Shown here: positions 1-64,000 of the stretch, piece by piece | Layout of the letters: the number at the start of each line of letters is the position of its first letter | Position numbering within the stretch: position 1 is the first letter of the stretch | Assembly: GCF_009646095.1 (NCBI RefSeq) | Contig: NZ_CP045725.1 | Coordinates: 868,001 to 932,000 of the forward strand | Length of the DNA: 64,000 nt | Direction: 5' to 3' | Origin: Raineyella fluvialis | GTDB taxonomy: Bacteria; Actinomycetota; Actinomycetes; Propionibacteriales; Propionibacteriaceae | The notes under the pieces: generated by a model | Databases searched by the model: none | What the model was told of the DNA's origin: nothing | What the model saw: the letters and a program-made list of their open reading frames with translations, nothing else | Made by a program: the position numbers and the translations under genes

Positions 1-107
1 CGCTGGCGGACGTCCACCCGGTGAGCTCGACCGCACTGGAAGAGGTGACGGCGATGCGGGACGCGCTGGCGGCCTTCGTTGCCGGCCGCGCACCCCTCGG
101 GGTGTGA
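1..107 (+). CDS. 3' end of an unidentified CDS
   Basis: An open frame enters from the left edge and ends with TGA at 105-107, giving about 34 C-terminal residues with an Ala/Leu-rich helical character ending in APLGV. Too little is present to name a family. It lies on the same strand as, and 63 bases before, the PhnL-like gene, so it may belong to the same operon. Confidence 0.45.
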   Translation, partial: LADVHPVSSTALEEVTAMRDALAAFVAGRAPLGV

Positions 108-170
108 ACGCTCGCCCGCATGCGGTAGCGTCACCCCCGTGTTCGCCCCCCTCGCCCTGCCGAGCCCCTG

Positions 171-815
171 ATGGAGGGGCCGGTCAGTCTGGTGGCCACC
201 GCACTGAACGGTGACCTGCCGGGGGCCGCCACCGTGCGCGACATCGACCTCGAGCTCACCTCGGGTCTGGTCACCGTCGTCACCGCGGCCGAGGAACGGA
301 CGCGGCGCAACCTGCTGCGCCTGATCGCCAGTAGCTGCAGCCTGACGTCGGGGCACCTGGTGTACCGGGGCCCCGAGGGCGAGACCGACCTCGCGGTGGC
401 CTGCGCCCGTGACGTGGTCGCGGTCCGGCGTCGCCGGATCGTCTGCAGCATTCTGCTGCGGGCCGCCCACCCCGCGCTCTCCTGTGCCCACGCCGTGGCC
501 GAGATCGCGCACTGCACGGTCGACGCCGCGGCCGCCGAACTGGCCGCCCTCGGGCATGGCCACGCGGTCGATCTCAAGGCCGGCGACACGCGCGGGTCGG
601 ACCGCAGCGTGCTGGCGATCGCGGCGACGCTGCTCCACCCGGCCCCGATCGTCCTGGTGGACCTGACCAACCACACCACCGTCGAGGTCCGCGAACGGGT
701 CACCGCCCGGGCCCGCCGGGGCGGGGCCGTGCTGGCCGTGACCGACGCGCTGCTCGACGGCCTGCCTGCCGGTGCGCGGACCCGACTCCTGACGGCCGAG
801 GGCCGTCTGCTCTGA
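171..815 (+). CDS. PhnL-like ABC protein lacking ATPase motifs
   Basis: 214 residues. The order of segments follows the PhnL family (C-P lyase-associated ABC proteins): a beta-strand start, SGHLVYRG, a DLA..A..DV.A.RRR stretch, then PIVLVDL where Walker B belongs and a final V.A.RGGAVLAVTD. The Walker A site reads TAAEERTRR (about residues 38-46) and has no GxxGxGKS/T. The ABC signature is replaced by RGSDRSVLA. The Walker B Glu is absent (VDLTN instead of LDEPT) and no H-loop His is evident. It is therefore unlikely to bind or hydrolyse ATP as ordinary ABC subunits do. The family assignment rests on motif order and is inference; a decayed gene or a pseudo-ATPase are both possible. It is followed 7 bases later by a lipoprotein gene. 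Confidence 0.5.
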   Translation: MEGPVSLVATALNGDLPGAATVRDIDLELTSGLVTVVTAAEERTRRNLLRLIASSCSLTSGHLVYRGPEGETDLAVACARDVVAVRRRRIVCSILLRAAHPALSCAHAVAEIAHCTVDAAAAELAALGHGHAVDLKAGDTRGSDRSVLAIAATLLHPAPIVLVDLTNHTTVEVRERVTARARRGGAVLAVTDALLDGLPAGARTRLLTAEGRLL

Positions 816-822
816 GCCCCGG

Positions 823-1260
823 ATGCGACGCCTCTCCCCCGCCATGCTGCTGGTGGCCCTCACCCTGCCGCTGGCCGGTTGCGCCACCGGGTCACAGAGC
901 ATGATGGCCACCCCCAAGCCGCAGACGCCACCCCCGGCGACGATGGTGCACCTGGCCGATCTGCGCACCGGCATGTGTGTCGACGGCGACCGGCTCCCCC
1001 GCGACGGCAAGGTGGCCTACCTCGAGGTGCTCGCCTGCGACCTCGACCACACGGGCGAGGTGTTCGCGGTCCTCGACAACGCCGGCTGCCCCGCCGCCTA
1101 CCAGGCGTACGTGGGGGCCGGTTCGGACCACAGCACCAACCAGATCCGGGTGCTCACCGCCTCCGCGGACGCCTGGGACCGGGCTGGCAGCCCACCGACG
1201 GTGTGTGTGGCGGTCGCGCCGACGCCGATCACCGGCTCCTTGCGGGGCACCGGCCGCTAG
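823..1260 (+). CDS. Small secreted lipoprotein, septum-formation-like domain
   Basis: 145 residues with a signal peptide and lipobox LAGC (lipidated Cys20), so it should be anchored on the outer face of the membrane. The mature part starts with a Pro/Thr-rich linker, followed by a compact domain: DLRTGMCVD, then LACDLDHTGEVFAV, then GCPAAYQAYVG. This resembles the 'septum formation' domain common in actinobacterial lipoproteins, with Cys residues likely paired. Its stop codon overlaps the stop of the convergent amidohydrolase gene. The precise function is unknown. Confidence 0.7.
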   Translation: MRRLSPAMLLVALTLPLAGCATGSQSMMATPKPQTPPPATMVHLADLRTGMCVDGDRLPRDGKVAYLEVLACDLDHTGEVFAVLDNAGCPAAYQAYVGAGSDHSTNQIRVLTASADAWDRAGSPPTVCVAVAPTPITGSLRGTGR

Positions 1261-2269
1261 GGATTGATCCGCAGCAGCGCGGTGGCCGTCACCCCGATGA
1301 TCATCTCCTGCACCGGGCCGAACTGGCAGGCCTCCACGACACCGATCGGATCCTCGTCACCCATCGGCGCGGGGTAGTCGCTGCCCATCAGCACCCGGGC
1401 CGGTCCGGCGAACTCGACCAACTGCTGGAGTGCGAGGGTGTCGAAGGTCGCGGTGTCGTAGTAGAGCCGGCGCAGCTGGTCGAGGGCGAGTGGCGCAGGG
1501 CCGGCCCCTCGCCGAGCCGCTCCCACCCCCGCTGCATCATGCCGCGCACCGCGGGCAGGGCGCCGCCCCCGTACGTCAGGCAGAGGGGGAAGTCGTACGT
1601 CTCCAGGGTGCCGGCGCGCAGCAGCCCGGCGACGGCGAGCGCGATGTCCACCGCCGCCGTCACCGACCCGGCCCACGGCTCGCCGCTGTCCCCCAGGTCG
1701 CCCGGCCCGCCCACCGGATGCAGCAGGGCGAAGACCCTGCGCTCGGCCAGCACCTGCCACAGCGGGGTGTGCACGGGATCGGTGAGGTCGCGCCCGGCAC
1801 CGTGCGTGCCGAGGGAGACGCCCGCCATCCCGAGTTCGTCGAGGCAGTAGCGCACCTCCTCGGCGGCCTCCGGCAGGCCGACCGGCACCGTCGCGAGCGC
1901 GACGAGGTGGTCGGGAGCCTCGGCCACGAAGGCGGCCAGCGCCTCGTTGCTGCGACGTGTCAGTTCCAGGACCAAGGCGGTGTCGCCGGACGCCGCGGCG
2001 CGCAGATGGGGCGAGACCGCGACGGCCTGCACCTCCACGCCCGCCTCGTCCATCGCCGCCAAGCGCGGCCCGACGTCGTACGCCGGCGCCGGACAGCTCA
2101 GCGTGGTGCGCGTCGACCCACCGGTCAGGACCGGGTCGAGGTCGACGACGCCGTCGGCCAGACCGGCGAGGTCAGCCAGCCCCCGCTCCGCCAACCAGCC
2201 CAGGAGTGGCCTCGGCATGGCGTGGGTATGGACGTCGACCTGGCGAAGTGCTGGGTAGCCCGGGCTCAT
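1257..2269 (-). CDS. Amidohydrolase-2 family hydrolase/decarboxylase (frame break)
   Basis: About 337 residues once one frame break near 1490-1500 is closed. N-terminal VDVHTHAMP is the metal-binding HxH of the amidohydrolase superfamily (ACMSD/TIM-barrel type). The C-terminal part in the other frame carries RVLMGSDYPAP, the conserved Asp metal ligand. Both halves are typical of the same family. The break sits where CAC-TC would read CAC-CTC if one C were restored, so a base-calling deletion is more likely than true decay. The substrate is unknown; members decarboxylate or hydrolyse small carboxylates. It is monocistronic, and its end overlaps the lipoprotein stop. Confidence 0.75.
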
Positions 2270-2314
2270 GTACCCACGGTAGGACTCCGGCCCGGTTCCG
2301 GCAGGCGTTCGCGC

Positions 2315-2941
2315 TCAGCCGCGGATGCGCCCTGCGGCCCGGACGACCAAGTCGGCGGCCCCGTCGGTCCCCAGCGTGGTGGTGTTGACGATGAGGTCCC
2401 AGTAGTCGGTGCCCCGCGGGTCCCAGCGGTTGAACCGATCGGCCATCTCCACGCGGACCCGGTCCTCGCGCTCCTGACGACGGCGGGCCCGCTCCGTACC
2501 GATCCCACGGTCGGCCGCCGCACGGGCGACCCGTTCCTCCACCGGTCCGACGAACTTGACGTGCAGGGTGTTCGGCCGGCCGGCGAGGATCTTCGTCGCG
2601 TCGTGGCCGAGGATGATGCCCCCCTGAGCCGCCATGGACAGCACCAGCGCCCGGTTGTCCGCAACCAGTTGCTCGAAGCCCTCCCGCTCGTTGACGTCGG
2701 CCGCCTTGGCGGCGCTCAGGCCGGAGGGGACGGCACCGAGGACCGCGGCGAGACGGTCCAGGAAACCGCCGTTGCGCTCCTCGGCCTCCTCCTGGGCCTC
2801 GAGGTCCTCCGAGGAGAACGCCTGCCCGGTCACGGGCAGCGACAGTTGCCGGCCGACCCGGTCGGCCACGTCGGTCATTCCGGAGCCGTACTGCTCCCAC
2901 ATGGTGATCACCAGGGCGGCGGGAACCTGATCGGGGGACAT
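2315..2941 (-). CDS. Cytidylate-kinase-like family protein
   Basis: 208 residues of the cytidylate_kin2 type: an N-terminal ALVITMWEQYGSGMTDVADRVG occupies the place of the P-loop, and GGIILGHDATKIL and VKFVGPVEERVAR follow, as in family members of other bacteria. The canonical GxxGxGKS is weak (YGSGMTDV), so NMP-kinase activity is uncertain. The ATG at 2941 was chosen because AGGAAGG lies about 6 bases upstream; upstream extensions lack this. It is a single gene between the amidohydrolase and the divergent leader-peptide unit. Confidence 0.65.
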   Translation of the reverse strand: MSPDQVPAALVITMWEQYGSGMTDVADRVGRQLSLPVTGQAFSSEDLEAQEEAEERNGGFLDRLAAVLGAVPSGLSAAKAADVNEREGFEQLVADNRALVLSMAAQGGIILGHDATKILAGRPNTLHVKFVGPVEERVARAAADRGIGTERARRRQEREDRVRVEMADRFNRWDPRGTDYWDLIVNTTTLGTDGAADLVVRAAGRIRG

Positions 2942-3081
2942 GGCCGGCCTTCCTCTCGCGCGGATGGTCCCACAGTAGGCCCGGAGGACGACGGCCGCAC
3001 CCACCCCAGCCATCAACAATCTTGAATGCTGATGAAAGTTCCTCTAATGTCGTCCCTGCAAGCATCCTCTTGAGGAGTCCC

Positions 3082-3174
3082 ATGCAGCACATCGCCCCAG
3101 CCCCGCACCCCGTCGCCGCCATCGCGGCGATGTCGTGTCGCGCGTGCCGGTGTGGGCGAATGCTGTCGCGCTGA
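3082..3174 (+). CDS. Cys-rich putative attenuation leader peptide
   Basis: A 30-codon frame with GAGGAG four bases before ATG. It begins MQHIAPAPHPVAA and ends MSCRACRCGRMLSR, with three Cys codons in CRACRC close to the stop. It lies 83 bases upstream of the oxygenase gene and resembles a second frame at 34789 ahead of metQNI (shared HPVA, AM.C.RA and RML(S/T)R at the end). Clustered Cys codons just before the stop are what cysteine-responsive attenuation frames of actinobacteria (known in mycobacterial sulfur genes) show. Function as a cysteine sensor is inference; translation is supported by the ribosome site and the paralogue. Confidence 0.6.
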   Translation: MQHIAPAPHPVAAIAAMSCRACRCGRMLSR

Positions 3175-3257
3175 GCCTGTCGGCCCCAGCGCCCGACGCC
3201 TCGGCGCGTCCCCGGACGATCCCCTTTCCGCTCTGCTTGTCCCCAGGAGTTCCTGTC

Positions 3258-4142
3258 ATGTCTCTGTCCACCCTCACGCCCTCCGGCACCCGGCAGCTGC
3301 CGCTCCTCGACCTCGGCCGGCTGCATCCCACCGACCTGCGTTCGGTCGTCCGCGACACCGGCGCCTTCTACCTCACCGGCCACGGCATCCGTCCCGACAT
3401 CCCCGGTCAGCTGCTCGACCTCTCCCGGCTCTTCTTCGCCCTGCCGACCGAGGACAAGGCGGAGGTGGACACCGTGCGCTCCGAGCAGTTCCGTGGTTGG
3501 ACCAGTTTCGGCATCGGCGAAGCCGAGGGCTGGCGCGAACAATTCGACCTCGGCGCCGAACTGCCGGCGATACCGGCCGAGCGGCGCTCCGGGCCCGGCG
3601 ACTCCCTCGTCGGCCCCAACCAGTGGCCCGCCCGCCTGCCCGCCCTGCGGGATCGGGCCCTGTGGTTCCAGGACCGCGCGACGGAGGTCGCCCGGGCGGT
3701 CCTGCGCCAACTCGCCGTCGCTCTCGAACTGGATCCCGAGACCTTCGACCGGAACTTCGCCGGAGACCCTGCGACCTGGACCTCGGTGGCCCGCGAGCTC
3801 GGCGGGGACGGCGTCGCCACCCACCCGATCTCCTCGCACACCGACGCCGGGGTCCTCACCCTGCGGTGGATCGACTCCTGGAGCGAGGCCGCCGACCAGA
3901 CACTCGTGGACCACCGGTGGATCCCGGCCGACCGAGTGCCGGGCGCCTTCCTCGTCACCGTCGGCGACGTGCTGGAGGACCTCACCGACGGATACCTGCG
4001 CGCGGCGCCCCATCGACTGTTGCCGGCGAGCCGGGAACGCGTCACGCTCACGTACACCTTCGACGCGCCCTACGGGGTGGTGCCCCAACCGCTGGACCTG
4101 GCCCACCTGACCGCCGGGGAGTGGTGGCCAGTGGCGGCCTGA
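3258..4142 (+). CDS. Isopenicillin N synthase-family 2OG/Fe(II) oxygenase
   Basis: 294 residues, cytosolic. N-terminal DIOX_N features are GAFYLTGHGI and the region around WTSFGIGEAEGWREQFDLG. The double-stranded beta-helix contains the facial triad: HTD in ISSHTDAGVLTL (about residues 197-199) and the distal His in RAAPHRLLP, followed by the Arg-x-(S/T) 2-oxoglutarate site RVTLTYTF. The ATG at 3258 has CCAGGAG upstream; the frame extends further upstream but without a ribosome site and into the leader. It is transcribed behind the Cys leader and 38 bases before the ferredoxin-reductase gene, so it may act with that reductase. The substrate is unknown; the leader suggests a sulfur compound. 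Confidence 0.8.
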   Translation: MSLSTLTPSGTRQLPLLDLGRLHPTDLRSVVRDTGAFYLTGHGIRPDIPGQLLDLSRLFFALPTEDKAEVDTVRSEQFRGWTSFGIGEAEGWREQFDLGAELPAIPAERRSGPGDSLVGPNQWPARLPALRDRALWFQDRATEVARAVLRQLAVALELDPETFDRNFAGDPATWTSVARELGGDGVATHPISSHTDAGVLTLRWIDSWSEAADQTLVDHRWIPADRVPGAFLVTVGDVLEDLTDGYLRAAPHRLLPASRERVTLTYTFDAPYGVVPQPLDLAHLTAGEWWPVAA

Positions 4143-4180
4143 CGGACTAGGCTCGGCGCCACCCTGACAAAGGAGCTGGC

Positions 4181-5574
4181 ATGGTGGAGGCACTGCCGTA
4201 CCGCGTCGCCATCGTCGGGGCGGGACCGGCCGGTCTCTTCGCCGCCCAGCACCTCGTCACCCAGCAGCAAGCGCCCGTGCTGGTCGACCTGTTCGACCGG
4301 TTGCCCACCCCGTTCGGGCTGCTCCGGTACGGGGTGGCGCCGGACCACACCAGCATCCGCTCCGTCGCCCAGGCCCTGGCGCACACCTTCGACTCCGCCC
4401 GGGTCCGGTTCCTCGGCACCGTCGACCTGGGGCGCGACATCAGCCGGCGCGAACTCGTCGAGGCGTACGACGCCGTCATCTATGCGGTGGGCGCCTCGGG
4501 TGATCTGATGATGGGCGTGCCCGGAGAGGACCTGCCCGGCAGCGGCTCGGCCCGGCAGTTCGTCGCCTGGTACGGCGGACATCCCGACGCCCAACCGCAG
4601 TCGCTGCGGGGCGTACGCTCCGTCGCCTGCGTCGGGGTGGGCAACGTGGCGGTCGACGTGGCCCGGATCCTCGCCAAGGACCCCGCCACCCTCGCCGGCA
4701 CTGACATGCCGGAGGCCGTCCTGGCCGAGTTGGCCCGCTCGCAGGTGACCGACATCTGGATCATCGGCCGTCGCGGCCCGCAATTCGCCAGCTACACCAC
4801 CAAGGAGTTGCGCGAACTGCTCGCCACGCCGGGGCTGGCGGTGCGTGTCGGGGAAGGCGCGTTCGACGGGATCGAGGAGGACTCCCTGGACCGCCGGACG
4901 GCGGCCAACATCGCTGCCCTGCGCGAGGCCGCCGAGAGGCCCGACCCGGCCGAGGTCCGCCGTCGGCTGCACTTCCTGTTCTGGCACCGTCCGATCGCCC
5001 TGCATGGCACCGACCACGTGGAGACCCTCGAACTGGCCCGGACGAGGCTCGACCCGAACGGTGAGGTGGTGGCCACCGGCGAGGTCGCGACGATACCCGC
5101 GGACCTGGTGCTGCGCTCCATCGGCTACCGGAGCATCCGACTGCCCGGGGTGCCCTTCGACGAGAAGCGCGGTGTGGTGCCCAACCGCGAGGGCCGGGTC
5201 CTGGCCGCCTCCGGCGAGGTGATGCCCGGGGAGTACGTCACCGGCTGGATCAAGCGTGGACCGATCGGTGTCATCGGCACGAACAAGTCCGATGCGGCCG
5301 AGACGGTGGGGCACCTGCTGGAGGACCTGGGCCGGCACCGCGCCATCCGGGCGACCCACTACCGGACCTCCGCCTGCAGGGCGTGCACCCGACAACGTAC
5401 GACGACTGGCTGGCCATCGACGCCGCGGAACTGGCTCGCGGGGAAGCGCTCGGCCGCGCCCGGGTGAAGATCAGCGCGTGGGCGGACCTGATGCGCCTGT
5501 GCCGGGACGGACGGACCGATCTCGTGCCACCGTACGAAAAGACCGACTCACCCTCGACCCACACTTTGTACTAA
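4181..5574 (+). CDS. fprA: FprA-type ferredoxin/adrenodoxin NADP reductase (frame break)
   Basis: About 464 residues after closing one break near 5365. FAD site VAIVGAGPAGLFAA (residues 8-21), PFGLLRYGVAPDH substrate/FAD loop, NADP site CVGVGNVAVDVARIL, and the C-terminal GWIKRGPIGVIGTNK all match the adrenodoxin-reductase-like family, which passes electrons from NADPH to ferredoxin. The C-terminal 63 residues (HPTTYDDWLAID onward, ending at TAA 5572-5574) lie in another frame. Restoring a G (TACCGGGAC) joins them, so the gene is probably intact. AAGGAG precedes the ATG. It follows the oxygenase directly. Confidence 0.85.
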
Positions 5575-5670
5575 CATATTGATCGCAGGTAAACGAAGAG
5601 CACAGCGACCGTGCTGAACCACCACGGTCGCTGGTTCAGGACGGTCACCTCAAATGACAGGAGAAATGTC

Positions 5671-5889
5671 ATGTCGACCGTCACCACTCACCTCACCGCC
5701 CGCCGCAGCGCCGAGCTGAACCAGCTCGCCACCACCGGGCTGCCCGTCGGCCTGATCGCCCTGCTGCTGGTCTGTGCCGCCCTCGTCGTCGGCGGTGTCG
5801 CCCTCACCACCCCGCTGGTGGCCATCGCGGCCGGCCTGATCGCCTGCGCCGTGACCACCGCGCACGCCTTCTCCCTGCTGACCCGCTGA
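5671..5889 (+). CDS. Small two-helix membrane protein
   Basis: 72 residues: a polar N-terminus with TTHLTARRSAELNQ, then two hydrophobic segments (about residues 26-46 and 49-68) separated by a short turn. The ATG at 5671 was chosen for AGGAG nine bases upstream. No family is recognised. It is convergent with the alcohol dehydrogenase gene; the GC-rich GCCCGCCCGTGGGCGGGC just after its stop can form a hairpin and may end both transcripts. Confidence 0.55.
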   Translation: MSTVTTHLTARRSAELNQLATTGLPVGLIALLLVCAALVVGGVALTTPLVAIAAGLIACAVTTAHAFSLLTR

Positions 5890-5912
5890 GCCCGCCCGTG
5901 GGCGGGCCCAGC
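5890..5912. terminator. Possible bidirectional terminator hairpin
   Basis: GCCCGCCCGTGGGCGGGC directly after the small membrane protein stop forms a tight stem-loop between two convergent genes. It has no clear T-tract, so termination is inferred from position and structure only. Confidence 0.45.
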
Positions 5913-5917
5913 GACGG

Positions 5918-7054
5918 TCACAGCGACATGTCGACGACGGCCCGCCCACGGATCTCTCCGCGGCGCAGCGCCGCATACCCGTCGGCGACCTGCTCCAGGG
6001 GGTAGCGGCGGCTGACCAGACCGCGGTAGTCGACGACTCCCGCCGCCGCCAGCCGGACAACCTCGGGCAGGTCCTGGCGGGTCCGCGCGCCGTACGAGCC
6101 GAGAATCGACTGGGACCGGCGAACGGTCCGGTTGATCTCCACCGGCGCGGTCTGCACCCCGGCGCCCAGACCGATCGGCACCATCCGGCCGCCGTCGGCG
6201 AGCACGTCGAGGGCAGTGGTCCAGGTCTGCGGACGGCCCAGCGCCTCGAAGGCGACATCGACCCCACGCCCGCCGGTGACGGCGAAGACCTCGGCGCGGA
6301 CGTCGGCCGAGGTGGCCGAGTTCACCGTATGGGTGGCACCCAGGGCCCGGGCGTCCGCCAACTTCTCGTCGGACACGTCGATCGCGACGATCTGGCGCGC
6401 CCCGAAGGACTTCGCGATCGGGATGATCGTCGAGCCGACACCACCGGTGGCCACCACGGCCACGGTCTCGCCGCTGCGCAGGTCGGCGCCGCGACGGACC
6501 GCCCCGTACGCCGTCATCGCGGCGCAGCCGAGGATCGCCCCGGACACCACGTCGAAGTCGTCCGGCACCGGGGTGACCGATGTCGACGGGATGACCGCGT
6601 ACTCGGCGAGGCCACCCATCGAGTACATCGCGATGGGATCACCATCGAGGGTCGCCAGCCGGGTGGTGCCGTCGTAGAGCCGGCCCTGGAGGCGGTTGAG
6701 CTCGAAGAACGGTCCGCACAGGTCGTCGCGCCCCGCGGCGCACGCATCGCACTGACCACACGGCATCAGGAACGCCCCTGCGACCTGCTGCCCGACAGCC
6801 AGCCCGGTGTGCTCGTTGCCCGGGCCGACCTCGACGATCTGCCCCGACACCTCGTGCCCGACGACCGCGGGCAGCGGGAAGGCGATCGCCCCGCCCAGCA
6901 CGTGGAGGTCGGAGTGGCACAGACCGCAGGCCGCGACCTTGATCAGCACCTCTCCGGCCTTCGGGTGGGGGGTCCGGATCTCCTCGATCCGGAGTCCCTC
7001 CGCCGGGTCACGGAGGACCGCGGCCCTCATGGTGGACGGGATTTGTGCAGACAT
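5918..7054 (-). CDS. Zinc-dependent alcohol dehydrogenase (MDR family)
   Basis: 378 residues. Catalytic zinc site CGLCHSDLH and GHEVSG, structural zinc cluster CGQCDACAAGRDDLC, and a Rossmann NAD(P) site VVATGGVGSTIIPIAKSFG are all intact, so it should oxidise an alcohol or reduce an aldehyde with NAD(P). It is transcribed away from the LacI/iolT unit. Its upstream region holds a CTTTGT-N4-ACAAAG palindrome of the type found before iolC, suggesting it belongs to the same cyclitol regulon. The substrate is unknown. Confidence 0.85.
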   Translation of the reverse strand: MSAQIPSTMRAAVLRDPAEGLRIEEIRTPHPKAGEVLIKVAACGLCHSDLHVLGGAIAFPLPAVVGHEVSGQIVEVGPGNEHTGLAVGQQVAGAFLMPCGQCDACAAGRDDLCGPFFELNRLQGRLYDGTTRLATLDGDPIAMYSMGGLAEYAVIPSTSVTPVPDDFDVVSGAILGCAAMTAYGAVRRGADLRSGETVAVVATGGVGSTIIPIAKSFGARQIVAIDVSDEKLADARALGATHTVNSATSADVRAEVFAVTGGRGVDVAFEALGRPQTWTTALDVLADGGRMVPIGLGAGVQTAPVEINRTVRRSQSILGSYGARTRQDLPEVVRLAAAGVVDYRGLVSRRYPLEQVADGYAALRRGEIRGRAVVDMSL

Positions 7055-7057
7055 TTT

Positions 7058-7112
7058 AGAACCCTTCGTTGGAGTCTTCGCGCTACCAGACTACCGACAG
7101 AACCTTTCGTTG
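7058..7112. repeat. Direct repeat in the dehydrogenase promoter
   Basis: AGAACCCTTCGTTG (7058-7071) recurs as AGAACCTTTCGTTG (7099-7112), 41 bases apart, both between the dehydrogenase start and the palindrome at 7119. The spacing is about four helical turns, compatible with a regulator binding to one face; the regulator is unknown. Confidence 0.4.
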
Positions 7113-7118
7113 TGAAGT

Positions 7119-7134
7119 CTTTGTTAGGACAAAG
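7119..7134. promoter_or_regulatory. Predicted IolR-type operator
   Basis: CTTTGTTAGGACAAAG: perfect six-base arms around TAGG. The reverse strand reads TGTCCTAACA, which fits the KGWCHTRACA motif described for corynebacterial IolR. It is located about 65 bases upstream of the alcohol dehydrogenase start. The same arms occur at 27376, beside iolC and the GntR gene. Confidence 0.6.
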
Positions 7135-7156
7135 TATCGGTAAGGGGGTTGGGCTG

Positions 7157-8151
7157 CTAGGAGGAGCTTCGTACGGACAGGTGGGGGTCGACCAGCCATT
7201 CGCGACCGCGCCGACCGGACTCACCGCCGCTCGCGGTGACCTCCCCCAGCGCCAGCATCGCCAGCCGGGCGAGTCGGGGGAATCCTGGGACACCGAGGTG
7301 ATGTCGAACTCGGGGCGACGGGCGAGGTGCGTGTCGTCGAAGCCGACGACGCCGACGTCCGTGCCGGGGACCAGACCCATCGCCCGGACCGCGGTCAGGG
7401 CGTCGATGGCGACCAGGTCGTTGTGCGCGGCGACCGCCAGCCTGGCCCCGGGGTGCAGGTGGTCCAGCAGGGCGGCGGAGATGGCCGCATCCCCGTCGAT
7501 GGCCACCGCGTCGAACGGCAACCCGACGGCCGCGGCGGCCCGGGACAGGGCGACCTGACGGCGCTGGATCCACACCTCTCCGGGGCCCTTGCGCTCGGAG
7601 AGGGAGATGAGCGAAGTCCAGCCACGTTCGCGGACATGGTCGACGATCAGGCGGGCCGCCGCGTCCTCGTCCACGTGGACGGAGTCCAGCGAACGCCACG
7701 GACCATCGGCGCCGATCAGCACCAGGGGCATCAGCTCCCCCGCCCGTTCCAATCCCTCCGGCGGCTGGACTGGCGACACCATCACCACGCCAGCGACCCG
7801 CAACTCATGGAAGCGCCGCAGGATCGTCAACTCCCGGCCGACGTCGTCCGAGGCGGTCGCCACCAGGGACACCAACCCCCGGCTCTCGGCCTCGTCCTGC
7901 AGGGCGCTGACGATGCCCTCGAGGAACGGGTTGCGCAGGTCGGGCAGCACGACGCCCAGCACGCGGGAGCGCCGGGCGGCCAACGAGGCGGCGCCGAGGT
8001 CGCGGGTGTAGCCGAGTTCGCGCGCCACGCGGAGGATCCGTTCCCGGGTCTCCTCCGCCACGGCGGGCGAACCGGAGAGGGCCATGGAGACCAGGCCGCG
8101 CGAGACGCCGACCGCTCGCGCCACGTCACTCTGCGTCGGATTGCGGGCCAT
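7157..8151 (-). CDS. LacI-family repressor (frame break near C-terminus)
   Basis: About 331 residues after closing one break near 7275-7280. N-terminal helix-turn-helix TQSDVARAVGVSRGLVSMALSGS and the hinge GYTRDLGAASLA are typical LacI; the periplasmic-binding-like effector domain ends VDPHLSVRSSS at 7157 in the second frame. The break is a run of five C where six would restore SQDSPRLARLAML. Its ATG overlaps the stop of the upstream transporter (TGATG), so the two are translationally coupled, and it probably controls sugar/cyclitol uptake in response to a transported ligand. Confidence 0.85.
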
Positions 8152-9764
8152 CAGGAGAACCGCGCCTGCAGGGTCTCCTCGATCTCCTCCAGCGAGGAGG
8201 TCTTCGTCTCGGGGACCACCACGATGTAGAAGACCAGGGCGACCACGTTGATCGCGCCGAACACCGCGTACGTCCAGGCGGCACCGAGTCGCGCGATCAT
8301 CACCGGGAAGGCGAAGGTCACGACGGCATTCATGATCCAGAGGGCGCCGACGGCGAGGCCCTGGGCGACGCCGCGGATCCGGCTGGGGAAGATCTCCGAG
8401 ACCAGGATCCAGTTGACGGTGCCGGACTGCTTGATGAAGACGAAGATCGAGACCAGGCCCACGACCACCCACGGCAGCACGGCCGGGACGGTGTTGGCGA
8501 TGGTGCCGTCCGGGTTCATGTGCGGGCCGATGCCCAGCCCGAAGACCAGCGCCAACGCGAAGAGCGACAGCGTCACACCGGTCTCCTGGTACATGCCCAC
8601 ATGGCGGCGCATCAGCCTGCCGACGAGCACGAAACCGACCGCCGAGCCGATGCAGGAGGCCACACCGGTCACCACGTTGAGCGTGATCGAGTTCGCCGAG
8701 GAGAAGCCGGCGGCGTGCAGGATCTTCGGCAGGTAGTACATCGCGGTGTTGATGCCGGTGAGCTGGTCGAAGAAGCCGAGGAAGCAGCCGATGATGATGA
8801 TCCTGCGGGTCCACCGGATCCGCCAGGCCTGGGTCAGGGTCCACTTCTCCTGCTGGGCCTCGAGGCGGTGGACCTCGACCATCTGGCCGATCTCGGTGGC
8901 GACGTCGTCGCGGCGCTCATCGCGGACGCGCTTGAGCGCACCGATGGACTCCACGTAGCGACCCTTGGCGGCGTACCAGCGGGAGGACTCCGGCATCATC
9001 CGCATGCCGACCCACAGCGCGATGGCCGGGATGGTGGCGAGCACCAGCATGTAGCGCCAGGTCTGGCCGTTGCCGGCCGAGACGACGAGGTGCGGGATGG
9101 TGCTCACGGCGTCCCAGGCGTACCACTGGCCCGTGGCGAACTGCCCGGTCGGGTCGGCGGCCACCTGCACCCGGGGGCCGCCGTTCGCCGACGACAGCGC
9201 GGCATTCATGGTGTACGCGAGCAGCTGGCCGGTGACGATCATGAACTGGTCCACGGCGATCAGGGGTCCGCGGATCCGCTTCGGAGCGGTCTCGGCCAAA
9301 TAGATCGGCACCGTCGATGAGGCGCCGCCGACAGCCCAGCCGAGGATGAAGCGGAACGGGTAGAGCACCAGGACATTGGGGGCGAGCGTGCACCCGAGCG
9401 TGCCGACGATGAAGATCACCGCGAGCATGAGGATGTTGTGGCGCCGGCCGTAGCGGTCGGACAGCCGCCCCCCGATGATCGCGCCGAAGGCCGCGCCCAG
9501 GGCGAGGATGCCACCGACCAGCCCCTCCTCCACGGAGGTGAGCTGCAGGCCGCCGGCGACGCGGGGCAGGTACATGTACGGCAGCGCGCCGGCGATCACC
9601 CCGGTGTCGTAGCCGAACAACAGCGATCCGAACGTCGCCACCGCTGCCAGCAGGGCGATCGAGCGCTTCTTCCCGGAGGGCGGGGTCGTCCTGACGAGCT
9701 CGGCGACGTCGCCCGGCTCGACGTCCCTGTACGGGCTCATGACCGGATCCGGTGTCGTCGCCAT
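8151..9764 (-). CDS. iolT: MFS sugar porter, IolT-type inositol transporter
   Basis: 537 residues, 12 predicted membrane segments. Sugar-porter signatures: LLFGYDTGVI in TM1, GRLSDRYGRRHN in loop 2-3, PESSRWY at the end of TM6, QLTGINTAMYYLP in TM7, and PETKTSSLEEIEE after TM12. A long periplasmic insert (about residues 185-220) is typical of the IolT group. It is a proton symporter for myo-inositol or a related cyclitol. First gene of a two-gene unit with the LacI repressor; its upstream region carries a perfect LacI palindrome and an IolR-like site. Confidence 0.85.
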   Translation of the reverse strand: MATTPDPVMSPYRDVEPGDVAELVRTTPPSGKKRSIALLAAVATFGSLLFGYDTGVIAGALPYMYLPRVAGGLQLTSVEEGLVGGILALGAAFGAIIGGRLSDRYGRRHNILMLAVIFIVGTLGCTLAPNVLVLYPFRFILGWAVGGASSTVPIYLAETAPKRIRGPLIAVDQFMIVTGQLLAYTMNAALSSANGGPRVQVAADPTGQFATGQWYAWDAVSTIPHLVVSAGNGQTWRYMLVLATIPAIALWVGMRMMPESSRWYAAKGRYVESIGALKRVRDERRDDVATEIGQMVEVHRLEAQQEKWTLTQAWRIRWTRRIIIIGCFLGFFDQLTGINTAMYYLPKILHAAGFSSANSITLNVVTGVASCIGSAVGFVLVGRLMRRHVGMYQETGVTLSLFALALVFGLGIGPHMNPDGTIANTVPAVLPWVVVGLVSIFVFIKQSGTVNWILVSEIFPSRIRGVAQGLAVGALWIMNAVVTFAFPVMIARLGAAWTYAVFGAINVVALVFYIVVVPETKTSSLEEIEETLQARFS

Positions 9765-9803
9765 CGAGAGAACTCCTCGTTGAGTCGTGAGCGCCTGGGG
9801 AAC

Positions 9804-9817
9804 TTGGAGCGCTCCAA
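9804..9817. promoter_or_regulatory. Perfect LacI-type operator palindrome
   Basis: TTGGAGCGCTCCAA is a 14-base perfect palindrome with the CG centre usual for LacI-family operators. It lies 40 bases upstream of the iolT start and just downstream of a candidate promoter on the minus strand (TGGACA at 9854-9849, TATGGT at 9830-9825, 18-base spacer), where binding would block transcription. A 12/14 match is found at 10990. Confidence 0.6.
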
Positions 9818-9846
9818 TGCGGAGACCATATGCCCATCACCCTTTC

Positions 9847-9860
9847 TTTGTCCAGACATA
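9847..9860. promoter_or_regulatory. IolR-like site upstream of iolT
   Basis: TTTGTCCAGACATA contains TGTC-CA-GACA. It overlaps the candidate -35 element of the iolT promoter on the minus strand, so the GntR regulator could repress iolT here, in addition to the LacI site 30 bases further downstream. Confidence 0.45.
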
Positions 9861-9874
9861 TCGCGAAAAGGGAT

Positions 9875-10879
9875 TCACATGGCCGGGCGCTGCCCGCTGG
9901 ACCGCCGTACGACCAGGCGAGCAGGCACCACGACCTCGGCACGCTCGACCCGCCCGTCCAGTCGTTGCCCGATCAGCTCGACGACCCGCCGGGCCATCTC
10001 GCCTGTGGCCTGGTCGACACTGGTCAAGGAGACCCCGGGGTAGCCGGCGATCGTCGTGTTGTCGAAGCCGGTGACCCCCGCCTCCCGGCCGGGTTCCAGT
10101 CCCCACTCCGCCAGCACCCCGAGGGCCTCGAGGGCGATCCGGTCATTGTGGCAGCACAGCCCCAGGCCGGCGCTGTACTGACGGACGAGCTCGGCCAGCA
10201 TCGGCTTCGGGGTCAGGTCGACGTGCACCTCGACGGGCTCACGGCCCGCCTCCGCCATCGCTGCCCGATAGCCGCGGCGCCGCGCCTCGGACGAATCACC
10301 GTTCACACCGCGCTCGAACCCCACGTAGACCACCGGGTCGTAACCGGCATCGATCAGCTGGCTCGCCGCCTGCCGGGCGCCCTCAGGGTCGTCGGTGTGC
10401 ACCAGGTCGACCGTTGCGGGGCCATGATTGCGGGTGACCAGGATCGTGGGGACCTGCCGGCCGATGTCCGCCAGTTCACGATCGGGCACCAGCGGTGAGA
10501 CCAGGATGAGCCCGTCGACGCCCATCTGGAGGAACCGCCCCACGGCGACTGACTCCTCCTCGGGCTCCTCCCCCACCGGCGCGATGAACGGGATCAGTCC
10601 GGCCGCCTCACAATGGCGGCGCAGCTCCTCGACGAGATCGGCGTGGAAGGGGTTGCCGAGGTCGGACAGCGAGATGCCGACGAAGCCCGTCCGCCTGGTC
10701 GCCAACGCTCGGGCCGCGATGTTCGGCCGGTAGCCGAGCTGCTCCATCGCCTCCTGCACGGCGCGACGGCGGACAGCGGAGACCCGGGGATCACCGAGCA
10801 CCACGAGTGACACCGTTTGTCGTGACACGCCGGCAAGGCGCGCGACATCCACCTGGGTGGGCCGGGTTCCCGTCGCCAT
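9875..10879 (-). CDS. LacI-family transcriptional repressor
   Basis: 334 residues, uninterrupted. Helix-turn-helix TQVDVARLAGVSRQTVSLVVLGD and hinge GYRPNIAARALATRRT, followed by a sugar-binding effector domain (SLSDLGNPF, GVTGFDNTTIAGYPG). It is divergent from the IolE-like gene at 11039 and directly upstream of iolT. Near-identical palindromes at 9804 and 10990 flank it, so it most likely represses both neighbours and itself. The inducer is unknown, presumably a cyclitol or keto-cyclitol. Confidence 0.85.
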   Translation of the reverse strand: MATGTRPTQVDVARLAGVSRQTVSLVVLGDPRVSAVRRRAVQEAMEQLGYRPNIAARALATRRTGFVGISLSDLGNPFHADLVEELRRHCEAAGLIPFIAPVGEEPEEESVAVGRFLQMGVDGLILVSPLVPDRELADIGRQVPTILVTRNHGPATVDLVHTDDPEGARQAASQLIDAGYDPVVYVGFERGVNGDSSEARRRGYRAAMAEAGREPVEVHVDLTPKPMLAELVRQYSAGLGLCCHNDRIALEALGVLAEWGLEPGREAGVTGFDNTTIAGYPGVSLTSVDQATGEMARRVVELIGQRLDGRVERAEVVVPARLVVRRSSGQRPAM

Positions 10880-10951
10880 GCGCTTCCCTTTCGTCGGGTG
10901 ATCAGCCTACCGTGACAGGGCACACACCATCATTTGACCTCTGGTCGAGCA

Positions 10952-10967
10952 CTTTGACTTTACAAAG
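10952..10967. promoter_or_regulatory. IolR-like site, divergent promoter region
   Basis: CTTTGACTTTACAAAG matches the CTTTGT-N4-ACAAAG arms at 11 of 12 positions. It sits between the LacI gene and the IolE-like gene, 23 bases from the LacI-type site at 10990, so this promoter region probably integrates both regulators. Confidence 0.45.
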
Positions 10968-10989
10968 CTCCGCGAACGCGATTACGCTG

Positions 10990-11003
10990 TTGGCACGCTC
11001 CAA
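10990..11003. promoter_or_regulatory. LacI-type operator before the IolE-like gene
   Basis: TTGGCACGCTCCAA differs from the perfect palindrome at 9804 at two positions of 14. It lies 36 bases upstream of the chosen start of the 11039 gene. Two copies flanking one lacI gene support a local operator for that repressor. Confidence 0.5.
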
Positions 11004-11038
11004 ATGGGAGCACTCAACGACGAGGAGATGTGAGGACG

Positions 11039-11989
11039 ATGACCTCCACGACGACGGCGACCTCTCGGGCGCGCAACACTGACAACCCCCGCTACTCCAA
11101 GCTGGCGATCGGGGTCTGCCCCGATCAGTGGGGTGTCTGGTTCCCCCGGGACGAGCGGCAGATGGATCCCCGCCGCGCCATGCAGGAGATGGCGGAGGCA
11201 GGTTTCGAGATCATCGAGACCGGCCCGTTCGGCTACTTCCCCGACGACCCCAAGGAGCTTGCCCGCTGGACCAGCGAGTTCGGCCTCAAGGTCGTCGCCG
11301 GTACCGGCTGGGGCATCCTGCACAAGGCCGAGGCCTGGGCCGAGACCGAGAAGACCTTCCGCGCCATCGCCGAGACCCACGCCGCCGTCGGTGCCGAGTA
11401 CATCGTCCACCTCCCCCCGCTCTACCGCGACGACAAGACCTGGGAGTGGACCGACGACCGCGTCCTGTCCCCCAGCGCCTGGAACCTCTACGTCGAGAAC
11501 GCCAACAAGCTCGGCAAGCTGCTCCTCGACGACTACGGCCTGAAGATGGTGCTGCACCCCCACGGCGACTCCCACATCGAGACCCCCGACGAGATCGCGC
11601 GCATCTTCGAGGCGACCGACCCGACGTACGTCAACCTGTGCCTCGACTCGGGTCACATCGTCTACGGCGGCGGCGACCCGGTCGAGCTGGTCAAGAAGTT
11701 CCCCGAGCGGATCACCTACGTACACATCAAGGCCTTCGACGAGGACATCACCCGCGAGGCCCACGAGAAGGACTGGCCGTTCGGCGAGGCCGTCACCAAG
11801 GGCGCCTCGGTCTGCCCGCCCGCCGGTCTGCCGGAGATGCACGCCTTCGTCGACGCCCTGGCCGAGCTGGACAAGGACATCTACTGCATCTGTGAGCAGG
11901 ACTGCTACCCCTGCGAGCCGGGCTTCCCGAAGCAGAACGCCGTCAACATGCGCAACTACCTGGCCGAGTGCGGCCTGGGCCTGAAGTGA
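11039..11989 (+). CDS. IolE-like sugar phosphate isomerase/epimerase
   Basis: 316 residues, AP-endonuclease-2/xylose-isomerase-like TIM barrel. Metal-site features are HLPPLYRDD, LHPHGDSHIETPDE, CLDSGHIVYGGGDPVEL and YVHIKAFDED, ending in an E..CYPCEPGFPKQN stretch. In inositol loci such proteins act as inosose dehydratase or inosose isomerase. The ATG at 11039 is preferred over the GTG at 11030; GAGGAG and a second GAGGA lie upstream, with an ATG-TGA minicistron between. It is followed by an IolG-like gene in the same operon. Confidence 0.8.
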   Translation: MTSTTTATSRARNTDNPRYSKLAIGVCPDQWGVWFPRDERQMDPRRAMQEMAEAGFEIIETGPFGYFPDDPKELARWTSEFGLKVVAGTGWGILHKAEAWAETEKTFRAIAETHAAVGAEYIVHLPPLYRDDKTWEWTDDRVLSPSAWNLYVENANKLGKLLLDDYGLKMVLHPHGDSHIETPDEIARIFEATDPTYVNLCLDSGHIVYGGGDPVELVKKFPERITYVHIKAFDEDITREAHEKDWPFGEAVTKGASVCPPAGLPEMHAFVDALAELDKDIYCICEQDCYPCEPGFPKQNAVNMRNYLAECGLGLK

Positions 11990-12020
11990 CACCGGCATCA
12001 CGACCAGAAGGAACACGACA

Positions 12021-13028
12021 ATGACCGTACGTATCGGACTCATCGGCGCCGGCGGCATGGGCCGCGCCCACGTGGAGCGCATCGAGCAGGAACTGGCCGG
12101 CGGGCGCATCGTCGCCGTGGCCGACCTCAACCTCGACGGCGCCAAGGCCGTCGCCGAGCCGCTGGGCGCCACGGCGTACGCGACCGGTGCCGAGCTGATC
12201 GCCGACCCGCAGGTCGACGCGGTGCTCATCGCCACCTTCGGCAAGGTGCACGCCCCCGACGTCCTCGCAGCCGTCGAGGCGGGCAAGTACGTCCTGTGCG
12301 AGAAGCCGCTGACCACCACCCCCGAGGACGCCCTCCGCATCATGGAGGCCGAGGAGAAGGTCGGCAAGAAGCTGGTCACCGTCGGCTTCATGCGCCGGTT
12401 CGACCCCGGCTACAACGAGATGCGCGCCACCCTGCAGGGCGGCGACCTCGGCTATGCCACGCTGCTGCACTGCCGCCACCGCAACCCCACGGTGCCGGAG
12501 GGCTACACGACCCGGAACATGATCGACGACACCGCGATCCACGAGATCGACATCTGCCGCTACCTGCTCGGTGAGGAGATCGTCAAGGTCCGCGTCGACA
12601 CCCCGCGGGCGACCTCGCACCGGTTCGAGCACCTCCAGGACCCGCTGGTGCTGGTGGCCACAACCGAGTCGGGCGTGCTGATCGACGACGAGGTGAACGT
12701 CAACATCCACTTCGGCTACTCGATCGAGTGCGAGCTGGTGATGGAGCAGGGCACCGTACGGCTGGGCGACCAGAACCACACCATCACCCGCGATGCCGCC
12801 GGGGAGCGCCACGCCGTCTGCGGCAGCCACATCGACCGCTTCCACGACGCCTTCAACCAGGAGGTCCAGCAGTGGATCCGCGCCGTCGAGCGCGACGAGC
12901 ACACCGGCTCGACGTCCTGGGACGGCTACGCCGCCACCTGCGTCGTCGACGCCGCACTGGCGTCCCTGGAGGACGGCGGCCGCGAGGTCGAGGTCGCGAT
13001 GATCGAGAAGCCGGCGTTCTACGCCTGA
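12021..13028 (+). CDS. IolG-type inositol 2-dehydrogenase paralogue (Gfo/Idh/MocA)
   Basis: 335 residues. Rossmann start VRIGLIGAGGMGRAH, catalytic-loop EKPLTTTPEDA (Lys of the EKP motif), and the substrate domain with DDTAIHEIDICRYLLGEE, which holds the Asp and His of the family. This pattern fits NAD-dependent inositol 2-dehydrogenases. It lies 31 bases behind the IolE-like gene. A second, more distant IolG is at 28319, so this copy may handle another inositol stereoisomer. Confidence 0.85.
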   Translation: MTVRIGLIGAGGMGRAHVERIEQELAGGRIVAVADLNLDGAKAVAEPLGATAYATGAELIADPQVDAVLIATFGKVHAPDVLAAVEAGKYVLCEKPLTTTPEDALRIMEAEEKVGKKLVTVGFMRRFDPGYNEMRATLQGGDLGYATLLHCRHRNPTVPEGYTTRNMIDDTAIHEIDICRYLLGEEIVKVRVDTPRATSHRFEHLQDPLVLVATTESGVLIDDEVNVNIHFGYSIECELVMEQGTVRLGDQNHTITRDAAGERHAVCGSHIDRFHDAFNQEVQQWIRAVERDEHTGSTSWDGYAATCVVDAALASLEDGGREVEVAMIEKPAFYA

Positions 13029-13051
13029 GCACTCCGGACGGACAACGAACA

Positions 13052-13087
13052 ACCCCCGGCGGTCTGGGACGAGAGACTGCCGGGGGT
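13052..13087. terminator. Bidirectional terminator between convergent genes
   Basis: A 14-base stem (ACCCCCGGCGGTCT paired with AGACTGCCGGGGGT, one G-T pair) with an eight-base loop lies between the plus-strand IolG-like gene and the minus-strand isomerase gene. There is no T-tract, but the stem is very stable. Confidence 0.65.
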
Positions 13088-13105
13088 GATCCATACTCTC
13101 AGCGG

Positions 13106-14104
13106 TCAGATGGCCGCCGCGGCGTCGAGCAGGGTGCGGGCGCTCCGCTGCAGGCCCTCCTCGCGGGAGAAGGCCCCGTCCTCATGCTCGATCGAGACGT
13201 TCATGTCCGGGTCGATCTCGGCCACGGCTCGCAGGAACTCCGTCCACCACGCGGTGTCGTGGCCCTGCCCGACGGCCACGAAGCGCCAGGCCGGGTCAGC
13301 GGGCCACTGCGAGCAGTAGTGGTCGGAACCGGTGTTCGTCCGCTTGGCCGGCTCCTCCGGCACCGGGCCGAAGTTCGGGTCGAGGACGCCACGAGCCGCG
13401 ACCCCGGGCTCGATCCGGGTGTCCTTGGCGTGCACGTGGGCGATGTGGTCCCCCAGCAGCTTGATCGACGCAACGATGTCCATCCCCTGCCACATCAGGT
13501 GCGAGGGGTCCATGTTGACCGCGATGTTGCTGGTCCCGGTGCGCTCGACGAACTCCAAGAAGCCGACCGGGGTGAAGACGAGGTTGTGCGGGTGCAGCTC
13601 CCAGGCCAGCGTGACCCCGGCGTCGGCGGCCCGCTTGTCCATCTCCTTCCAGAAGGGGTCGGCGACGCTCTTCTGGTACTCGAGCACCTCGAGGTAGACG
13701 CCGTCCCAGGGATTCACGACCCAGGACGGATAGGCTGCCCCGGGGTCGGAGCCCGGAACCCCGGACATGCAGACGATCTCCTTCACCCCCAGCAGCGGGG
13801 CGAGTTCGATGGCGCGACGCAGGTCGTACGCATGCCGGGGGCCCTGGTCGGGCAGCGGGGACAGCGCATTGCCCGAGCTGTTCAGTCCGGCCAGGCGAAG
13901 ACCCTTGTCGGCGAAGATGCCCAGGTAGTCGTCCCGCGCCGACTGCGAGACGAGCAGGGTGTCGACCGGGCAGTGGGGTGAGGGGATGAAGCCGCCGACG
14001 TTGACCTCGGCACCGGTCAGGCCGGTCCCTTTGATCACATCGAGGGCTTCGGGCAGGGCGCGGTCCTGGAGGCAGGCGGTGTAGGCGGCGAGATTGAGCG
14101 ACAT
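13106..14104 (-). CDS. Sugar phosphate isomerase/epimerase (TIM barrel)
   Basis: 332 residues. TIM-barrel family with ELHPHNLVFTPVGFLEFVE, NMDPSHLMWQGMD (metal-binding Asp/His), HVHAKDTRIE and a C-terminal NVSIEHEDGAFSREEGL, the metal-binding Glu. The start at 14104 has AAAGGA seven bases upstream. It lies 25 bases downstream of a Gfo/Idh/MocA gene; this pairing is common in 3-keto-sugar and cyclitol pathways. The substrate cannot be fixed from sequence. Confidence 0.8.
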   Translation of the reverse strand: MSLNLAAYTACLQDRALPEALDVIKGTGLTGAEVNVGGFIPSPHCPVDTLLVSQSARDDYLGIFADKGLRLAGLNSSGNALSPLPDQGPRHAYDLRRAIELAPLLGVKEIVCMSGVPGSDPGAAYPSWVVNPWDGVYLEVLEYQKSVADPFWKEMDKRAADAGVTLAWELHPHNLVFTPVGFLEFVERTGTSNIAVNMDPSHLMWQGMDIVASIKLLGDHIAHVHAKDTRIEPGVAARGVLDPNFGPVPEEPAKRTNTGSDHYCSQWPADPAWRFVAVGQGHDTAWWTEFLRAVAEIDPDMNVSIEHEDGAFSREEGLQRSARTLLDAAAAI

Positions 14105-14129
14105 GATGGGTTCCTTTGAGGTTGTCAGG

Positions 14130-15316
14130 TCAGAAGTCGATGGCGACGGTCGCGCCGTCCGCGGAGGCACAGCGGGCGATGGCGTCCTGGATGCGGATCG
14201 CGCGGTAGCCGTGCGCGAAGGTCGGGACGGGGGCCAGCCCCTCGTCGACGCCCGCGACCTGGTCGAGGAAGGCACGCGCCTGGTAGACGAACTGGTCGAT
14301 CTGGGTGACGCCGACGCCGCCGAAGGCCATCGACGAGCCGTCCTGGAAGTAGGGGAAGTCGGTGCCCACCAGGACCTGTCGAGGACCGCGCAGACCGGCC
14401 CGCGGGGCCGTGTCGTCGACCTGGATCTCACCGGCACGGTTCATGTCGAAGCGGACCTTCCCGCCGGTGCCGAGCACGTCGAAGGCGAGGTTGTTGGGGC
14501 AGCCGAAGGCGACCCGGGAGACCGAGATCGTCCCGACGGCGCCGCTGGCGAAACGCAGACTGAACAGGGCGATGTCGTCGTTCTCGACCACCTCGGTGGC
14601 CTCGGCGGCCGTGGTGGCCCCACGGCCGCCCGAGATCCCCTCCATGGCCGGGGGTCGATGCGTGATGATGGTCGCCATCTGGGCTCCGGACACCGACACC
14701 AGCGGGCCGCAGATGAACTCGGCCAGGTCCGTGATGTGTGAGCCGACGTCGCCCAGCGCGCCGGAACCCATCGGGCCCTTGTAGCGCCAGGCGATCGGGA
14801 CGGCGGGATCCGCGCCGTAGTCGCACCAGTAGGTGCCGTTGAACTGGGTGAGCGTGCCGAGATCACCCTCCTGGACCATCCGGGCGATCTGGGCGATGCC
14901 TGGCTGGCGGCGGTAGCCGAAGCCGATGCCGGTCACGACATCGACGGCGGCCTCGAGCTCGGCCATCGCCCTGGCGTCCTCCAGGGTGTCGGAGAGCGGC
15001 TTCTCGCAGAGCACGTGCTTGGCGGCGGCCGTCAGGGCCTCCGCGATCTCCCGGTGGAGCCGGTTGGCGACGACGATCGACACGACGTCGATGTCGTCGG
15101 CCTCGGCGATCCGGCGCCAGTCGGTCTCGGCCCGCTCGTAGCCATAGCTCTTCGCGGCGTCCTCGGCGAAGGGGCGTACGCGTCGCAGATGGCGGTGAGC
15201 CGGACGGGCGGGAGGGCGTCGGGGGCGTAGATGGTCCCGGCCTGGCGCCAGGCGTTGGCGTGGGTGCGGCCGGCCATTCCCGCACCGATGACGGCGACGG
15301 AGAGGGGAGCAGACAT
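14130..15316 (-). CDS. Gfo/Idh/MocA oxidoreductase (frame break near N-terminus)
   Basis: About 395 residues after closing one break near 15172. N-terminal LSVAVIGAGMAGRTHANAW is in one frame; from FAEDAAKSYGYE to the stop the other frame is used. Restoring one C (GCCCCCTTC) joins them. EKPLSDTLEDA carries the catalytic Lys, and GSGALGDVGSHITDLAEF carries the substrate-domain Asp and His. It is typical of dehydrogenases acting on sugars or cyclitols at C2 or C3. The gene follows lacI and precedes an isomerase/epimerase gene. Confidence 0.8.
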
Positions 15317-15354
15317 GTGTCCTCCAGTGGGTCTTCATTGACACTGCGCGTGGT

Positions 15355-15370
15355 GTTGACGCGCGTTAAC
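15355..15370. promoter_or_regulatory. LacI-type operator downstream of a promoter
   Basis: GTTGACGCGCGTTAAC is a near-perfect palindrome (one mismatched pair) with a CGCG centre. It falls just after the -10 element of the minus-strand promoter at 15384-15412 and 39 bases before the Gfo/Idh start. This is a classic roadblock position for the LacI protein encoded immediately upstream. Confidence 0.55.
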
Positions 15371-15383
15371 GCTGATGTGTCCA

Positions 15384-15412
15384 CTATCAACCCGGATCAG
15401 ACAACCTGTCAA
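15384..15412 (-). promoter_or_regulatory. Sigma70-type promoter for the 15316 gene
   Basis: On the minus strand TTGACA (15412-15407) and TGATAG (15389-15384) are separated by 17 bases. The position, 68 bases upstream of the Gfo/Idh start, and the palindrome just downstream support it as the internal promoter of the dehydrogenase-isomerase pair. Confidence 0.55.
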
Positions 15413-15437
15413 TTCCAGATTTGACCTGTCATGAAGG

Positions 15438-16424
15438 TCACGTTGAGGACCGCACCGACAGCCGGGGTGCGATGACGCATTCCTGCCCGGGACGCGTCGG
15501 ATCGGCCTGGCGGGCCACCAACAGGTCGAGTGCCGCTTCCCCCAGCAGCGCGGGATGCTGGTCCACCGAGGTCAGCGAGAACTCCGCCCGGCCGGCGAGA
15601 TAGGTGTCGTCGAAGCCACAGACACCGACGTCGCGGCCGACCGCCACGCCCGCGGCGCGCAGCGCGGCCACCGCATCCATGGCCATCAGGTCGTTGTGGG
15701 CGGTGATCGCCCAGGGCACGTCGGGGGGATCCTCGGCGAGGAGGCGCCGGACGACCTCGCCGGCGTCATCCTCGGCCTCCAGGATGCGCGTGCTCAGCCC
15801 ATGGGCAGCCATCGCTCGCACCTGCTCACGCCGACGCACCGACACCGACGGGTCGGCCTCCTGACCACGCGGTGACAGATGGATGATCTCGCGGTAGCCG
15901 CGAGCAAGCAGGTGGTCGACCAAGAGCTCCGCGGCGGCGGCCTCGTCGACATGGACGGCATCGACGCCCGGCGACAGCGCCTCACTGCCGACAGTGACCA
16001 CCGGGAGCAGCTCCGCATATGCGCTGAGGGTGGCGGCCGGGGCGAAGGGGGAGACCAGCACCGCGCCGGCAGCTCGGAGCTCCTGGAAGCGGCCGACCAC
16101 GGAACGCTCGAGCGCGTCGTCGTTCGAGGCGGTGGCGACCAGCGGCAGCAGTGCGTGCCCCCGAGCAGCCTCCTGGATCGCCTCGACGACGGCCTCGAAG
16201 AAGGGGTTGCGCAGGTTCGGCAACACCACCCCGACGATCGGCGAGCGGGCGGACGCCAGCGACGCGGCCCCGAGGTTGCGGGTGTAACCCAGCTCCTCGG
16301 CGGCCGCGACGATCCGTCGACGCGTCTGGGGGGCCACCCGGGTGGACCCGGAGAGCGCCAGCGAGACGAGGCCACGGGAGACTCCGGCCCGGCGCGCCAC
16401 GTCGCTCTGGGTGGGGTCGTTCAC
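15438..16424 (-). CDS. LacI-family transcriptional repressor
   Basis: 328 residues. Helix-turn-helix TQSDVARRAGVSRGLVSLALSGST and hinge GYTRNLGAASLASARS; the effector domain ends with VCGFDDTYLAGRAEF and CVIAPRLSVRSST. It is close in sequence to the LacI at 7157 (same recognition-helix residues SRGLVS.ALSGS), so both may recognise related operators. It lies 18 bases after the IolH-like gene and upstream of the operator at 15355. Confidence 0.85.
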   Translation of the reverse strand: MNDPTQSDVARRAGVSRGLVSLALSGSTRVAPQTRRRIVAAAEELGYTRNLGAASLASARSPIVGVVLPNLRNPFFEAVVEAIQEAARGHALLPLVATASNDDALERSVVGRFQELRAAGAVLVSPFAPAATLSAYAELLPVVTVGSEALSPGVDAVHVDEAAAAELLVDHLLARGYREIIHLSPRGQEADPSVSVRRREQVRAMAAHGLSTRILEAEDDAGEVVRRLLAEDPPDVPWAITAHNDLMAMDAVAALRAAGVAVGRDVGVCGFDDTYLAGRAEFSLTSVDQHPALLGEAALDLLVARQADPTRPGQECVIAPRLSVRSST

Positions 16425-16442
16425 CTTGGGTCTCCTGGTGTG

Positions 16443-17309
16443 TCAGGCGGCGAATTCCTCGCGCAGGCTGGCGAGCATCCGACGGTTGATGTCGTCGGCC
16501 CGCTCGTGCCAGCCGAAGACGCACACCGACAGTACGCCGTCGAAGCCGACCTCCTTCAGCGTGGCGAACACGCGGTCGAAGGGCACCTCGCCCAGGCCCA
16601 TCTCGTTGTGCTGGTGGACCCGCGCGTCGACACCCGGTGGGTTGATGATGTAGCGGTTGCCGTCGTTGGCTCGATGGTTGAACGCGTCGGCCACGTGCAC
16701 CTCGCGCAGCTTCTTGGCACTCGAGCGGATCATCCGCTCCACGTCACCCTCCCCGTCGGAGAGGTGGAAGGCGTGCGGGCAGCAGAACTCGTAGCCGATC
16801 CAGTCCAGGTTGGTCCCGCGGACCACCCCGTACGCGTCGTCATGGAGTTCGACGAAGTCGTACGGGTGGGCCTCCATGTTGAGCCGGATGCCGTACCGCT
16901 CGAAGTCGGGGGTGAGCTCCTCGATGGAGCGGTACCACTGCTGCTCGCACTCGCGGGGGGTGTTCGGGTTGCCCGAGAACTCGGAGGTGATCTCACGAAC
17001 GTCCAACTGATCCGCCAGCACCAGCAGCCGGCGCCAGTTGCGGACCTGGGCCGTACGCTCCCGCTCGTCGACGCTGGACCAGTCGAAGACCGGGTTGAGC
17101 GTCCGCACCTTCACGCCCGTCTCCTGGGAGGCCTTGCGCAGGTCGGCGACGAAGTCGTCGTCGGCCTTGGGGTAGCGGTGCCAGAAGTGGAACTCGGCGT
17201 TGGGCGAGAGCTCGACGTAGTCGAACCCGAGCTCGGCGGCCTTGCGCAGGGTGTCGGCGGTGGACATCGTCCGGTAGTACATGTTCGGGTCGAGTGCGAT
17301 GTCGACCAT
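16443..17309 (-). CDS. iolH: IolH-like sugar phosphate isomerase/epimerase
   Basis: 288 residues. The start VDIALDPNMYYRTMS and YVELSPNAEFHFWHRYPKADDDFVADLRKA resemble IolH of inositol clusters. Metal-site features are NMEAHPYDFVELHDDA, GYEFCCPHAFHLSDG and VHVADAFNHRAN. AGGAGG lies seven bases before the ATG. The role of IolH is not settled in the literature. Here it is the second gene of an operon with the truncated Gfo/Idh and a LacI gene. Confidence 0.75.
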   Translation of the reverse strand: MVDIALDPNMYYRTMSTADTLRKAAELGFDYVELSPNAEFHFWHRYPKADDDFVADLRKASQETGVKVRTLNPVFDWSSVDERERTAQVRNWRRLLVLADQLDVREITSEFSGNPNTPRECEQQWYRSIEELTPDFERYGIRLNMEAHPYDFVELHDDAYGVVRGTNLDWIGYEFCCPHAFHLSDGEGDVERMIRSSAKKLREVHVADAFNHRANDGNRYIINPPGVDARVHQHNEMGLGEVPFDRVFATLKEVGFDGVLSVCVFGWHERADDINRRMLASLREEFAA

Positions 17310-17355
17310 GGGGTGCCTCCTGTGGTGCTGGTTGCTCGTGGAAGGTGTTCGGCGC

Positions 17356-17838
17356 TCAGGATTGGACGTACGGGGATCGCTCGGCCGCGAGCACGCCGGT
17401 GACCGAGCGCAGGAAGTCCGCTGCCTGCTCGACGGTGGCAGGCCCGCCGGTGGTGGCCGTGACCAGGCCGGTCTGCCCGGCGGCGACGGCGATCTCCTGC
17501 CAGGGCGCCGAGGACTCCTCGGGCCCGTCGATCCAGAACGGCTTGCCGGCCTCCACGGCAGCCTGGGCCACCTCCGGGAGCAGCGCCGCGGGGACGCAGA
17601 TGGACACGGCATCCACGTCCGGGTCGTCCAGCACCTCCCGATACTCGGGCGTGGAGCGTCGGAAGCCCAGTTTGACGACCGCCTCCAGGCGGGTGGCGAG
17701 GTGCGTGTCGCTGGCGGCGACGAGTCGCGGACGCGGTTCCGGGTCGGCGAGGCCCGCTGCGGCCTCCTGGTAGGCCTGCACGTGCAGACGTCCCCTCATC
17801 CCGAGACCGATCACACCCACACCGATGTTCGTGTTCAT
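17356..17838 (-). CDS. Rossmann-only Gfo/Idh paralogue, no catalytic domain
   Basis: 160 residues only. The Rossmann start VGVIGLGMRGRLHVQAY and the block STPEYREVLDDPDVDAVSI closely match the full-length protein encoded at 19745-20953. The EKP motif is changed to WIDGPEE, losing the catalytic Lys, and the roughly 230-residue substrate domain is missing. The sequence jumps straight to the C-terminal helix EQAADFLRSVTGV, which matches EAAQFLRSYATG of the paralogue. An in-frame internal deletion explains this. The upstream region is nearly identical to that of the paralogue, so the gene is still regulated. It may be inactive, or a partner protein. Confidence 0.7.
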   Translation of the reverse strand: MNTNIGVGVIGLGMRGRLHVQAYQEAAAGLADPEPRPRLVAASDTHLATRLEAVVKLGFRRSTPEYREVLDDPDVDAVSICVPAALLPEVAQAAVEAGKPFWIDGPEESSAPWQEIAVAAGQTGLVTATTGGPATVEQAADFLRSVTGVLAAERSPYVQS

Positions 17839-17900
17839 TGCTCTCAAGCCCTCCTCGGCTGTCCGGCCACCTCGATGTGGGCCTCGCACCACCAGAGTCG

Positions 17901-17940
17901 CATATGTCCTGTCAAAAGCCAAGTCTTATCAGGACATTTG
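17901..17940. promoter_or_regulatory. Duplicated 40-base promoter/operator element, copy 1
   Basis: 35 of 40 bases are identical to 21012-21051. It contains TGTCCTGTCA and the inverted partner TCAGGACA, spaced about two helical turns apart, flanking CAAAAG..AAGTCTT. It lies 63 bases upstream of the Rossmann-only gene and probably binds the GntR regulator. Confidence 0.6.
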
Positions 17941-17966
17941 TGACAGAGCTTGCATCCGGAGACGCA

Positions 17967-18000
17967 CGAGGAGCCCCGCCGTGTTCGGCGGGACTCCTCG
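17967..18000 (-). terminator. Terminator hairpin after the second IolT gene
   Basis: CGAGGAGCCCCGCCG pairs with CGGCGGGACTCCTCG around a four-base loop, 18 bases beyond the transporter stop. It is a strong stem with one mismatch. Confidence 0.6.
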
Positions 18001-18017
18001 GCGCGTACAAGAGGGGA

Positions 18018-19700
18018 TCAGACCAGCTCGGGAACCGTGTCACCCGGCTTGGTGTAGAGCTCCTCGAGGTGTTCCTCGAGCTCCTCCAGGGACCGGCCGG
18101 AGGTCTCGGGCATGAACCGCCACAGGGCGATGGCCACGATGACGTTCACGACGCCGTACAAGGAGTAGGTGAGACCGCCACCGAGATGGCTCATCATCGC
18201 CGGGAAGGTGAAGGTGATGATGGCATTGACGACCCACAGGCAGAACACGGCGGCACCGTTCGCGATGCCACGGACCCGGGCGGGGAACATTTCCCCGAGC
18301 ATGGTCCAGACGACCGGCCCGTTGGACGACTGGACGACCAGCATGAAGAAGCCCATCGCCGCCAGGACCAGCATCGGGGCGTACACCGGCGGCTTGGTGC
18401 CGGCGGCCATGTAGGGCTGGATCAGCCCGGTGAACAGACCGGCGATGGCGAACATGCTGACGGCGACGAGGACGATGCAGGTGATCAGGATCTGGCGCCG
18501 GCGGAACTTGAAGACGAGCCACAGGCCGAGCGCGGAGCCGAGCACCGACATCACGCCGTTCGCGACCTGAGCGGTGATCGCCGCGGAGGTGCCGAGGCCG
18601 GCGTACTCAAGGACCTTGGGCGCGTAGTACATCACGGTGTTGACGCCGGTGGTCTGGTTGCAGACGGCCAGCAGGATGCCGACCAGGAAGAGGCGACGGA
18701 TCCACGGGGTCTGCCAGATGTCGCGGAAGGTGCCCTTGGGCAGGGACTCCTCGCGGCGCTCCTTCTCGACCATCTCGTTGAGCTCGTCGACGACGTCACC
18801 GTCACGGTGGTCCCGCACCCGCTTGAGGGCGCCGATCGCGTCGTAGTAGCGCCGCTGCACCATGTACCAGCGGGAGGACTCCGGCATGGCCCGCATGCCG
18901 AGCCACAGGGCCACGGCCGGGATGCTGCAGAGGACGAGCATGAGGCGCCAGGCGTTGCCGTTGCCGCCGGCGATGGTCAGGTGGTTGACGTGGGCCGTCC
19001 ACGCGGTCGGGTCGAGGGGCCCACCGAGGGCGCTCTGCAGACCGGCGACGTTGTCCCAGGACTGGGTGCCGGTCCTCAGCAGGCCACTGGGATCGGCGGC
19101 GACGGTGAGCTGCGGACCGCCGTAGACCTGGTTGATGACGGCGTTGAAGCTGAACGCGAGCAACTGACCGACGACGATCATCAACTGGTCGATGGCGACG
19201 ATGGTGCCACGGATCCGCTTGGGGGCGGTCTCCGACAGGTAGACCGGGACGGTGGCCGAGGCGCCGCCGACCGCGAAGCCGAGGATGAAGCGGAAGGGGT
19301 ACATCACCCAGAGGGTCGGGGCGAACGCCGTGCCGAGTGCGCCGACGAGGAAGACCACGGCGAGCATCAGGATGTTGTGGCGACGCCCATAGCGGTCGGA
19401 CAGCCGGCCGCCAAGGAGGGCACCCAGCGCCGCACCGATCAGCAGCGTGCCGCCGATCAGGCCCTCCTCCAGGGCCCCCAGGTGCAGGCCGTGGGCGGCG
19501 TTGGGCATGTACATGTACGGCAGGGCACCGGAGATCACGCCGGTGTCGTAGCCGAAGAGCAGCGACCCGAGGGTGGCCACGGCAGCGATGGCGCCGATCG
19601 AGCGATGCTTGCCGGACGCGGGTGTCCGCTCGGTGAGCCCGCGGAGTTCGTCGCGGGTGACGTCGAGGCTGATCGCCTCATCGGTGGATGTGCTGTGCAC
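18018..19700 (-). CDS. MFS sugar porter, second IolT-type transporter
   Basis: 560 residues, 12 membrane segments. Same signatures as the transporter at 8151: LLFGYDTGVISGALPYMYMP, GRLSDRYGRRHN, PESSRWYMVQRRYYDAIG, QTTGVNTVMYYAPKVL, and PETSGRSLEELEEHLEEL at the C-terminus. GTG at 19700 was chosen because AAAGGAG lies seven bases upstream. It follows the Gfo/Idh gene at 19745 by 44 bases and ends at a hairpin, forming a two-gene unit for uptake and oxidation of one substrate. Confidence 0.85.
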   Translation of the reverse strand: MHSTSTDEAISLDVTRDELRGLTERTPASGKHRSIGAIAAVATLGSLLFGYDTGVISGALPYMYMPNAAHGLHLGALEEGLIGGTLLIGAALGALLGGRLSDRYGRRHNILMLAVVFLVGALGTAFAPTLWVMYPFRFILGFAVGGASATVPVYLSETAPKRIRGTIVAIDQLMIVVGQLLAFSFNAVINQVYGGPQLTVAADPSGLLRTGTQSWDNVAGLQSALGGPLDPTAWTAHVNHLTIAGGNGNAWRLMLVLCSIPAVALWLGMRAMPESSRWYMVQRRYYDAIGALKRVRDHRDGDVVDELNEMVEKERREESLPKGTFRDIWQTPWIRRLFLVGILLAVCNQTTGVNTVMYYAPKVLEYAGLGTSAAITAQVANGVMSVLGSALGLWLVFKFRRRQILITCIVLVAVSMFAIAGLFTGLIQPYMAAGTKPPVYAPMLVLAAMGFFMLVVQSSNGPVVWTMLGEMFPARVRGIANGAAVFCLWVVNAIITFTFPAMMSHLGGGLTYSLYGVVNVIVAIALWRFMPETSGRSLEELEEHLEELYTKPGDTVPELV

Positions 19701-19744
19701 GGTGGACTCCTTTGTCGGATTGCACTTCGTCTGCTTGCACGGGA

Positions 19745-20953
19745 TCAGAGGTCGTAGGTGGTGGTGCCGTCGACGCGGGGCACATCGTGCCACCGGCCGT
19801 CGGCGGCGGAGGCGACGGCGGCCTCGTCGACCTCGGCGGCGGCCCAGCCGTCGGCCGCCGAGGGAGCGAGTTGCCGGCCGGTGGCGTAGGAGCGGAGGAA
19901 CTGGGCCGCCTCGACGCACTTCATGTCGTCGAAGCCCATCGAGGTGCCGGCGCCGGGCTGGAAGCGGTGGAACTCGGGGAAGTCCGGGCCCGCCATCACC
20001 CGGGTGTAGCCCTGGAACTCCCGGTCACGGCCGAGGCAGACCTCGAGGTCGTTGAGGTGCTCGAAGTTCCAGCGCAGCGAGCCCTCGGTGCCGTACACCT
20101 CGATGATGTATTCGGCGCGCGGGCCGACGCTGACCCGGGAGGCCTCGAGGGTGCCGACCACGCCGTTCTCCAGGCGGACGAGCAGGGCGACCCAGTCCTC
20201 GTTCTCCACCGTCCCCTTCTCGTCCGAGACCTCCCAGCCGCTGTGCCCGACGCCCACCTTGGTCGGGATGGGCCGCTGGGGGATGAAGGTCTGCGAGACC
20301 GCCGAGACCGAGGCGATCCGCCCGACCAGGTACTGGACGAGGTCGGCGCCGTGGCTCATCAGATCGCTGATCACCCCGGATCCGCCGCGGTCGCGCTCGT
20401 AGCGCCAGGTCAGCGGGCCCTGTGGGGAGGAGGCGTAGTCTGCGATCAGCCAGGCGCGGACGTTGGTGATCCGCCCGATCCGGCCGGAGCGGATCAGCGC
20501 ACGGGCCTGCTCGATCGCGGGGGTGTGGCGGTAGTTGAAGCCGACGGCGCTCACCAGACCGGCCTGCTGGGCAGCCAGGGCGATCTCGCGTGACTGGGCG
20601 GCGGAGACACCCATCGGCTTCTCGATCCAGAACGACTTGCCCGCCTCCACGGCGGCGAGCGCCATCTCGTGGTGCAGGAAGTTGGGCGCGCAGATCGAGA
20701 CCACGTCGACCTCCGGATCGGCCAACACCTCGCGGTAGTCGGGGGTCGCCCGCTGGAACCCCAGGGACTCGACGGCGGCCATCCTGGTCTCCGGTACCGT
20801 GTCGCAGGCGGACACCAGGCGGGGTCGTACCTCGAGATCGGAGAAGTGTTCGGCGATGCCGCGGTAGGCCCGGGCATGCACCCGTCCCATCCAGCCGAGG
20901 CTGATCACCCCGACACCGACCCGGGTCCTGCCGGTGCTGTTCACGTCTGACAC
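19745..20953 (-). CDS. Gfo/Idh/MocA oxidoreductase, full-length
   Basis: 402 residues. Rossmann VGVGVISLGWMGRVHARAY, intact catalytic WIEKPMGVSAAQ, GFNYRHTPAI, and substrate-domain GGSGVISDLMSHGADLVQYLVG with Asp and His. GTG at 20953 was chosen for AAGGAGG about seven bases upstream. The promoter carries copy 2 of the 40-base element. Its closest relative in the window is the truncated protein at 17356. It probably oxidises the cyclitol or sugar imported by the transporter encoded next to it. Confidence 0.8.
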   Translation of the reverse strand: MSDVNSTGRTRVGVGVISLGWMGRVHARAYRGIAEHFSDLEVRPRLVSACDTVPETRMAAVESLGFQRATPDYREVLADPEVDVVSICAPNFLHHEMALAAVEAGKSFWIEKPMGVSAAQSREIALAAQQAGLVSAVGFNYRHTPAIEQARALIRSGRIGRITNVRAWLIADYASSPQGPLTWRYERDRGGSGVISDLMSHGADLVQYLVGRIASVSAVSQTFIPQRPIPTKVGVGHSGWEVSDEKGTVENEDWVALLVRLENGVVGTLEASRVSVGPRAEYIIEVYGTEGSLRWNFEHLNDLEVCLGRDREFQGYTRVMAGPDFPEFHRFQPGAGTSMGFDDMKCVEAAQFLRSYATGRQLAPSAADGWAAAEVDEAAVASAADGRWHDVPRVDGTTTYDL

Positions 20954-21011
20954 GTCGCGCCCTCCTTGGCGGCCAGGGCCACCGCGGTGTGACCTCATGT
21001 CAAAAGAATGT

Positions 21012-21051
21012 CATATGTACTGTCAAAAGTTAAGTCTTCTCAGGACATTTC
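21012..21051. promoter_or_regulatory. Duplicated 40-base promoter/operator element, copy 2
   Basis: Identical to 17901-17940 at 35 of 40 positions; differences are scattered. It lies 59 bases upstream of the Gfo/Idh start, close to the position of copy 1 relative to its gene. A related TTTTGTCCTAGCAAAG sequence follows at 21111-21126. Confidence 0.6.
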
Positions 21052-21078
21052 AAGGACGATGTGGGTGTGCAAAACGTC

Positions 21079-21114
21079 ACACCCGCCCAGCCATGAGGGC
21101 TGAGCGGGTGTTTT
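21079..21114. terminator. Terminator hairpin at the end of the iolCBDA operon
   Basis: ACACCCGCCCAGCC pairs with GGGCTGAGCGGGTGT around ATGA, followed on the plus strand by TTTT. It lies 22 bases beyond the iolA stop (minus strand) and separates that operon from the promoter of the 20953 gene. Confidence 0.6.
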
Positions 21115-21135
21115 GTCCTAGCAAAGAGGCAGTGC

Positions 21136-22629
21136 TCACGACTCCCGTTCGAAGGAGGTCGTCGCGGCGTGCGTCGTCTGGCCGGGCCAGCGCTCGGTGA
21201 CGGCCTTGGCGCGGGTGCAGAAGCGCACCCCCTCCGGCCCGTGGATGTGCGTGTCACCCAGCAGCGAGTTCTTCCAGCCGCCGAATGAGTAGTACGCCAC
21301 CGGGGTCGGGATCGGGACGTTGATGCCGACCATGCCGGCCTCCACCTCGAGCTTGAAACGGCGGGCGGTGGCTCCGTCATTGGTGAAGATCGCCGCACCG
21401 TTGCCGAACGGCTGCGCATTGACCAGCGTGATGGCCTCCTCGTACGTCGCCGCCTCGCCGATCGTCAGCACCGGGCCGAAGATCTCCTCGGTGTAGACGG
21501 GCGCGTCGAGCGGCACCTTGCTGATCACCGTGGGGGCCAGGAAGTGGCCGCCCTCGAAGCCGTCGACACAACTCCCCCTGCCGTCCAGGACGATCGTGGC
21601 GCCGCGGCGCTCCGCGTCGTCGATCAGCCCGGTGATCCGCTCCTTGGCGGCCGCGGAGATGACCGGACCGAGGTCCGTCTTCTCCTCGAAGCCGGAACCC
21701 ACCACGTACGTTCCGGCGTGGGCACGGACCCGCTCGGCCAGGTCGTCGGCGATCCCACCGACGGCGATAACGGCCGGCAGCGCCATGCAGCGCTCACCGG
21801 CGGCACCGAAGGCCGCGGCGGCGATGTGCTGGGCCGCGTGGTCGAGGTCGGCATCGGGCATCACGATCGCGTGGTTGTTCGCCCCGCCGAGCGCCTGTAC
21901 CCGCTTGCCGTGGCGCATCGCCGTCTCCTGGACGATCTTCGCGACCGGGGTGGACCCGACGAAGGACACCGCGTCGACCTGCGGGTGCTCCAGCAGGGCG
22001 GTGACCACGTCCTTGTCCCCCGCGACGACGTTGAAGACGCCGTCGGGCAGGCCGGCCTCCTGGTAGAGCCGGGCGACGATCATCGACGCCGTCGGGGCCG
22101 GGGTGGCCGGCTTGAGGACGAAGGCGTTGCCGGTCGCGATGGCGATCGGGTGCATCCACATCGGCACCATCACCGGGAAGTTGAACGGGCCGATGCCCGC
22201 CACCACGCCCACCGGCTGGCGCAGCGTGTGCACGTCGACACCGGTCGAGACGTCGAAGGAGATCTCGCCCTTCAGCGCGGCGGCGATGTTGCAGGCGAAG
22301 TCGAGGGTCTCCCGGCCGCGCTGGATCTCGCCGATGGCGTCCGAGAACGTCTTGCCGTGTTCGTTGACGATGGCCGTGGCCAGCTCGTCCTGGTGGTCGA
22401 GGACCAGCTGGCGCATCCGGAACATGATGTCCATCCGCTTGGCCAGCGAGACCGTACGCCAGGTGAGCTGGGCCCGGTGGGCGACGCGGACGGCATGGTC
22501 GACGTCGGCCACGGAGGCCTCGAGCAGTTCGGCCTCGATCTGGCCGGTCGCGGGGTTCTCGACCGGGATCCGGCGGACGGGTTCACCGTGGTACGGGCCA
22601 CCGTCGATCCACTGTTCGATCGTCTTCAT
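21136..22629 (-). CDS. iolA: Methylmalonate-semialdehyde dehydrogenase (CoA-acylating)
   Basis: 497 residues, aldehyde dehydrogenase fold. GPFNFPVMVPMWM and FVGSTPVAKIVQETAMRHGKRVQALGGANNHAIVMPDAD form the NAD site and catalytic Glu region, and FGAAGERCMALP carries the catalytic Cys. This is the MmsA/IolA type, which converts malonic and methylmalonic semialdehyde to acetyl- and propionyl-CoA, the last step of inositol breakdown. It is the final gene of iolC-aldolase-iolB-iolD-iolA. Confidence 0.93.
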   Translation of the reverse strand: MKTIEQWIDGGPYHGEPVRRIPVENPATGQIEAELLEASVADVDHAVRVAHRAQLTWRTVSLAKRMDIMFRMRQLVLDHQDELATAIVNEHGKTFSDAIGEIQRGRETLDFACNIAAALKGEISFDVSTGVDVHTLRQPVGVVAGIGPFNFPVMVPMWMHPIAIATGNAFVLKPATPAPTASMIVARLYQEAGLPDGVFNVVAGDKDVVTALLEHPQVDAVSFVGSTPVAKIVQETAMRHGKRVQALGGANNHAIVMPDADLDHAAQHIAAAAFGAAGERCMALPAVIAVGGIADDLAERVRAHAGTYVVGSGFEEKTDLGPVISAAAKERITGLIDDAERRGATIVLDGRGSCVDGFEGGHFLAPTVISKVPLDAPVYTEEIFGPVLTIGEAATYEEAITLVNAQPFGNGAAIFTNDGATARRFKLEVEAGMVGINVPIPTPVAYYSFGGWKNSLLGDTHIHGPEGVRFCTRAKAVTERWPGQTTHAATTSFERES

Positions 22630-22656
22630 ATCTCTACTCCTTCGGATGGGGGGTGT

Positions 22657-24558
22657 TCAGTTCAGGTAGGCCCGCTGCGGCTGCTTGTCGCGCAGGTAGT
22701 CCTGGTAGGCCCGCTGGGTGGACTCCAGCCGCGACACCTGGGAGACGGCGACGTCCCACCAGGACGACGACGGCGGGTTCGGCCCGTAGAGGTCGGTCTC
22801 GATGTGGATCATCACGGCGCGGTCACCGGCGACCGCCTCGCAGTAGGCGTCACGGAACTCCGCGATCGAGTGCACCCGCAGCACCTTCAGACCCCAGGAC
22901 TCGGCGTTGGCCGCGATGTCGACCGGGAGGATCTCGCCGTCCTGGTTGTGCGGACGCCCACCCCCGGCGCGGTAGCGGGTGCCGAAGCGCTGCGACCCAC
23001 GCGACTCGGACAGGGCGCCGATCGAGGCGAAGCCGTGGTTCTGCAGCAGCACGAAGATGACCTTGAGGCCCTCCTGGACGATGGTCGCCAGCTCCATCGG
23101 CAGCATCTGGTAGGTGCCGTCACCGACGATCGCCACCACCTCGGAGTCCGGCAGCGCCATCTTGACGCCCATCGCCGCGGGGATCTCATAGCCCATGCAG
23201 GAGAAGGCGTACTCCACGTGGTACTGCACCGGCGTACGGGCCTGCCAGAGCGCCTGCAGGTCGCCGGGCATCGAGCCGGCGGCGTTGATCACCACGTCGT
23301 TGTCGCCCATCAGCTCGTTCAGGGCACCGAAGACCTCGGTCTGGGCCGGCAGCGGCCCGTGGTCGCGGTGGTAGCACTCCTGCGTGGTGGCGGCCCAGGC
23401 CTCCTTCTCGGCGGCGATCTCCGCGGCGTACGACTCCTCGACGTGGTGGCCCTCGAGAGCGGCGGTGAGCGCCACCAGCGCCTCACGGGCGTCGGCGACG
23501 ACCATCTCGCCGGAGTTCTTCGCGGCGTCGAAGGCCAGCACGTTGATGTTGACGAAGCGGACGTCGGGGTTCTTGAACTGCGTGTGCGAGGCGGTGGTGA
23601 AGTCGGAGTAGCGGGTGCCGACACCGATGACCAGGTCGGCGGCATCGGCGAGGTGGTTGCCGGAGTCACCGCCGGTCGAGCCCACGCCACCCACAGCGCT
23701 GGGGTGGTCGAAGTTGATCGCTCCCTTGCCGGCCTGGGTGTCCCCCACCGGGATCCCGGTGGCGGCGGCGAAGGCGCGCAGCTGCTCGGCGGCCTCGGAG
23801 TAGATCACCCCGCCGCCGGCGATCACCAGCGGGCGACGGGCGGCCTTGATCAGCGCGACGGCCCGCGCCAGGGCGGCGGGCTCGGGCACCGGCCGGCGCA
23901 CGTGCCACACCCGGCGATCGAACATCTTCACCGGGAAGTCGTACGCCTCGGCCTGGACGTCCTGCGGCAGGGCGATCACCGCGGCGCCCGTGTCCGCCGG
24001 GTCGGTCAGCACCCGCATCGCGTTCAGCAGCGACGGCAAGAGCTGCTCGGGACGGTTGATCCGGTCGTAGAAGCGGGCCACCGGCCGGAAGCAGTCGTTG
24101 ACCGAGATGTCGAGGGTGGTCGGGTCCTCCAGTTGCTGCAGCACCGGGTCGGGGTGCCGGGTGGCGAACTGGTCGGACGGGAAGAGCAGCACGGGCACCC
24201 GGTTGGTCGTCGCCAGCGCGGCGCCGGTGACCATGTTGAGCGAACCGGGGCCGATGGAGGCGGTGCACATCATCGCCTTCATCCGGTTGGACGCCTTGGC
24301 GTACGCCGCCGCCGCGTTCACCATGCCCTGCTCGTTGCGGGGCATGTAGTACGGCATGGCGCCGCCGTCCGGCTCCGGGTCGACCTCGTTCTGCAGCAGC
24401 GCCTGGCCGATGCCCGCGACGTTGCCGTGGCCGAAGATGCCGAACGCCCCGGTGATGAACCGCTCCTCGACGCCGTCACGCTCGGCGTACTGGTTCACCA
24501 GGAACCGGATGATCGCCTGGCCGACGGTGAGTCGTACGGTCTGGTTGATGTCGTCCAT
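22657..24558 (-). CDS. iolD: 3D-(3,5/4)-trihydroxycyclohexane-1,2-dione hydrolase
   Basis: 633 residues, thiamine diphosphate enzyme. The ThDP motif runs from VGDGTYQMLPMELAT to VLLQNHGF, and the N-terminal PYR domain contains MVNAAAAYAKASNRMKAMMCTASIGPGSLN. IolD opens the cyclohexanedione ring to 5-deoxyglucuronate. AGGAG precedes the ATG at 24558, five bases after the iolB stop. It is intact and of usual length for the family. Confidence 0.95.
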   Translation of the reverse strand: MDDINQTVRLTVGQAIIRFLVNQYAERDGVEERFITGAFGIFGHGNVAGIGQALLQNEVDPEPDGGAMPYYMPRNEQGMVNAAAAYAKASNRMKAMMCTASIGPGSLNMVTGAALATTNRVPVLLFPSDQFATRHPDPVLQQLEDPTTLDISVNDCFRPVARFYDRINRPEQLLPSLLNAMRVLTDPADTGAAVIALPQDVQAEAYDFPVKMFDRRVWHVRRPVPEPAALARAVALIKAARRPLVIAGGGVIYSEAAEQLRAFAAATGIPVGDTQAGKGAINFDHPSAVGGVGSTGGDSGNHLADAADLVIGVGTRYSDFTTASHTQFKNPDVRFVNINVLAFDAAKNSGEMVVADAREALVALTAALEGHHVEESYAAEIAAEKEAWAATTQECYHRDHGPLPAQTEVFGALNELMGDNDVVINAAGSMPGDLQALWQARTPVQYHVEYAFSCMGYEIPAAMGVKMALPDSEVVAIVGDGTYQMLPMELATIVQEGLKVIFVLLQNHGFASIGALSESRGSQRFGTRYRAGGGRPHNQDGEILPVDIAANAESWGLKVLRVHSIAEFRDAYCEAVAGDRAVMIHIETDLYGPNPPSSSWWDVAVSQVSRLESTQRAYQDYLRDKQPQRAYLN

Positions 24559-24563
24559 GCTGG

Positions 24564-25457
24564 TCACTCCTGCGGGTTCAGTGGGGTCATCGGCAGCCGG
24601 GGGTCGACCTCCCCGGTCTCCCATTCCTGGCGCAGCCAGGTGTAGTGGGGGTCGTCGGTCATCAGCCAGGTCGAGTCCTCGGCCGGCCCGGCCATCACGT
24701 TGAGGTAGTAGAGGTCGTAGCCGGGGGCCGCGACCGAGGGGCCGTGGTAGCCGTACGGCATGATCACGACATCGCGGCTGTGCACCTCGGCACAGACGTC
24801 GATCGGCTTGCCCGGCGACGGGTAGATCCGCTGCAGAGCCATCCCGGTGGTGCCGTTGGCGGCGGGGCGGACCTCGTAGTAGTAGATCTCCTCGAGGATC
24901 CGCTCGACCTCGGTGTGCTCGTCATGCTTGTGCGGCGGGTACGAGGACCAGTTGCCGCCCGGGGTGAGCACCTCGCAGGCGAGCAGGTGGGAGGTCTGCA
25001 CGGTGTTGCCGAGGGCGTAGTTGTTCACCTGGCGCGAGCAGTCGCCGGTGCCGCGCAGGGTCGTGACCACCTCACCGACCGGGCAGTAGCGCATCGGCAG
25101 GTCGGCGGTGGCCTTCGAGGCCGGCAGGGCGAAGCGCCCGCCGTCCGCGCTGGAGACGACGAAGGTGGTGTGCCGCGGGACGTAGAGGTAGTCGGTGACG
25201 GCGGTCCACACCTCGGGGCGGCCGGTGAGGTCGTACGCCTCGCCGGCCACCTCGACACGGCAGCCGCCGGACAGAGGCAGCACCAGCAACTCTGCCTCGC
25301 CGGAGGTGACCTCCTGGCGGCCGCCGGCCGGCAAGGCGAGGACGCGCAGGGAGCACCACTCCCAGCCGGCCCGCTCAACGGTGAGGTCGGTCTCGTACGC
25401 GTCGTGGCCGGTCTGCCCGGCGCGGATCACGTAACGGTCGTTGTCGCTGACAGGCAT
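24564..25457 (-). CDS. iolB: 5-deoxy-glucuronate isomerase
   Basis: 297 residues. The duplicated-cupin IolB family: EVTSGEAELLVLPLSGGCRVEV, VPRHTTFV, NWSSYPPHKHDEHTEVERILEEIYYYEV with the metal-binding His/Glu set, and MPYGYHGPSVAAPGYDLYYLNVMAG. It isomerises 5-deoxyglucuronate to 2-deoxy-5-keto-gluconate. Start choice: ATG at 25457 lies five bases after the preceding stop; an alternative GTG at 25466 overlaps that stop as GTGA. Either implies tight coupling. Confidence 0.93.
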   Translation of the reverse strand: MPVSDNDRYVIRAGQTGHDAYETDLTVERAGWEWCSLRVLALPAGGRQEVTSGEAELLVLPLSGGCRVEVAGEAYDLTGRPEVWTAVTDYLYVPRHTTFVVSSADGGRFALPASKATADLPMRYCPVGEVVTTLRGTGDCSRQVNNYALGNTVQTSHLLACEVLTPGGNWSSYPPHKHDEHTEVERILEEIYYYEVRPAANGTTGMALQRIYPSPGKPIDVCAEVHSRDVVIMPYGYHGPSVAAPGYDLYYLNVMAGPAEDSTWLMTDDPHYTWLRQEWETGEVDPRLPMTPLNPQE

Positions 25458-25462
25458 GTCGT

Positions 25463-26329
25463 TCACAGGAGGGCCACCGCTCGGTCGACCGCGCCGCCGA
25501 CGTCGCCGTCGGGCGGGAACAACAGGGATCGTCCGATCACCAGGCCGCGGACGTTCGGCAGGGTCAGGGCGGTCGCCCACCCGGAGAGGGCCGCTTCCGG
25601 ATCGTCGGGGACCTCGCCGCCGAGGATCAGCGACGGGAGGGTGGTGGCCTCCATCACCCGCTCCATCTCGTCCACGCAGGGCAGCTTGAGCCAGGTGTAG
25701 GCGGAGGTCCGCCCCAGGGCCGAGGCGATGGCCATCGACCGGATGACCGCGTCGGGGGTGAGGTCGTTGACGATGCGCCCGTCGGTGCGGGCGGAGATGA
25801 AGGGCTCCACCATGGCGGTCAGCCCGCGGTCGGCCAGGTCGTCGACGGCCAGCGCCGAGGAGGTCAGGGTTGAGGCGGTGCCGGCGTCGTCATAGTTGAT
25901 CCGCAGCAGCATCTTGCCGCCGTCGAGTCCGGCGTCCTCGATGCCGCGGGCGTCGTAGCAGTTGAACCGGTCGTCCATCTCGAACGACGAGCCCTGCAGG
26001 CCGACCCGGTTCATCGTGCCCCAGACCATCTTGTGGTCCAGCACCCCGAGCAGGGCGAGGTCCTCGATGATGTCGGCCGAGCCGAGGAAGCCGTTCACGC
26101 CGGGGCGGGTCAGGGCTTCCACGCAGCGGGCCAGCACCTCCTCGCGGGAGGCCATCGCCATCGGGTCCGAGCCGGCGCCCAGGGCGCCGCGGGCCGGGTG
26201 GTCGCAGGCGATGACCATCAGCTTCGCGTCGCCCTGCGGCAGGGTGCCGCGGGGACGTTCGGCCAAGGCGCGCCGGACGGCGGCGGGTTCGTGGAAGCGG
26301 ACCTCGGTGAGTTTTTCGATCAATGTCAT
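25463..26329 (-). CDS. Cgl0159-type (beta/alpha)8 aldolase-like protein
   Basis: 288 residues. Resembles the Cgl0159 family encoded beside iolC in corynebacteria: KLMVIACDHPARGALG, DIIEDLALLGVLDHKMVWGTMNR, KMLLRINYDD, TAYTWLKLPCVDEMERVMEATTLPSLILGGE with the Lys expected of a class I aldolase. It probably cleaves 2-deoxy-5-keto-gluconate 6-phosphate (the IolJ step), since no other aldolase is present in the cluster. ATGA overlap with the iolC stop. The aldolase role is inferred from context. Confidence 0.8.
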   Translation of the reverse strand: MTLIEKLTEVRFHEPAAVRRALAERPRGTLPQGDAKLMVIACDHPARGALGAGSDPMAMASREEVLARCVEALTRPGVNGFLGSADIIEDLALLGVLDHKMVWGTMNRVGLQGSSFEMDDRFNCYDARGIEDAGLDGGKMLLRINYDDAGTASTLTSSALAVDDLADRGLTAMVEPFISARTDGRIVNDLTPDAVIRSMAIASALGRTSAYTWLKLPCVDEMERVMEATTLPSLILGGEVPDDPEAALSGWATALTLPNVRGLVIGRSLLFPPDGDVGGAVDRAVALL

Positions 26330-27312
26330 GAGAGCACCTCGACCTCGGGGGCGGACTGGGGATTGGCGGCCATCAGGTCGAGGACCTCCTGCTCGGTGGC
26401 CATGGCGGTGGAGCACTCCAGGCGCGACGCGACGATCGCGCCGGCGGTGGAGGCGAAGGAGACGGCACGGGCGAGGTCCCAGCCCTGCAACAGGGCATGG
26501 CAGAGTGCGCCGCCGAAGGAATCGCCGGCCCCCAGCCCGTTGCAGACCTCGACCGGGGTGACCGGCACGACGACGCGCTCGTCGCGGGTCTTCGCCAGGG
26601 TGCCGAGCGGGCCCTGCTTGACGATGGCGACCTGTACGCCGCGCTCGAGCAGCGCGTCGGCCGCCCGGTCCGGCTCGGTCTCACCGACCGCGATCCGGCA
26701 CTCCTCCTTGTTGCCCACTGCGATGTCGGCGTACGCCAGGACGCGGTCCACCTCCGCATGGGCGAGTTCCTCGCTCTGCCAGAACATCGGGCGGTAGTCC
26801 AGGTCGAGGATGGTGAGCGGTGTGCGCCCGCGCAACTCGATGGCCCGGTGGTGGGCGCTGCGGGTCGGCTCGATCGACAGGCCGGTCACCGAGAGCCAGA
26901 AGATCTTCGCGTCGCGGACGGTGTCGGGGACGTCCTCGGGCCGCAACTGCAGGTCGGGGGCCGTGGGCTCACGGTAGAAGTACAGCGGGAAGTCGTCCGG
27001 CGGGAAGATCTCGCAGAACGTCACCGGCGTCTTGAAATCCGGGTTCGTGACGACGTAGCGCGGATCGACGCCGAGCCGGGCCATCTCCAGGCGGACGAAC
27101 CGCCCGAAGGGGTCATCCCCGACCCCGGTGATCACCGCCGCGGAGTGGCCCATCCGGGCCGCCGCGACAGCGACGTTGGTCGGCGACCCACCGAGGAACT
27201 TCCCGAAGGTGGCCACCTCCTCCAGTCCGACGCCGATCTGCATCGGGTAGATGTCCACACCACTACGACCGATGGTGAGGACATCAGGGACTGATGACGT
27301 TGACGTGTCCAC
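26326..27312 (-). CDS. iolC: 5-dehydro-2-deoxygluconokinase
   Basis: 328 residues, PfkB sugar-kinase fold. N-terminal FGKFLGGSPTNVAVAAARMG and C-terminal NGLGAGDSFGGALCHALL with the catalytic base Asp264 and anion hole. It phosphorylates 2-deoxy-5-keto-gluconate. GTG start with AAAGGAGA upstream. First gene of the minus-strand iol operon, divergent from the GntR regulator; the shared 150-base region carries the CTTTGT-N4-ACAAAG operator. Confidence 0.93.
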   Translation of the reverse strand: MDTSTSSVPDVLTIGRSGVDIYPMQIGVGLEEVATFGKFLGGSPTNVAVAAARMGHSAAVITGVGDDPFGRFVRLEMARLGVDPRYVVTNPDFKTPVTFCEIFPPDDFPLYFYREPTAPDLQLRPEDVPDTVRDAKIFWLSVTGLSIEPTRSAHHRAIELRGRTPLTILDLDYRPMFWQSEELAHAEVDRVLAYADIAVGNKEECRIAVGETEPDRAADALLERGVQVAIVKQGPLGTLAKTRDERVVVPVTPVEVCNGLGAGDSFGGALCHALLQGWDLARAVSFASTAGAIVASRLECSTAMATEQEVLDLMAANPQSAPEVEVLS

Positions 27313-27375
27313 TGCTGCCTGCCTCTCCTTTGGGGACTGCCCCCAGTCTGCCCGACTTGACGAACAAGGTCAACA

Positions 27376-27391
27376 CTTTGTCCATACAAAG
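27376..27391. promoter_or_regulatory. IolR-type operator between iolC and iolR
   Basis: CTTTGTCCATACAAAG: perfect six-base arms around CCAT. It lies 64 bases upstream of iolC and 73 upstream of the GntR gene, so one protein bound here could control both the degradative operon and its own gene. Confidence 0.65.
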
Positions 27392-27463
27392 CCCACCTCT
27401 TGTCATAAGTCGCTACAGTGGGCACTACCAATACTCGTGACGGCCGTACGGACAAGGATGACC

Positions 27464-28210
27464 ATGAGCGACTACTACGAGCCCACTATCGTCATCGATC
27501 GCGACTCCGACGAGCCGCTCTACAAGCAGATCGCCGAGCCGATCGAGCAGGCGATCGTGTCAGGTGAGCTCCCCTCCGGGGCACGCATCGAGGACGAGAT
27601 CTCGATGGCGCAGCGCCTCGACGTGTCGCGGCCCACCGCTCGCCGGGCGATGCAGGAACTCGTGAACCGCGGCCTGCTCACCCGCCGCCGTGGCGTGGGG
27701 ACGACGGTCACCCCACCGCAGGTGCACCGCCCGATCGAACTGACCTCGCTCTACGACGACCTGGCCCGCGAAGGGTTCACGCCGAGCACCAAGGTGCTCT
27801 CGTACGAGGTGCACGAGGCCGACGAGGACGAGGCCGACCTGCTCGCCATCGAGGCCGGCCGAGGCGTGGTCCGGATCGTCCGCCTGCGCTCGGCTGACAA
27901 TCGACCGCTGGCGGTACTGACGAACCTCATCCCGATCGAACTGGCCCCCTCCTGGACCGACCTCAACGAGCACGGCCTCTACAAGTGCTTCAACGACGCC
28001 GGCATCCACATCGCCACCGCCAAGCAGGTGATCGGGGCCCGCGCAGCCACCGCGGAGGAGGGCGAACTCCTGTCGGAGGAGGTCGGAGCACCATTGCTGA
28101 CCATGAGCCGCAAGGCGTACGACAGCGCCGGACGCGTCGTGGAGTACGGCACCCATGTCTACCGGCCGACGCTCTACTCGTTCGATCTGACACTTGTCGC
28201 GCGCCAATAG
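27464..28210 (+). CDS. iolR: GntR/HutC-family regulator of the inositol locus
   Basis: 248 residues. Winged helix-turn-helix (about residues 14-80: PLYKQIAEPIEQAIVSGELP and ARRAMQELVNRGLLTRRRGVGT) followed by a UTRA ligand-binding domain ending YSFDLTLVARQ. ATG at 27464 was chosen for AAGGA seven bases upstream. Placement between iolC and iolG, and palindromes beside both, support it as the IolR-type repressor released by an inositol intermediate. Confidence 0.8.
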   Translation: MSDYYEPTIVIDRDSDEPLYKQIAEPIEQAIVSGELPSGARIEDEISMAQRLDVSRPTARRAMQELVNRGLLTRRRGVGTTVTPPQVHRPIELTSLYDDLAREGFTPSTKVLSYEVHEADEDEADLLAIEAGRGVVRIVRLRSADNRPLAVLTNLIPIELAPSWTDLNEHGLYKCFNDAGIHIATAKQVIGARAATAEEGELLSEEVGAPLLTMSRKAYDSAGRVVEYGTHVYRPTLYSFDLTLVARQ

Positions 28211-28213
28211 TGT

Positions 28214-28260
28214 GTTTGTCCTGACATAGAATTGACATTGGCTTGACCTGTCGATTGAAT
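28214..28260 (+). promoter_or_regulatory. iolG promoter with adjacent IolR-type site
   Basis: GTTTGTCCTGACATAG (28214-28229) contains TGTCCTGACA, an exact fit to the corynebacterial IolR motif KGWCHTRACA. It abuts a sigma70-type promoter: TTGACA at 28232-28237, 17-base spacer, TTGAAT at 28255-28260. Start of iolG is 59 bases beyond. Confidence 0.65.
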
Positions 28261-28318
28261 CGTTCTTGGCTACACGAGGCCGGCAGTGAGGCCGGTCCGC
28301 CGGTGACGAGGAACATTC

Positions 28319-29314
28319 ATGACCCACCTGCGTTTCGCACTGATCGGAGCAGGCCGCATCGGCCAGGTCCACGCCCGCACGATCGCCGCCCACCCCGCGG
28401 CGACCCTCACCCTGGTCTGTGACCCTGTCGTCGCGGCCGCGGAGTCCGTCGCCGGGACCTACGGCGCCCGGGCCTGCACCGACGCGGCCGACGTCTTCGC
28501 CGCCGAGGACGTCGATGCCGTGGTGATCGGCTCACCCACCCCGCTGCACGTCGAGCACATCCTCGCCGCGGTGAGCGCCGGCAAGCCGGCGCTGTGCGAG
28601 AAGCCGGTGGCGATGCAGCTGGCCGATGCCGAGGAGCTCCAGCGTCGCCTCGCCGAGCTCGACGACGTCCCGGTGATGCTCGGCTTCAACCGCCGCTTCG
28701 ACCCCTCGTTCGCCAGGGCACGGGCGCTGGTCGAGGAGGGCGCCATCGGACCGCTGGAGCAGCTCACCATCATCTCGCGGGACCCGGCGGCCCCGCCGAA
28801 GGCGTACCTCGCCCAGTCCGGCGGCATCTTCAAGGACATGACGATCCACGACTTCGACACCGCCCGGTTCTTCCTGGGTGACGTCGCCGAGGTCAGCGCG
28901 ACCGGCCAGCACCTCGACCCCGAGCTCGCCGACAGCGGCGACTACGACGGTGCGGTCATCGTGCTCCGCTCGGCGAGCGGTGCGGCCGCGACGATCATCA
29001 ACTCCCGGCACTGCGCCACCGGCTACGACCAGCGCCTCGAGGCCTTCGGCCCGCAGGGTGCCATCCTGGCCGACAACCAGCGCCCCACCACCCTCCAGGT
29101 GTCGACCCGCGAGGCCTCCGACGCCAAGGCGCCGTACCTGGACTTCTTCCTGGAGCGCTACGCCGACGCCTACCGCGACGAGCTGACCGCCTTCATCGAT
29201 GCCCTGACCCAGGGCCACCCGGTCTCCCCGACCATCGCCGACGGCGTGGAGGCCCTCCGTATCGCCGAGGCCGCCGGCGAGTCCGCCCGCACCGGCGCCA
29301 CCGTCCGACTCTGA
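28319..29314 (+). CDS. iolG: Inositol 2-dehydrogenase
   Basis: 331 residues, Gfo/Idh/MocA family. LRFALIGAGRIGQVHARTI, EKPVAMQLADAEELQ with catalytic Lys, GFNRRFDPSFARAR, and GGIFKDMTIHDFDTARFFLGD with the family Asp and His. It oxidises myo-inositol to scyllo-inosose with NAD. It is preceded by its own promoter and followed 49 bases later by iolE, making the first two steps one transcript. Confidence 0.92.
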   Translation: MTHLRFALIGAGRIGQVHARTIAAHPAATLTLVCDPVVAAAESVAGTYGARACTDAADVFAAEDVDAVVIGSPTPLHVEHILAAVSAGKPALCEKPVAMQLADAEELQRRLAELDDVPVMLGFNRRFDPSFARARALVEEGAIGPLEQLTIISRDPAAPPKAYLAQSGGIFKDMTIHDFDTARFFLGDVAEVSATGQHLDPELADSGDYDGAVIVLRSASGAAATIINSRHCATGYDQRLEAFGPQGAILADNQRPTTLQVSTREASDAKAPYLDFFLERYADAYRDELTAFIDALTQGHPVSPTIADGVEALRIAEAAGESARTGATVRL

Positions 29315-29363
29315 GCACCACCCCCTCAACACTCCAGTACCTCTCGACTGCGAAGGAACAGAC

Positions 29364-30223
29364 ATGAAGATCGCCGGAGCCCCCATCACCTGGGGCGTAT
29401 GCGAGGTCCCCGGCTGGGGATACCAGATGACCCCCGAGCGCGTGCTCACCGAGATGAAGGCCATCGGCCTGACCGCCACCGAGTTCGGCCCGCAGGGCTG
29501 GCTGCCCGAGGAGCCGGCCGCCCGTGCCGAGGCGGTGGCGGGCTACGAGCTGAAGCCGGTCGGCTCGTTCTTCCTCGCCGTCATGCACGACCCGGACCAC
29601 GACCCGATCCCCGCGGTGCGCCGCGAGCTCGAGGCCTTCGCCGTCGCCGGTGGCGAGTACCTCATCCTCGCCGCCGACTCCGGCCGGGACGGCTACGACG
29701 ACCGCCCGGTGCTCGACGAGCAGGGCTGGGCGACGCTGTTCGCCAACCTGACCCGGATCAGCGAGGTGTGCGCCGAGGCCGGCGTCACCGCCTGCATCCA
29801 CCCCCACTGGGGCACGATGGTGCAGAACGTCGACGAGGTGCGCCGGGTGCTCGACAACTCCTCCGTGGGTCTGTGCCTGGACACCGGCCACCTCGCGGCT
29901 GGTGGTGCCGACGTGGCCGAGCTCACCCGCCAGTACGCCGACCGGGTGGCCATCGTCCACGCCAAGGACGTCCACAAGGAGATGACCGACCAGCTGCTGC
30001 CGGGCACCCTGTCGTGGTCCGACGGCGTCAAGGCGGCATGTTCGCCCCCATCGGCGAGGGCGACATCGACTTCGCCGGCATCGTGAAGACGCTCGACGCT
30101 GCCGGCTTCGACGGCTACTACGTGCTGGAGCAGGACATCATGCTGGACGGCGAGCCGCCGGCCGACGGCGGCCCGGTGGCTTCCGCCAAGGCCTCGCTGC
30201 AGGCCCTCGCGGCACTGGCCTGA
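29364..30223 (+). CDS. iolE: Inosose dehydratase (frame break near C-terminus)
   Basis: About 286 residues after closing one break near 30035. MKIAGAPITWGVCEVPGWGYQ is the hallmark N-terminus; CIHPHWGTMVQ, LCLDTGHLAAGG and VHAKDV provide metal ligands. The last part, MFAPIGEGDIDFAGI to the stop, is in another frame; AAGGCGGGCATG with a third G would join them. It dehydrates scyllo-inosose to the trihydroxycyclohexanedione used by IolD. Its stop abuts that of the convergent exporter gene (TGATCA). Confidence 0.9.
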
Positions 30224-30949
30224 TCAGGCCAGCACGAGGTAGAACGCCGAGACGACGACGAAGGCGGTGACCAGGCGGGCGAACCACATATCGTCCAGCC
30301 TGGCCACCACCAGCCGGCCGACCCAGGCCCCCAGCCAGACGACCGGCACGAGGGCCAGCCCGGTGAGGACCACCGGGCGGGTCATCATGCCGAGGCTGAT
30401 CATCACCGGCAGCTTGAGCACCAGGTTGACGGTGGCGAAGAACCAGGCGGTGGTGCCGAGGAAGGCCAGCTTTCCGTACCGGGCGCCGAGCAGGTAGAGG
30501 CTCATCGCTGGTCCGCCGGCGTTGGCGACCATGGTGGTGAACCCGGCCAGGCCTCCGTACAACTGTCCCTCCACCCGGCCCGGTCGGTGGTGGCGGGTGA
30601 GCAGGCCGACGACCAGCAGGACCAGCAGGATCGCGCCGATCGTCCGGCGCAGCAGATGGTCGTCGACCCGGCCGAGGAACACACCACCGGCCGCGACCCC
30701 GACCACCACGGGCAGGATGAGGCGCACCAGCAGGCGCCAGTCGGCGTCGCGCCAGTAGGTCCGGATGGCCCAGGCATCGCCGGCGAGCAGCATCACCAGC
30801 AGCAGTGCGGTGGATTCCTTCGCGGGCAGGACGAGGGCCGCGAGCACCACCGCGGCGGTGGCGGCCCCGGACAGCGCGGTCTTCGAGAACCCGCCGACGA
30901 AGGCGGTGAGCGCCAGGAGACACCAGCCCAGCGCGGTGAGGTGGAGCAT
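30224..30949 (-). CDS. TauE/SafE (TSUP) family membrane protein
   Basis: 241 residues, about eight hydrophobic segments. The paired half-motifs GGFSKTALSGAATAAVVLAAL near the start and GGLAGFTTMVANAGGPAMSLYLL near residue 135 are typical of the TSUP family of anion exporters (sulfite, sulfoacetate and similar). Its place at the edge of the inositol locus gives no clear substrate. It is monocistronic and divergent from the dodecin gene. Confidence 0.75.
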   Translation of the reverse strand: MLHLTALGWCLLALTAFVGGFSKTALSGAATAAVVLAALVLPAKESTALLLVMLLAGDAWAIRTYWRDADWRLLVRLILPVVVGVAAGGVFLGRVDDHLLRRTIGAILLVLLVVGLLTRHHRPGRVEGQLYGGLAGFTTMVANAGGPAMSLYLLGARYGKLAFLGTTAWFFATVNLVLKLPVMISLGMMTRPVVLTGLALVPVVWLGAWVGRLVVARLDDMWFARLVTAFVVVSAFYLVLA

Positions 30950-30994
30950 CGGACAGTCCCTCGCGTCGACAATTTGTTACTACATATTGTGCAG

Positions 30995-31008
30995 CTTGTT
31001 CAGACATG
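30995..31008. promoter_or_regulatory. Weak IolR-like site before the TSUP gene
   Basis: CTTGTTCAGACATG matches the TGT-N4-ACA core with one further deviation. It lies 46 bases upstream of the exporter start in the divergent region with dodecin. This is a weaker match than the others and could be chance. Confidence 0.25.
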
Positions 31009-31079
31009 AAGGAACGGGACCGTCGTACGGGACGGCCGTTACAGTGATCTGAACCACACCCCAGCCGCGGAGGACGATC

Positions 31080-31292
31080 GTGAGCCAGCACACCTACCGG
31101 ATCATCGAGATGGTCGGGACCTCTCCCGACAGCGTCGAGGCCGCCATCAGCAACGCTGTCAGCGACGCCGAGGCGCGCTACGGCGGGGTCGACTGGTTCG
31201 AGGTCGTCCAGCTGCGCGGGCACGTGGTGGACGGCCAGGTCGCCCACCACCAGGTCACGGTCAAGATCGGCGCCCGCCTGCCCCAGGCATGA
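31080..31292 (+). CDS. Dodecin family flavin-binding protein
   Basis: 70 residues with a GTG start preceded by GCGGAGGACGATC. YRIIEMVGTSPDSVEAAISNAVSDA and WFEVVQLRGHVVDGQVAHHQVTVKIGARL are typical of dodecin, a small dodecameric protein that stores or buffers FMN/FAD or CoA-related ligands. The conserved flavin-sandwiching Trp39 is present. It is monocistronic. Confidence 0.88.
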   Translation: MSQHTYRIIEMVGTSPDSVEAAISNAVSDAEARYGGVDWFEVVQLRGHVVDGQVAHHQVTVKIGARLPQA

Positions 31293-31313
31293 CTCCGCCG
31301 CAGAGATGACAGC

Positions 31314-31349
31314 ACGCGCCGCCCCACAGGAGATGCGGGACGGCGCGTA
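31314..31349. terminator. Bidirectional terminator after dodecin and dehydrogenase
   Basis: ACGCGCCGCCCC and GGGACGGCGCGT form a stem with one bulge around an eleven-base loop, 21 bases after the dodecin stop and 17 beyond the convergent dehydrogenase stop. Confidence 0.5.
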
Positions 31350-31366
31350 CGGCTGGTGGCGGGGGA

Positions 31367-32422
31367 TCAGGGCTCGACGGTGACCTTGATCGCCTCACCC
31401 TTGCGGACGATCTCGAAGGCGTCCAGGACCCGCTCGAGCGGCACATGCTCGGTGATCAGGTCCTTGACCGGCACCTGTCCCGAGGCGATGTACTGCAGCG
31501 CCCGCTTGTTGTGGTCGGGCGAGGAGCCGTTGGCACCGTGGATGTGCAGCTGGCGGTAGTGGACGAGGTTCGAGTCCAGGGTGATCGTCGGGTTCGTCTT
31601 CGGCAGACCACCGAAGAACGAGATCCGGCCGTTGCGGGCGGTCATCGCGACCGCCTGCTCCTGGGTGATGTTGGCCGGCGTCGCGGTGATCACCACATCG
31701 GCGCCGCGGCCGTCGGTCATCTCCAGCACCTTGGTGACGACATCCTCGGTCGAACCGTCGATGGTGGCGTCCGGGTGCACGGCCTCCGCCGACATCTTCA
31801 GGCGCTCGGCGTTGATGTCGACCAGGACGATGGTCCCGGCCTTGTGCACGCCGCGGGCGATCCGGATGTGCATGCAGCCGATCGGGCCCGCACCGAAGAC
31901 GACGACGAAGTCACCCTCCTCGATGCCGACCTGCTCCTGGGCGTTGATCGCGCAGGCGAACGGCTCGGCCGCGGAGGCCTCGTCGTAGCCGACACCATCC
32001 GGGATCCGGTTCAGGCCGTCGACCTTGAGCACCTGCTCGGGGACGATCATGTACTCGGCGAAGCCACCGTCGTACTGGTAGCCGACGGAGGTCTGGTTCT
32101 GACAGACCTCCATCCAGCCCTTCTTGCACTCGTAGCACTCGCCGCACGGGACGGCCGCGATGGACTGGACCCGGTCACCGACCGTGAAACCGCCGCGTGC
32201 CTGTGCCCCGACCTCGACCACCTCGCCCGCGACCTCGTGGCCCATCGTCGTGGTCCCGGTGATGTTCGGGTGCCCGTTGTTGAAGATCTTGACGTCGGTG
32301 CCGCAGGTCGAGCAGTTCTTGACCTTGATCTTCACCTCGTTGGGTCCACAGACGGGCTCCGGTACGTCCTCCACGCGGACGTCCTTGGGGCATAGAAACG
32401 CAACGCCTTCATTCGGGTTCAC
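31367..32422 (-). CDS. Zinc-dependent polyol (phosphate) dehydrogenase, MDR family
   Basis: 351 residues. Catalytic zinc residues in CSTCGTDVKIFNNGHP and GHEVAGEVVE; structural zinc cluster CGECYECKKGWMEVC; NAD site VVVFGAGPIGCMHIRIARG. It resembles sorbitol/galactitol-phosphate-type dehydrogenases. ATGA overlap with the stop of the PTS EIICBA gene indicates coupled translation, so it probably oxidises the polyol phosphate that this PTS delivers, in place of a classical MtlD. Intact; the substrate is inferred. Confidence 0.82.
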   Translation of the reverse strand: MNPNEGVAFLCPKDVRVEDVPEPVCGPNEVKIKVKNCSTCGTDVKIFNNGHPNITGTTTMGHEVAGEVVEVGAQARGGFTVGDRVQSIAAVPCGECYECKKGWMEVCQNQTSVGYQYDGGFAEYMIVPEQVLKVDGLNRIPDGVGYDEASAAEPFACAINAQEQVGIEEGDFVVVFGAGPIGCMHIRIARGVHKAGTIVLVDINAERLKMSAEAVHPDATIDGSTEDVVTKVLEMTDGRGADVVITATPANITQEQAVAMTARNGRISFFGGLPKTNPTITLDSNLVHYRQLHIHGANGSSPDHNKRALQYIASGQVPVKDLITEHVPLERVLDAFEIVRKGEAIKVTVEP

Positions 32423-34440
32423 TCTCCTTCTTCCGGAGCCAGGAGCTCCAGGACTTCTTCGGGACTGGATGCGGAACGGAGCTGGGCCGCGCTGGCGGGA
32501 TCAGCGAGAACGCTGGCCAGGGCGCCGAGGATGCCGACGTGCTCGTCACCGTTCGAGGCGATCGGGATGGCCACGTAGACCGTGTTGCCGTCCCAGTCGA
32601 CCCCCTCGGGGAACTGCAGGAAGCCCAGCCGGGTCTGCTTCACGTACGTACGGCCCTCGTTGGTGCCGTGCGGGATGGCGATGCCGTTGCCCATGAAGGT
32701 CGAGACCTGCTGCTCGCGACCGAACATGGCGTCGGTGTAGGCCGGGTCCGTCGCCCCGATCCCCACGAGGGTGTCGCCGCAGAGCCGGATCACCTCGTCC
32801 TTGGTGCGCGAGGGCAGACCGAGCCGGATGGCCTCCTTGGGCAGGATGTCGGAGGGCAGCTTCTTCTTCGAGCGACGCGGACGGGCAGCGGTGGCCGTGG
32901 CGGCTCCCGCGGCGCCCGTCGTGACGGCGGCAGCACCCGCGGCGGCGGGGGCGGGGGCGACGGCGGCCGCGTGGCCGCTCATCAGGTCCGGACCGATCGG
33001 TTCGCCGGCCTTGATGGCCTCCTCGACCCGGGCGAAGGCGGGATCACCCATGTACACCTTGAAGGGACGATGGCGGCGTTGGGCACCTGGCGACGTGCCC
33101 GGTCGGCCAGACCCTCCTGCGTGAGCACTAGTTGGGCGTCCGGGGGATCTCGTTCACCGGGGTGTGGATCACGTCGACCCCGTACGGCTTGAGCTTCTTC
33201 TTCATGGCGCTGGCGACCATCACGCTGGACCCCATGCCGGCGTCGCAGGCGATGACGACCTGGCGGACATCCTTGCCGCTGATGGTGGGGTTGGCGGCGA
33301 CGGCGGCAGCCGCGGCGGCCGCGGCGGCCTCACCCTCGAGAGGCTCACCGGTCAGCTCCTCCTCGGTGAGCACGTCGGGTTCCTTCCCCTCAGCCTTCAG
33401 CAACAGGAAGGCGACCACGAAGGACACGACCGTGGCGACGCCGAAGTCGGCCAGGTTGGCGAGGTAGTTGCCGCGCGGGGTGACGGCCATCCAGGCGAGG
33501 ATCGAACCGGGCGAGGCGGGGGCGACCAGGCCGGCGCCGAGCACCGTACCGGTGAAGACACCGGACATGCCGCCGAGGATGGTGGCGGCGATCAGCTTCG
33601 GCTTCATCAGCACGTAGGGGAAGAAGATCTCGTGGATGCCACCGAAGAGGTGAATGATGATGGCGCCGGGGACGGTGCCACGCACCACGCGGGGCCGGCG
33701 ATCCAGAAGGCCAGCAGGAGGCCGAAGCCGGGACCGGGGTTGGACTCGACCATGAACAGGATCGAGCTGCCGGCCGCCTTGGCCTGCTCGATGCCGAGCG
33801 GGGTGAGGATGCCGTGGTTGACGGCGTTGTTGAGGAAGAGCACCTTGGCCGGCTCGACCAGGATCGAGGCCAGCGGCAACAGGTGCCGGGAGACCAGGAA
33901 GTCGACGCCACCGGCCATCCAGTTCACCAGGGCGGTGACGACCGGCTCGATCAGGTACCGGCCGAAGATCGCCAGTCCGGCACCAAGGATGCCGATCGAG
34001 AAGGTGTCGACCAGCATCTCGAAGCCGGACGGGACCCGATCCCGGACCACCTTGTCGAACTGCTTCAGCAGCCAGGCGGCCAGCGGACCCATGAACATGG
34101 CACCGAGGAACATCGGGACCGAGGATCCGACGATGACGCCCATCGTGGCGATGGCGCCGATGACGGCGCCGCGCTGGCCATGGACGGTGCGGCCGCCCGT
34201 GTAGCCGATCAGCAGCGGAAGCAGGTAGGTGATGATCGGGTCGACCATCTTGGCGAGGTCGGCGTTCGGGGTCCAGCCCGTCGGGATCACGAACGCGGTG
34301 AGCAGGCCCCAGGCGATGAACGCGCCGATGTTCGGCATGATCATGCCGGCCAGGAACCCGCCGAACTTCTGCACCGTGGCTCGGAACCCGTGACCTTCGA
34401 GGTTCTTGTTGACGCGTGCGTCGGGGAGAGCGAAAGACAT
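32419..34440 (-). CDS. mtlA: Mannitol-type PTS EIICBA fusion (three frame breaks)
   Basis: About 674 residues when three breaks (near 33690, 33140 and 33065) are closed. EIIC (to about 350): FGGFLAGMIMPNIGAFIAWG, NHGILTPLGIEQA, HLFGGIHEIFFPYVLMKP. EIIB: VVIACDAGMGSSVMVASAM with the phospho-Cys. An Ala/Pro-rich linker then leads to EIIA: MGNGIAIPHGTNEG with the phospho-His, ending LELLAPEEGE. Each break is repaired by one C, and the EIIB-EIIA junction then reads continuously (DAQLVLTQEGLADRARRQVPN). A single three-domain transporter is therefore far more likely than separate fragments. ATG at 34440. Confidence 0.85.
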
Positions 34441-34788
34441 CTCAACTCCGTTGGTATGGCTGCCCGCGCGAACGCGAACAGGATCGTCCTTGATCGTGGC
34501 ACCAGACTCCACTGCCCGTTTGTGTTTGTCAAGATGCTCCGATCGTCTGTGCTTTAGCCGTAATGGACCGCCCGATGGAACATCGACACAATTACCTCAC
34601 ACAATCGGGCATCAACTGAGGTCAGCCTTGCCTTTCACGCAAGACCCGCAGGACGTGAGCCACGTAACGGCGCCGATCTGGGGCCCTGCACAGGACCGCC
34701 AGAAACGGGCATGCACCGCTCACCACCCTGACGTGCATAAGACGATTTGTGCCGATCGATAACTTTGGCTAATCTGTGGGCCGTGACC
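34441..34788. other. Divergent intergenic region, PTS and methionine units
   Basis: 348 bases without a gene. An inverted repeat GCCCGAT (34570-34576) / ATCGGGC (34604-34610) may bind a PTS or polyol regulator. The right part holds the 5' region of the leader peptide unit, including AACTTTGGCTAATCT shortly before it. No IolR-type site or clear terminator is seen. Confidence 0.4.
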
Positions 34789-34878
34789 ATGCTCCTCGCC
34801 CCGCACCCGCAGCACCCCGTCGCCCCCGGCGGCGCCATGTGCTGCCGTGCGATGTGGCGGCGAATGCTCACGCGCTGA
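34789..34878 (+). CDS. Cys-containing leader peptide before metQNI
   Basis: 29 codons, starting MLLAPHPQHPVAPGG and ending AMCCRAMWRRMLTR, with an adjacent Cys pair. It is clearly related to the frame at 3082: HPVA, AM(S)C, RA, and the ending RML(S/T)R-stop are shared, and the nucleotides CGAATGCT-(G/C)-(T/A)-CGCGCTGAG around the stop are nearly the same. It ends 80 bases before metQ. Ribosome stalling at the Cys codons could control the methionine transporter; this is inference. The ribosome site is weak. Confidence 0.6.
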   Translation: MLLAPHPQHPVAPGGAMCCRAMWRRMLTR

Positions 34879-34958
34879 GGACTGCGCGACGGACCACCCC
34901 GATCCGGCTCTGACCCGAGCTGGCATCCTTCTGACCGTACCCACACCAAGGACGACAC

Positions 34959-35798
34959 ATGACAATTCGATTCCGCGCGCTCGCCGCCACCATCGCGGCT
35001 CTGACCCTGTCGGCGGTAGGACTCTCCGGATGCACCAAGGGCCAGGAGACGCTGACGATCTCGGCCTCCGCCACGCCGCACGCCGAGATCCTCAAGTACG
35101 TGCAGGACTCCGGCCAGCTCAAGAACACCAAGGTCGAGGTCAAGACGATCTCCGGTGAGATCGACCCCAACCAGCTGCTCGAGGCCGGCGACGTCACCGC
35201 GAACTTCTTCCAGCACAAGCCCTACCTGGACGATTGGCAGCGCCAGCACAAGACGGACAACCTCGTCATCGTCGCGTCCACGCACATCGAGCCGATGGCC
35301 GTCTACTCGCGCAAGTACAAGGCGATCGCCGACATCCCGGCCGGCTCCACGATCGCGGTCCCGAAGGATCCGACCAACTACGCGCGCGCCCTCTACGAGC
35401 TGCAGGGCGCCGGTCTGCTGACGATGAAGCAGCCGGCCGACAAGGCCAACCTGTCGACCATCACTGAAGCCGACATCGCCGCCAACCAGAAGCAGCTCAA
35501 GTTCGTCGAGCTGGACCGCCCGCAGCTGCCGCGTACGCTCGACGACCCGCAGGTCGCCGCCTCGGTGATCAACTCCAACTACGCGATCGAGGCCGGCCTC
35601 AACCCGGCCAAGGACGGCCTGGCCGTGGAGTCCAGCACGAACAACCCGTACGCCAACATCCTCGTGACGACGGCCGCGAAGAAGGACGACGCGGGCATCA
35701 AGGAACTCGCCGCGGCGCTGGAGTCCAAGCAGACGGCGGACTGGATCAAGCAGAAGTACGGTGACTCCATCGTCCCCGTCCATGAGAGTGCCAAGTGA
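34959..35798 (+). CDS. metQ: MetQ/NlpA-family methionine-binding lipoprotein
   Basis: 279 residues. Signal peptide with lipobox LSGC (Cys25), then the NlpA-type binding protein: LTISASATPHAEILKYVQ, NFFQHKPYLDDWQ, HIEPMAVYSRKYKAI, AVPKDPTNYARALYELQGAGL, and ASVINSNYAIEAGLNP. It captures methionine (or a related S-amino acid) outside the membrane for MetNI. It overlaps metN by GTGA. The operon is preceded by the Cys leader. Confidence 0.92.
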   Translation: MTIRFRALAATIAALTLSAVGLSGCTKGQETLTISASATPHAEILKYVQDSGQLKNTKVEVKTISGEIDPNQLLEAGDVTANFFQHKPYLDDWQRQHKTDNLVIVASTHIEPMAVYSRKYKAIADIPAGSTIAVPKDPTNYARALYELQGAGLLTMKQPADKANLSTITEADIAANQKQLKFVELDRPQLPRTLDDPQVAASVINSNYAIEAGLNPAKDGLAVESSTNNPYANILVTTAAKKDDAGIKELAAALESKQTADWIKQKYGDSIVPVHESAK

Positions 35799-36820
35799 TC
35801 GAGATCGACCAGCTCGCCAAGACGTACACCACGCGACAGCATGGTGACGTCAAGGCGCTGACCGGCGTGACGCTGAATGTGCCCGACGGTGCCATCCAAG
35901 GCATCGTCGGGCCTTCGGGCGCCGGCAAGTCAACACTGCTCCGCTGTCTGAACCTGCTGGAGCAACCCACCGGTGGTCGGATCGTCCTCAACGGGGACGA
36001 CCTGACCACTTTGTCGTCCGCCGATCTGCGGGCGGCCCGGCGGCGGATCGGGACGGTCTTCCAGCACTTCGAGTTGTTGCACTCCCGTACGGTCGCCGAC
36101 AACATCGGCCTGCCGCTGGAGCTGGCCAAGGCCTCCGACCAGGAGCGCCGGGACCGGATCGCCGAGCTCGTCGAGCTCGTCGGCCTGCAGGGCCGGGAAC
36201 GCTCGTACCCCTCCCAGTTGTCCGGAGGGCAGCAGCAGCGCGTCGGCATCGCCCGCGCGCTCGCCGCACGCCCGGACGTCCTGCTCTGCGACGAACCGAC
36301 CAGCGCCCTCGACCCGGCCACCACCAGCCAGATCCTCGACCTGCTGGTCCGGGTCAATCGGTCCCTCGGCGTGACCATCGTCCTCATCACGCATGAACTG
36401 GCGGTCGTCCGGCGGATCTGCACCCATGCCGCGCTGCTGGACCATGGCCGTATCACCGAGTCCGGCCCGGTCGTCGACCTGGTCACGGACGCCGGGTCCG
36501 CCCTGGGCCAACTGGTCGCCCCGATCCCGTCCGGAGTGGCGGGCCGCCCCGGAGCCGCCCTGATCACCGCCCTGGACGACGACGCGGACCGGCCCTGGCT
36601 CAGCGAGCTCGCCCGTACGCACGACCTCGACATCTCCGTCGTGGCCGGCGGGGTCGAGCGAATCGCCGGCCGGCGCGTCGGCAAGGTGGTGCTGCAGTTC
36701 GCACCCGACGTGGACCGGGCGATCGTCGAGGACTACCTCCGCCGGCACGAGCAGGTGCAGCTGACCTGGCTCGACCGACTGCCCGCCCCCGCGGCCCCGC
36801 TCGAGGAGGAGCTCGCATGA
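35795..36820 (+). CDS. metN: Methionine ABC transporter ATPase
   Basis: 341 residues. Walker A VGPSGAGKSTLLRCLNLLEQP, signature LSGGQQQRVGIARALAARP, Walker B VLLCDEPTSALDP and H-loop ITHELAVV are intact. A C-terminal NIL/ACT-like domain (about residues 260-335) is the methionine-sensing domain that causes trans-inhibition. The GTG start overlaps the metQ stop and the metI ATG overlaps its own stop, so all three are coupled. Confidence 0.95.
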   Translation: MIEIDQLAKTYTTRQHGDVKALTGVTLNVPDGAIQGIVGPSGAGKSTLLRCLNLLEQPTGGRIVLNGDDLTTLSSADLRAARRRIGTVFQHFELLHSRTVADNIGLPLELAKASDQERRDRIAELVELVGLQGRERSYPSQLSGGQQQRVGIARALAARPDVLLCDEPTSALDPATTSQILDLLVRVNRSLGVTIVLITHELAVVRRICTHAALLDHGRITESGPVVDLVTDAGSALGQLVAPIPSGVAGRPGAALITALDDDADRPWLSELARTHDLDISVVAGGVERIAGRRVGKVVLQFAPDVDRAIVEDYLRRHEQVQLTWLDRLPAPAAPLEEELA

Positions 36821-37488
36821 CTGACAAGGTCACCTGGGTCCAGGCCCTGCCGGAGCTCTGGACGGCGCTGTTGGAGACCGTCTACATGGTCAGCGTCTCG
36901 TTCGTCATCGCCTTCGTGGCCGGCGTCGTGCTGGGCGTCCTGCTGCACGTCACCGAGCGCCGCGGGCTGCGGCCGAACGGCACCGTCAACCAGGTGCTCG
37001 GCACCGTCGTCAACATCGTCCGGTCGATGCCGTTCATCGTGCTGCTGATCCTGCTGCTCGGCCTGACCCGGCTCATCGTCGGCACCGCGATTGGCCCGAC
37101 GGCCGCGATCGTGCCGCTGAGCATCGCCGGCATCCCGTTCTTCGCCCGGGTGGTGGAGAACGCGCTGGCCGAGGTCCCCCGCGGCCGGATCGAGGCCGCG
37201 GCGGCGATGGGTGCCTCGGACATGCAGATCATCCGCAAGGTGCTGCTGCCGGAGGCGGCCAGCGGTGTCATCGCCGGATCCACGCTCACCTTGGTGATGC
37301 TGGTCGGCTCTTCCGCCATGGCCGGTGTCATCGGTGGCGGAGGTCTGGGTGACCTCGCGCTCGTCTACGGTTACCAACGCTTCAACAACCAGGTCCTGAT
37401 CGCCTGCGTCGTGGTATTGATCATCCTGGTGCAGGGTATCCAGATGATCGGGGACGGCTGGCTGCGGGCACGGGCCCACAAGCGCTGA
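36817..37488 (+). CDS. metI: Methionine ABC transporter permease
   Basis: 223 residues, five membrane segments. The permease signature EAAAAMGASDMQIIRKVLLPEAASG contacts the ATPase; RSMPFIVLLILLLGLTRL and AMAGVIGGGGLGDLALVYGYQRF are characteristic of MetI. Third gene of metQNI, started by an ATGA overlap. The next gene (lacI) begins 28 bases later and may be co-transcribed. Confidence 0.95.
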   Translation: MTDKVTWVQALPELWTALLETVYMVSVSFVIAFVAGVVLGVLLHVTERRGLRPNGTVNQVLGTVVNIVRSMPFIVLLILLLGLTRLIVGTAIGPTAAIVPLSIAGIPFFARVVENALAEVPRGRIEAAAAMGASDMQIIRKVLLPEAASGVIAGSTLTLVMLVGSSAMAGVIGGGGLGDLALVYGYQRFNNQVLIACVVVLIILVQGIQMIGDGWLRARAHKR

Positions 37489-37516
37489 GCCCCGGCCGCG
37501 CGAGGAGGGGCGGGCG

Positions 37517-38542
37517 ATGACGGAGCGTACGGACGGGGCGACCATCCGCGACGTGGCCGAGAAGGCCGGCGTCTCGAAGTCGCTGGTCTCCTTGGTGCTG
37601 CGCGGCGACCCGCATGTCAGCGACGAGCGCCGTCGGGCGGTGTACCGGGCGATGGCCGATCTGGGCTATCGGCCCAACCACGCGGCCCGGGCGCTGTCCA
37701 GCTCCCGCTCCGGGATCGTCGGGGTGCTGCTGAACGACCTGCGCAATCCGTGGTTCGCCGAACTGCTCGACGGCCTCACCACGACACTCCACGCGGCGGG
37801 CCTCACCCCGGTGCTCTCCGAGAGCGTGACCGTACGACGCGCCGGGGGCGATGCCGTACAGTCCCTCACCGGACTCGGCGTCGACGGGCTCGTCGTGGTG
37901 GGCGCCACGCCGGATGCGGCCGCCCTCACGGAGGCCAGCGCACTCTTCCCGGTCGTCCTGGCCGGTGCCCGCCAGCCACGGCTGCCCGGCGGAGACGTGG
38001 CCGTCGACGACGACCTGACGGGCGCCAGGATGGCCACCGAGCATCTCATCGGGCTGGGACATCGCCGGATCGCGCACCTGCGGGGACCGGGCGAGGAGGG
38101 GGCGCTGCGGCTCCAGGGCTATCGTCGAGCGATGCTCGCCGCCGGCCTGGACCCGGACCGCTACGCCGAGGCGGGCGGGATGAGCGAGGACAGCGGCTAC
38201 GCGTCCACCCGCCGATTACTGACCCGCGAGGACGCGCCGACGGCGATCTTCGCCTTCAATGACATCTCCGCCGTGGGCGCGCTCTCCGCCGCGGCCGACG
38301 CCGGCATCAACGTGCCGGACGGCCTGTCACTGGTGGGCTACGACGACACGTACCTCGCCCGTATCCGCCACATCTCCCTCAGCTCGGTCGACAACGGCAA
38401 CTACGCGGTCGGCGTGCAGGCCGGCCGGCTGCTGATCGCCCGACTGGACGATCCGTCCCGCGACGCGCGGGTGGTCGAGGTCGCCACCACCCTGCACGTA
38501 CGCGGATCCACCGCGCCACCACGTCGCGCCCCCTTGCCGTGA
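37517..38542 (+). CDS. LacI-family transcriptional regulator
   Basis: 341 residues. Helix-turn-helix TIRDVAEKAGVSKSLVSLVLRGDPHVSDERR and hinge GYRPNHAARALSSSRSG, then the effector domain (VVGATPDAAALTEA, MATEHLIGLGHRRIAHLRGP, SLVGYDDTYLARIRHISL). GAGGAGGGGCGGGCG precedes the ATG. It does not closely resemble the three LacI proteins in the cyclitol locus. The target is unknown; position behind metI need not mean a role in methionine uptake. Confidence 0.85.
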   Translation: MTERTDGATIRDVAEKAGVSKSLVSLVLRGDPHVSDERRRAVYRAMADLGYRPNHAARALSSSRSGIVGVLLNDLRNPWFAELLDGLTTTLHAAGLTPVLSESVTVRRAGGDAVQSLTGLGVDGLVVVGATPDAAALTEASALFPVVLAGARQPRLPGGDVAVDDDLTGARMATEHLIGLGHRRIAHLRGPGEEGALRLQGYRRAMLAAGLDPDRYAEAGGMSEDSGYASTRRLLTREDAPTAIFAFNDISAVGALSAAADAGINVPDGLSLVGYDDTYLARIRHISLSSVDNGNYAVGVQAGRLLIARLDDPSRDARVVEVATTLHVRGSTAPPRRAPLP

Positions 38543-38641
38543 TGCACCTCACTGAGGCCGGGCGAAGTGCCACCGACGTCGCCCGCCGCCGGGACGGATA
38601 CTCGTAGCAAGAAGGACCGACGTTCCCCGGAGGGTCGCGAG

Positions 38642-38962
38642 ATGTCCCCAGTCCACTCCGCCACTCACGTGTCTCGCAGCACTCCCGAGATGCACCTCGG
38701 CATCTGGAGCATCGTCCTCGGCGTGCTCGGCTTCGCGGCCGTCGGCTGGGGCTGGTACCTGACGTACACCACAGCCGATCCGCCCGAGTGGTCGCGCATC
38801 GCCGGGCTGGCGTTCCTGCCGATCGGGCTCTTCGGCGCGCTCGGCACCGGGATCGCGGCGCTGCGGCTTCCCCGGACGCGCGTGGCCGGGTTCGTCGGCC
38901 TGGCGCTGGCCGGCCTGACCGTCCTCAGCTTCGTCCTGCTGATGAACTCCGTGCCCTACTGA
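38642..38962 (+). CDS. Small membrane protein, three hydrophobic segments
   Basis: 106 residues: a polar N-terminus, then membrane segments at about 22-45, 55-77 and 81-103 with a conserved-looking GWGWYLTYT. ATG at 38642 has GGAGGG upstream. No family is recognised. Its stop overlaps the stop region of the convergent hemerythrin gene by seven bases. Confidence 0.55.
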   Translation: MSPVHSATHVSRSTPEMHLGIWSIVLGVLGFAAVGWGWYLTYTTADPPEWSRIAGLAFLPIGLFGALGTGIAALRLPRTRVAGFVGLALAGLTVLSFVLLMNSVPY

Positions 38963-39501
38963 CTCTCGGACTCCTGGAGCAGCTCCGCCTCACTCGCGAC
39001 GATCTCGCGGACCTTCTCGATGTCTCCGCAGCCCTCGTCCAGCAACTGGTTGCGACGGGCCGCCCACGACTGTCCCAGGTCCCGGCGGGTCGCGTCGGGC
39101 ACGTCGTTCCGGGCACCGTTGAGGATGGTCTGCTCCTCCTCGCCGATGTGGTGGTTGAGGGCGGTGGCCAGTTCCTCGACCGCGTCGTCGAACTTCTGGG
39201 TGCTCGTCCCCTTGCACTCCAGCAGGGCCAGGAGCGCCGCGTTGCCCTTGGCGTGTTCCTTCTTCCCGTGGTGCTCCTCCTGCCCGCTGATGGCGTCCTT
39301 GCGCGCGAGCTTGGGGTAGACCTCGGACTCCTCCGCTTCACCGTGCGCGATCAGGGCGTGCGACAGCGCCTCGCGCGCGGCGCCGCGGTCTGCCGAGGCG
39401 TCCCTGAGGGCGCGCAGCAGGGACTCGAAGAAGCGGTGATCGTTGATGATCAGTTCCACGACGTCGCCCACGACGGGGCGGGGAATCTCGATGGTCGTCA
39501 T
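38956..39501 (-). CDS. Hemerythrin (HHE) domain protein
   Basis: 181 residues. HRFFESLLRALRD, HALIAHGEAEESEVYPKL, HGKKEHAKGNAALLALL and LNHHIGEEEQTIL provide the His/Glu/Asp set of a non-haem diiron four-helix bundle (oxygen, NO or iron sensing/repair). GAGGAG lies five bases before the ATG. It is monocistronic. The DUF2249 protein at 49189 belongs to a family often met with hemerythrins. Confidence 0.85.
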   Translation of the reverse strand: MTTIEIPRPVVGDVVELIINDHRFFESLLRALRDASADRGAAREALSHALIAHGEAEESEVYPKLARKDAISGQEEHHGKKEHAKGNAALLALLECKGTSTQKFDDAVEELATALNHHIGEEEQTILNGARNDVPDATRRDLGQSWAARRNQLLDEGCGDIEKVREIVASEAELLQESESQ

Positions 39502-39549
39502 GCCGCTCCTCTTCCCCAGCGAGCGGACCTTCAAACATCCCCTGCGGCC

Positions 39550-41567
39550 CTACAGGGCCCACAGGCCGCGATCGCCCCCGCCGCCGAAGGCGTCCCGACG
39601 GGAGGTGCGGGCCCGGGAGCCGAGGTAACTTCCCACCACGGCGGCACCGAGGTCGTCCACGTCGGCCGCCACGGCGCGCCCGTCCGCGCGGCGCGCCATC
39701 GAGTCGACGAAGCGGGCCAGCCCGGGATCGTCACCGAGCCGGAAGAACGTCGTCTGGGCGCCCAGCCGTCGGGAGGCGTCGAGCTCCTGGACCGTACGGG
39801 CGATCGTCAGCGGATGCGGCGGGTAGTCGAACCAGACCTCCCCGTCCGCCTCGAGGTGGGAGGTGGGCTCGCCGTCGGTGACGATGAGCAGGACCGGCTG
39901 GGCGTCGGGATGCTTGCGGAAGAAGCGGTTCGCCAGCAGCAGGGCGTGGTGGAGGTTGGTGCCTTTCTCCCACTGACTGTCCAGGCCGATGAGCTCCTCG
40001 ATGTCCATCACCTTCGCCACCCGGCCGAAGCCGATCACCTGCAGTTCGTCCCCCCGGAAGCGGCTGCGCAGCAGGTGGTGCAGCGCCAGCGCCGTCCGCT
40101 TCATCGGCACCCAGCGGCCGTCCAGCGCCATCGAGAAGCTGGTGTCGACGAGCAGGGCGACGGCCGCCCGGGTGCGCGCTTCGGTCTCGGTCACCTCGAC
40201 GTCGTCGAGGATGACGCGCACGCCCCCGGCGGCCGAGCCACCGGCGGCGATCGTGCGTAGCACGGCGTTGGTGACCGTCCGCGTCGCCGCCCAGGGTTCG
40301 GTGTCGCCGAACTCCCAGGTCCGCGAGGCACCGGTCGACTCGCCGAGCTGACCGGCGCGGCGTGCATCGCGCTGCCCGGAGCGGGCCGCCAGCCGGGTCG
40401 CGACGTCGCGCAGCAGATGCCGGCCGAGTTGACGCATCGCCTTGGGGCTGAGCCGCAAGTCCCCTCCGGAGCGCGCTTGAGGTAGCCGGAGTCGCGCAGG
40501 GCCCGCTCCAGCTCGGCGAGGGCACGGGCGTCGACGGCGGCCTCGGCGCCCAACTGCCGGGCCAGCGCGTCCAGGTCCACGTCGTCGACCTGGGAGCCCT
40601 CCCGCGACTGGGCCAACTGCTCGGCGAGATTGTCCAGGTCCGCGAGGTCCTGGAGCACTCCGGTGCCGTCCCCCAGCCCCAGGCCCTCCTCGCCCTGGAA
40701 CCGCTGGGAACCGGCCCAGTCCTCCCCCGGGCGCAGCGAGCGCAGGTTGGCATCCATCCGGGCCAGCTGATCCATCAGCTCCGGGGATCCGAAAGCCTGC
40801 TGGGACAGCTGCATCAGCTCCGCCCGCTGCTCCGAGCTCATCGAGTTGAGCATCCGCTGGGCCGCCGCGCTGCGCTGGGCCAGCGAGTCCAGCAGTTCGT
40901 CGATGTCCTTCGGCTGCTCGGGGAAGTACTGGCCGTGCTTGGCCATGAAGTCCTCGAAGTCCTGCGCGGTGTCCTCCCCGCGCCGGTGCTTCTCGAGCAA
41001 CTCGTTGAGGTCGCGGAGCATCTCACCGATCTGCTCGCGGTCCTGCTCGGTGGCGTTCTCCAGTGCCTGCTTCATCCCGGCGAAGCGCTGGTCGAGCAGC
41101 TCGCGGCCCAGCAGGTCCTTGATCTGGTCGTACGCTTCCCGAGCCTCGCTGCTCTGCCAGTCGTACGAGGACAGTTCCTCGACGGCGGCGGGGGTCGACT
41201 CGGGCAGGTCGTCCATCCTCAGCTGACGGAACGCCCGGTCGCCCTCGTCCATCATGGCGTCGCGGGCGAGCTGCTTGCGCTCCGCGAGCACCGCCTTGTC
41301 GAGGAGCTGGCGGACCTGTTGCAGGGTGCCGTCGAGGGAATGCCGGTCGAGGAGTTCGCGGCGGCGCTGGGCGACCCGGCGGGCCAGGTCGTCGAGCCCC
41401 CTGCGCTCCTGCCCGTCGGGCCTCTTGCCACCACGCCGGAGGAACTCCCGCATGGCGCGCTCGGGGGACCAGCCGGCCATCACGTCGTGGCCGATGGAGT
41501 CGAGGGCCTCGGCCAGGTCGACCGGTGGCGCGAGGGGGTCGCCGCCGGCATAGCGGGTGTATCTCAT
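39550..41567 (-). CDS. VWA-domain protein, partner of MoxR-type AAA (frame break)
   Basis: About 672 residues after closing one break near 40463 (GGGG where GGGGG restores PEGDLRLSPKAMRQL). The N-terminal 400 residues are charged and helical, rich in Gln/Glu/Arg. The C-terminal VWA domain carries the MIDAS motif LLVDTSFSMAL, T in GTNLHHALLLA and VTDGEPTS. Such proteins pair with an AAA ATPase, here encoded directly upstream, as a Mg-chelatase-like or metal-insertion chaperone machine. The start region has a 15-base tandem repeat. Confidence 0.8.
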
Positions 41568-41568
41568 C

Positions 41569-41604
41569 GGCTCATCCCGTCGTGGCTCATCCCGTCGTGG
41601 CTCA
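41569..41604. repeat. 15-base tandem repeat at the AAA-VWA junction
   Basis: The unit GGCTCATCCCGTCGT occurs twice in full (41569-41583, 41584-41598) and once in part (41599-41607). On the coding strand each unit offers GGATGAGCC, so ATG triplets recur, but none is in frame with the VWA gene until the ATG at 41567. The AAA gene stop lies in the outermost unit. Confidence 0.6.
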
Positions 41605-43011
41605 TCCGTAGAGGGTCTCGCCGCCGCCGGACTCCTTGCCGATCCGGCGGGCGAGGTAGAGGCCCTCAAGGGCGAGTTCGATCCCGCTGGCGGCCTCGCC
41701 CGGGGAGTGCGCGCCGAGCCGGCCGGAGATCTCGTCGTACAGCGGGGACTCCCCCAGCGCAGGCAGCCCGGCCAGGAACTCCGCCGCGGTTACCCGTACG
41801 CCGGTGGCGACCGTACGACCCTGCTCGAGCGCGGCGACGAGCAGACCGAGGTCCACCCCGCGCAGCCGCTCACGGACACAGGCCGCGACAGCGGTCCGCA
41901 GCAGGTGGGTGAGGATCTCGGTCTCGCGTCCCTCCTCCCCGGTCTCGAACTCGATCTTGCCCCGCAGCACGTCGACCACCGTGTCGAGGTCGACGACCCG
42001 GGCGACCGGGTCGGACTCGCCGCGGACTGTCGCCCGGTGCAGCGCGGAGGCGGCGACCGTCTCCGCGCCCGCGATGGCGAAGCGTGCACTGACGCCGGAC
42101 CGTTGGTCGACGGCCGCGGACTCACGGAGGGCCCGGGTGAAGCGGGCGACGATCTCCAGCACCGGCTCGGGTACCTCGGCGACCAAGTGGGCTTCCTGGC
42201 GGATGACGGCGATCTCGTCGTCGAGGGTGGTCGGGTAGTGGGTACGGATCTCGGCGCCGAAGCGGTCCTTGAGCGGGGTGATGATCCGGCCGCGATTGGT
42301 GTAGTCCTCCGGGTTGGCCGAGGCGACCAGCAGCACGTCGAGCGGCAGCCGCAGCACGTAGCCGCGGATCTGGATGTCGCGCTCCTCCATCACGTTGAGC
42401 AGGGCGACCTGGATGCGTTCGGCCAGGTCGGGCAGCTCGTTGATCGCGACGATGCCGCGGTGGCTACGCGGGACGAGGCCGAAGTGGATCGTCTCCGGAT
42501 CGCCCAGATGGCGGCCCTCGGCGACCTTCATCGGGTCGACGTCACCGATCAGGTCGGCCACGCTGGTGTCGGGAGTGGCCAGCTTCTCCGCATAGCGTTC
42601 GCTGCGGTGCCGCCACTCGATCGGCAGGTCGTCGCCGAGTTCCGCGGCGCGCCGCCGCCAGAGCGGACTGATCGGTTCGTACGGGTGCTCACCCAGCTCC
42701 GATCCGGCGATCGCCGGCGACCATTCGTCGAGCAGGCCGACGAGCGTACGCAGCAGGCGGGACTTGCCCTGGCCGCGCTCGCCCAGCAGGACGACGTCGT
42801 GGCCGGCGATGAGAGCGCGCTCGAGCTGCGGGATCACCGTGTCACGGAAGCCGTGCAGTCCCGGCCACGGGTCCTCGCCCCGCCGGAGCATCTCGAGCAG
42901 GTTGTCGCGGATCTCCTCCCGGACGCCACGCAGGCGGTGCCCGGAGGCGCGGAGTTCGCCCAGCGTACGGGGGGACGGGGCGGAGGATGAGGTGCCGGTC
43001 ACATCGCCCAC
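41602..43011 (-). CDS. MoxR/ChlI-like AAA+ ATPase
   Basis: 469 residues. Walker A LLGERGQGKSRLL, Walker B-like GIVAINELPDL, sensor I VLLVASANPEDYT and the arginine-finger region LKDRFGAEI are present. It resembles bacterial AAA proteins of the Mg-chelatase/MoxR clade that act with VWA proteins, and lies directly before one. It probably uses ATP to remodel or load a metal cofactor in a client protein; the client is unknown. Confidence 0.8.
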   Translation of the reverse strand: MGDVTGTSSSAPSPRTLGELRASGHRLRGVREEIRDNLLEMLRRGEDPWPGLHGFRDTVIPQLERALIAGHDVVLLGERGQGKSRLLRTLVGLLDEWSPAIAGSELGEHPYEPISPLWRRRAAELGDDLPIEWRHRSERYAEKLATPDTSVADLIGDVDPMKVAEGRHLGDPETIHFGLVPRSHRGIVAINELPDLAERIQVALLNVMEERDIQIRGYVLRLPLDVLLVASANPEDYTNRGRIITPLKDRFGAEIRTHYPTTLDDEIAVIRQEAHLVAEVPEPVLEIVARFTRALRESAAVDQRSGVSARFAIAGAETVAASALHRATVRGESDPVARVVDLDTVVDVLRGKIEFETGEEGRETEILTHLLRTAVAACVRERLRGVDLGLLVAALEQGRTVATGVRVTAAEFLAGLPALGESPLYDEISGRLGAHSPGEAASGIELALEGLYLARRIGKESGGGETLYG

Positions 43012-43060
43012 GCTAACCCCGTGGTCCCCGGGAAAAAAGACCTGGCTCGTGACGGTCGCG

Positions 43061-43414
43061 CTACTGCTGCTCGTCGATCCGCTGGAGGAGATCCTTGAAC
43101 GCGTCGCGGATGTCGTCGTGGTCGTACTGTCCCGCGCGGCTCTCCCCGGAGATCACCGCGCAGCGGTGCACCTTGCGGAGGTCGCTGAAGGGGAACTTGT
43201 AGTACTCCTTGCTCTCGTCGGAGGGGGCGTCGTCGTCGGTACCGAGGAACCACTTCGCGTACTCCAGCTTGCCCTCCTTCTCGAGGAAGCGGCTGAGCTC
43301 CTGGGTCGACGGCGCGTCCTCGCTCCAGTCGTCGCGCTGGTCCGCGACGAACTTCCCGTCCCGGATCAACGCCTTGGCGTGGTCGTACGCCCGCTTGTTG
43401 AGCTTCACGGTCAT
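43061..43414 (-). CDS. Conserved small acidic protein, unknown function
   Basis: 117 residues, soluble, rich in Asp/Lys. Features seen: KLNKRAYDHAKALIRDGKFV at the start, W-S-E-D-A-P-S-T, LEYAKWFLGTD, and a C-terminal DDIRDAFKDLL. AGAGGAG precedes ATG 43414. It looks like a complete compact domain. I do not recognise a named family; occurrence of a W-x-E-D-A-P motif could help in a search. Monocistronic, facing the HNH gene. Confidence 0.55.
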   Translation of the reverse strand: MTVKLNKRAYDHAKALIRDGKFVADQRDDWSEDAPSTQELSRFLEKEGKLEYAKWFLGTDDDAPSDESKEYYKFPFSDLRKVHRCAVISGESRAGQYDHDDIRDAFKDLLQRIDEQQ

Positions 43415-43526
43415 GGTCGACTCCTCTCGGGATCGCGATACTTCCACCGTACCCAGCAGACACCCGGCCACCGACAGTCGTACGTGTGATCGGTTGATGT
43501 CTGTGGGGTGCCCTAGCGTTGGTTTC

Positions 43527-45105
43527 ATGCAAGGAGAACTGTTCGACGGGCCCGATCCGGGCCCGGAGCGTACGGGCCCGGAGTTGGACACCGGCCCGGT
43601 CGACGCGGCCGATCCGACGATGCTGGACGTGGTCACCCCGCTCGCGTTGAGCCCGCAACGGCTGCTGCCCGCCACCATCGACGAGGCGATGGAGGAGATC
43701 GACGCCCTACGCACCCTGCAGGCCACCGTGGAAGCCCGCCAGTTCGCGATCACCGCCCACCTCACCGCCCTCGCCCCCACCCCTGCGCCCGAGCAGGCCC
43801 TGCTGCCCGGCGGGGAGGGCGTGGTCGACCTCGGCGGGGACGGCTGCCCCCCGGTCGCGGAGTTCGCCGTCCTGGAGATCGCCGCCCTGCTCCACACCAC
43901 CCACCAGGCCACCCGCGGCCAGATCGCCGACGCCCTCTCCGTGCGCTGGCGCCACCCCCGCCTGTGGCAAGCCGTGATGAACGCCCACCTACCCGTATGG
44001 CAGGCCCGCAAGATCGCCCAAGCCGTCCGCTGGGCCGGCCTCGACCGGGCCCAGGCCCTCCGCGTCGACAAAGCCATCGCCCCCGCGCTCGGCGCCCTGT
44101 CCTGGACCCGCCTCGAGCAGCTCGTCGAGGGCGAGATCGTCGCCGCCGACCCCGCCCGGGCCGCCCAGGCCGAAGAACGCGCCCGCACCGGCCGCTACGC
44201 CCACGTCCACCGCGACGAAACCGGCACCGCCGGCGTCCGCACCGTCCTCGCCCGGATCGCGACCCCCGACGCGACCCAACTCGACGCGACCCTCACCCGC
44301 CTCGCCACCCGCCTCGCCACCACCGACGGGAAGGACGAGAGCCTGGACGAGCGCCGCGCCCGCGCCCTGGGCATCCTCGCCACCCCCGAACGCGCCGCCG
44401 CCCTCCTCGCCGGCGACACCACCACCGCCGACCGACTCAAAGCCCCCGTCCGCCTCTACGTCCACGTCAACGCCGACCGCCTCGGCCCCGACGGCGTCGC
44501 CCGCCTCGAAGGCGAAGGCGCCGTCCCCGTCCAGAGCCTGCGGGCGTTGCTGTCCGACTCGACCGTGCGGGTCACCGGCGTGATCGACCACCGCACCTCC
44601 GAGCCCGTCGACGCCTACGAGATCCCCGAACGCATGCGCGAACAAGTCATCCTCGCCAACCCCTACGAAATCTTCCCCTGGGGATCACGCCGGGCCCGCC
44701 ACACCGACCTCGACCACACCACCCCCCACAGCCACGGCGGAGAAACCAGCCCCGCCAACCTCGGCCCGCTGGGCCGCACCGCCCACCGGGCGAAAACCCA
44801 CGCCGGCTGGCGCTGCCACCAAACCCGCCCGGCCACTGGCTCTGGCGCACCCCCTACGGACGCACCTACCACGTCGACAACTGGGGCACCCACACCCCGA
44901 CAACCCCACCACCGACCAGCACTCCACCACCGAACTCGACGCCCTCCTCCACCTCACCCACCCCCAACCACCAGCCCCACAGCCACCCGAGCCCAGGCGA
45001 CACCGACCGAACCGCCGCAAGAGGCGACGCTGCGGTGCCCGCCGCCCGGGTCGGCGAGCGCGGACCAGGACCCGGACGCGAGCCCGGATGGCCCGGCGGC
45101 GCTGA
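43527..45105 (+). CDS. DUF222/HNH endonuclease-like protein (two frame breaks)
   Basis: About 526 residues after closing breaks near 44827 and 44897. The DUF222 (13E12-type) N-terminal part runs LPATIDEAMEEIDALRTLQATVEARQ to ATRLATTDGKDES; the HNH site is HTDLDHTTPHSHGGETSPANLGPLGRTAHRAKTH. After the repairs (one C each) the tail reads GHWLWRTPYGRTYHVDNWGTHTP and ELDALLHLTHPQ, and ends at TGA 45103-45105 in a basic stretch. These proteins are abundant in actinobacteria and of uncertain function. The stop codon lies inside the IS target duplication. Confidence 0.8.
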
Positions 45106-45107
45106 TC
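45100..45107. repeat. Target-site duplication, left copy
   Basis: CGCTGATC, repeated at 46485-46492. It contains the HNH gene stop codon. Confidence 0.75.
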
Positions 45108-46484
45108 GGGTGTGTCAGATAAACGGTGTGTGGGGCCGGGCGTTTTCAGTGAGTGGTTCTCTCGAACCGGCCTGCGAAGGTGATCGCGAACGCGTTCAGC
45201 GCGGGCTTCCACCTGATTACCCAGCGTGCCTTTCCTCCGCCGGTGGGGTCAAGTGATCGGGTGACGAGATACAGACACTTCAGGGCGGCCGCCTCGTTGG
45301 GGAAGTGGCCCCTGGCGCGGACCGCCCGCCGGTAGCGGGCGTTGATCGACTCGATCGCATTCGTCGTGCAGATCACCCGCCGGATCTCCACGTCGTACTC
45401 CAGGAAGGGCACGAACTCGGCCCACGCGCTCTCCCACAGCTTGATGATCGCCGGGTACCGGTCACCCCACTCGGCCGCGAAGTCGGCGAAGCGGTCCTTC
45501 GCGGCCTGCTCCGACGGGCGGTGTAAACGGGCTTGAGGGCCTTCACGATCCCGTCGCGGTGCTGGCGGCCGGCGTAGCGGAAGCTGTTGCGGATCAGGTG
45601 CACGATGCACTGCTGGACGACCGTGTGCTCCCAGGCCGTGGTGATCGCCTCCGGTAGGCCCTTCAACCCGTCACAGACCGCGATGAGCACATCCTGGATG
45701 CCGCGGTTCTTCAGCTCCGAGAAGACCTGGAGCCAGAACCTGGCGCCCTCGGCCCCGTCACCGGCCCAGATCCCCAAGATCTCGCGTTCCCCGGACACGG
45801 TGACGCCCATGACGACATAGAACGGGGTGTTGCGGACCTGTCCGTCGCGGACCTTGACCACGATCGCATCGACGAAGATCACCGGGTAGAGCGGATCGAG
45901 CGGGCGCGACGACCACTCGGCCAGTTCGCCCGCGACCTTCTCGCTGATCCTGGAGATCGTGTCCTTGGAGACCCTGGCGCCGTAGACCTCCTCGAAATGC
46001 GCCGCGATCTCCCCGGTCGTCAGCCCCCGCGCGGACAGCGACAACACGATCTGGTCGATCCCGTCCAGGCGTCGCTTCCGCTTGGGGACGATCACCGGCT
46101 CGAAGGAGCCGTCGCGGTCGCGGGGAACCTCGATTTGGACCGGGCCGATCTCGGTCAACACGGTCTTCGACCGGGTCCCGTTACGCACGTTGGCCCCGAG
46201 CGGGGTCTGTCCGTGTTCGTGGCCGAGATGCTCGGTCAGTTCAGCCTCCAGAGCCGTCTCCAGCACCTGCTTCGTCAGCCCGGACAGGAGGCCTCCTGGC
46301 CCGACCAGGCTGATGCCCTGCTCCTTGGCCTGGGCGAGCAGCAGCTCGGCCAGGCCCTTCTGATCGATGATCTCCCCGGTCACGGGATCGATCATCACCT
46401 CCGGTGTTGCTCCGGTCGTGTCCGACACGGCCATCTCCTCTCGGATCAGACCGGTCCCCTACACACCGTTAATCTGACAGTCTC
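45108..46484 (-). mobile_element. IS256-family insertion sequence
   Basis: 1377 bases with terminal inverted repeats (45108-45135 and 46457-46484; 23 of the outer 28 positions agree, core TGTCAGAT-N-AACGGTGTGT) flanked by an eight-base duplication CGCTGATC. One transposase gene fills it. Intact ends and a perfect duplication indicate a fairly recent insertion. It went in exactly where two convergent genes met and harmed neither stop codon. Confidence 0.85.
45146..46434 (-). CDS. IS256-family transposase (frame break)
   Basis: 429 residues after closing one break near 45525 (GCC-CGT where GCC-CCG restores YTAPSEQAAKDRF). DDE catalytic core: the first Asp in YPVIFVDAIVVKVRDG, the second in VLIAVCDGLKGLPEAI, and the Glu in CTTNAIESINARYRRAV. 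The N-terminal ETALEAELTEHLGHE is typical of the family. If the break is a reading error the element is probably active. Confidence 0.88.
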
Positions 46485-46492
46485 CGCTGATC
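46485..46492. repeat. Target-site duplication, right copy
   Basis: CGCTGATC, matching 45100-45107. Its last two bases, with the next A, form the stop codon of the dehydrogenase gene on the minus strand. Confidence 0.75.
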
Positions 46493-47353
46493 AGCCGAAG
46501 ACGCGGTAGACCGCGGCGATGTCCTCCTCAGCCCCGCCCTGCTCATCGGCCTTCGCGTAGAGGGCTCGCACGGCGTCGAGGATGGGGAAGGCGCCGGCGT
46601 CACCGGTGGCGCTCTGCGCCAGTTCGAGGTCCTTGAGCAGGCCGCGGACCTGGAAACTGGCCGGCTGGTAGGTGTCGGCGAGCATGAGGTCGCCCTTGAG
46701 GTGGGCGTAGACGCTGTCGGTCTGGCCGCCAGCGATCGCCTCGAGGAAGAGCTTCTCGTCCAGGCCGAGGCTGCGCATCATGGCGAGGGCCTGTCCGGTG
46801 CCCGCGGTGACAAGACCGATCCAGGTGTTGCAGACGAGTTTGAGGCGGGTGCCGTCACCAACGGAGGTGCCCACCGTGAGGCGCTTCTTGCTGACCACGT
46901 CGAGCAACGGGTCCACGGCTGCGAGGCGGTCGGGGTCGCCGGCCGTGAGCAGGACGAGCGTCCCTTGCTCGGCCGGCCCGGCTGTTCCCAGCATAATCGC
47001 CTCGACGAGCGCGAGGTCGTGCTGGGCCGCGACTGAGGCGACCCGCCGGGTCCCGTCGACCCCGATGGTGGACATCTGCACCCAGGTGGCGCCCGCGGGG
47101 CCGCCTCGGCGGCCTCACCCATGACCGACTCCACGGCCTCGGCATCGAAGAGGGTCAACAACACGACATCGGCTCCGGCCACCGCCGCCGCTGGGGTGTC
47201 GGCGACCGTGGCACCCAACTCAGCCAGCGGCTGGGCACGCTCGGCCGTACGGTTCCAGACGGTGACCTCGAGGCCCTGGCCGATCAGACGCTCGGCGAGC
47301 GCTCTGCCCATGATCCCTGTGCCGAGGATGACGACCTTGCCGAATCCGCTCAT
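46491..47353 (-). CDS. 3-hydroxyisobutyrate-dehydrogenase-like protein (frame break)
   Basis: 287 residues after closing one break near 47097. N-terminal VVILGTGIMGRALAERLIGQGLEVTVWNRT binds NAD(P); MSTIGVDGTRRVASVA is the substrate-binding signature; KLVCNTWIGLVTAGTGQALAMMRSLGL holds the catalytic Lys region and is followed by SFQVRGLLKDLELA. One C restores PAGATWVQM. GGGAGG lies eight bases before ATG 47353. The substrate is a beta-hydroxyacid, unspecified. Before the IS inserted, its stop abutted the HNH stop as TGATCA. Confidence 0.82.
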
Positions 47354-47473
47354 CAACTGACCTCCCGACGTCTCGTCGGCGAGCCACGGTGGCCTGCACC
47401 GACTCCGCCCACCGTACGCGCCGAGGTGGCGCCGTGACGGTGGGCGGATCGAGGAGTCAGGCTGGGACGGACG

Positions 47474-48949
47474 TCAGGCTGTGGTGGACGGGCGCTCGGC
47501 GTGACGATGACGCCGCCGGCCCTGGCCCTGTCCCTGGCCCTGCTGGCCGGGCTGGCGCTGCCCGGGCTGGCTGGGCTGACGCTGCGAGGCCTGCGGGGAG
47601 GCGGCGTGCCCACCCTCGGACCGCTCGCCACGGCCTCGGCCGCCACGGGACCGACCCCCACGCGACCCGCCACGGGACGCGGAGCCCGAGGACTCCTGGC
47701 CACGGCCACCGCCGGAACGGCTCCCGTTGCGCTGGGGCGTCACCTGGGCCTGCGGCGGGGCGACGAGTGCGCGGGCCTCGTCGAGGCTGAGCACTACGCG
47801 CTCACCCGGGGCGAGCGTCTCGAGGACGGAGCGCTCGGGCTCCGCCACCGCGGGTGTGATCCCCGCCTTGCGCATCATCTGGCGGACCTCCTGGCGCTGG
47901 TCCGGCGTCACGAGCGTGACCACCGTGCCGGACTGGCCGGCCCGAGCGGTACGGCCGGAGCGGTGCAGGTAGGCCTTGTGCTCGACCGGCGGGTCGGCGT
48001 GCACGACCAGGGCCACGTCGTCGACGTGGATGCCGCGGGCGGCGATGTCGGTCGCCACCAGCGTTTCGACGGTGCCGGACTCGAACGCCGCCAGGTTCCG
48101 CGTACGCGCGTTCTGCGACAGGTTGCCATGCAGGTCGACGGCCGGGATGCCCCGGTCGACCAGCTGCTTGGCCAGCTTCTTGGCCCCGTGCTTGGTGCGG
48201 GTGAAGAGGATCGTACGACCGGGGGCGGACGCCAGATCGGCCAGGACACGACCACGGCTGTCCTTGTCGACGCGCAGCACGAAGTGCTCCATCGTCGACA
48301 CCGGTGACTGCGGCGAATCGGCCTCGTGGGTGACCGGGTCATGCAGGTAGCGCTTCACCAGCACGTCGATGCCGTTGTCGAGCGTCGCGGAGAAGAGCAG
48401 CCGCTGGCCGGTCGTGGGCGTACGGTCGAGGATCTTGCGGACCATCGGCAGGAAGCCCATGTCGGCCATGTGATCGGCCTCGTCGAGGACCGTGACCTCC
48501 ACCTCGTCAAGGGAGACGGCGCCCTGGCCCATCAGGTCGAGGAGCCGGCCGGGGCAGGCGACGAGCACGTCGACACCGCGGGCCAGCGCCTGCACCTGCG
48601 GGCCCTGTCCGACGCCGCCGAAGACGGTCCGGCTGGACAGGCCGACAGCGGCCTCGAGGGGCTTGAGCGCCTCCTCGATCTGGGTGGCGAGTTCACGGGT
48701 GGGGGCCAGCACGAGGGCGCGCGGGCGCTTGGGACGAACCTTGCGCGGGGTGGCGATGAGTCGGGCCACGGTCGGCAGCAGGAAGGCGTACGTCTTCCCG
48801 GAGCCGGTGCGGCCCCGGCCGAGGACGTCGCGACCGGCCAGCGAGTCCGGCAGCGTGGCCGCCTGGATCGGGGTGGGCGCGGTGATGTCGCGCTCGGCGA
48901 GGACGTCCGAGAGGGACGCGGGCACACCGAGGCGCACGAAAGCTGAAGT
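47474..48949 (-). CDS. DEAD-box RNA helicase with basic disordered tail
   Basis: About 491 residues. Q motif (PTPIQAATLP), motif I GRTGSGKTYAF, PTRELA, VDVLVACPGRLLDLM, motif II VLDEADHM, LLFSATL, TDIAARGIHV and HRSGRTARAG complete the helicase core. The last 100 residues are Arg/Gly/Ser/Gln-rich with RGG-type repeats, suited to RNA binding or condensate formation. TTG at 48949 is preferred (AAGGA seven bases upstream); an ATG at 48991 is possible. Of the RhlE/CsdA-like type. Confidence 0.88.
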   Translation of the reverse strand, partial: TSAFVRLGVPASLSDVLAERDITAPTPIQAATLPDSLAGRDVLGRGRTGSGKTYAFLLPTVARLIATPRKVRPKRPRALVLAPTRELATQIEEALKPLEAAVGLSSRTVFGGVGQGPQVQALARGVDVLVACPGRLLDLMGQGAVSLDEVEVTVLDEADHMADMGFLPMVRKILDRTPTTGQRLLFSATLDNGIDVLVKRYLHDPVTHEADSPQSPVSTMEHFVLRVDKDSRGRVLADLASAPGRTILFTRTKHGAKKLAKQLVDRGIPAVDLHGNLSQNARTRNLAAFESGTVETLVATDIAARGIHVDDVALVVHADPPVEHKAYLHRSGRTARAGQSGTVVTLVTPDQRQEVRQMMRKAGITPAVAEPERSVLETLAPGERVVLSLDEARALVAPPQAQVTPQRNGSRSGGGRGQESSGSASRGGSRGGRSRGGRGRGERSEGGHAASPQASQRQPSQPGQRQPGQQGQGQGQGRRRHRHAERPSTTA

Positions 48950-49188
48950 CAAGGAGGATTCCTTCGAAAGTGTCTTGCCGGGGGATCGCATCGCCCACAG
49001 GGACAGACACGGCGCATCGTCGGGAGGGTTCCCGGGCGCCCAGCGGCCCGAGGCAAGACTCGGCGGGCCGACTCCCTCGAACCTACCCGGTGGGTCGCCC
49101 GAACGCCAACTGCCGGACCGCGGTGCGGTCGGCTACCACTCCACCAATAAACATGGTTAGAGTGTGTAAAAACAGATCGGAGGAATCC

Positions 49189-49458
49189 ATGTCCAACTCG
49201 ACCGGGTGCCGCTGCGGCGAGCACAACGAGACCACCGTCCCGTCGATCAACGTGCTCGACATCCCCCACGCCGTCCGTCACGGCGCGGTCATCGGCGCCA
49301 TCACCCAGCTGCCCCTCGGCGGCGAACTGGACGTCGTCGCCCCGCACAACCCGCTGCCGATGATGGCCCAGCTCGAGGACGTGGCTCCGGGGCAGTTCGC
49401 CCGTACGTACATCACCGAGGGCCCCGAGCAGTGGACGGTGCGCTTCACCCGCCGCTGA
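49189..49458 (+). CDS. DUF2249 domain protein
   Basis: 89 residues. INVLDIPHAVRHGAVIGAITQLPLGGELDVVAPHNPLP is the DUF2249/TusA-like core; Cys8 and Cys10 (CRCGEH) stand just before it. GGAGGA lies five bases before the ATG. Family members are often linked with hemerythrin and nitric-oxide-responsive genes; a similar link may exist here with the hemerythrin at 38956, though not adjacent. Confidence 0.75.
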   Translation: MSNSTGCRCGEHNETTVPSINVLDIPHAVRHGAVIGAITQLPLGGELDVVAPHNPLPMMAQLEDVAPGQFARTYITEGPEQWTVRFTRR

Positions 49459-49486
49459 CCCGGCCCCTCGGCCTTCCTCTCCACTC

Positions 49487-49537
49487 CATCGCACCCCGGC
49501 GACGACATCTCGCGGATGTCTGCACCGGGGTGCGATG
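49487..49537. promoter_or_regulatory. Long inverted repeat before the SDR gene
   Basis: CATCGCACCCCGG (49487-49499) is inverted perfectly at 49525-49537, and the loop contains a second stem GACATC/GATGTC (49504-49520). It follows the DUF2249 gene by 28 bases and ends eight bases before the next start codon, so it can act as a terminator, as an operator, or hide the start region in the mRNA. Confidence 0.6.
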
Positions 49538-49545
49538 CTGTTCCC

Positions 49546-51039
49546 ATGCCTGAGACTCACAGGGTCGGGACACCCGCTCCCCTCGCCCTGGTCACCGGCG
49601 CGACGGGCTACATCGGCGGCCGGCTCGTGCCGGAACTCCTGGGGGCCGGTTTCCGGGTCCGCGCGATCGCCCGTCATCCGGAGAACCTGCGCGGCCGCGC
49701 CTGGGCCGAGCAGGTCGAGATCGTCCGGGCGGATGCCGGCTCCCCCGACGACCTGACCGCCGCGATGCGCGGCGTCGACGTCGCCTACTACCTCATCCAC
49801 GCCCTCGGCTCCGGCCCGCGGTTCGAGAGCACCGACCGGCGGACGGCTCTGCTCTTCGGCCGCGCCGCCCGCGAGGCCGGCGTAGGGCGGATCGTCTATC
49901 TCGGCGGCCTGCACCCGGATGTGGAGGACCTCTCCCCACACCTCGCCTCACGGCGCGAGGTCGGCGAGATCCTGCTGGCCTCCGGAGTCCCCACCACGGT
50001 GCTGCAGGCGGCGGTGATCCTCGGGTCGGGCAGCGCCTCGTTCGAGATGATGCGCCACCTGACCGAGCGCCTGCCCGTCATGGTGACCCCGAAGTGGGTG
50101 ACCAATCGGATCCAGCCGATCGCGATCCGCGACGTGCTGCGCTACTTGGTCGGCTCCGCCTCGATGCCCCCGGAGGTGAACCGTACGTTCGACATCGGTG
50201 GCCCGCAGGTGTTGACGTACGCCGACATGATGCAGGGCTACGCGCGGGTCGCCGGGCTGCCCCGGCGGATCATCGTTCCCCTCCCGGTGCTGACGCCCTG
50301 GTTGGCGAGTCACTGGGTCGGCATCGTCACCCCGGTCCCCGCCGGTCTGGCCAAGCCCCTGGTCGGGTCACTGATCCATGAGGTGGTCTGCCGGGAGAAC
50401 GACATCAGGGCGTACGTCCCCGATCCCCCCGAGGGGCTGCTCGACTTCGAGGCCGCCGTACGCCTCGCCCTGCGCCGGATCGCCGACAAGGACGTCACCA
50501 CGACCTTCTCCTCCGCCCTCGGCCCGACGGCACCCAGCGACCCGCTTCCCGAGGACCCGGACTGGGCCGGCGGACGCCTGCGGGTGGACGAGCGGGCCTC
50601 GGTCGTCACCGCGAGCCGGGAGGAGCTGTGGAGCGTCCTGGAGGGCATCGGCGGGAGCAACGGCTGGTACTCCTGGCGGCTGGGCTGGGTGGCGCGCGGA
50701 GTGCTGGACCGCGTCTTCGGCGGCCCGGGGCTGCGGCGGGGCCGGCGCCACAGCTCCCGGCTGCGCGTCGGCGACGAACTCGACTGGTGGCGGGTGGAGG
50801 CCGTCGAGGAGGGCCACCTGCTGCGGCTGCGCGCCGAGATGCGGCTGCCTGGCCTGGCGTGGCTCGAGCTGCTGGCCGAGGAGGACGAGGCCGGCCGGAC
50901 GATCTTCCGGCAGCGGGCGCTCTACCTGCCGCGGGGCTTGCCGGGGCTGCTCTACTGGTGGGCGGTCACACCCTTCCACGGCATCGTCTTCGGCGGGATG
51001 CAGCGCAACATCGCCGCCGCGGCCGAGCATCGGCCCTAG
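49546..51039 (+). CDS. NAD(P)-binding SDR protein with DUF2867 domain
   Basis: 497 residues. The extended-SDR-like N-terminal half has LVTGATGYIGGRLVPELL and VAYYLIHALGSG; a middle region carries NRIQPIAIRDVLRYLV; the C-terminal DUF2867 half has GSNGWYSWRLGWVARGVLDRVFGGPGLRRGRR and ends GLLYWWAVTPFHGIVFGGMQRNI. This two-domain layout is common in actinobacteria; substrate unknown. No ribosome site is seen before ATG 49546, only the inverted repeat. It is followed ten bases later by the disulfide reductase. Confidence 0.8.
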   Translation: MPETHRVGTPAPLALVTGATGYIGGRLVPELLGAGFRVRAIARHPENLRGRAWAEQVEIVRADAGSPDDLTAAMRGVDVAYYLIHALGSGPRFESTDRRTALLFGRAAREAGVGRIVYLGGLHPDVEDLSPHLASRREVGEILLASGVPTTVLQAAVILGSGSASFEMMRHLTERLPVMVTPKWVTNRIQPIAIRDVLRYLVGSASMPPEVNRTFDIGGPQVLTYADMMQGYARVAGLPRRIIVPLPVLTPWLASHWVGIVTPVPAGLAKPLVGSLIHEVVCRENDIRAYVPDPPEGLLDFEAAVRLALRRIADKDVTTTFSSALGPTAPSDPLPEDPDWAGGRLRVDERASVVTASREELWSVLEGIGGSNGWYSWRLGWVARGVLDRVFGGPGLRRGRRHSSRLRVGDELDWWRVEAVEEGHLLRLRAEMRLPGLAWLELLAEEDEAGRTIFRQRALYLPRGLPGLLYWWAVTPFHGIVFGGMQRNIAAAAEHRP

Positions 51040-51049
51040 GGTTGGCCCC

Positions 51050-52447
51050 ATGACCACGTACGACGTCATCGTCCTCGGCGGTGGCGCCGCCGGGGAGAAC
51101 GCGGCGGACTACGCCATCCGCGGTAGTTCCCGCACGGCCGCGATCGTCGAGGCGGAGCTCCTCGGCGGTGAGTGCTCCTACTGGGCATGCATCCCCAGCA
51201 AGGCGCTGCTGCGCCCCCTCGACGTGGCGGAGACCGCCGCCAATCTCTCCCCGCTGTCGGTCCCGGCCCTGGACCGGGCCGCCCTGCTGACCCGCCGGGA
51301 CGCCTGGGTCTCGCAGTACGAGGACGCCGGCCAGCTGCGCTGGGCCGAGGGCGCCGGGATCACCGTGATCCGCGGAACCGGGCGGCTGGCCGGGGAACGG
51401 GCCGTCGAGGTGGTGGACGAGTCCGGGGCGGCCCGCAGGTTCGAGGCGCGGACCGCCGTGGTGCTCGCGACCGGCAGCGTGCCGACCATCCCGGACGCCT
51501 TCGCGTCGGTACGCCCCTGGACCACCCGGGACGTCACGGCCGTGGCCGAGGTGCCGCGGCGGCTGGCCGTCGTCGGTGGCGGGGTCGCCGCGTGCGAGGC
51601 GGCCCGGTGGATGACCGCGTTGGGGTCGGCCGTCACCCTGCTGGTCCGCGGCGAACGCCTGCTGACGAAGTTCGAGGATTTCGTCGGGGAGGACGTCCTC
51701 GACGGGCTGCGGGCGGCAGGGGTGACCGTACGCCTCGACACCTCGGTCACCCGGGCCGAACGCGAGGGGGCCGATCACGCCCCTGCCGTCGGCAGGATCC
51801 ATGGTGGCCCGGTCACGCTGACCCTCGACGACGATTCCGACGACCTCGAGGTCGACGAGGTGCTGGTCGCCGCGGGGCGCCGGCCGAACACCGACGACAT
51901 CGGCCTGGCCTCCCTCGGCCTGGCGGCCGGCGAGCTCAAGGGGCGTACGCACGGAGGCGCCCTGCCGCCCTGGTTGTTCACCGTCGGCGACATCAACGGC
52001 GAGGCGATGCTCACCCACTGGGGCAAGCACCAGGGCCGCCTCGTCGGGCGACGGATCGCCGCGCTCGCCGAGGGACGTACGCCGCCGGAGGAGCCGGCAG
52101 CGCCGATCCCGCAGGTCGTGTTCAGCGCGCCCCAGGTCGCGTCGGTCGGGCTCAGCTCCGCGCAGGCCGCGACGGCGGGCCACGCGGTCCGGTTGCTCGA
52201 CGCCGACTACGCGGCGGCCGCCGGGGTGGGTCTGCTGCGCGACGACGCCGCCGGCCGGGCACGGCTGGTCGTCGACGCGCAGACCGATGTGCTGCTGGGC
52301 GCCACCTTCGTCGGTCCCGACGTCGCGGACCTGCTCCATGCGGCCACCGTCGCGATCACCGGCGGCCTGGACCTCGACACCCTGCGCCGCGCCGTGCCGA
52401 GCTACCCGACGGCGAGCGAGGTGTGGCTGCGGCTGTTGGAGCACTGA
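51050..52447 (+). CDS. Class I pyridine nucleotide-disulfide oxidoreductase
   Basis: 465 residues. FAD site DVIVLGGGAAGENAA, redox disulfide GGECSYWACIPSK (CxxxxC), NAD(P) site LAVVGGGVAACEAARWM, second FAD contact LFTVGDINGEAMLTHWG. The dimer-interface catalytic His of lipoamide/glutathione reductases is Tyr here (SYPTASE instead of HPTxSE), so it is probably not a lipoamide dehydrogenase proper. The partner thiol or quinone is unknown. Short spacing places it in the SDR operon. Confidence 0.82.
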   Translation: MTTYDVIVLGGGAAGENAADYAIRGSSRTAAIVEAELLGGECSYWACIPSKALLRPLDVAETAANLSPLSVPALDRAALLTRRDAWVSQYEDAGQLRWAEGAGITVIRGTGRLAGERAVEVVDESGAARRFEARTAVVLATGSVPTIPDAFASVRPWTTRDVTAVAEVPRRLAVVGGGVAACEAARWMTALGSAVTLLVRGERLLTKFEDFVGEDVLDGLRAAGVTVRLDTSVTRAEREGADHAPAVGRIHGGPVTLTLDDDSDDLEVDEVLVAAGRRPNTDDIGLASLGLAAGELKGRTHGGALPPWLFTVGDINGEAMLTHWGKHQGRLVGRRIAALAEGRTPPEEPAAPIPQVVFSAPQVASVGLSSAQAATAGHAVRLLDADYAAAAGVGLLRDDAAGRARLVVDAQTDVLLGATFVGPDVADLLHAATVAITGGLDLDTLRRAVPSYPTASEVWLRLLEH

Positions 52448-52457
52448 GCGCGGACGC

Positions 52458-54659
52458 CTACCGCTCGACCTCCACCGGGCTGACCCGTCCCACCTCGTCC
52501 GAGAGGCGCGGCAGGGTGTCGAAGTCGGTGCAGCGCAGCACGAGCATGGAGCGGCCGGGCAGTTTGAAGGTGTCGCGGGCCGCGAACGACACGCCCGACT
52601 CCCCGCGCGGGTGGGTCGTGTCCAGCACGCCGGTCCATGCCGTCCCCAGGTCCGTACCGGGCATGGTGACGAGGACCGCCTGGTCCCAGGCGTTGAACCA
52701 CAGCAGGAACGAATCGTCCGACGAGGGCCGGCCCCAGGTGTCGAGCCAGTTGAGCCCCCGCCCATTGAGGAACAGCCCGAAGCTGCGGACGAAGGACGTG
52801 TCCCGGTCGGCCTCGGTCATCTCCGCACCGTCGATCCGGAGGAAGACCACGTCGCCGGGGGGCTGTCCTGGGCCGGTCGGCAGGCTGGAGCGCTCCCGTT
52901 CGTAGTAGCGGCGCCGGAAGACGGGGTGCTCCCGTCGCAGCGTCGCGCACGTTGCGGTGAACGCCTCCAGGTCCTCCGCCTCCGCGTCCTGCCGCTCCCA
53001 CTCCTGCCAGGTCAGCTCGCTGTCCTGGCAGAAGGCGTTGTTGTTGCCACGCTGGCTGCGGCCCCGTTCATCGCCGCCGAGCAGCATCGGGATCCCCTGG
53101 GAGCACAACAGGGTGGCGAGGAGGTTGCGCTGCTGCCGTTCCCGGACGGCGAGGACGGCCGGGTCGTCCGTCTCGCCCTCCACGCCGTAGTTCGCGGAGC
53201 GGTTGTCGTCGGTGCCGTCGCGGTTCTGCTGGCCGTTGGCCTCGTTGTGCTTGCTCTCGTACGAGACGACGTCGCGCAGGGTGAAGCCGTCGTGGGCGGT
53301 GACGAAGTTGATCGAGGCGACCGGTTCGCGGCCACTGCGGGCGTAGATGTCGCGCGACCCGCTGATCCGGGAGACGAAGTCGTCGACCTCGGCGGGCCGG
53401 CCGCGCCAGAAATCCCGGACCACATCGCGGTACTGACCGTTCCACTCCGACCACTGCGGGGGGAAAGCGCCGACCTGGTAGCCGGCCGGACCGACGTCCC
53501 AGGGCTCGGCGATGAGCTTCACCTGCCCGAGCACCGGGTCCTGGGCGACCAGCCCGAAGAAGGCGGACAGCCGGTCGACGGCACCCTCCTCCCGCGCCAA
53601 GGTCGGCGCCAGATCGAAGCGGAACCCGTCGACATGCATCTCGCTGACCCAGTAGCGCAGCGAGTCCATCACCAGGCGCAACGACATCGGGTGGTGGGAG
53701 TTGAGCGAGTTCCCCACCCCGGTGGTGTCGACGTACTGCCGCGGGTTCACCGGGTCCAAGCGGTAGTAGGCGGGATTGTCGATCCCCCGCAGGGAGTACG
53801 TGGGCCCGTCGGAGCCGCCCTCGGCGGTGTGGTTGAACACCACGTCGAGGATCACCTCGATGCCGTCCTCGTGCAGCGCACGGACCATCGTCTTGAACTC
53901 GCCGACCACGCCCTCCGGGGTCGCCGACGCGCCGTACGCCCGGTTCGGGGCGAAGAAGCCGAAGGTGTTGTAGCCCCAGTAGTTGGTCAGCCCCCGCCGG
54001 GACACCGACGCCTCGGTCACCGACTGGTGGACGGGCAGCAGTTCGACGGCGGTCACCCCGATCCGCTTCAGGTGGGACACCGTCGCGGGATGGGCGACGC
54101 CGAGGTAGGTGCCGCGCAGGGCCGGGCGCATCCCCGGGTGCCGCATCGTCAGGCCCTTGACGTGGGTCTCGTAGACGAGCGACTCCTCGTACGGCGTCCG
54201 CGGCGGCGAGTCGTCGCGCCAGTCGAACGCACCGGAGACGACGATCCCGTGCAACGTGTACGGGGCCGAGTCCCGCAGATCGGGGAAGTCCGGCCGATCC
54301 GGGTCGTACGCCAGCAGGGCCGGATGGTCGACGATCGCACCGTCGAACATCAGGGCGTACGGGTCGGCGAGCAGCTTCGCCGGATTGCACCACAGTCCGT
54401 GCGCCGGGTCCCAGGGGCCGTGGACGCGATAGCCGTAGCGGGTCCCCGGACCGAGCCCGGCCAGACGGATGTGCCAGACGAAGCCGTCGACCTCCGTCAT
54501 CCGGATCTTCGTCTCGGCCCCGTCCGGGTCGAAGAGGCACAGGTCGATCGCCTCGGCGACCTCGGAGAAGATCGCGAAGTTGGTGCCGAAGCCGTCGAAG
54601 GTCGCGCCGAGCGGGGTCCGGTCTCCGGGGGCGATGAAGTAGGAGGGGTGGACGAGCAT
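52458..54659 (-). CDS. glgX: Glycogen debranching enzyme
   Basis: 733 residues, GH13. An N-terminal carbohydrate-binding domain (PLGATFDGFGTNFAIFSE) precedes the catalytic barrel with DVVFNHTAEG, VDGFRFDLAP (nucleophile Asp), KLIAEPWDVG (acid/base Glu) and FVTAHDGFTLRD. It removes alpha-1,6 branches from glycogen trimmed by phosphorylase. Last gene of a minus-strand unit after putA; 16 bases separate them. Confidence 0.93.
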   Translation of the reverse strand: MLVHPSYFIAPGDRTPLGATFDGFGTNFAIFSEVAEAIDLCLFDPDGAETKIRMTEVDGFVWHIRLAGLGPGTRYGYRVHGPWDPAHGLWCNPAKLLADPYALMFDGAIVDHPALLAYDPDRPDFPDLRDSAPYTLHGIVVSGAFDWRDDSPPRTPYEESLVYETHVKGLTMRHPGMRPALRGTYLGVAHPATVSHLKRIGVTAVELLPVHQSVTEASVSRRGLTNYWGYNTFGFFAPNRAYGASATPEGVVGEFKTMVRALHEDGIEVILDVVFNHTAEGGSDGPTYSLRGIDNPAYYRLDPVNPRQYVDTTGVGNSLNSHHPMSLRLVMDSLRYWVSEMHVDGFRFDLAPTLAREEGAVDRLSAFFGLVAQDPVLGQVKLIAEPWDVGPAGYQVGAFPPQWSEWNGQYRDVVRDFWRGRPAEVDDFVSRISGSRDIYARSGREPVASINFVTAHDGFTLRDVVSYESKHNEANGQQNRDGTDDNRSANYGVEGETDDPAVLAVRERQQRNLLATLLCSQGIPMLLGGDERGRSQRGNNNAFCQDSELTWQEWERQDAEAEDLEAFTATCATLRREHPVFRRRYYERERSSLPTGPGQPPGDVVFLRIDGAEMTEADRDTSFVRSFGLFLNGRGLNWLDTWGRPSSDDSFLLWFNAWDQAVLVTMPGTDLGTAWTGVLDTTHPRGESGVSFAARDTFKLPGRSMLVLRCTDFDTLPRLSDEVGRVSPVEVER

Positions 54660-54675
54660 CGCGGCTCACCGCCTG

Positions 54676-57600
54676 TCACAAGTCGGGGGACGTGCGGCCT
54701 TCCGCCCAGTCTGTCACCGCCAGACCCGCGGCGTCCGGCAGGTCACTGGGATGCCCGTAGCGGTGCGCGGTGACCGAGACGACCTGTTCGCGGACGTACG
54801 GCAGGATGGCCACCCGCCCGGCGTCCACCACCGGCCCCGCGTACACCGCCGTGTCGAGGGAGCCGCTGTCTGACCCGGCCAGAGCTGTCGCGAGGGCCGT
54901 CGGGTCCCCGCCGAGCAGCCGGATCCGGCGGTCGAACCGTGCGGGGTCGTCGGCGGCCGGAGGCGCCGCGACCCGGGCGAGGAAGGCGTGGTCCGTCTCG
55001 ACCACCCACCCGATCTCGACCTCCGCCAGGAAGGTGGCCAGCGCCGCCGGTGGTGGCAACGCCGCGGAGAGGCGGTGACGGCCGCCGGGGACGGCCAGCG
55101 CGGCCGACAGCTCACGCAGCAGCTCCAGCCAGGGCCGGCCCTGCCCGAGCCGGATGAGCACCGGGGCGGGCCGGTACCGGAGGATGTTGCGCTCGACGCC
55201 GAGCGCGGCCGGGTCGTGACCATGGCCGAACTCCTCGTCCAGTGCCCGCTGGTCGAGCCCGACCGCCACCTCGAGGCGTACGGCGTCCTCCGAGGACAGC
55301 ACGGTCCGACCGACCTCGAGCACCCGACGCAGCAGCGGCGCGGTGGGTTCGGCGACCAGTTCGGTGACCGGTGCCGGGACCACGTCGCCGAAGCCGTAGA
55401 GGTAGTTCGGGCCGCCGGCCTTCGTGCCGGTGCCGACCGAGGAACGTTTCCAGCCACCGAACGGCTGGCGCCGCACAATGGCGCCAGTGATGCCCCGGTT
55501 GACGTAGAGGTTGCCCGCCCGGACGTGCTCGACCCAGTAGCGCACCTCGTCCGGATCGAGGGAGTGCAGGCCGGCGGTGAGGCCGTAGTCGGTGCCGTTC
55601 TGCAGCGCGACGGCGGTGGCGAGGTCGGGGGCAGTCATCACGCCGAGCACCGGCCCGAAGTACTCCACCCGGTGGAACTCGCTGCCGGGGCGTACGCCGG
55701 CCCGGATGCCCGGGGTCCACAGCCGGCCCTCGTCGTCGAGGCGACGGGGCTGGAGGATCCAGTGCTCGCCCTCCCCAGCGTCGTCAGGCCGCGCAGGAGC
55801 TTCTCGCCGGGAGGGGTGGTGAGGGGTCCCATCCGCGTGGCGGGATCGGTCGGCGGGCCGACGGTGAGCGAGCGGGTGGCGTCGATCAACTGGTCGCGCA
55901 ACCGGGTGGAGCGGGCCGCGGCCCCGACGAGGATGAGCAGGGAGGCGGCGGAGCACTTCTGGCCCGCGTGGCCGAAGGCCGAGGCGACGATGTCGTGGAC
56001 GGCCAGGTCACGGTCGGCCGACGGGGTGACGACGATGGCGTTCTTGCCCGAGGTCTCGGCGAGCAGCCCGAGGTCGGGGCGCCAGCGCCGGAACATCGCG
56101 GCGGTGTCGGCCGAGCCGGTCAGCACGACCCGCTCCACCGCCGGATGGGTGATCAGCGCCCGGCCGATGTCCGGGTCGGCAGGGACGACGAGTTGCAGCA
56201 CGTCGTGCGGCACGCCGGCCCGCCAGCAGGCCTCGGCGAGGAGAGCACCGCAGCGCCGGGCGGCGGTGGCCGGCTTGAGGATGACCGCCGACCCAGCGGC
56301 GAGGGCGGCGGCGACCCCACCCAGCGGGATGGAGAGCGGGAAGTTCCACGGTGGAGCCACCACGGTGAGGCGCACCGGGCGGAACGTCCCCCCGACGAGT
56401 CCCTCCAGCCGGCGCGACTCGGCCGCGTAGTAGTGGGCGAAGTCGACGGCCTCCGACACCTCGGGATCGGACTGGTCCAGCGTCTTGCCGCACTCGGCCG
56501 CGGCGACCTCGAGCAGGTCGGCGCGGAGGGCCTCCAGTTCGTCACCGATCCGGTCGACGATCGCGGCCCGCTCGCCCGGGGTCCGCGCCTGCCAGGTCTG
56601 CCCGGCGCGGGAGGTGCGTTCGACCAGGGCGGCCAGCCGGTCCGCGTCCTCGATCCGGGCGCGGTCGACGGCGGTGAGGCCGAGGCGCGACTCCGGCACG
56701 CGGGCCAGGATGTCGCGGCCCCCGGCAATGGTGGCCGGCAACGCGGTGTCGCTGTCGGGGGCGTTGCGGAAGCCGCGCTGCAGGTGGTCGACGTCCGGTG
56801 GCCCGGGGTGGCGCCGGGGACCGACGGCCTCCGGCCCCTCGCTCTGCCAGCGCCGCACGGCGGCCCGGAAGCGGTCCCGTTCACGCGCCAGGCCGGCCTC
56901 CGGATCGGGATCGCCGAGGGAGGCGAGGTAGTGCTCGTCGGCGGCGTTCTCGTCCAGGCGTCGCACCAGGTAGGCGAGGGCGGTGTCGAACTCCTCCGGG
57001 TGGACGACGGGGACGTAGAGCCGCAGCGAGCCGGTCTCCGCCCGGACCACCTCGGCCTGGGCGGGGGCCATCCCGGCGAGCATCTCCACCTGGATGCTTT
57101 CGCGGACACCCCGCAGCCCGGCCAGCTCCCAGGCCAGGGCCAGAGTGAAGAGGTTGTGCCCGGCGATGCCGAGGTGGACGGCACGGGTGGCCTCCGGGGT
57201 GAGGGCCCGGTCGAGGAGACGCAGGTAGTTCGCGTCCGTCGCCTCCTTGGAGCCGGTCGTCACCGGCGCCCAGCCGTGCAGGACGGCGTCGACGGTCTCC
57301 AGGGCGAGGTTGGCGCCCTTGACGAGACGTACGCGGATCGGCGCGCCGCCGGCCCGTACTCGGTGGTCGGCCCAGGCGGTCAGTTCCTCGAGGGCGGGGA
57401 GGGCGTCGGGCAGGTAGGCCTGCAGCACCACTCCCCCGGACGAGGATTCCAGCCCGGGCAGGTCGAGCAGGCGCCGGAAGACGGTGAGGGTGAGGTGGAG
57501 GTCGCGGTACTCCTCCATGTCGAGGTTGAGGAAGACCGGCCGGGGCCGGCCGGCGGCCAGCCGGTACAGCGGCGCCAGCAGGCCGACCGCGCGGTCGACG

Positions 57601-58121
57601 GCGGCGTCGAACCCCCACGGGTTGTGCGGCCCGAGGACCGAGGAGACCTTGAGGGACACGTACGTCACGTCCTCGCGGCGCACAAGCCGTTCGACGTCGG
57701 CCAGCCGTCGGGCCGCCTCGGCATCGCCGAGCACCGCCTCGCCGAGCAGGTTGACGTTCAGGTCTGCGCCGTGGCGGGACAGCCGCTCCAGCGCGGCGCC
57801 CAGCCGGTCGTCCGAGGCGTCGACGACGAGGTCCCCGACCAGGGCGCGCAGCATCCGCCGAGCCGGCGGGACGACGACGCCGGGGAGTTCGGGGCCGGTG
57901 TGGGCGAGTCGATGCAGGGCGTGCGCGGCGGTCCGGTCGTCCTCGGGGCGGACGACGCCGTCGACGAAGTCCAGCAGGAGTCGCATCCCGGCCGGGTCCG
58001 CGACCACCCGCGACATCAGGGTCGAGGCGAGATCGTGGCGACCACCATGGGCCGTGCGCCACCAGCGTTCGGCGGTCGGCACGGCGAGTTCGGCGGCCCG
58101 CAGCAGGTCGTCAGCGCTCAT
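54676..58121 (-). CDS. putA: Bifunctional PutA proline catabolism enzyme (frame break)
   Basis: About 1148 residues after closing one break near 55775 (GGGG where GGGGG restores LGEGEHWILQP). The proline dehydrogenase barrel covers roughly residues 30-430 (YVSLKVSS, FLNLDMEEYRDL, RVRLVKGANLALE). The P5C dehydrogenase domain follows: PPWNFPLSIPLGG, LLAETSGKNAIVV with Glu, and GHAGQKCSAAS with the catalytic Cys. A further 200-residue C-terminal domain is of the kind seen in long actinobacterial PutA. It oxidises proline to glutamate. ATG at 58121 overlaps the preceding gene by 11 bases. Confidence 0.9.
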
Positions 58122-59903
58122 CCGTGCCGCCCGGTCCGCCCTTGGCGCGTCGGATGGCGTCCGACGCCTGCACCAGGCCGAGGTGGGTGAACGCCTGCGG
58201 GTAGTTCCCGGCCATCCGGCCACGAGTGGCGTCGTACTCCTCGGAGAGCAGGCCGACGTCACTGGCGTACGACACGAGCTTGTCGAACAGGGCCTCCGCC
58301 TCGTCCAGGCGCCCGGTCCGGGCGTACTGACTGACCAGCCAGAAGGTGCAGAAGAGGAAGCTCCCCTCGTTGCCCGGCAGACCGTCGGTGCCGGCCTCGG
58401 TCCGGTAGCGGCGGAGCAGGCCGTTGTCGTCCATCAGTTCCTTCTCGATCCGGGCGACCGTACGCAGCATCCGCGGATCATCCCAGGCGATGAAGCCACA
58501 CTGCGGCAGCACCAGCAGGGCCGCATCGACATCGGTGGTCTCGTAGTGCTGCGTGAAGGTGCCGAGGTCCTCCCGATAGCCGCGCGTCTCCACCTCCTCG
58601 CGGAGCTGGTCGCGCAGCCGGCGCCATTTGTCGACCGGTCCGCGCATCCCGAACTCCTCGCAGGCCCGGACCCCCGGTCGAAGGCGGCCCACATCATCAC
58701 CCGCGAGTGGGTGAAGAACTGCGGCTTGCCCCGCACCTCCCAGATCCCCTGGTCGGGCCGGTCGAGGTGTTCCACGGCGTACTCCAACAGGTTGTGCTGC
58801 AGGCTCCAGGAGAACCTGTCCTCGGCTTCCCCCGCATGCCGCAGACGGGCCAGCGCCATCATCACCTCGCCGACCACGTCGGCCTGGTACTGATCCGAGG
58901 CACCGTTGCCCACCCGGACCGGACGGGAGCCGGCGTACCCGGAGAGGTGGTCGAGCTCGAGCTCGGGGCCGAGGTGCTCCCCGGCCAGCCCGTACATGAT
59001 CCGCAGGTCCTTGCGGTCACCGGCGATCGCTCGCAGCAGCCAGTCCCGCCACTCGTGGTGCGCCGCCCCGTGGGTGATCATCGTCTGGATGGTCAGTGCG
59101 GAGTCCCGCAGCCAGCAGTAGCGGTAGTCCCAGTTGCGGACCCCACCGAAGTCCTCGGGCAGCGAGGTGGTGGCGGCCGCGGCGATGCCGCCGGTGTCGC
59201 GGTCGGTGAGAGCGCGCAGCACCAGGAGGGAACGCCGCACCTCGGGCCGGCACCCTTCGAGGTCGATCGTCCTGGCCCACTCCCGCCAGGACTCGATGGT
59301 GCGCTCCCGTTGGGCATCGGGGTCGAGCGGCTCGGGCATCTGGCGGTAGCTGGGGAACCAGGTCAGGGTCCAGGTCTCCCGTTCTCCGGCCCGGAGCGGA
59401 AAGCTGCCCCGGTGGTGGTGGTTGATCGCCCGCGGCAACGGCCCGTCCAGGCACACCGCGCTGGGCCCGGAGATGGCGACCAGCCTCTCCCCCCTGGGTC
59501 CGTCGACCCGGCGTACCCACGGAATGCTCGACCCGTAGTCGAACCGCATCACCAGGTCCATCTCGACGGTGACCTCGCCCGAGACGCACTCCACCATCCG
59601 GATCAGGTCGGAGCGTTCGTCGTTCTCGGCCATGAAATCGGTGCAGAGCGCCTCACCGGTGGGCGTACGCCACCTGGTCCGCAGCACGAACGTCTCCTCG
59701 ACGTAGGAACGCTCCAGCACCGTGCCGTCGGCCGGCGCGATGCGCCAGTGGCCGTTGCCGGGTTCCCCGAGCAACGAGGCGAAGACGGCCTCGTCGTCGA
59801 ACCGCGGCAGGCAGAGCCAGTCGACGCTGCCCTCCCGGGATACCAGCGGGCCGGTCCGCCGATCCGCCAGCAGCGCGTAGTCCTCCAGTCGTGGCTGCGT
59901 CAT
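58111..59903 (-). CDS. GH15 glucoamylase/trehalase-like enzyme (frame break)
   Basis: 597 residues after closing one break near 58675 (GGGGG where six G restore FDRGVRACEEFGM). An N-terminal beta domain (LEDYALLADRRTGPLVSREGSVDWLCLPRFD) precedes the (alpha/alpha)6 barrel with VRNWDYRYCWLRDSALT, the GH15 signature, and a C-terminal EEYDATRGRMAGNYPQAFTHLGL with the second catalytic Glu. Actinobacterial members include trehalases. First gene of the unit with putA and glgX. Ribosome site weak. Confidence 0.88.
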
Positions 59904-60028
59904 ATCCCCATCGTGCCCCGGTGTGCGCCACCGCGACAGGATTCGCGCCGATCCGGGGCCGCTCGGTGTTGCCGTGGCGTAACCGCAGCTACACATGCCT
60001 GGAACGAGGCTTCCCTACCGTCACGAGC

Positions 60029-61198
60029 ATGACCACCACCAGCAGCTTCGACCCGACCATCTGGCGGCTGGCCGACGACGACCTGATGCCCCAGGTGTCC
60101 AGCGGCCCGTTGGGGGGCGCACGCGTGGCGGTCAAGGACCTGTTCGCCGTGGCCGGTCAGCCCATCGGTGCGGGCAATCCGACGTTCCTCGCCGGCGCGC
60201 CGCTGCAGGATCGCAACGCGCGGGTGGTGGACGACCTGATGCGCGCGGGCGCCACGGTGGTCGGGATCACCAGGACCGACGAGTTCGCCTTCTCCCTCGC
60301 CGGGACCAATCCCCATTACGGCACACCACCGAATGCCCTGTGCCCGGACCGGATCCCGGGCGGCTCGAGCTCCGGATCGGCGGCCGCGGTGGCGCTCGGG
60401 TTGGCCGACATCGGGCTGGGGACGGACACCGGGGGGTCCATCAGGGTGCCGGCCGCCTACCAGGGTCTGTGGGGCATCCGGACCACGTACGGCGCCGTCT
60501 CCCACGAGGGCGTCCACGGACTGGCGCCCAGCTTCGACACGGTCGGCTGGCTGACGGCGGGCCCGGACCTGCTGGAGACCGTCGGCAAGGTGCTGCTGCC
60601 GCTCGCGGCCGGACGGCACTTCGACGCGGTCCTCGTCGACGACGCCCTGCTCGACGCCGCGGACGCCGATGTCGCCGAAGCCGCCCGTAAGTTCCTGCAC
60701 GGGCCGATTCCCCTCGAGGTCCGTACGCTGCCCCTGGGCTGGCCGTTGGGGCAGTGGCGGGAGGTCTTCGTCACCATCCAGGGGCATGAGGCGTGGGCGG
60801 AGCACGGCGCATGGGTGAGCGCTCACCCCGGGGCGCTCGGGGCCGCGGTGGCGGAGCGGTTCCGGCAGGCCGCGACGATCACCGACACCCAGCGGGACGA
60901 GGCGCTGGCCGCGCGGCGGCGGATCGCCCGGGCCGTCCGCCGCGCCATCGGCGACGACCTCCTGGCGGTGCCGAGCGCCGCCTCCGTCCCGCCGCTGCGC
61001 TCCGGGGAGGATCCGGCGGCGGGGCCGGCCCGGACGGCCACCCTGGAACTCACCTGCATCGCGGGGCTGTCGGGACTGCCCGCCCTGGCGATCCCGCTGC
61101 GGACGGCGGAGGGGTTGCCCTGCGGGCTGTCGCTGGTGGGTCCGCCGGGCAGCGACCGGGACTTGTTGGCGCTGGGACGGCGGATCGGCGTCGCCTGA
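60029..61198 (+). CDS. Amidase-signature family amidase
   Basis: 389 residues. Ser-Ser-Lys triad: Lys36 in VAVKDLF, the cis-Ser in GGSSSGSAA (residues 111-119) and the nucleophile Ser137 in GTDTGGSIRVPA. It is shorter than GatA and lacks its C-terminal part, so it is a free amidase hydrolysing a carboxamide or similar bond. It is divergent from the GH15 gene. The stop is followed 8 bases later by the bgl promoter. Confidence 0.88.
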   Translation: MTTTSSFDPTIWRLADDDLMPQVSSGPLGGARVAVKDLFAVAGQPIGAGNPTFLAGAPLQDRNARVVDDLMRAGATVVGITRTDEFAFSLAGTNPHYGTPPNALCPDRIPGGSSSGSAAAVALGLADIGLGTDTGGSIRVPAAYQGLWGIRTTYGAVSHEGVHGLAPSFDTVGWLTAGPDLLETVGKVLLPLAAGRHFDAVLVDDALLDAADADVAEAARKFLHGPIPLEVRTLPLGWPLGQWREVFVTIQGHEAWAEHGAWVSAHPGALGAAVAERFRQAATITDTQRDEALAARRRIARAVRRAIGDDLLAVPSAASVPPLRSGEDPAAGPARTATLELTCIAGLSGLPALAIPLRTAEGLPCGLSLVGPPGSDRDLLALGRRIGVA

Positions 61199-61206
61199 CC
61201 CGCAAC

Positions 61207-61235
61207 TTGCGTTCCACTTCCGCGTCCTCTAGAGT
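61207..61235 (+). promoter_or_regulatory. Candidate promoter of the beta-glucoside operon
   Basis: TTGCGT (61207-61212) and TAGAGT (61230-61235) with a 17-base spacer. It lies directly before the RAT/terminator leader, at a distance expected for an antiterminated transcript. Confidence 0.45.
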
Positions 61236-61263
61236 TCACTTCACAGCGGGTTACCGCTGACCA

Positions 61264-61290
61264 GGATTGTTACTCCGCGGAGGCAAGACC
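61264..61290 (+). promoter_or_regulatory. LicT/BglG-type ribonucleic antiterminator (RAT)
   Basis: GGATTGTTACTCCGCGGAGG followed by CAAGACC matches the RAT consensus (GGATTGTTACTG...GCAGGCAAAACC) almost throughout. Its 3' end overlaps the first arm of the terminator at 61286, so binding by a LicT/BglG protein would prevent termination. The antiterminator gene is not in the window and may lie just beyond its right end. Confidence 0.85.
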
Positions 61291-61327
61291 TGAAGTGCAC
61301 ATCATGTGCGCTTCAGGTCTTTTTTTG
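61286..61327 (+). terminator. Intrinsic terminator overlapping the RAT
   Basis: AGACCTGAAG-T-GCAC, loop ATCAT, GTGC-G-CTTCAGGTCT, then a run of eight T. It is the only hairpin with a long T-tract seen in the window and stands between promoter and PTS gene, typical of conditional termination. Confidence 0.9.
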
Positions 61328-61357
61328 TTTCCGCGACAGAGTCAAGGAGGACTCCCG

Positions 61358-63240
61358 ATGGGGACCGTGAACTACGCCGATCTGGCACATCAGATCGTCG
61401 ACAAGGTCGGCGGCGAGGCGAACATCGCCACCGGCACCCACTGCGCCACCCGGCTGCGCCTGACGCTGAAGGACACCGGGAAGGCCGACACCGCCGCCGT
61501 CCAGAAGCTGCCCGGTGTCATCACCGTCATGCAGGCCGGCGGTCAGTACCAGATCGTCATCGGCAACAACGTGCCGAAGGTCTACGAGGAGCTCACCCGC
61601 TTCACCCGGATCGGCGGCGACGACGCCGCTCCGGCGGACGCCCCCAAGGGCAACCTCCTCAACCGGTTCATCCAGCTGATCAGCGCGATCATCCAGCCCA
61701 TCCTGTGGCCGCTGGCCGGCGCCGGTCTGTTCAAGGCCTTCCTGTCGCTGTCCACCAACCTGCACTGGCTGGACGCGAAGTCCACGACGTACACGATCCT
61801 CAACGCGTCGGCCGACGCGATCTTCTACTTCCTGCCGATCTTCCTGGCCCTCACGGCCGCGAAGCGCTTCCGCGCCAACCACATGACCGCGATGGCCATC
61901 GCCGGCGCGCTGGTCTACCCGGCGATCGTCGCCCTGGCCTCCGCCACCACTCCGGTGACGTTCTTCGGCCTGCCCGTTGTGATGATGAGCTACACCAGCT
62001 CGGTCATCCCGATCATCATCGCCGTCTGGCTGCAGGGCTACGTCGAGCGGTTCCTCGGCAGGATCCTGCCGGACTCGATCCGCAACTTCACCACCCCGCT
62101 GCTCACCCTCGCCGTGATGGTCCCGCTCATCCTGCTGACCGTCGGCCCGCTGACCACGTACGCGGCCGAGGGCATCTCCGGTGGCGTCAACGCGATCTTC
62201 CACTTCGCCCCGTGGCTCGGCGGCGCGATCATGGGCGGCTTCTGGCAGGTCTTCGTCCTCTTCGGCCTGCACTGGGGCTTCGTCCCGATCATGATGAACG
62301 ACCTGGCCGTCCACGGCTACACGCTGCTCGGCGGGCCCCTGGTCGCCGCCGTTCTCGCCCAGGCCGCCGCCACCCTCGCCGTCTTCATCCGCACCCGCAG
62401 CGCCAAGCGTCGTGAGGTCGCCGGCCCCGCCGCCCTGTCCGGCATGCTCGCCGGCGTCACCGAGCCGGCGATCTACGGCGTGAACCTCCCGCTCAAGCTC
62501 CCCTTCTACTTCGGCATCGCCGGTGGTGCCGTCGGTGGCGCGATCGCCGCGGCCGGTGGCAGCGCCAACAACGCCTTCGTCTTCCCCTCGCTGCTCGGTC
62601 TGCCCGCCTACATGGCCGTCGGCAACTTCACCCTCCAGTTGATCGGCTCCGGTCTGGCCGTGGCCATCGCCTTCCTGCTCACCCTCTTCTTCGGCCCCGT
62701 GAGGAGAAGGACGTCGAGGCCGAGGTCACCCAGACGGGCGGCACCGCCCTCGCGGCCAACGGTGACGTGATCGTCGCCGCCCCGGTCGCCGGTACCACCG
62801 TGCCGCTGGCGGAGGTCAACGACAAGGTCTTCGCCTCCGGTGCCATGGGCCAGGGTGTGGGCATCCTCCCGGACAACGGCCGGATCGTCGCGCCGGTCGC
62901 CGGCACCGTGATCGCCGCGACCCGGACCGGGCACGCCTTCGGGATCAAGTCTGACGACGGCGTCGAGGTCCTCGTCCACGTCGGCATCGACACGGTCCAG
63001 ATGAAGGGCGAGGGTTTCAGCCCGAAAGTGACCCGCGGCCAGCGGGTCGAGCAGGGCGACCTGCTCGCCGAGGTCGACCTCGACGCGGTCCAGAAGGCCG
63101 GCTTCGACCCGACCGTGGTGACGATCGTGACCAACTCCGCCTCGCTCGGCGCGGTCGACGCGGTCACCGGCCGCAGCCTCGCCGCCGGCGACGCGGCGCT
63201 GCTGATCATGGCCGGCGCCCCCCAGCCCGTCAACGCCTGA
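61358..63240 (+). CDS. bglF: Beta-glucoside PTS EIIBCA (frame break)
   Basis: 627 residues after closing one break near 62700 (GGCCCC-GTG where CCCCC restores GPREEKDVEAEV). EIIB: GTHCATRLRLTLKD with phospho-Cys29. EIIC: IQLISAIIQPILWPLAGAGLFKAF, LHWGFVPIMMNDL, VTEPAIYGVNLPLKLPF. EIIA: HVGIDTVQMKGEGF with the phospho-His. It imports and phosphorylates aryl- or beta-glucosides. AGGAGG precedes the ATG. Followed 18 bases later by the 6-phospho-beta-glucosidase. Confidence 0.92.

Positions 63241-64000
<760 letters not shown>

Follow-up and report, generated by a model that had tools for sequence, protein, structure and literature searches.

What is the function of an open reading frame of only 29 amino acids that stands directly in front of the metQNI operon of Raineyella fluvialis? 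The preliminary description of the window, the whole 64,000-nt stretch of DNA analysed here, had claimed such a leader at 34789-34878 (+). The frame is present and reads MLLAPHPQHPVAPGGAMCCRAMWRRMLTR-stop, as supported by the sequence, the ORF list and relatives. Its stop codon is separated by 80 nt from the metQ start at 34959, and the genes follow in the order metQ-metN-metI. metQ (34959-35798, +) encodes a methionine-binding lipoprotein (PF03180, E 6.8e-73; the NCBIfam MetQ models score below their curated cut-offs), metN (35795-36820, +) an ATPase with ABC_tran and NIL (PF09383) domains whose best NCBIfam MetN model, TIGR02314, is likewise below cut-off, and metI (36817-37488, +) a permease (PF00528; with 207.6 bits the best NCBIfam MetI model, NF008049, stays short of its cut-off of 212). 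AAGGA at 34948-34952 (+) is the likely metQ Shine-Dalgarno sequence. Divergent from metQ lies a PTS EIIC gene (33128-34512, -), apparently broken into two frames that overlap (33607-34512 and 33128-33688), suggestive of a frameshift or of an error in the sequence. We propose, with a probability of roughly 0.7, that the short frame is a cis-acting leader of the metL type, a cysteine-responsive attenuator of metQNI that works through ribosome stalling, with scarcity raising import.

The leader class itself is not new. The accessible part of PMC8079986 describes a metL leader with the tail CMCRRMCAF before metNIQ of Streptomyces lividans (TK24), reports it as leaderless, calls it methionine-dependent and states that it has no typical Rho-independent structure. 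As judged by its position and predicted tail, the frame at 34789-34878 is to be placed with S. lividans metL, as that text presents it: it is a short ORF directly 5' of a methionine importer operon, carries a C-x-C-R(R)-M tail and has no typical intrinsic terminator. It also ends in R-M-x(1-4)-stop with CGA-AUG, a codon criterion that is our own and absent from the definition in the metL paper. Unlike metL as described there, it has HPVA, the spacing CCRAMWRRM and an Arg before the stop, and metQ is the first gene of the window operon, unlike in metNIQ.

Two other groups of leaders invite comparison, each known to us from partial texts. The leaderless polycysteine uORFs of mycobacteria (Canestrari et al. 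2020, via PMC13236596 and PMC9031893; also PMC4633059) are likewise short frames with Cys codons 5' of sulfur genes, with cysteine sensed by ribosome speed. The window leader differs from them in that its Cys run is just two codons, an importer and not cysteine genes lies downstream, its tail contains CGA-AUG, and masking of the Shine-Dalgarno sequence is not predicted. By analogy with these uORFs, the window leader would work most like a ribosome-mediated attenuator that senses cysteine supply. The candidate cys leader peptides of Mycobacterium, P. acnes and B. longum, in the part of PMC1262725 available, resemble it in having Cys codons near the stop, no terminator and a suggested Rho-dependent control; unlike the window leader, they precede cys or cbs genes, and according to the same text the upstream regions of methionine operons showed no conserved RNA structures. 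In the accessible portions of PMC1262725, PMC13236596, PMC4633059, PMC8079986, PMC9031893 and PMC2965389, the CGA-AUG signature and a metY leader find no mention, and only PMC8079986 describes a metL-type leader; most subscription literature lay outside this search.

How might the window leader be expressed? A putative promoter at 34747-34775 (+), consisting of TTGTGC (34747-34752) and TAATCT (34770-34775), is suggested by the sequence and by two congeners, and a sigma-70 consensus scan made no call there. GATAAC and CTAATCT recur 5' of metQ in two more species of the genus (G002 and G003). The longer series CATAAG..TTG..GATAAC..CTAATCT, at 34735-34780 in the window, is common to all three (L032 and L033 being the other loci), and the CATAAG..CTAATCT block is kept even where a different leader, or none, follows; it may contain an operator besides the promoter. 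Judging by the -10-like TAATCT, transcription likely starts near 34782. A GTG at 34783-34785 (+), 7 nt from the -10, could serve as a leaderless start in place of the ATG at 34789. Because this GTG is in frame and no Shine-Dalgarno sequence precedes the ATG, the arrangement fits a leaderless or nearly leaderless transcript, and its spacing is compatible with the leaderless start published for S. lividans metL in the text available.

Is this leader the only one of its kind? A related frame, MQHIAPAPHPVAAIAAMSCRACRCGRMLSR-stop, lies at 3082-3174 (+). Both carry near the stop codon the signature CGA-ATG-N6-CGC-TGA-G, encoding the tail RM-x-x-R-stop (34861-34879, +, and 3157-3175), which is conserved in pattern and upstream scans. 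The preliminary description had taken the two for one family on the strength of HPVA, AM-x-C, RA and RML(T/S)R-stop, all of which are common to both in the peptide alignment; 16 of 28 residues are identical (single-pair E 1e-5). A non-circular profile built from the oxygenase leaders of the three other species of the genus ranks the metQ leader second among 1255 window frames, at 9.4 bits and E 0.063, and the best scores of 20 residue-shuffled sets range from 6.4 to 11.5 bits. The protein similarity is thus weak and by itself not significant. At the DNA level, in contrast, each of the four oxygenase leaders of the genus finds its best match among 6352 non-self windows in the metQ leader, at 37-39.5 versus 24-28 for the best elsewhere (mean about 12, sd 2.7). 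The metQ leader resembles all four to much the same degree, which gives it little appearance of having been copied recently from the local one. CGAATG-N6-CGCTGAG has exactly two matches in the 3.65-Mb genome, namely the two leaders, and the reversed control pattern has none. A tail profile also finds just these two, with weak scores (E 1.1 and 1.9), and is insensitive, missing the known oxygenase leader of G002, so that the count of two rests mainly on the signature pattern. The single family therefore stands, and the resemblance exceeds that of random frames in the DNA though not in the protein. A downstream CCG.CTCTG stretch that had been counted among the common traits proved to be chance (3 window matches versus 6.1 expected, none at the other leader). 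The suggested search with a two-leader profile, run over 57 relatives, recovered members of the genus and, beyond it, just background (E 0.003 or worse). A further pattern, CGAATGCNNNCGCTGA, was mis-spaced, missed the window's own leaders and was rejected as uninformative.

Behind the second leader stand a 2OG-Fe(II) oxygenase (DIOX_N and 2OG-FeII_Oxy domain matches; 3258-4142, +) and an FAD/NAD(P) oxidoreductase (PF07992; 4181-5467, +). By eye, the frame of the oxidoreductase is seemingly lost near 5390, and the bases to about 5573 (+) appear to continue in another frame. An oxygenase leader with the signature is present in all four genomes analysed for the genus, with the oxygenase match starting at most 130 nt past its stop; the oxygenases of the other three congeners are 64-80% identical, and the leaders have a conserved -10, a Shine-Dalgarno sequence and a predicted post-stop hairpin. 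Upstream of 24 distant oxygenase homologues (36-41% identity), no CGAATG occurs in the scanned stretch and no RM-tail leader was seen (for one re-anchored homologue, L271, the scan covered only 416 nt). Another, L279, has a different Cys-rich short frame without an RM tail. Among solved structures, the one nearest in sequence to the window oxygenase (9ovh, E 5.6e-33) is that of an ethylene/succinate-forming enzyme dependent on 2-oxoglutarate, from which no sulfur role is evident. Of the common sulfur-amino-acid control system that had been proposed, the family's ties elsewhere to metQ, metN and metY hold, whereas a link of the oxygenase to sulfur metabolism finds no support; in the organism's own genome, such a system rests on two genes, those behind the two members found there.

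Leaders before metQ recur across the Propionibacteriaceae. Of 197 family genomes, 86 have a metQ match, with 87 places in all; 86 upstream regions were scanned, L119 being left out as too short. A Cys/Met-rich short ORF with an R-M or R-x-M tail occurs in 22 of these 86 regions on the forward strand and in none on the reverse strand; the other 64 have no such leader by these criteria, among them the regions upstream of metQ in G218 and of the second tandem metQ copy in G076. A scan of 85 regions with less exact anchors counted 20 forward and 0 reverse, with a shuffle mean of 0.1. The model R1, built from the metQ leaders of ten relatives, has 12 strong hits in the 197 family genomes (E 2.7e-17 or better), all just 5' of metQ by coordinates; ten are the model's own sequences and two are further ones (G065 and G119). 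Over 394 genomes of the taxonomic class, R1 gave 38 matches in 35 genomes, and none of the 30 that were read is a convincing leader, so R1 appears confined to a few genera. In another genus of the family, the frames APMCTCCCR, APMCMCCCRKS and APLCMCCCRKS (L179, L180 and L181) precede a similar small gene, DUF4395 at L179; these are polycysteine leaders without an RM tail. Within the genus of the window organism, a Cys leader is present before metQ of G000, and G003 has a matching promoter and no leader. The metQ leader of G002, MSVSFAPRTRRMPGR, is free of Cys, with short GC-rich tandem repeats seen by eye between it and metQ (L033). In G001 no metQ match reaches E 1e-30, and there is just one of 37%. 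Such differences among congeners suggest that the module turns over quickly.

Does the class extend further? With the metL peptide published for S. lividans as query, a Streptomyces-like leader (a name coined in this analysis, as are "regulon" and "module") was found in 20 of 20 genomes of one genus (E 3.2e-11 to 0.065), each with a MetN match starting 167-269 nt past its stop. Three Actinomadura species have MCCRRMCDR-stop before metN (3/3), and two genomes of two other families carry the leaders MCCCRMTSR and MCIRRMCCR before metY, the identity of MetY resting on NCBIfam for the first 60 residues of one and on 72% identity of the second to the first. A hairpin loop, GCCCCGAA, is a trait of the Streptomyces-like and Actinomadura leaders; it is found near neither window leader, is also absent from the aligned Propionibacteriaceae leaders and forms no part of the class definition. 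Among 369 genomes of the taxonomic class, the signature has 41 matches in 38 genomes (reversed pattern 7, counted from the table). Eleven are leaders of the class, two in the window genome, seven before metN and two before metY, and the other 30 have no MetN, MetQ, MetI, MetY or oxygenase match in the following 1200 nt or the available part of it. The pattern WKBWKBTGYCGNCGAATG gave 36 matches in 394 genomes, 30 of them with loci; six of these 30 reach a stop within 8 codons, and none has a recognised sulfur gene at the start of the next frame, the part that was checked. A pattern run on genome contigs yielded 14 stretches, of which five were accepted (three Actinomadura, two Propionibacteriaceae), seven had no recognised sulfur gene and two failed the in-frame filter.

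What could the RNA do? The preliminary description had called for alternative hairpins, and in the metQ leaders of the ten relatives the Cys-codon, stop-codon and downstream segments are indeed predicted to pair in two mutually exclusive ways. The alternative helices are paired in 95.8% and 93.0% of cells versus at most 57.3% when slid; their counts are not clearly above the shuffle control (reached by 49-52 and 79-94 of 500 shuffles), because the ten sequences are too alike. The window leader is predicted to fold differently, its Cys codons pairing upstream with the HPQHP codons, and no downstream copy like that of the ten relatives was seen in it by eye. One predicted hairpin, CGCGC..GCGCG (34871-34888, +), spans its stop codon, and another, GATCCGGCTC..GAGCTGGCATC (34901-34927, +), lies in the interval before metQ. 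For 26 leaders of the Streptomyces-like and Actinomadura groups, folding predicts the main hairpin with the ribosome stalled (23) as well as at the stop (24); being present in both states in nearly all, it gives no sign of a switch. Masking of the Shine-Dalgarno sequence was considered and dropped, since the modelled exposure shows no consistent change: in the window it is 0.65 with the ribosome stalled and 0.62 at the stop, that is, unchanged, and in eight relatives, with the stall at the first Cys, it is higher in four, lower in two and about equal in two. The stretch from the leader stop to metQ is C-rich (C/G 1.65 versus 1.26 in metQ), which would suit Rho but proves nothing.

Could the operon be controlled in a more familiar manner, or the frame be accidental? 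Classical transcription attenuation through an intrinsic terminator 3' of the leader seems improbable: folding does predict hairpins past the stop codon in the groups to which it was applied, but the terminator scan of the window found no GC stem with a T-run before metQNI, no T-run follows the hairpin at 34901-34927, and metL of S. lividans is likewise described, in the accessible part of PMC8079986, without a typical Rho-independent structure. Rfam 15 was also searched. Riboswitches or T-boxes control met genes in other bacteria, and an element of this kind might govern metQNI with the ORF merely incidental. We regard this as very improbable, since nothing in the window attains the gathering score of an Rfam family and 34600-35000 yields no hit even up to E 1, hits at the relatives' loci lie far below gathering scores, the SAM family RF00162 is absent genome-wide (the search for the other SAM families covered the window), and the ORF frame is conserved among relatives. 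That two GC-rich frames resemble each other by chance, and that the ORF itself is accidental, might be argued from the protein profile, with its E of only 0.063; the DNA-level score, the uniqueness of the signature in the genome and the recurrence in upstream regions across the family refute it for practical purposes.

More weight attaches to the question of which part of the leader is the sensor. The tandem Cys codons TGC TGC (34840-34845, +) are the proposed stall site, suggested by the sequence and by the Cys-rich tails of relatives, for which Cys itself was a search criterion. Alternatively, the segment CGA-AUG-N6-CGC-UGA-G might sense, through a decoding pause at CGA-AUG or as an RNA site for a trans-acting factor, with Cys secondary. 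CGA encodes the Arg directly before the tail Met in 20 of the 20 family leaders that have one there (the remaining two of the 22 carry TGC-ATG), and likewise in 20 of 20 metL leaders of the Streptomyces-like group and 4 of 4 oxygenase leaders of the genus. As a background, seven window genes use CGA for 12 of their 170 Arg codons, and at 11 loci of relatives the longest frames use it for 20%, perhaps an overestimate with the frame unchecked. Such invariance indicates that the tail is conserved at the nucleotide or codon level; the earlier suggestion that the basic ending matters thus survives as a codon signature and not simply as basic residues. The spacing from signature to stop is identical in Actinomadura and the window, and the Cys-less G002 leader retains the whole signature. 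We nevertheless hold sensing by this segment to be rather unlikely: the other assigned leaders contain Cys codons, although many were searched for with Cys as a criterion, TGC-ATG replaces CGA-ATG in two family leaders, most family tails are without CGC before the stop, and no partner RNA or protein is known.

How, then, would cysteine stalling control import? A ribosome would translate the leader ahead of metQNI. A shortage of charged Cys-tRNA, perhaps also of Met-tRNA, would make it pause on the pair of Cys codons, which lies 11-12 codons ahead of the stop; with ample supply it would continue to the leader stop codon. The two positions would free different RNA around the stop codon for pairing, and this would set the amount of full metQNI mRNA or protein, scarcity giving more import. 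The output could be Rho-dependent termination, a termination/antitermination hairpin or metQ translation. Cysteine as the sensed amino acid, the pause and the direction of control are all three what we infer; tandem Cys codons in many Propionibacteriaceae and Actinomadura leaders point to cysteine besides methionine.

We favour cysteine-stalling attenuation as the best explanation because the two leaders are homologous in DNA and the signature occurs only at them in the genome, because upstream ORFs of this kind occur on the forward and never on the reverse strand and CGA is fixed against its window background, and because the ten relatives have predicted alternative helices and the strong R1 hits in the family all lie before metQ. 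MetN behind all Streptomyces-like and Actinomadura leaders, MetY behind two others, S. lividans metL (PMC8079986, as accessible) and, as precedent, the partly accessible accounts of mycobacterial uORFs add to this. Counted against it are the 64 metQ regions without a leader, G003 with no leader and G002 with a Cys-less one, the missing T-run terminator, the mixed Shine-Dalgarno exposure, the 26 leaders in which no switch is seen, the missing downstream copy in the window leader and helix counts near the shuffle control.

What does this mean for actinobacterial sulfur metabolism? Tentatively, actinobacteria may have in common a small sulfur regulon in which one RNA/peptide module, Cys codons plus CGA-AUG-N6-CGC-UGA-G, stands before metQNI or metNIQ, metY and the oxygenase of this genus, with CGA-AUG by the stop as a dedicated pause or recognition signal and not a by-product of the peptide, and with the module moving among the promoters of close relatives by gain, copying and loss. 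Should the CGA-AUG/stop module prove to do the work, attenuators would have a part of an unusual kind, conserved in codon choice. With the nucleotide signature as a guide, the mechanism can be tested by changing single codons synonymously. New here are the class members in Propionibacteriaceae and Actinomadura, the CGA-AUG signature, the tiny leaders before metY and the oxygenase leader; a leader class described in Streptomyces now extends to both these groups and to metY.
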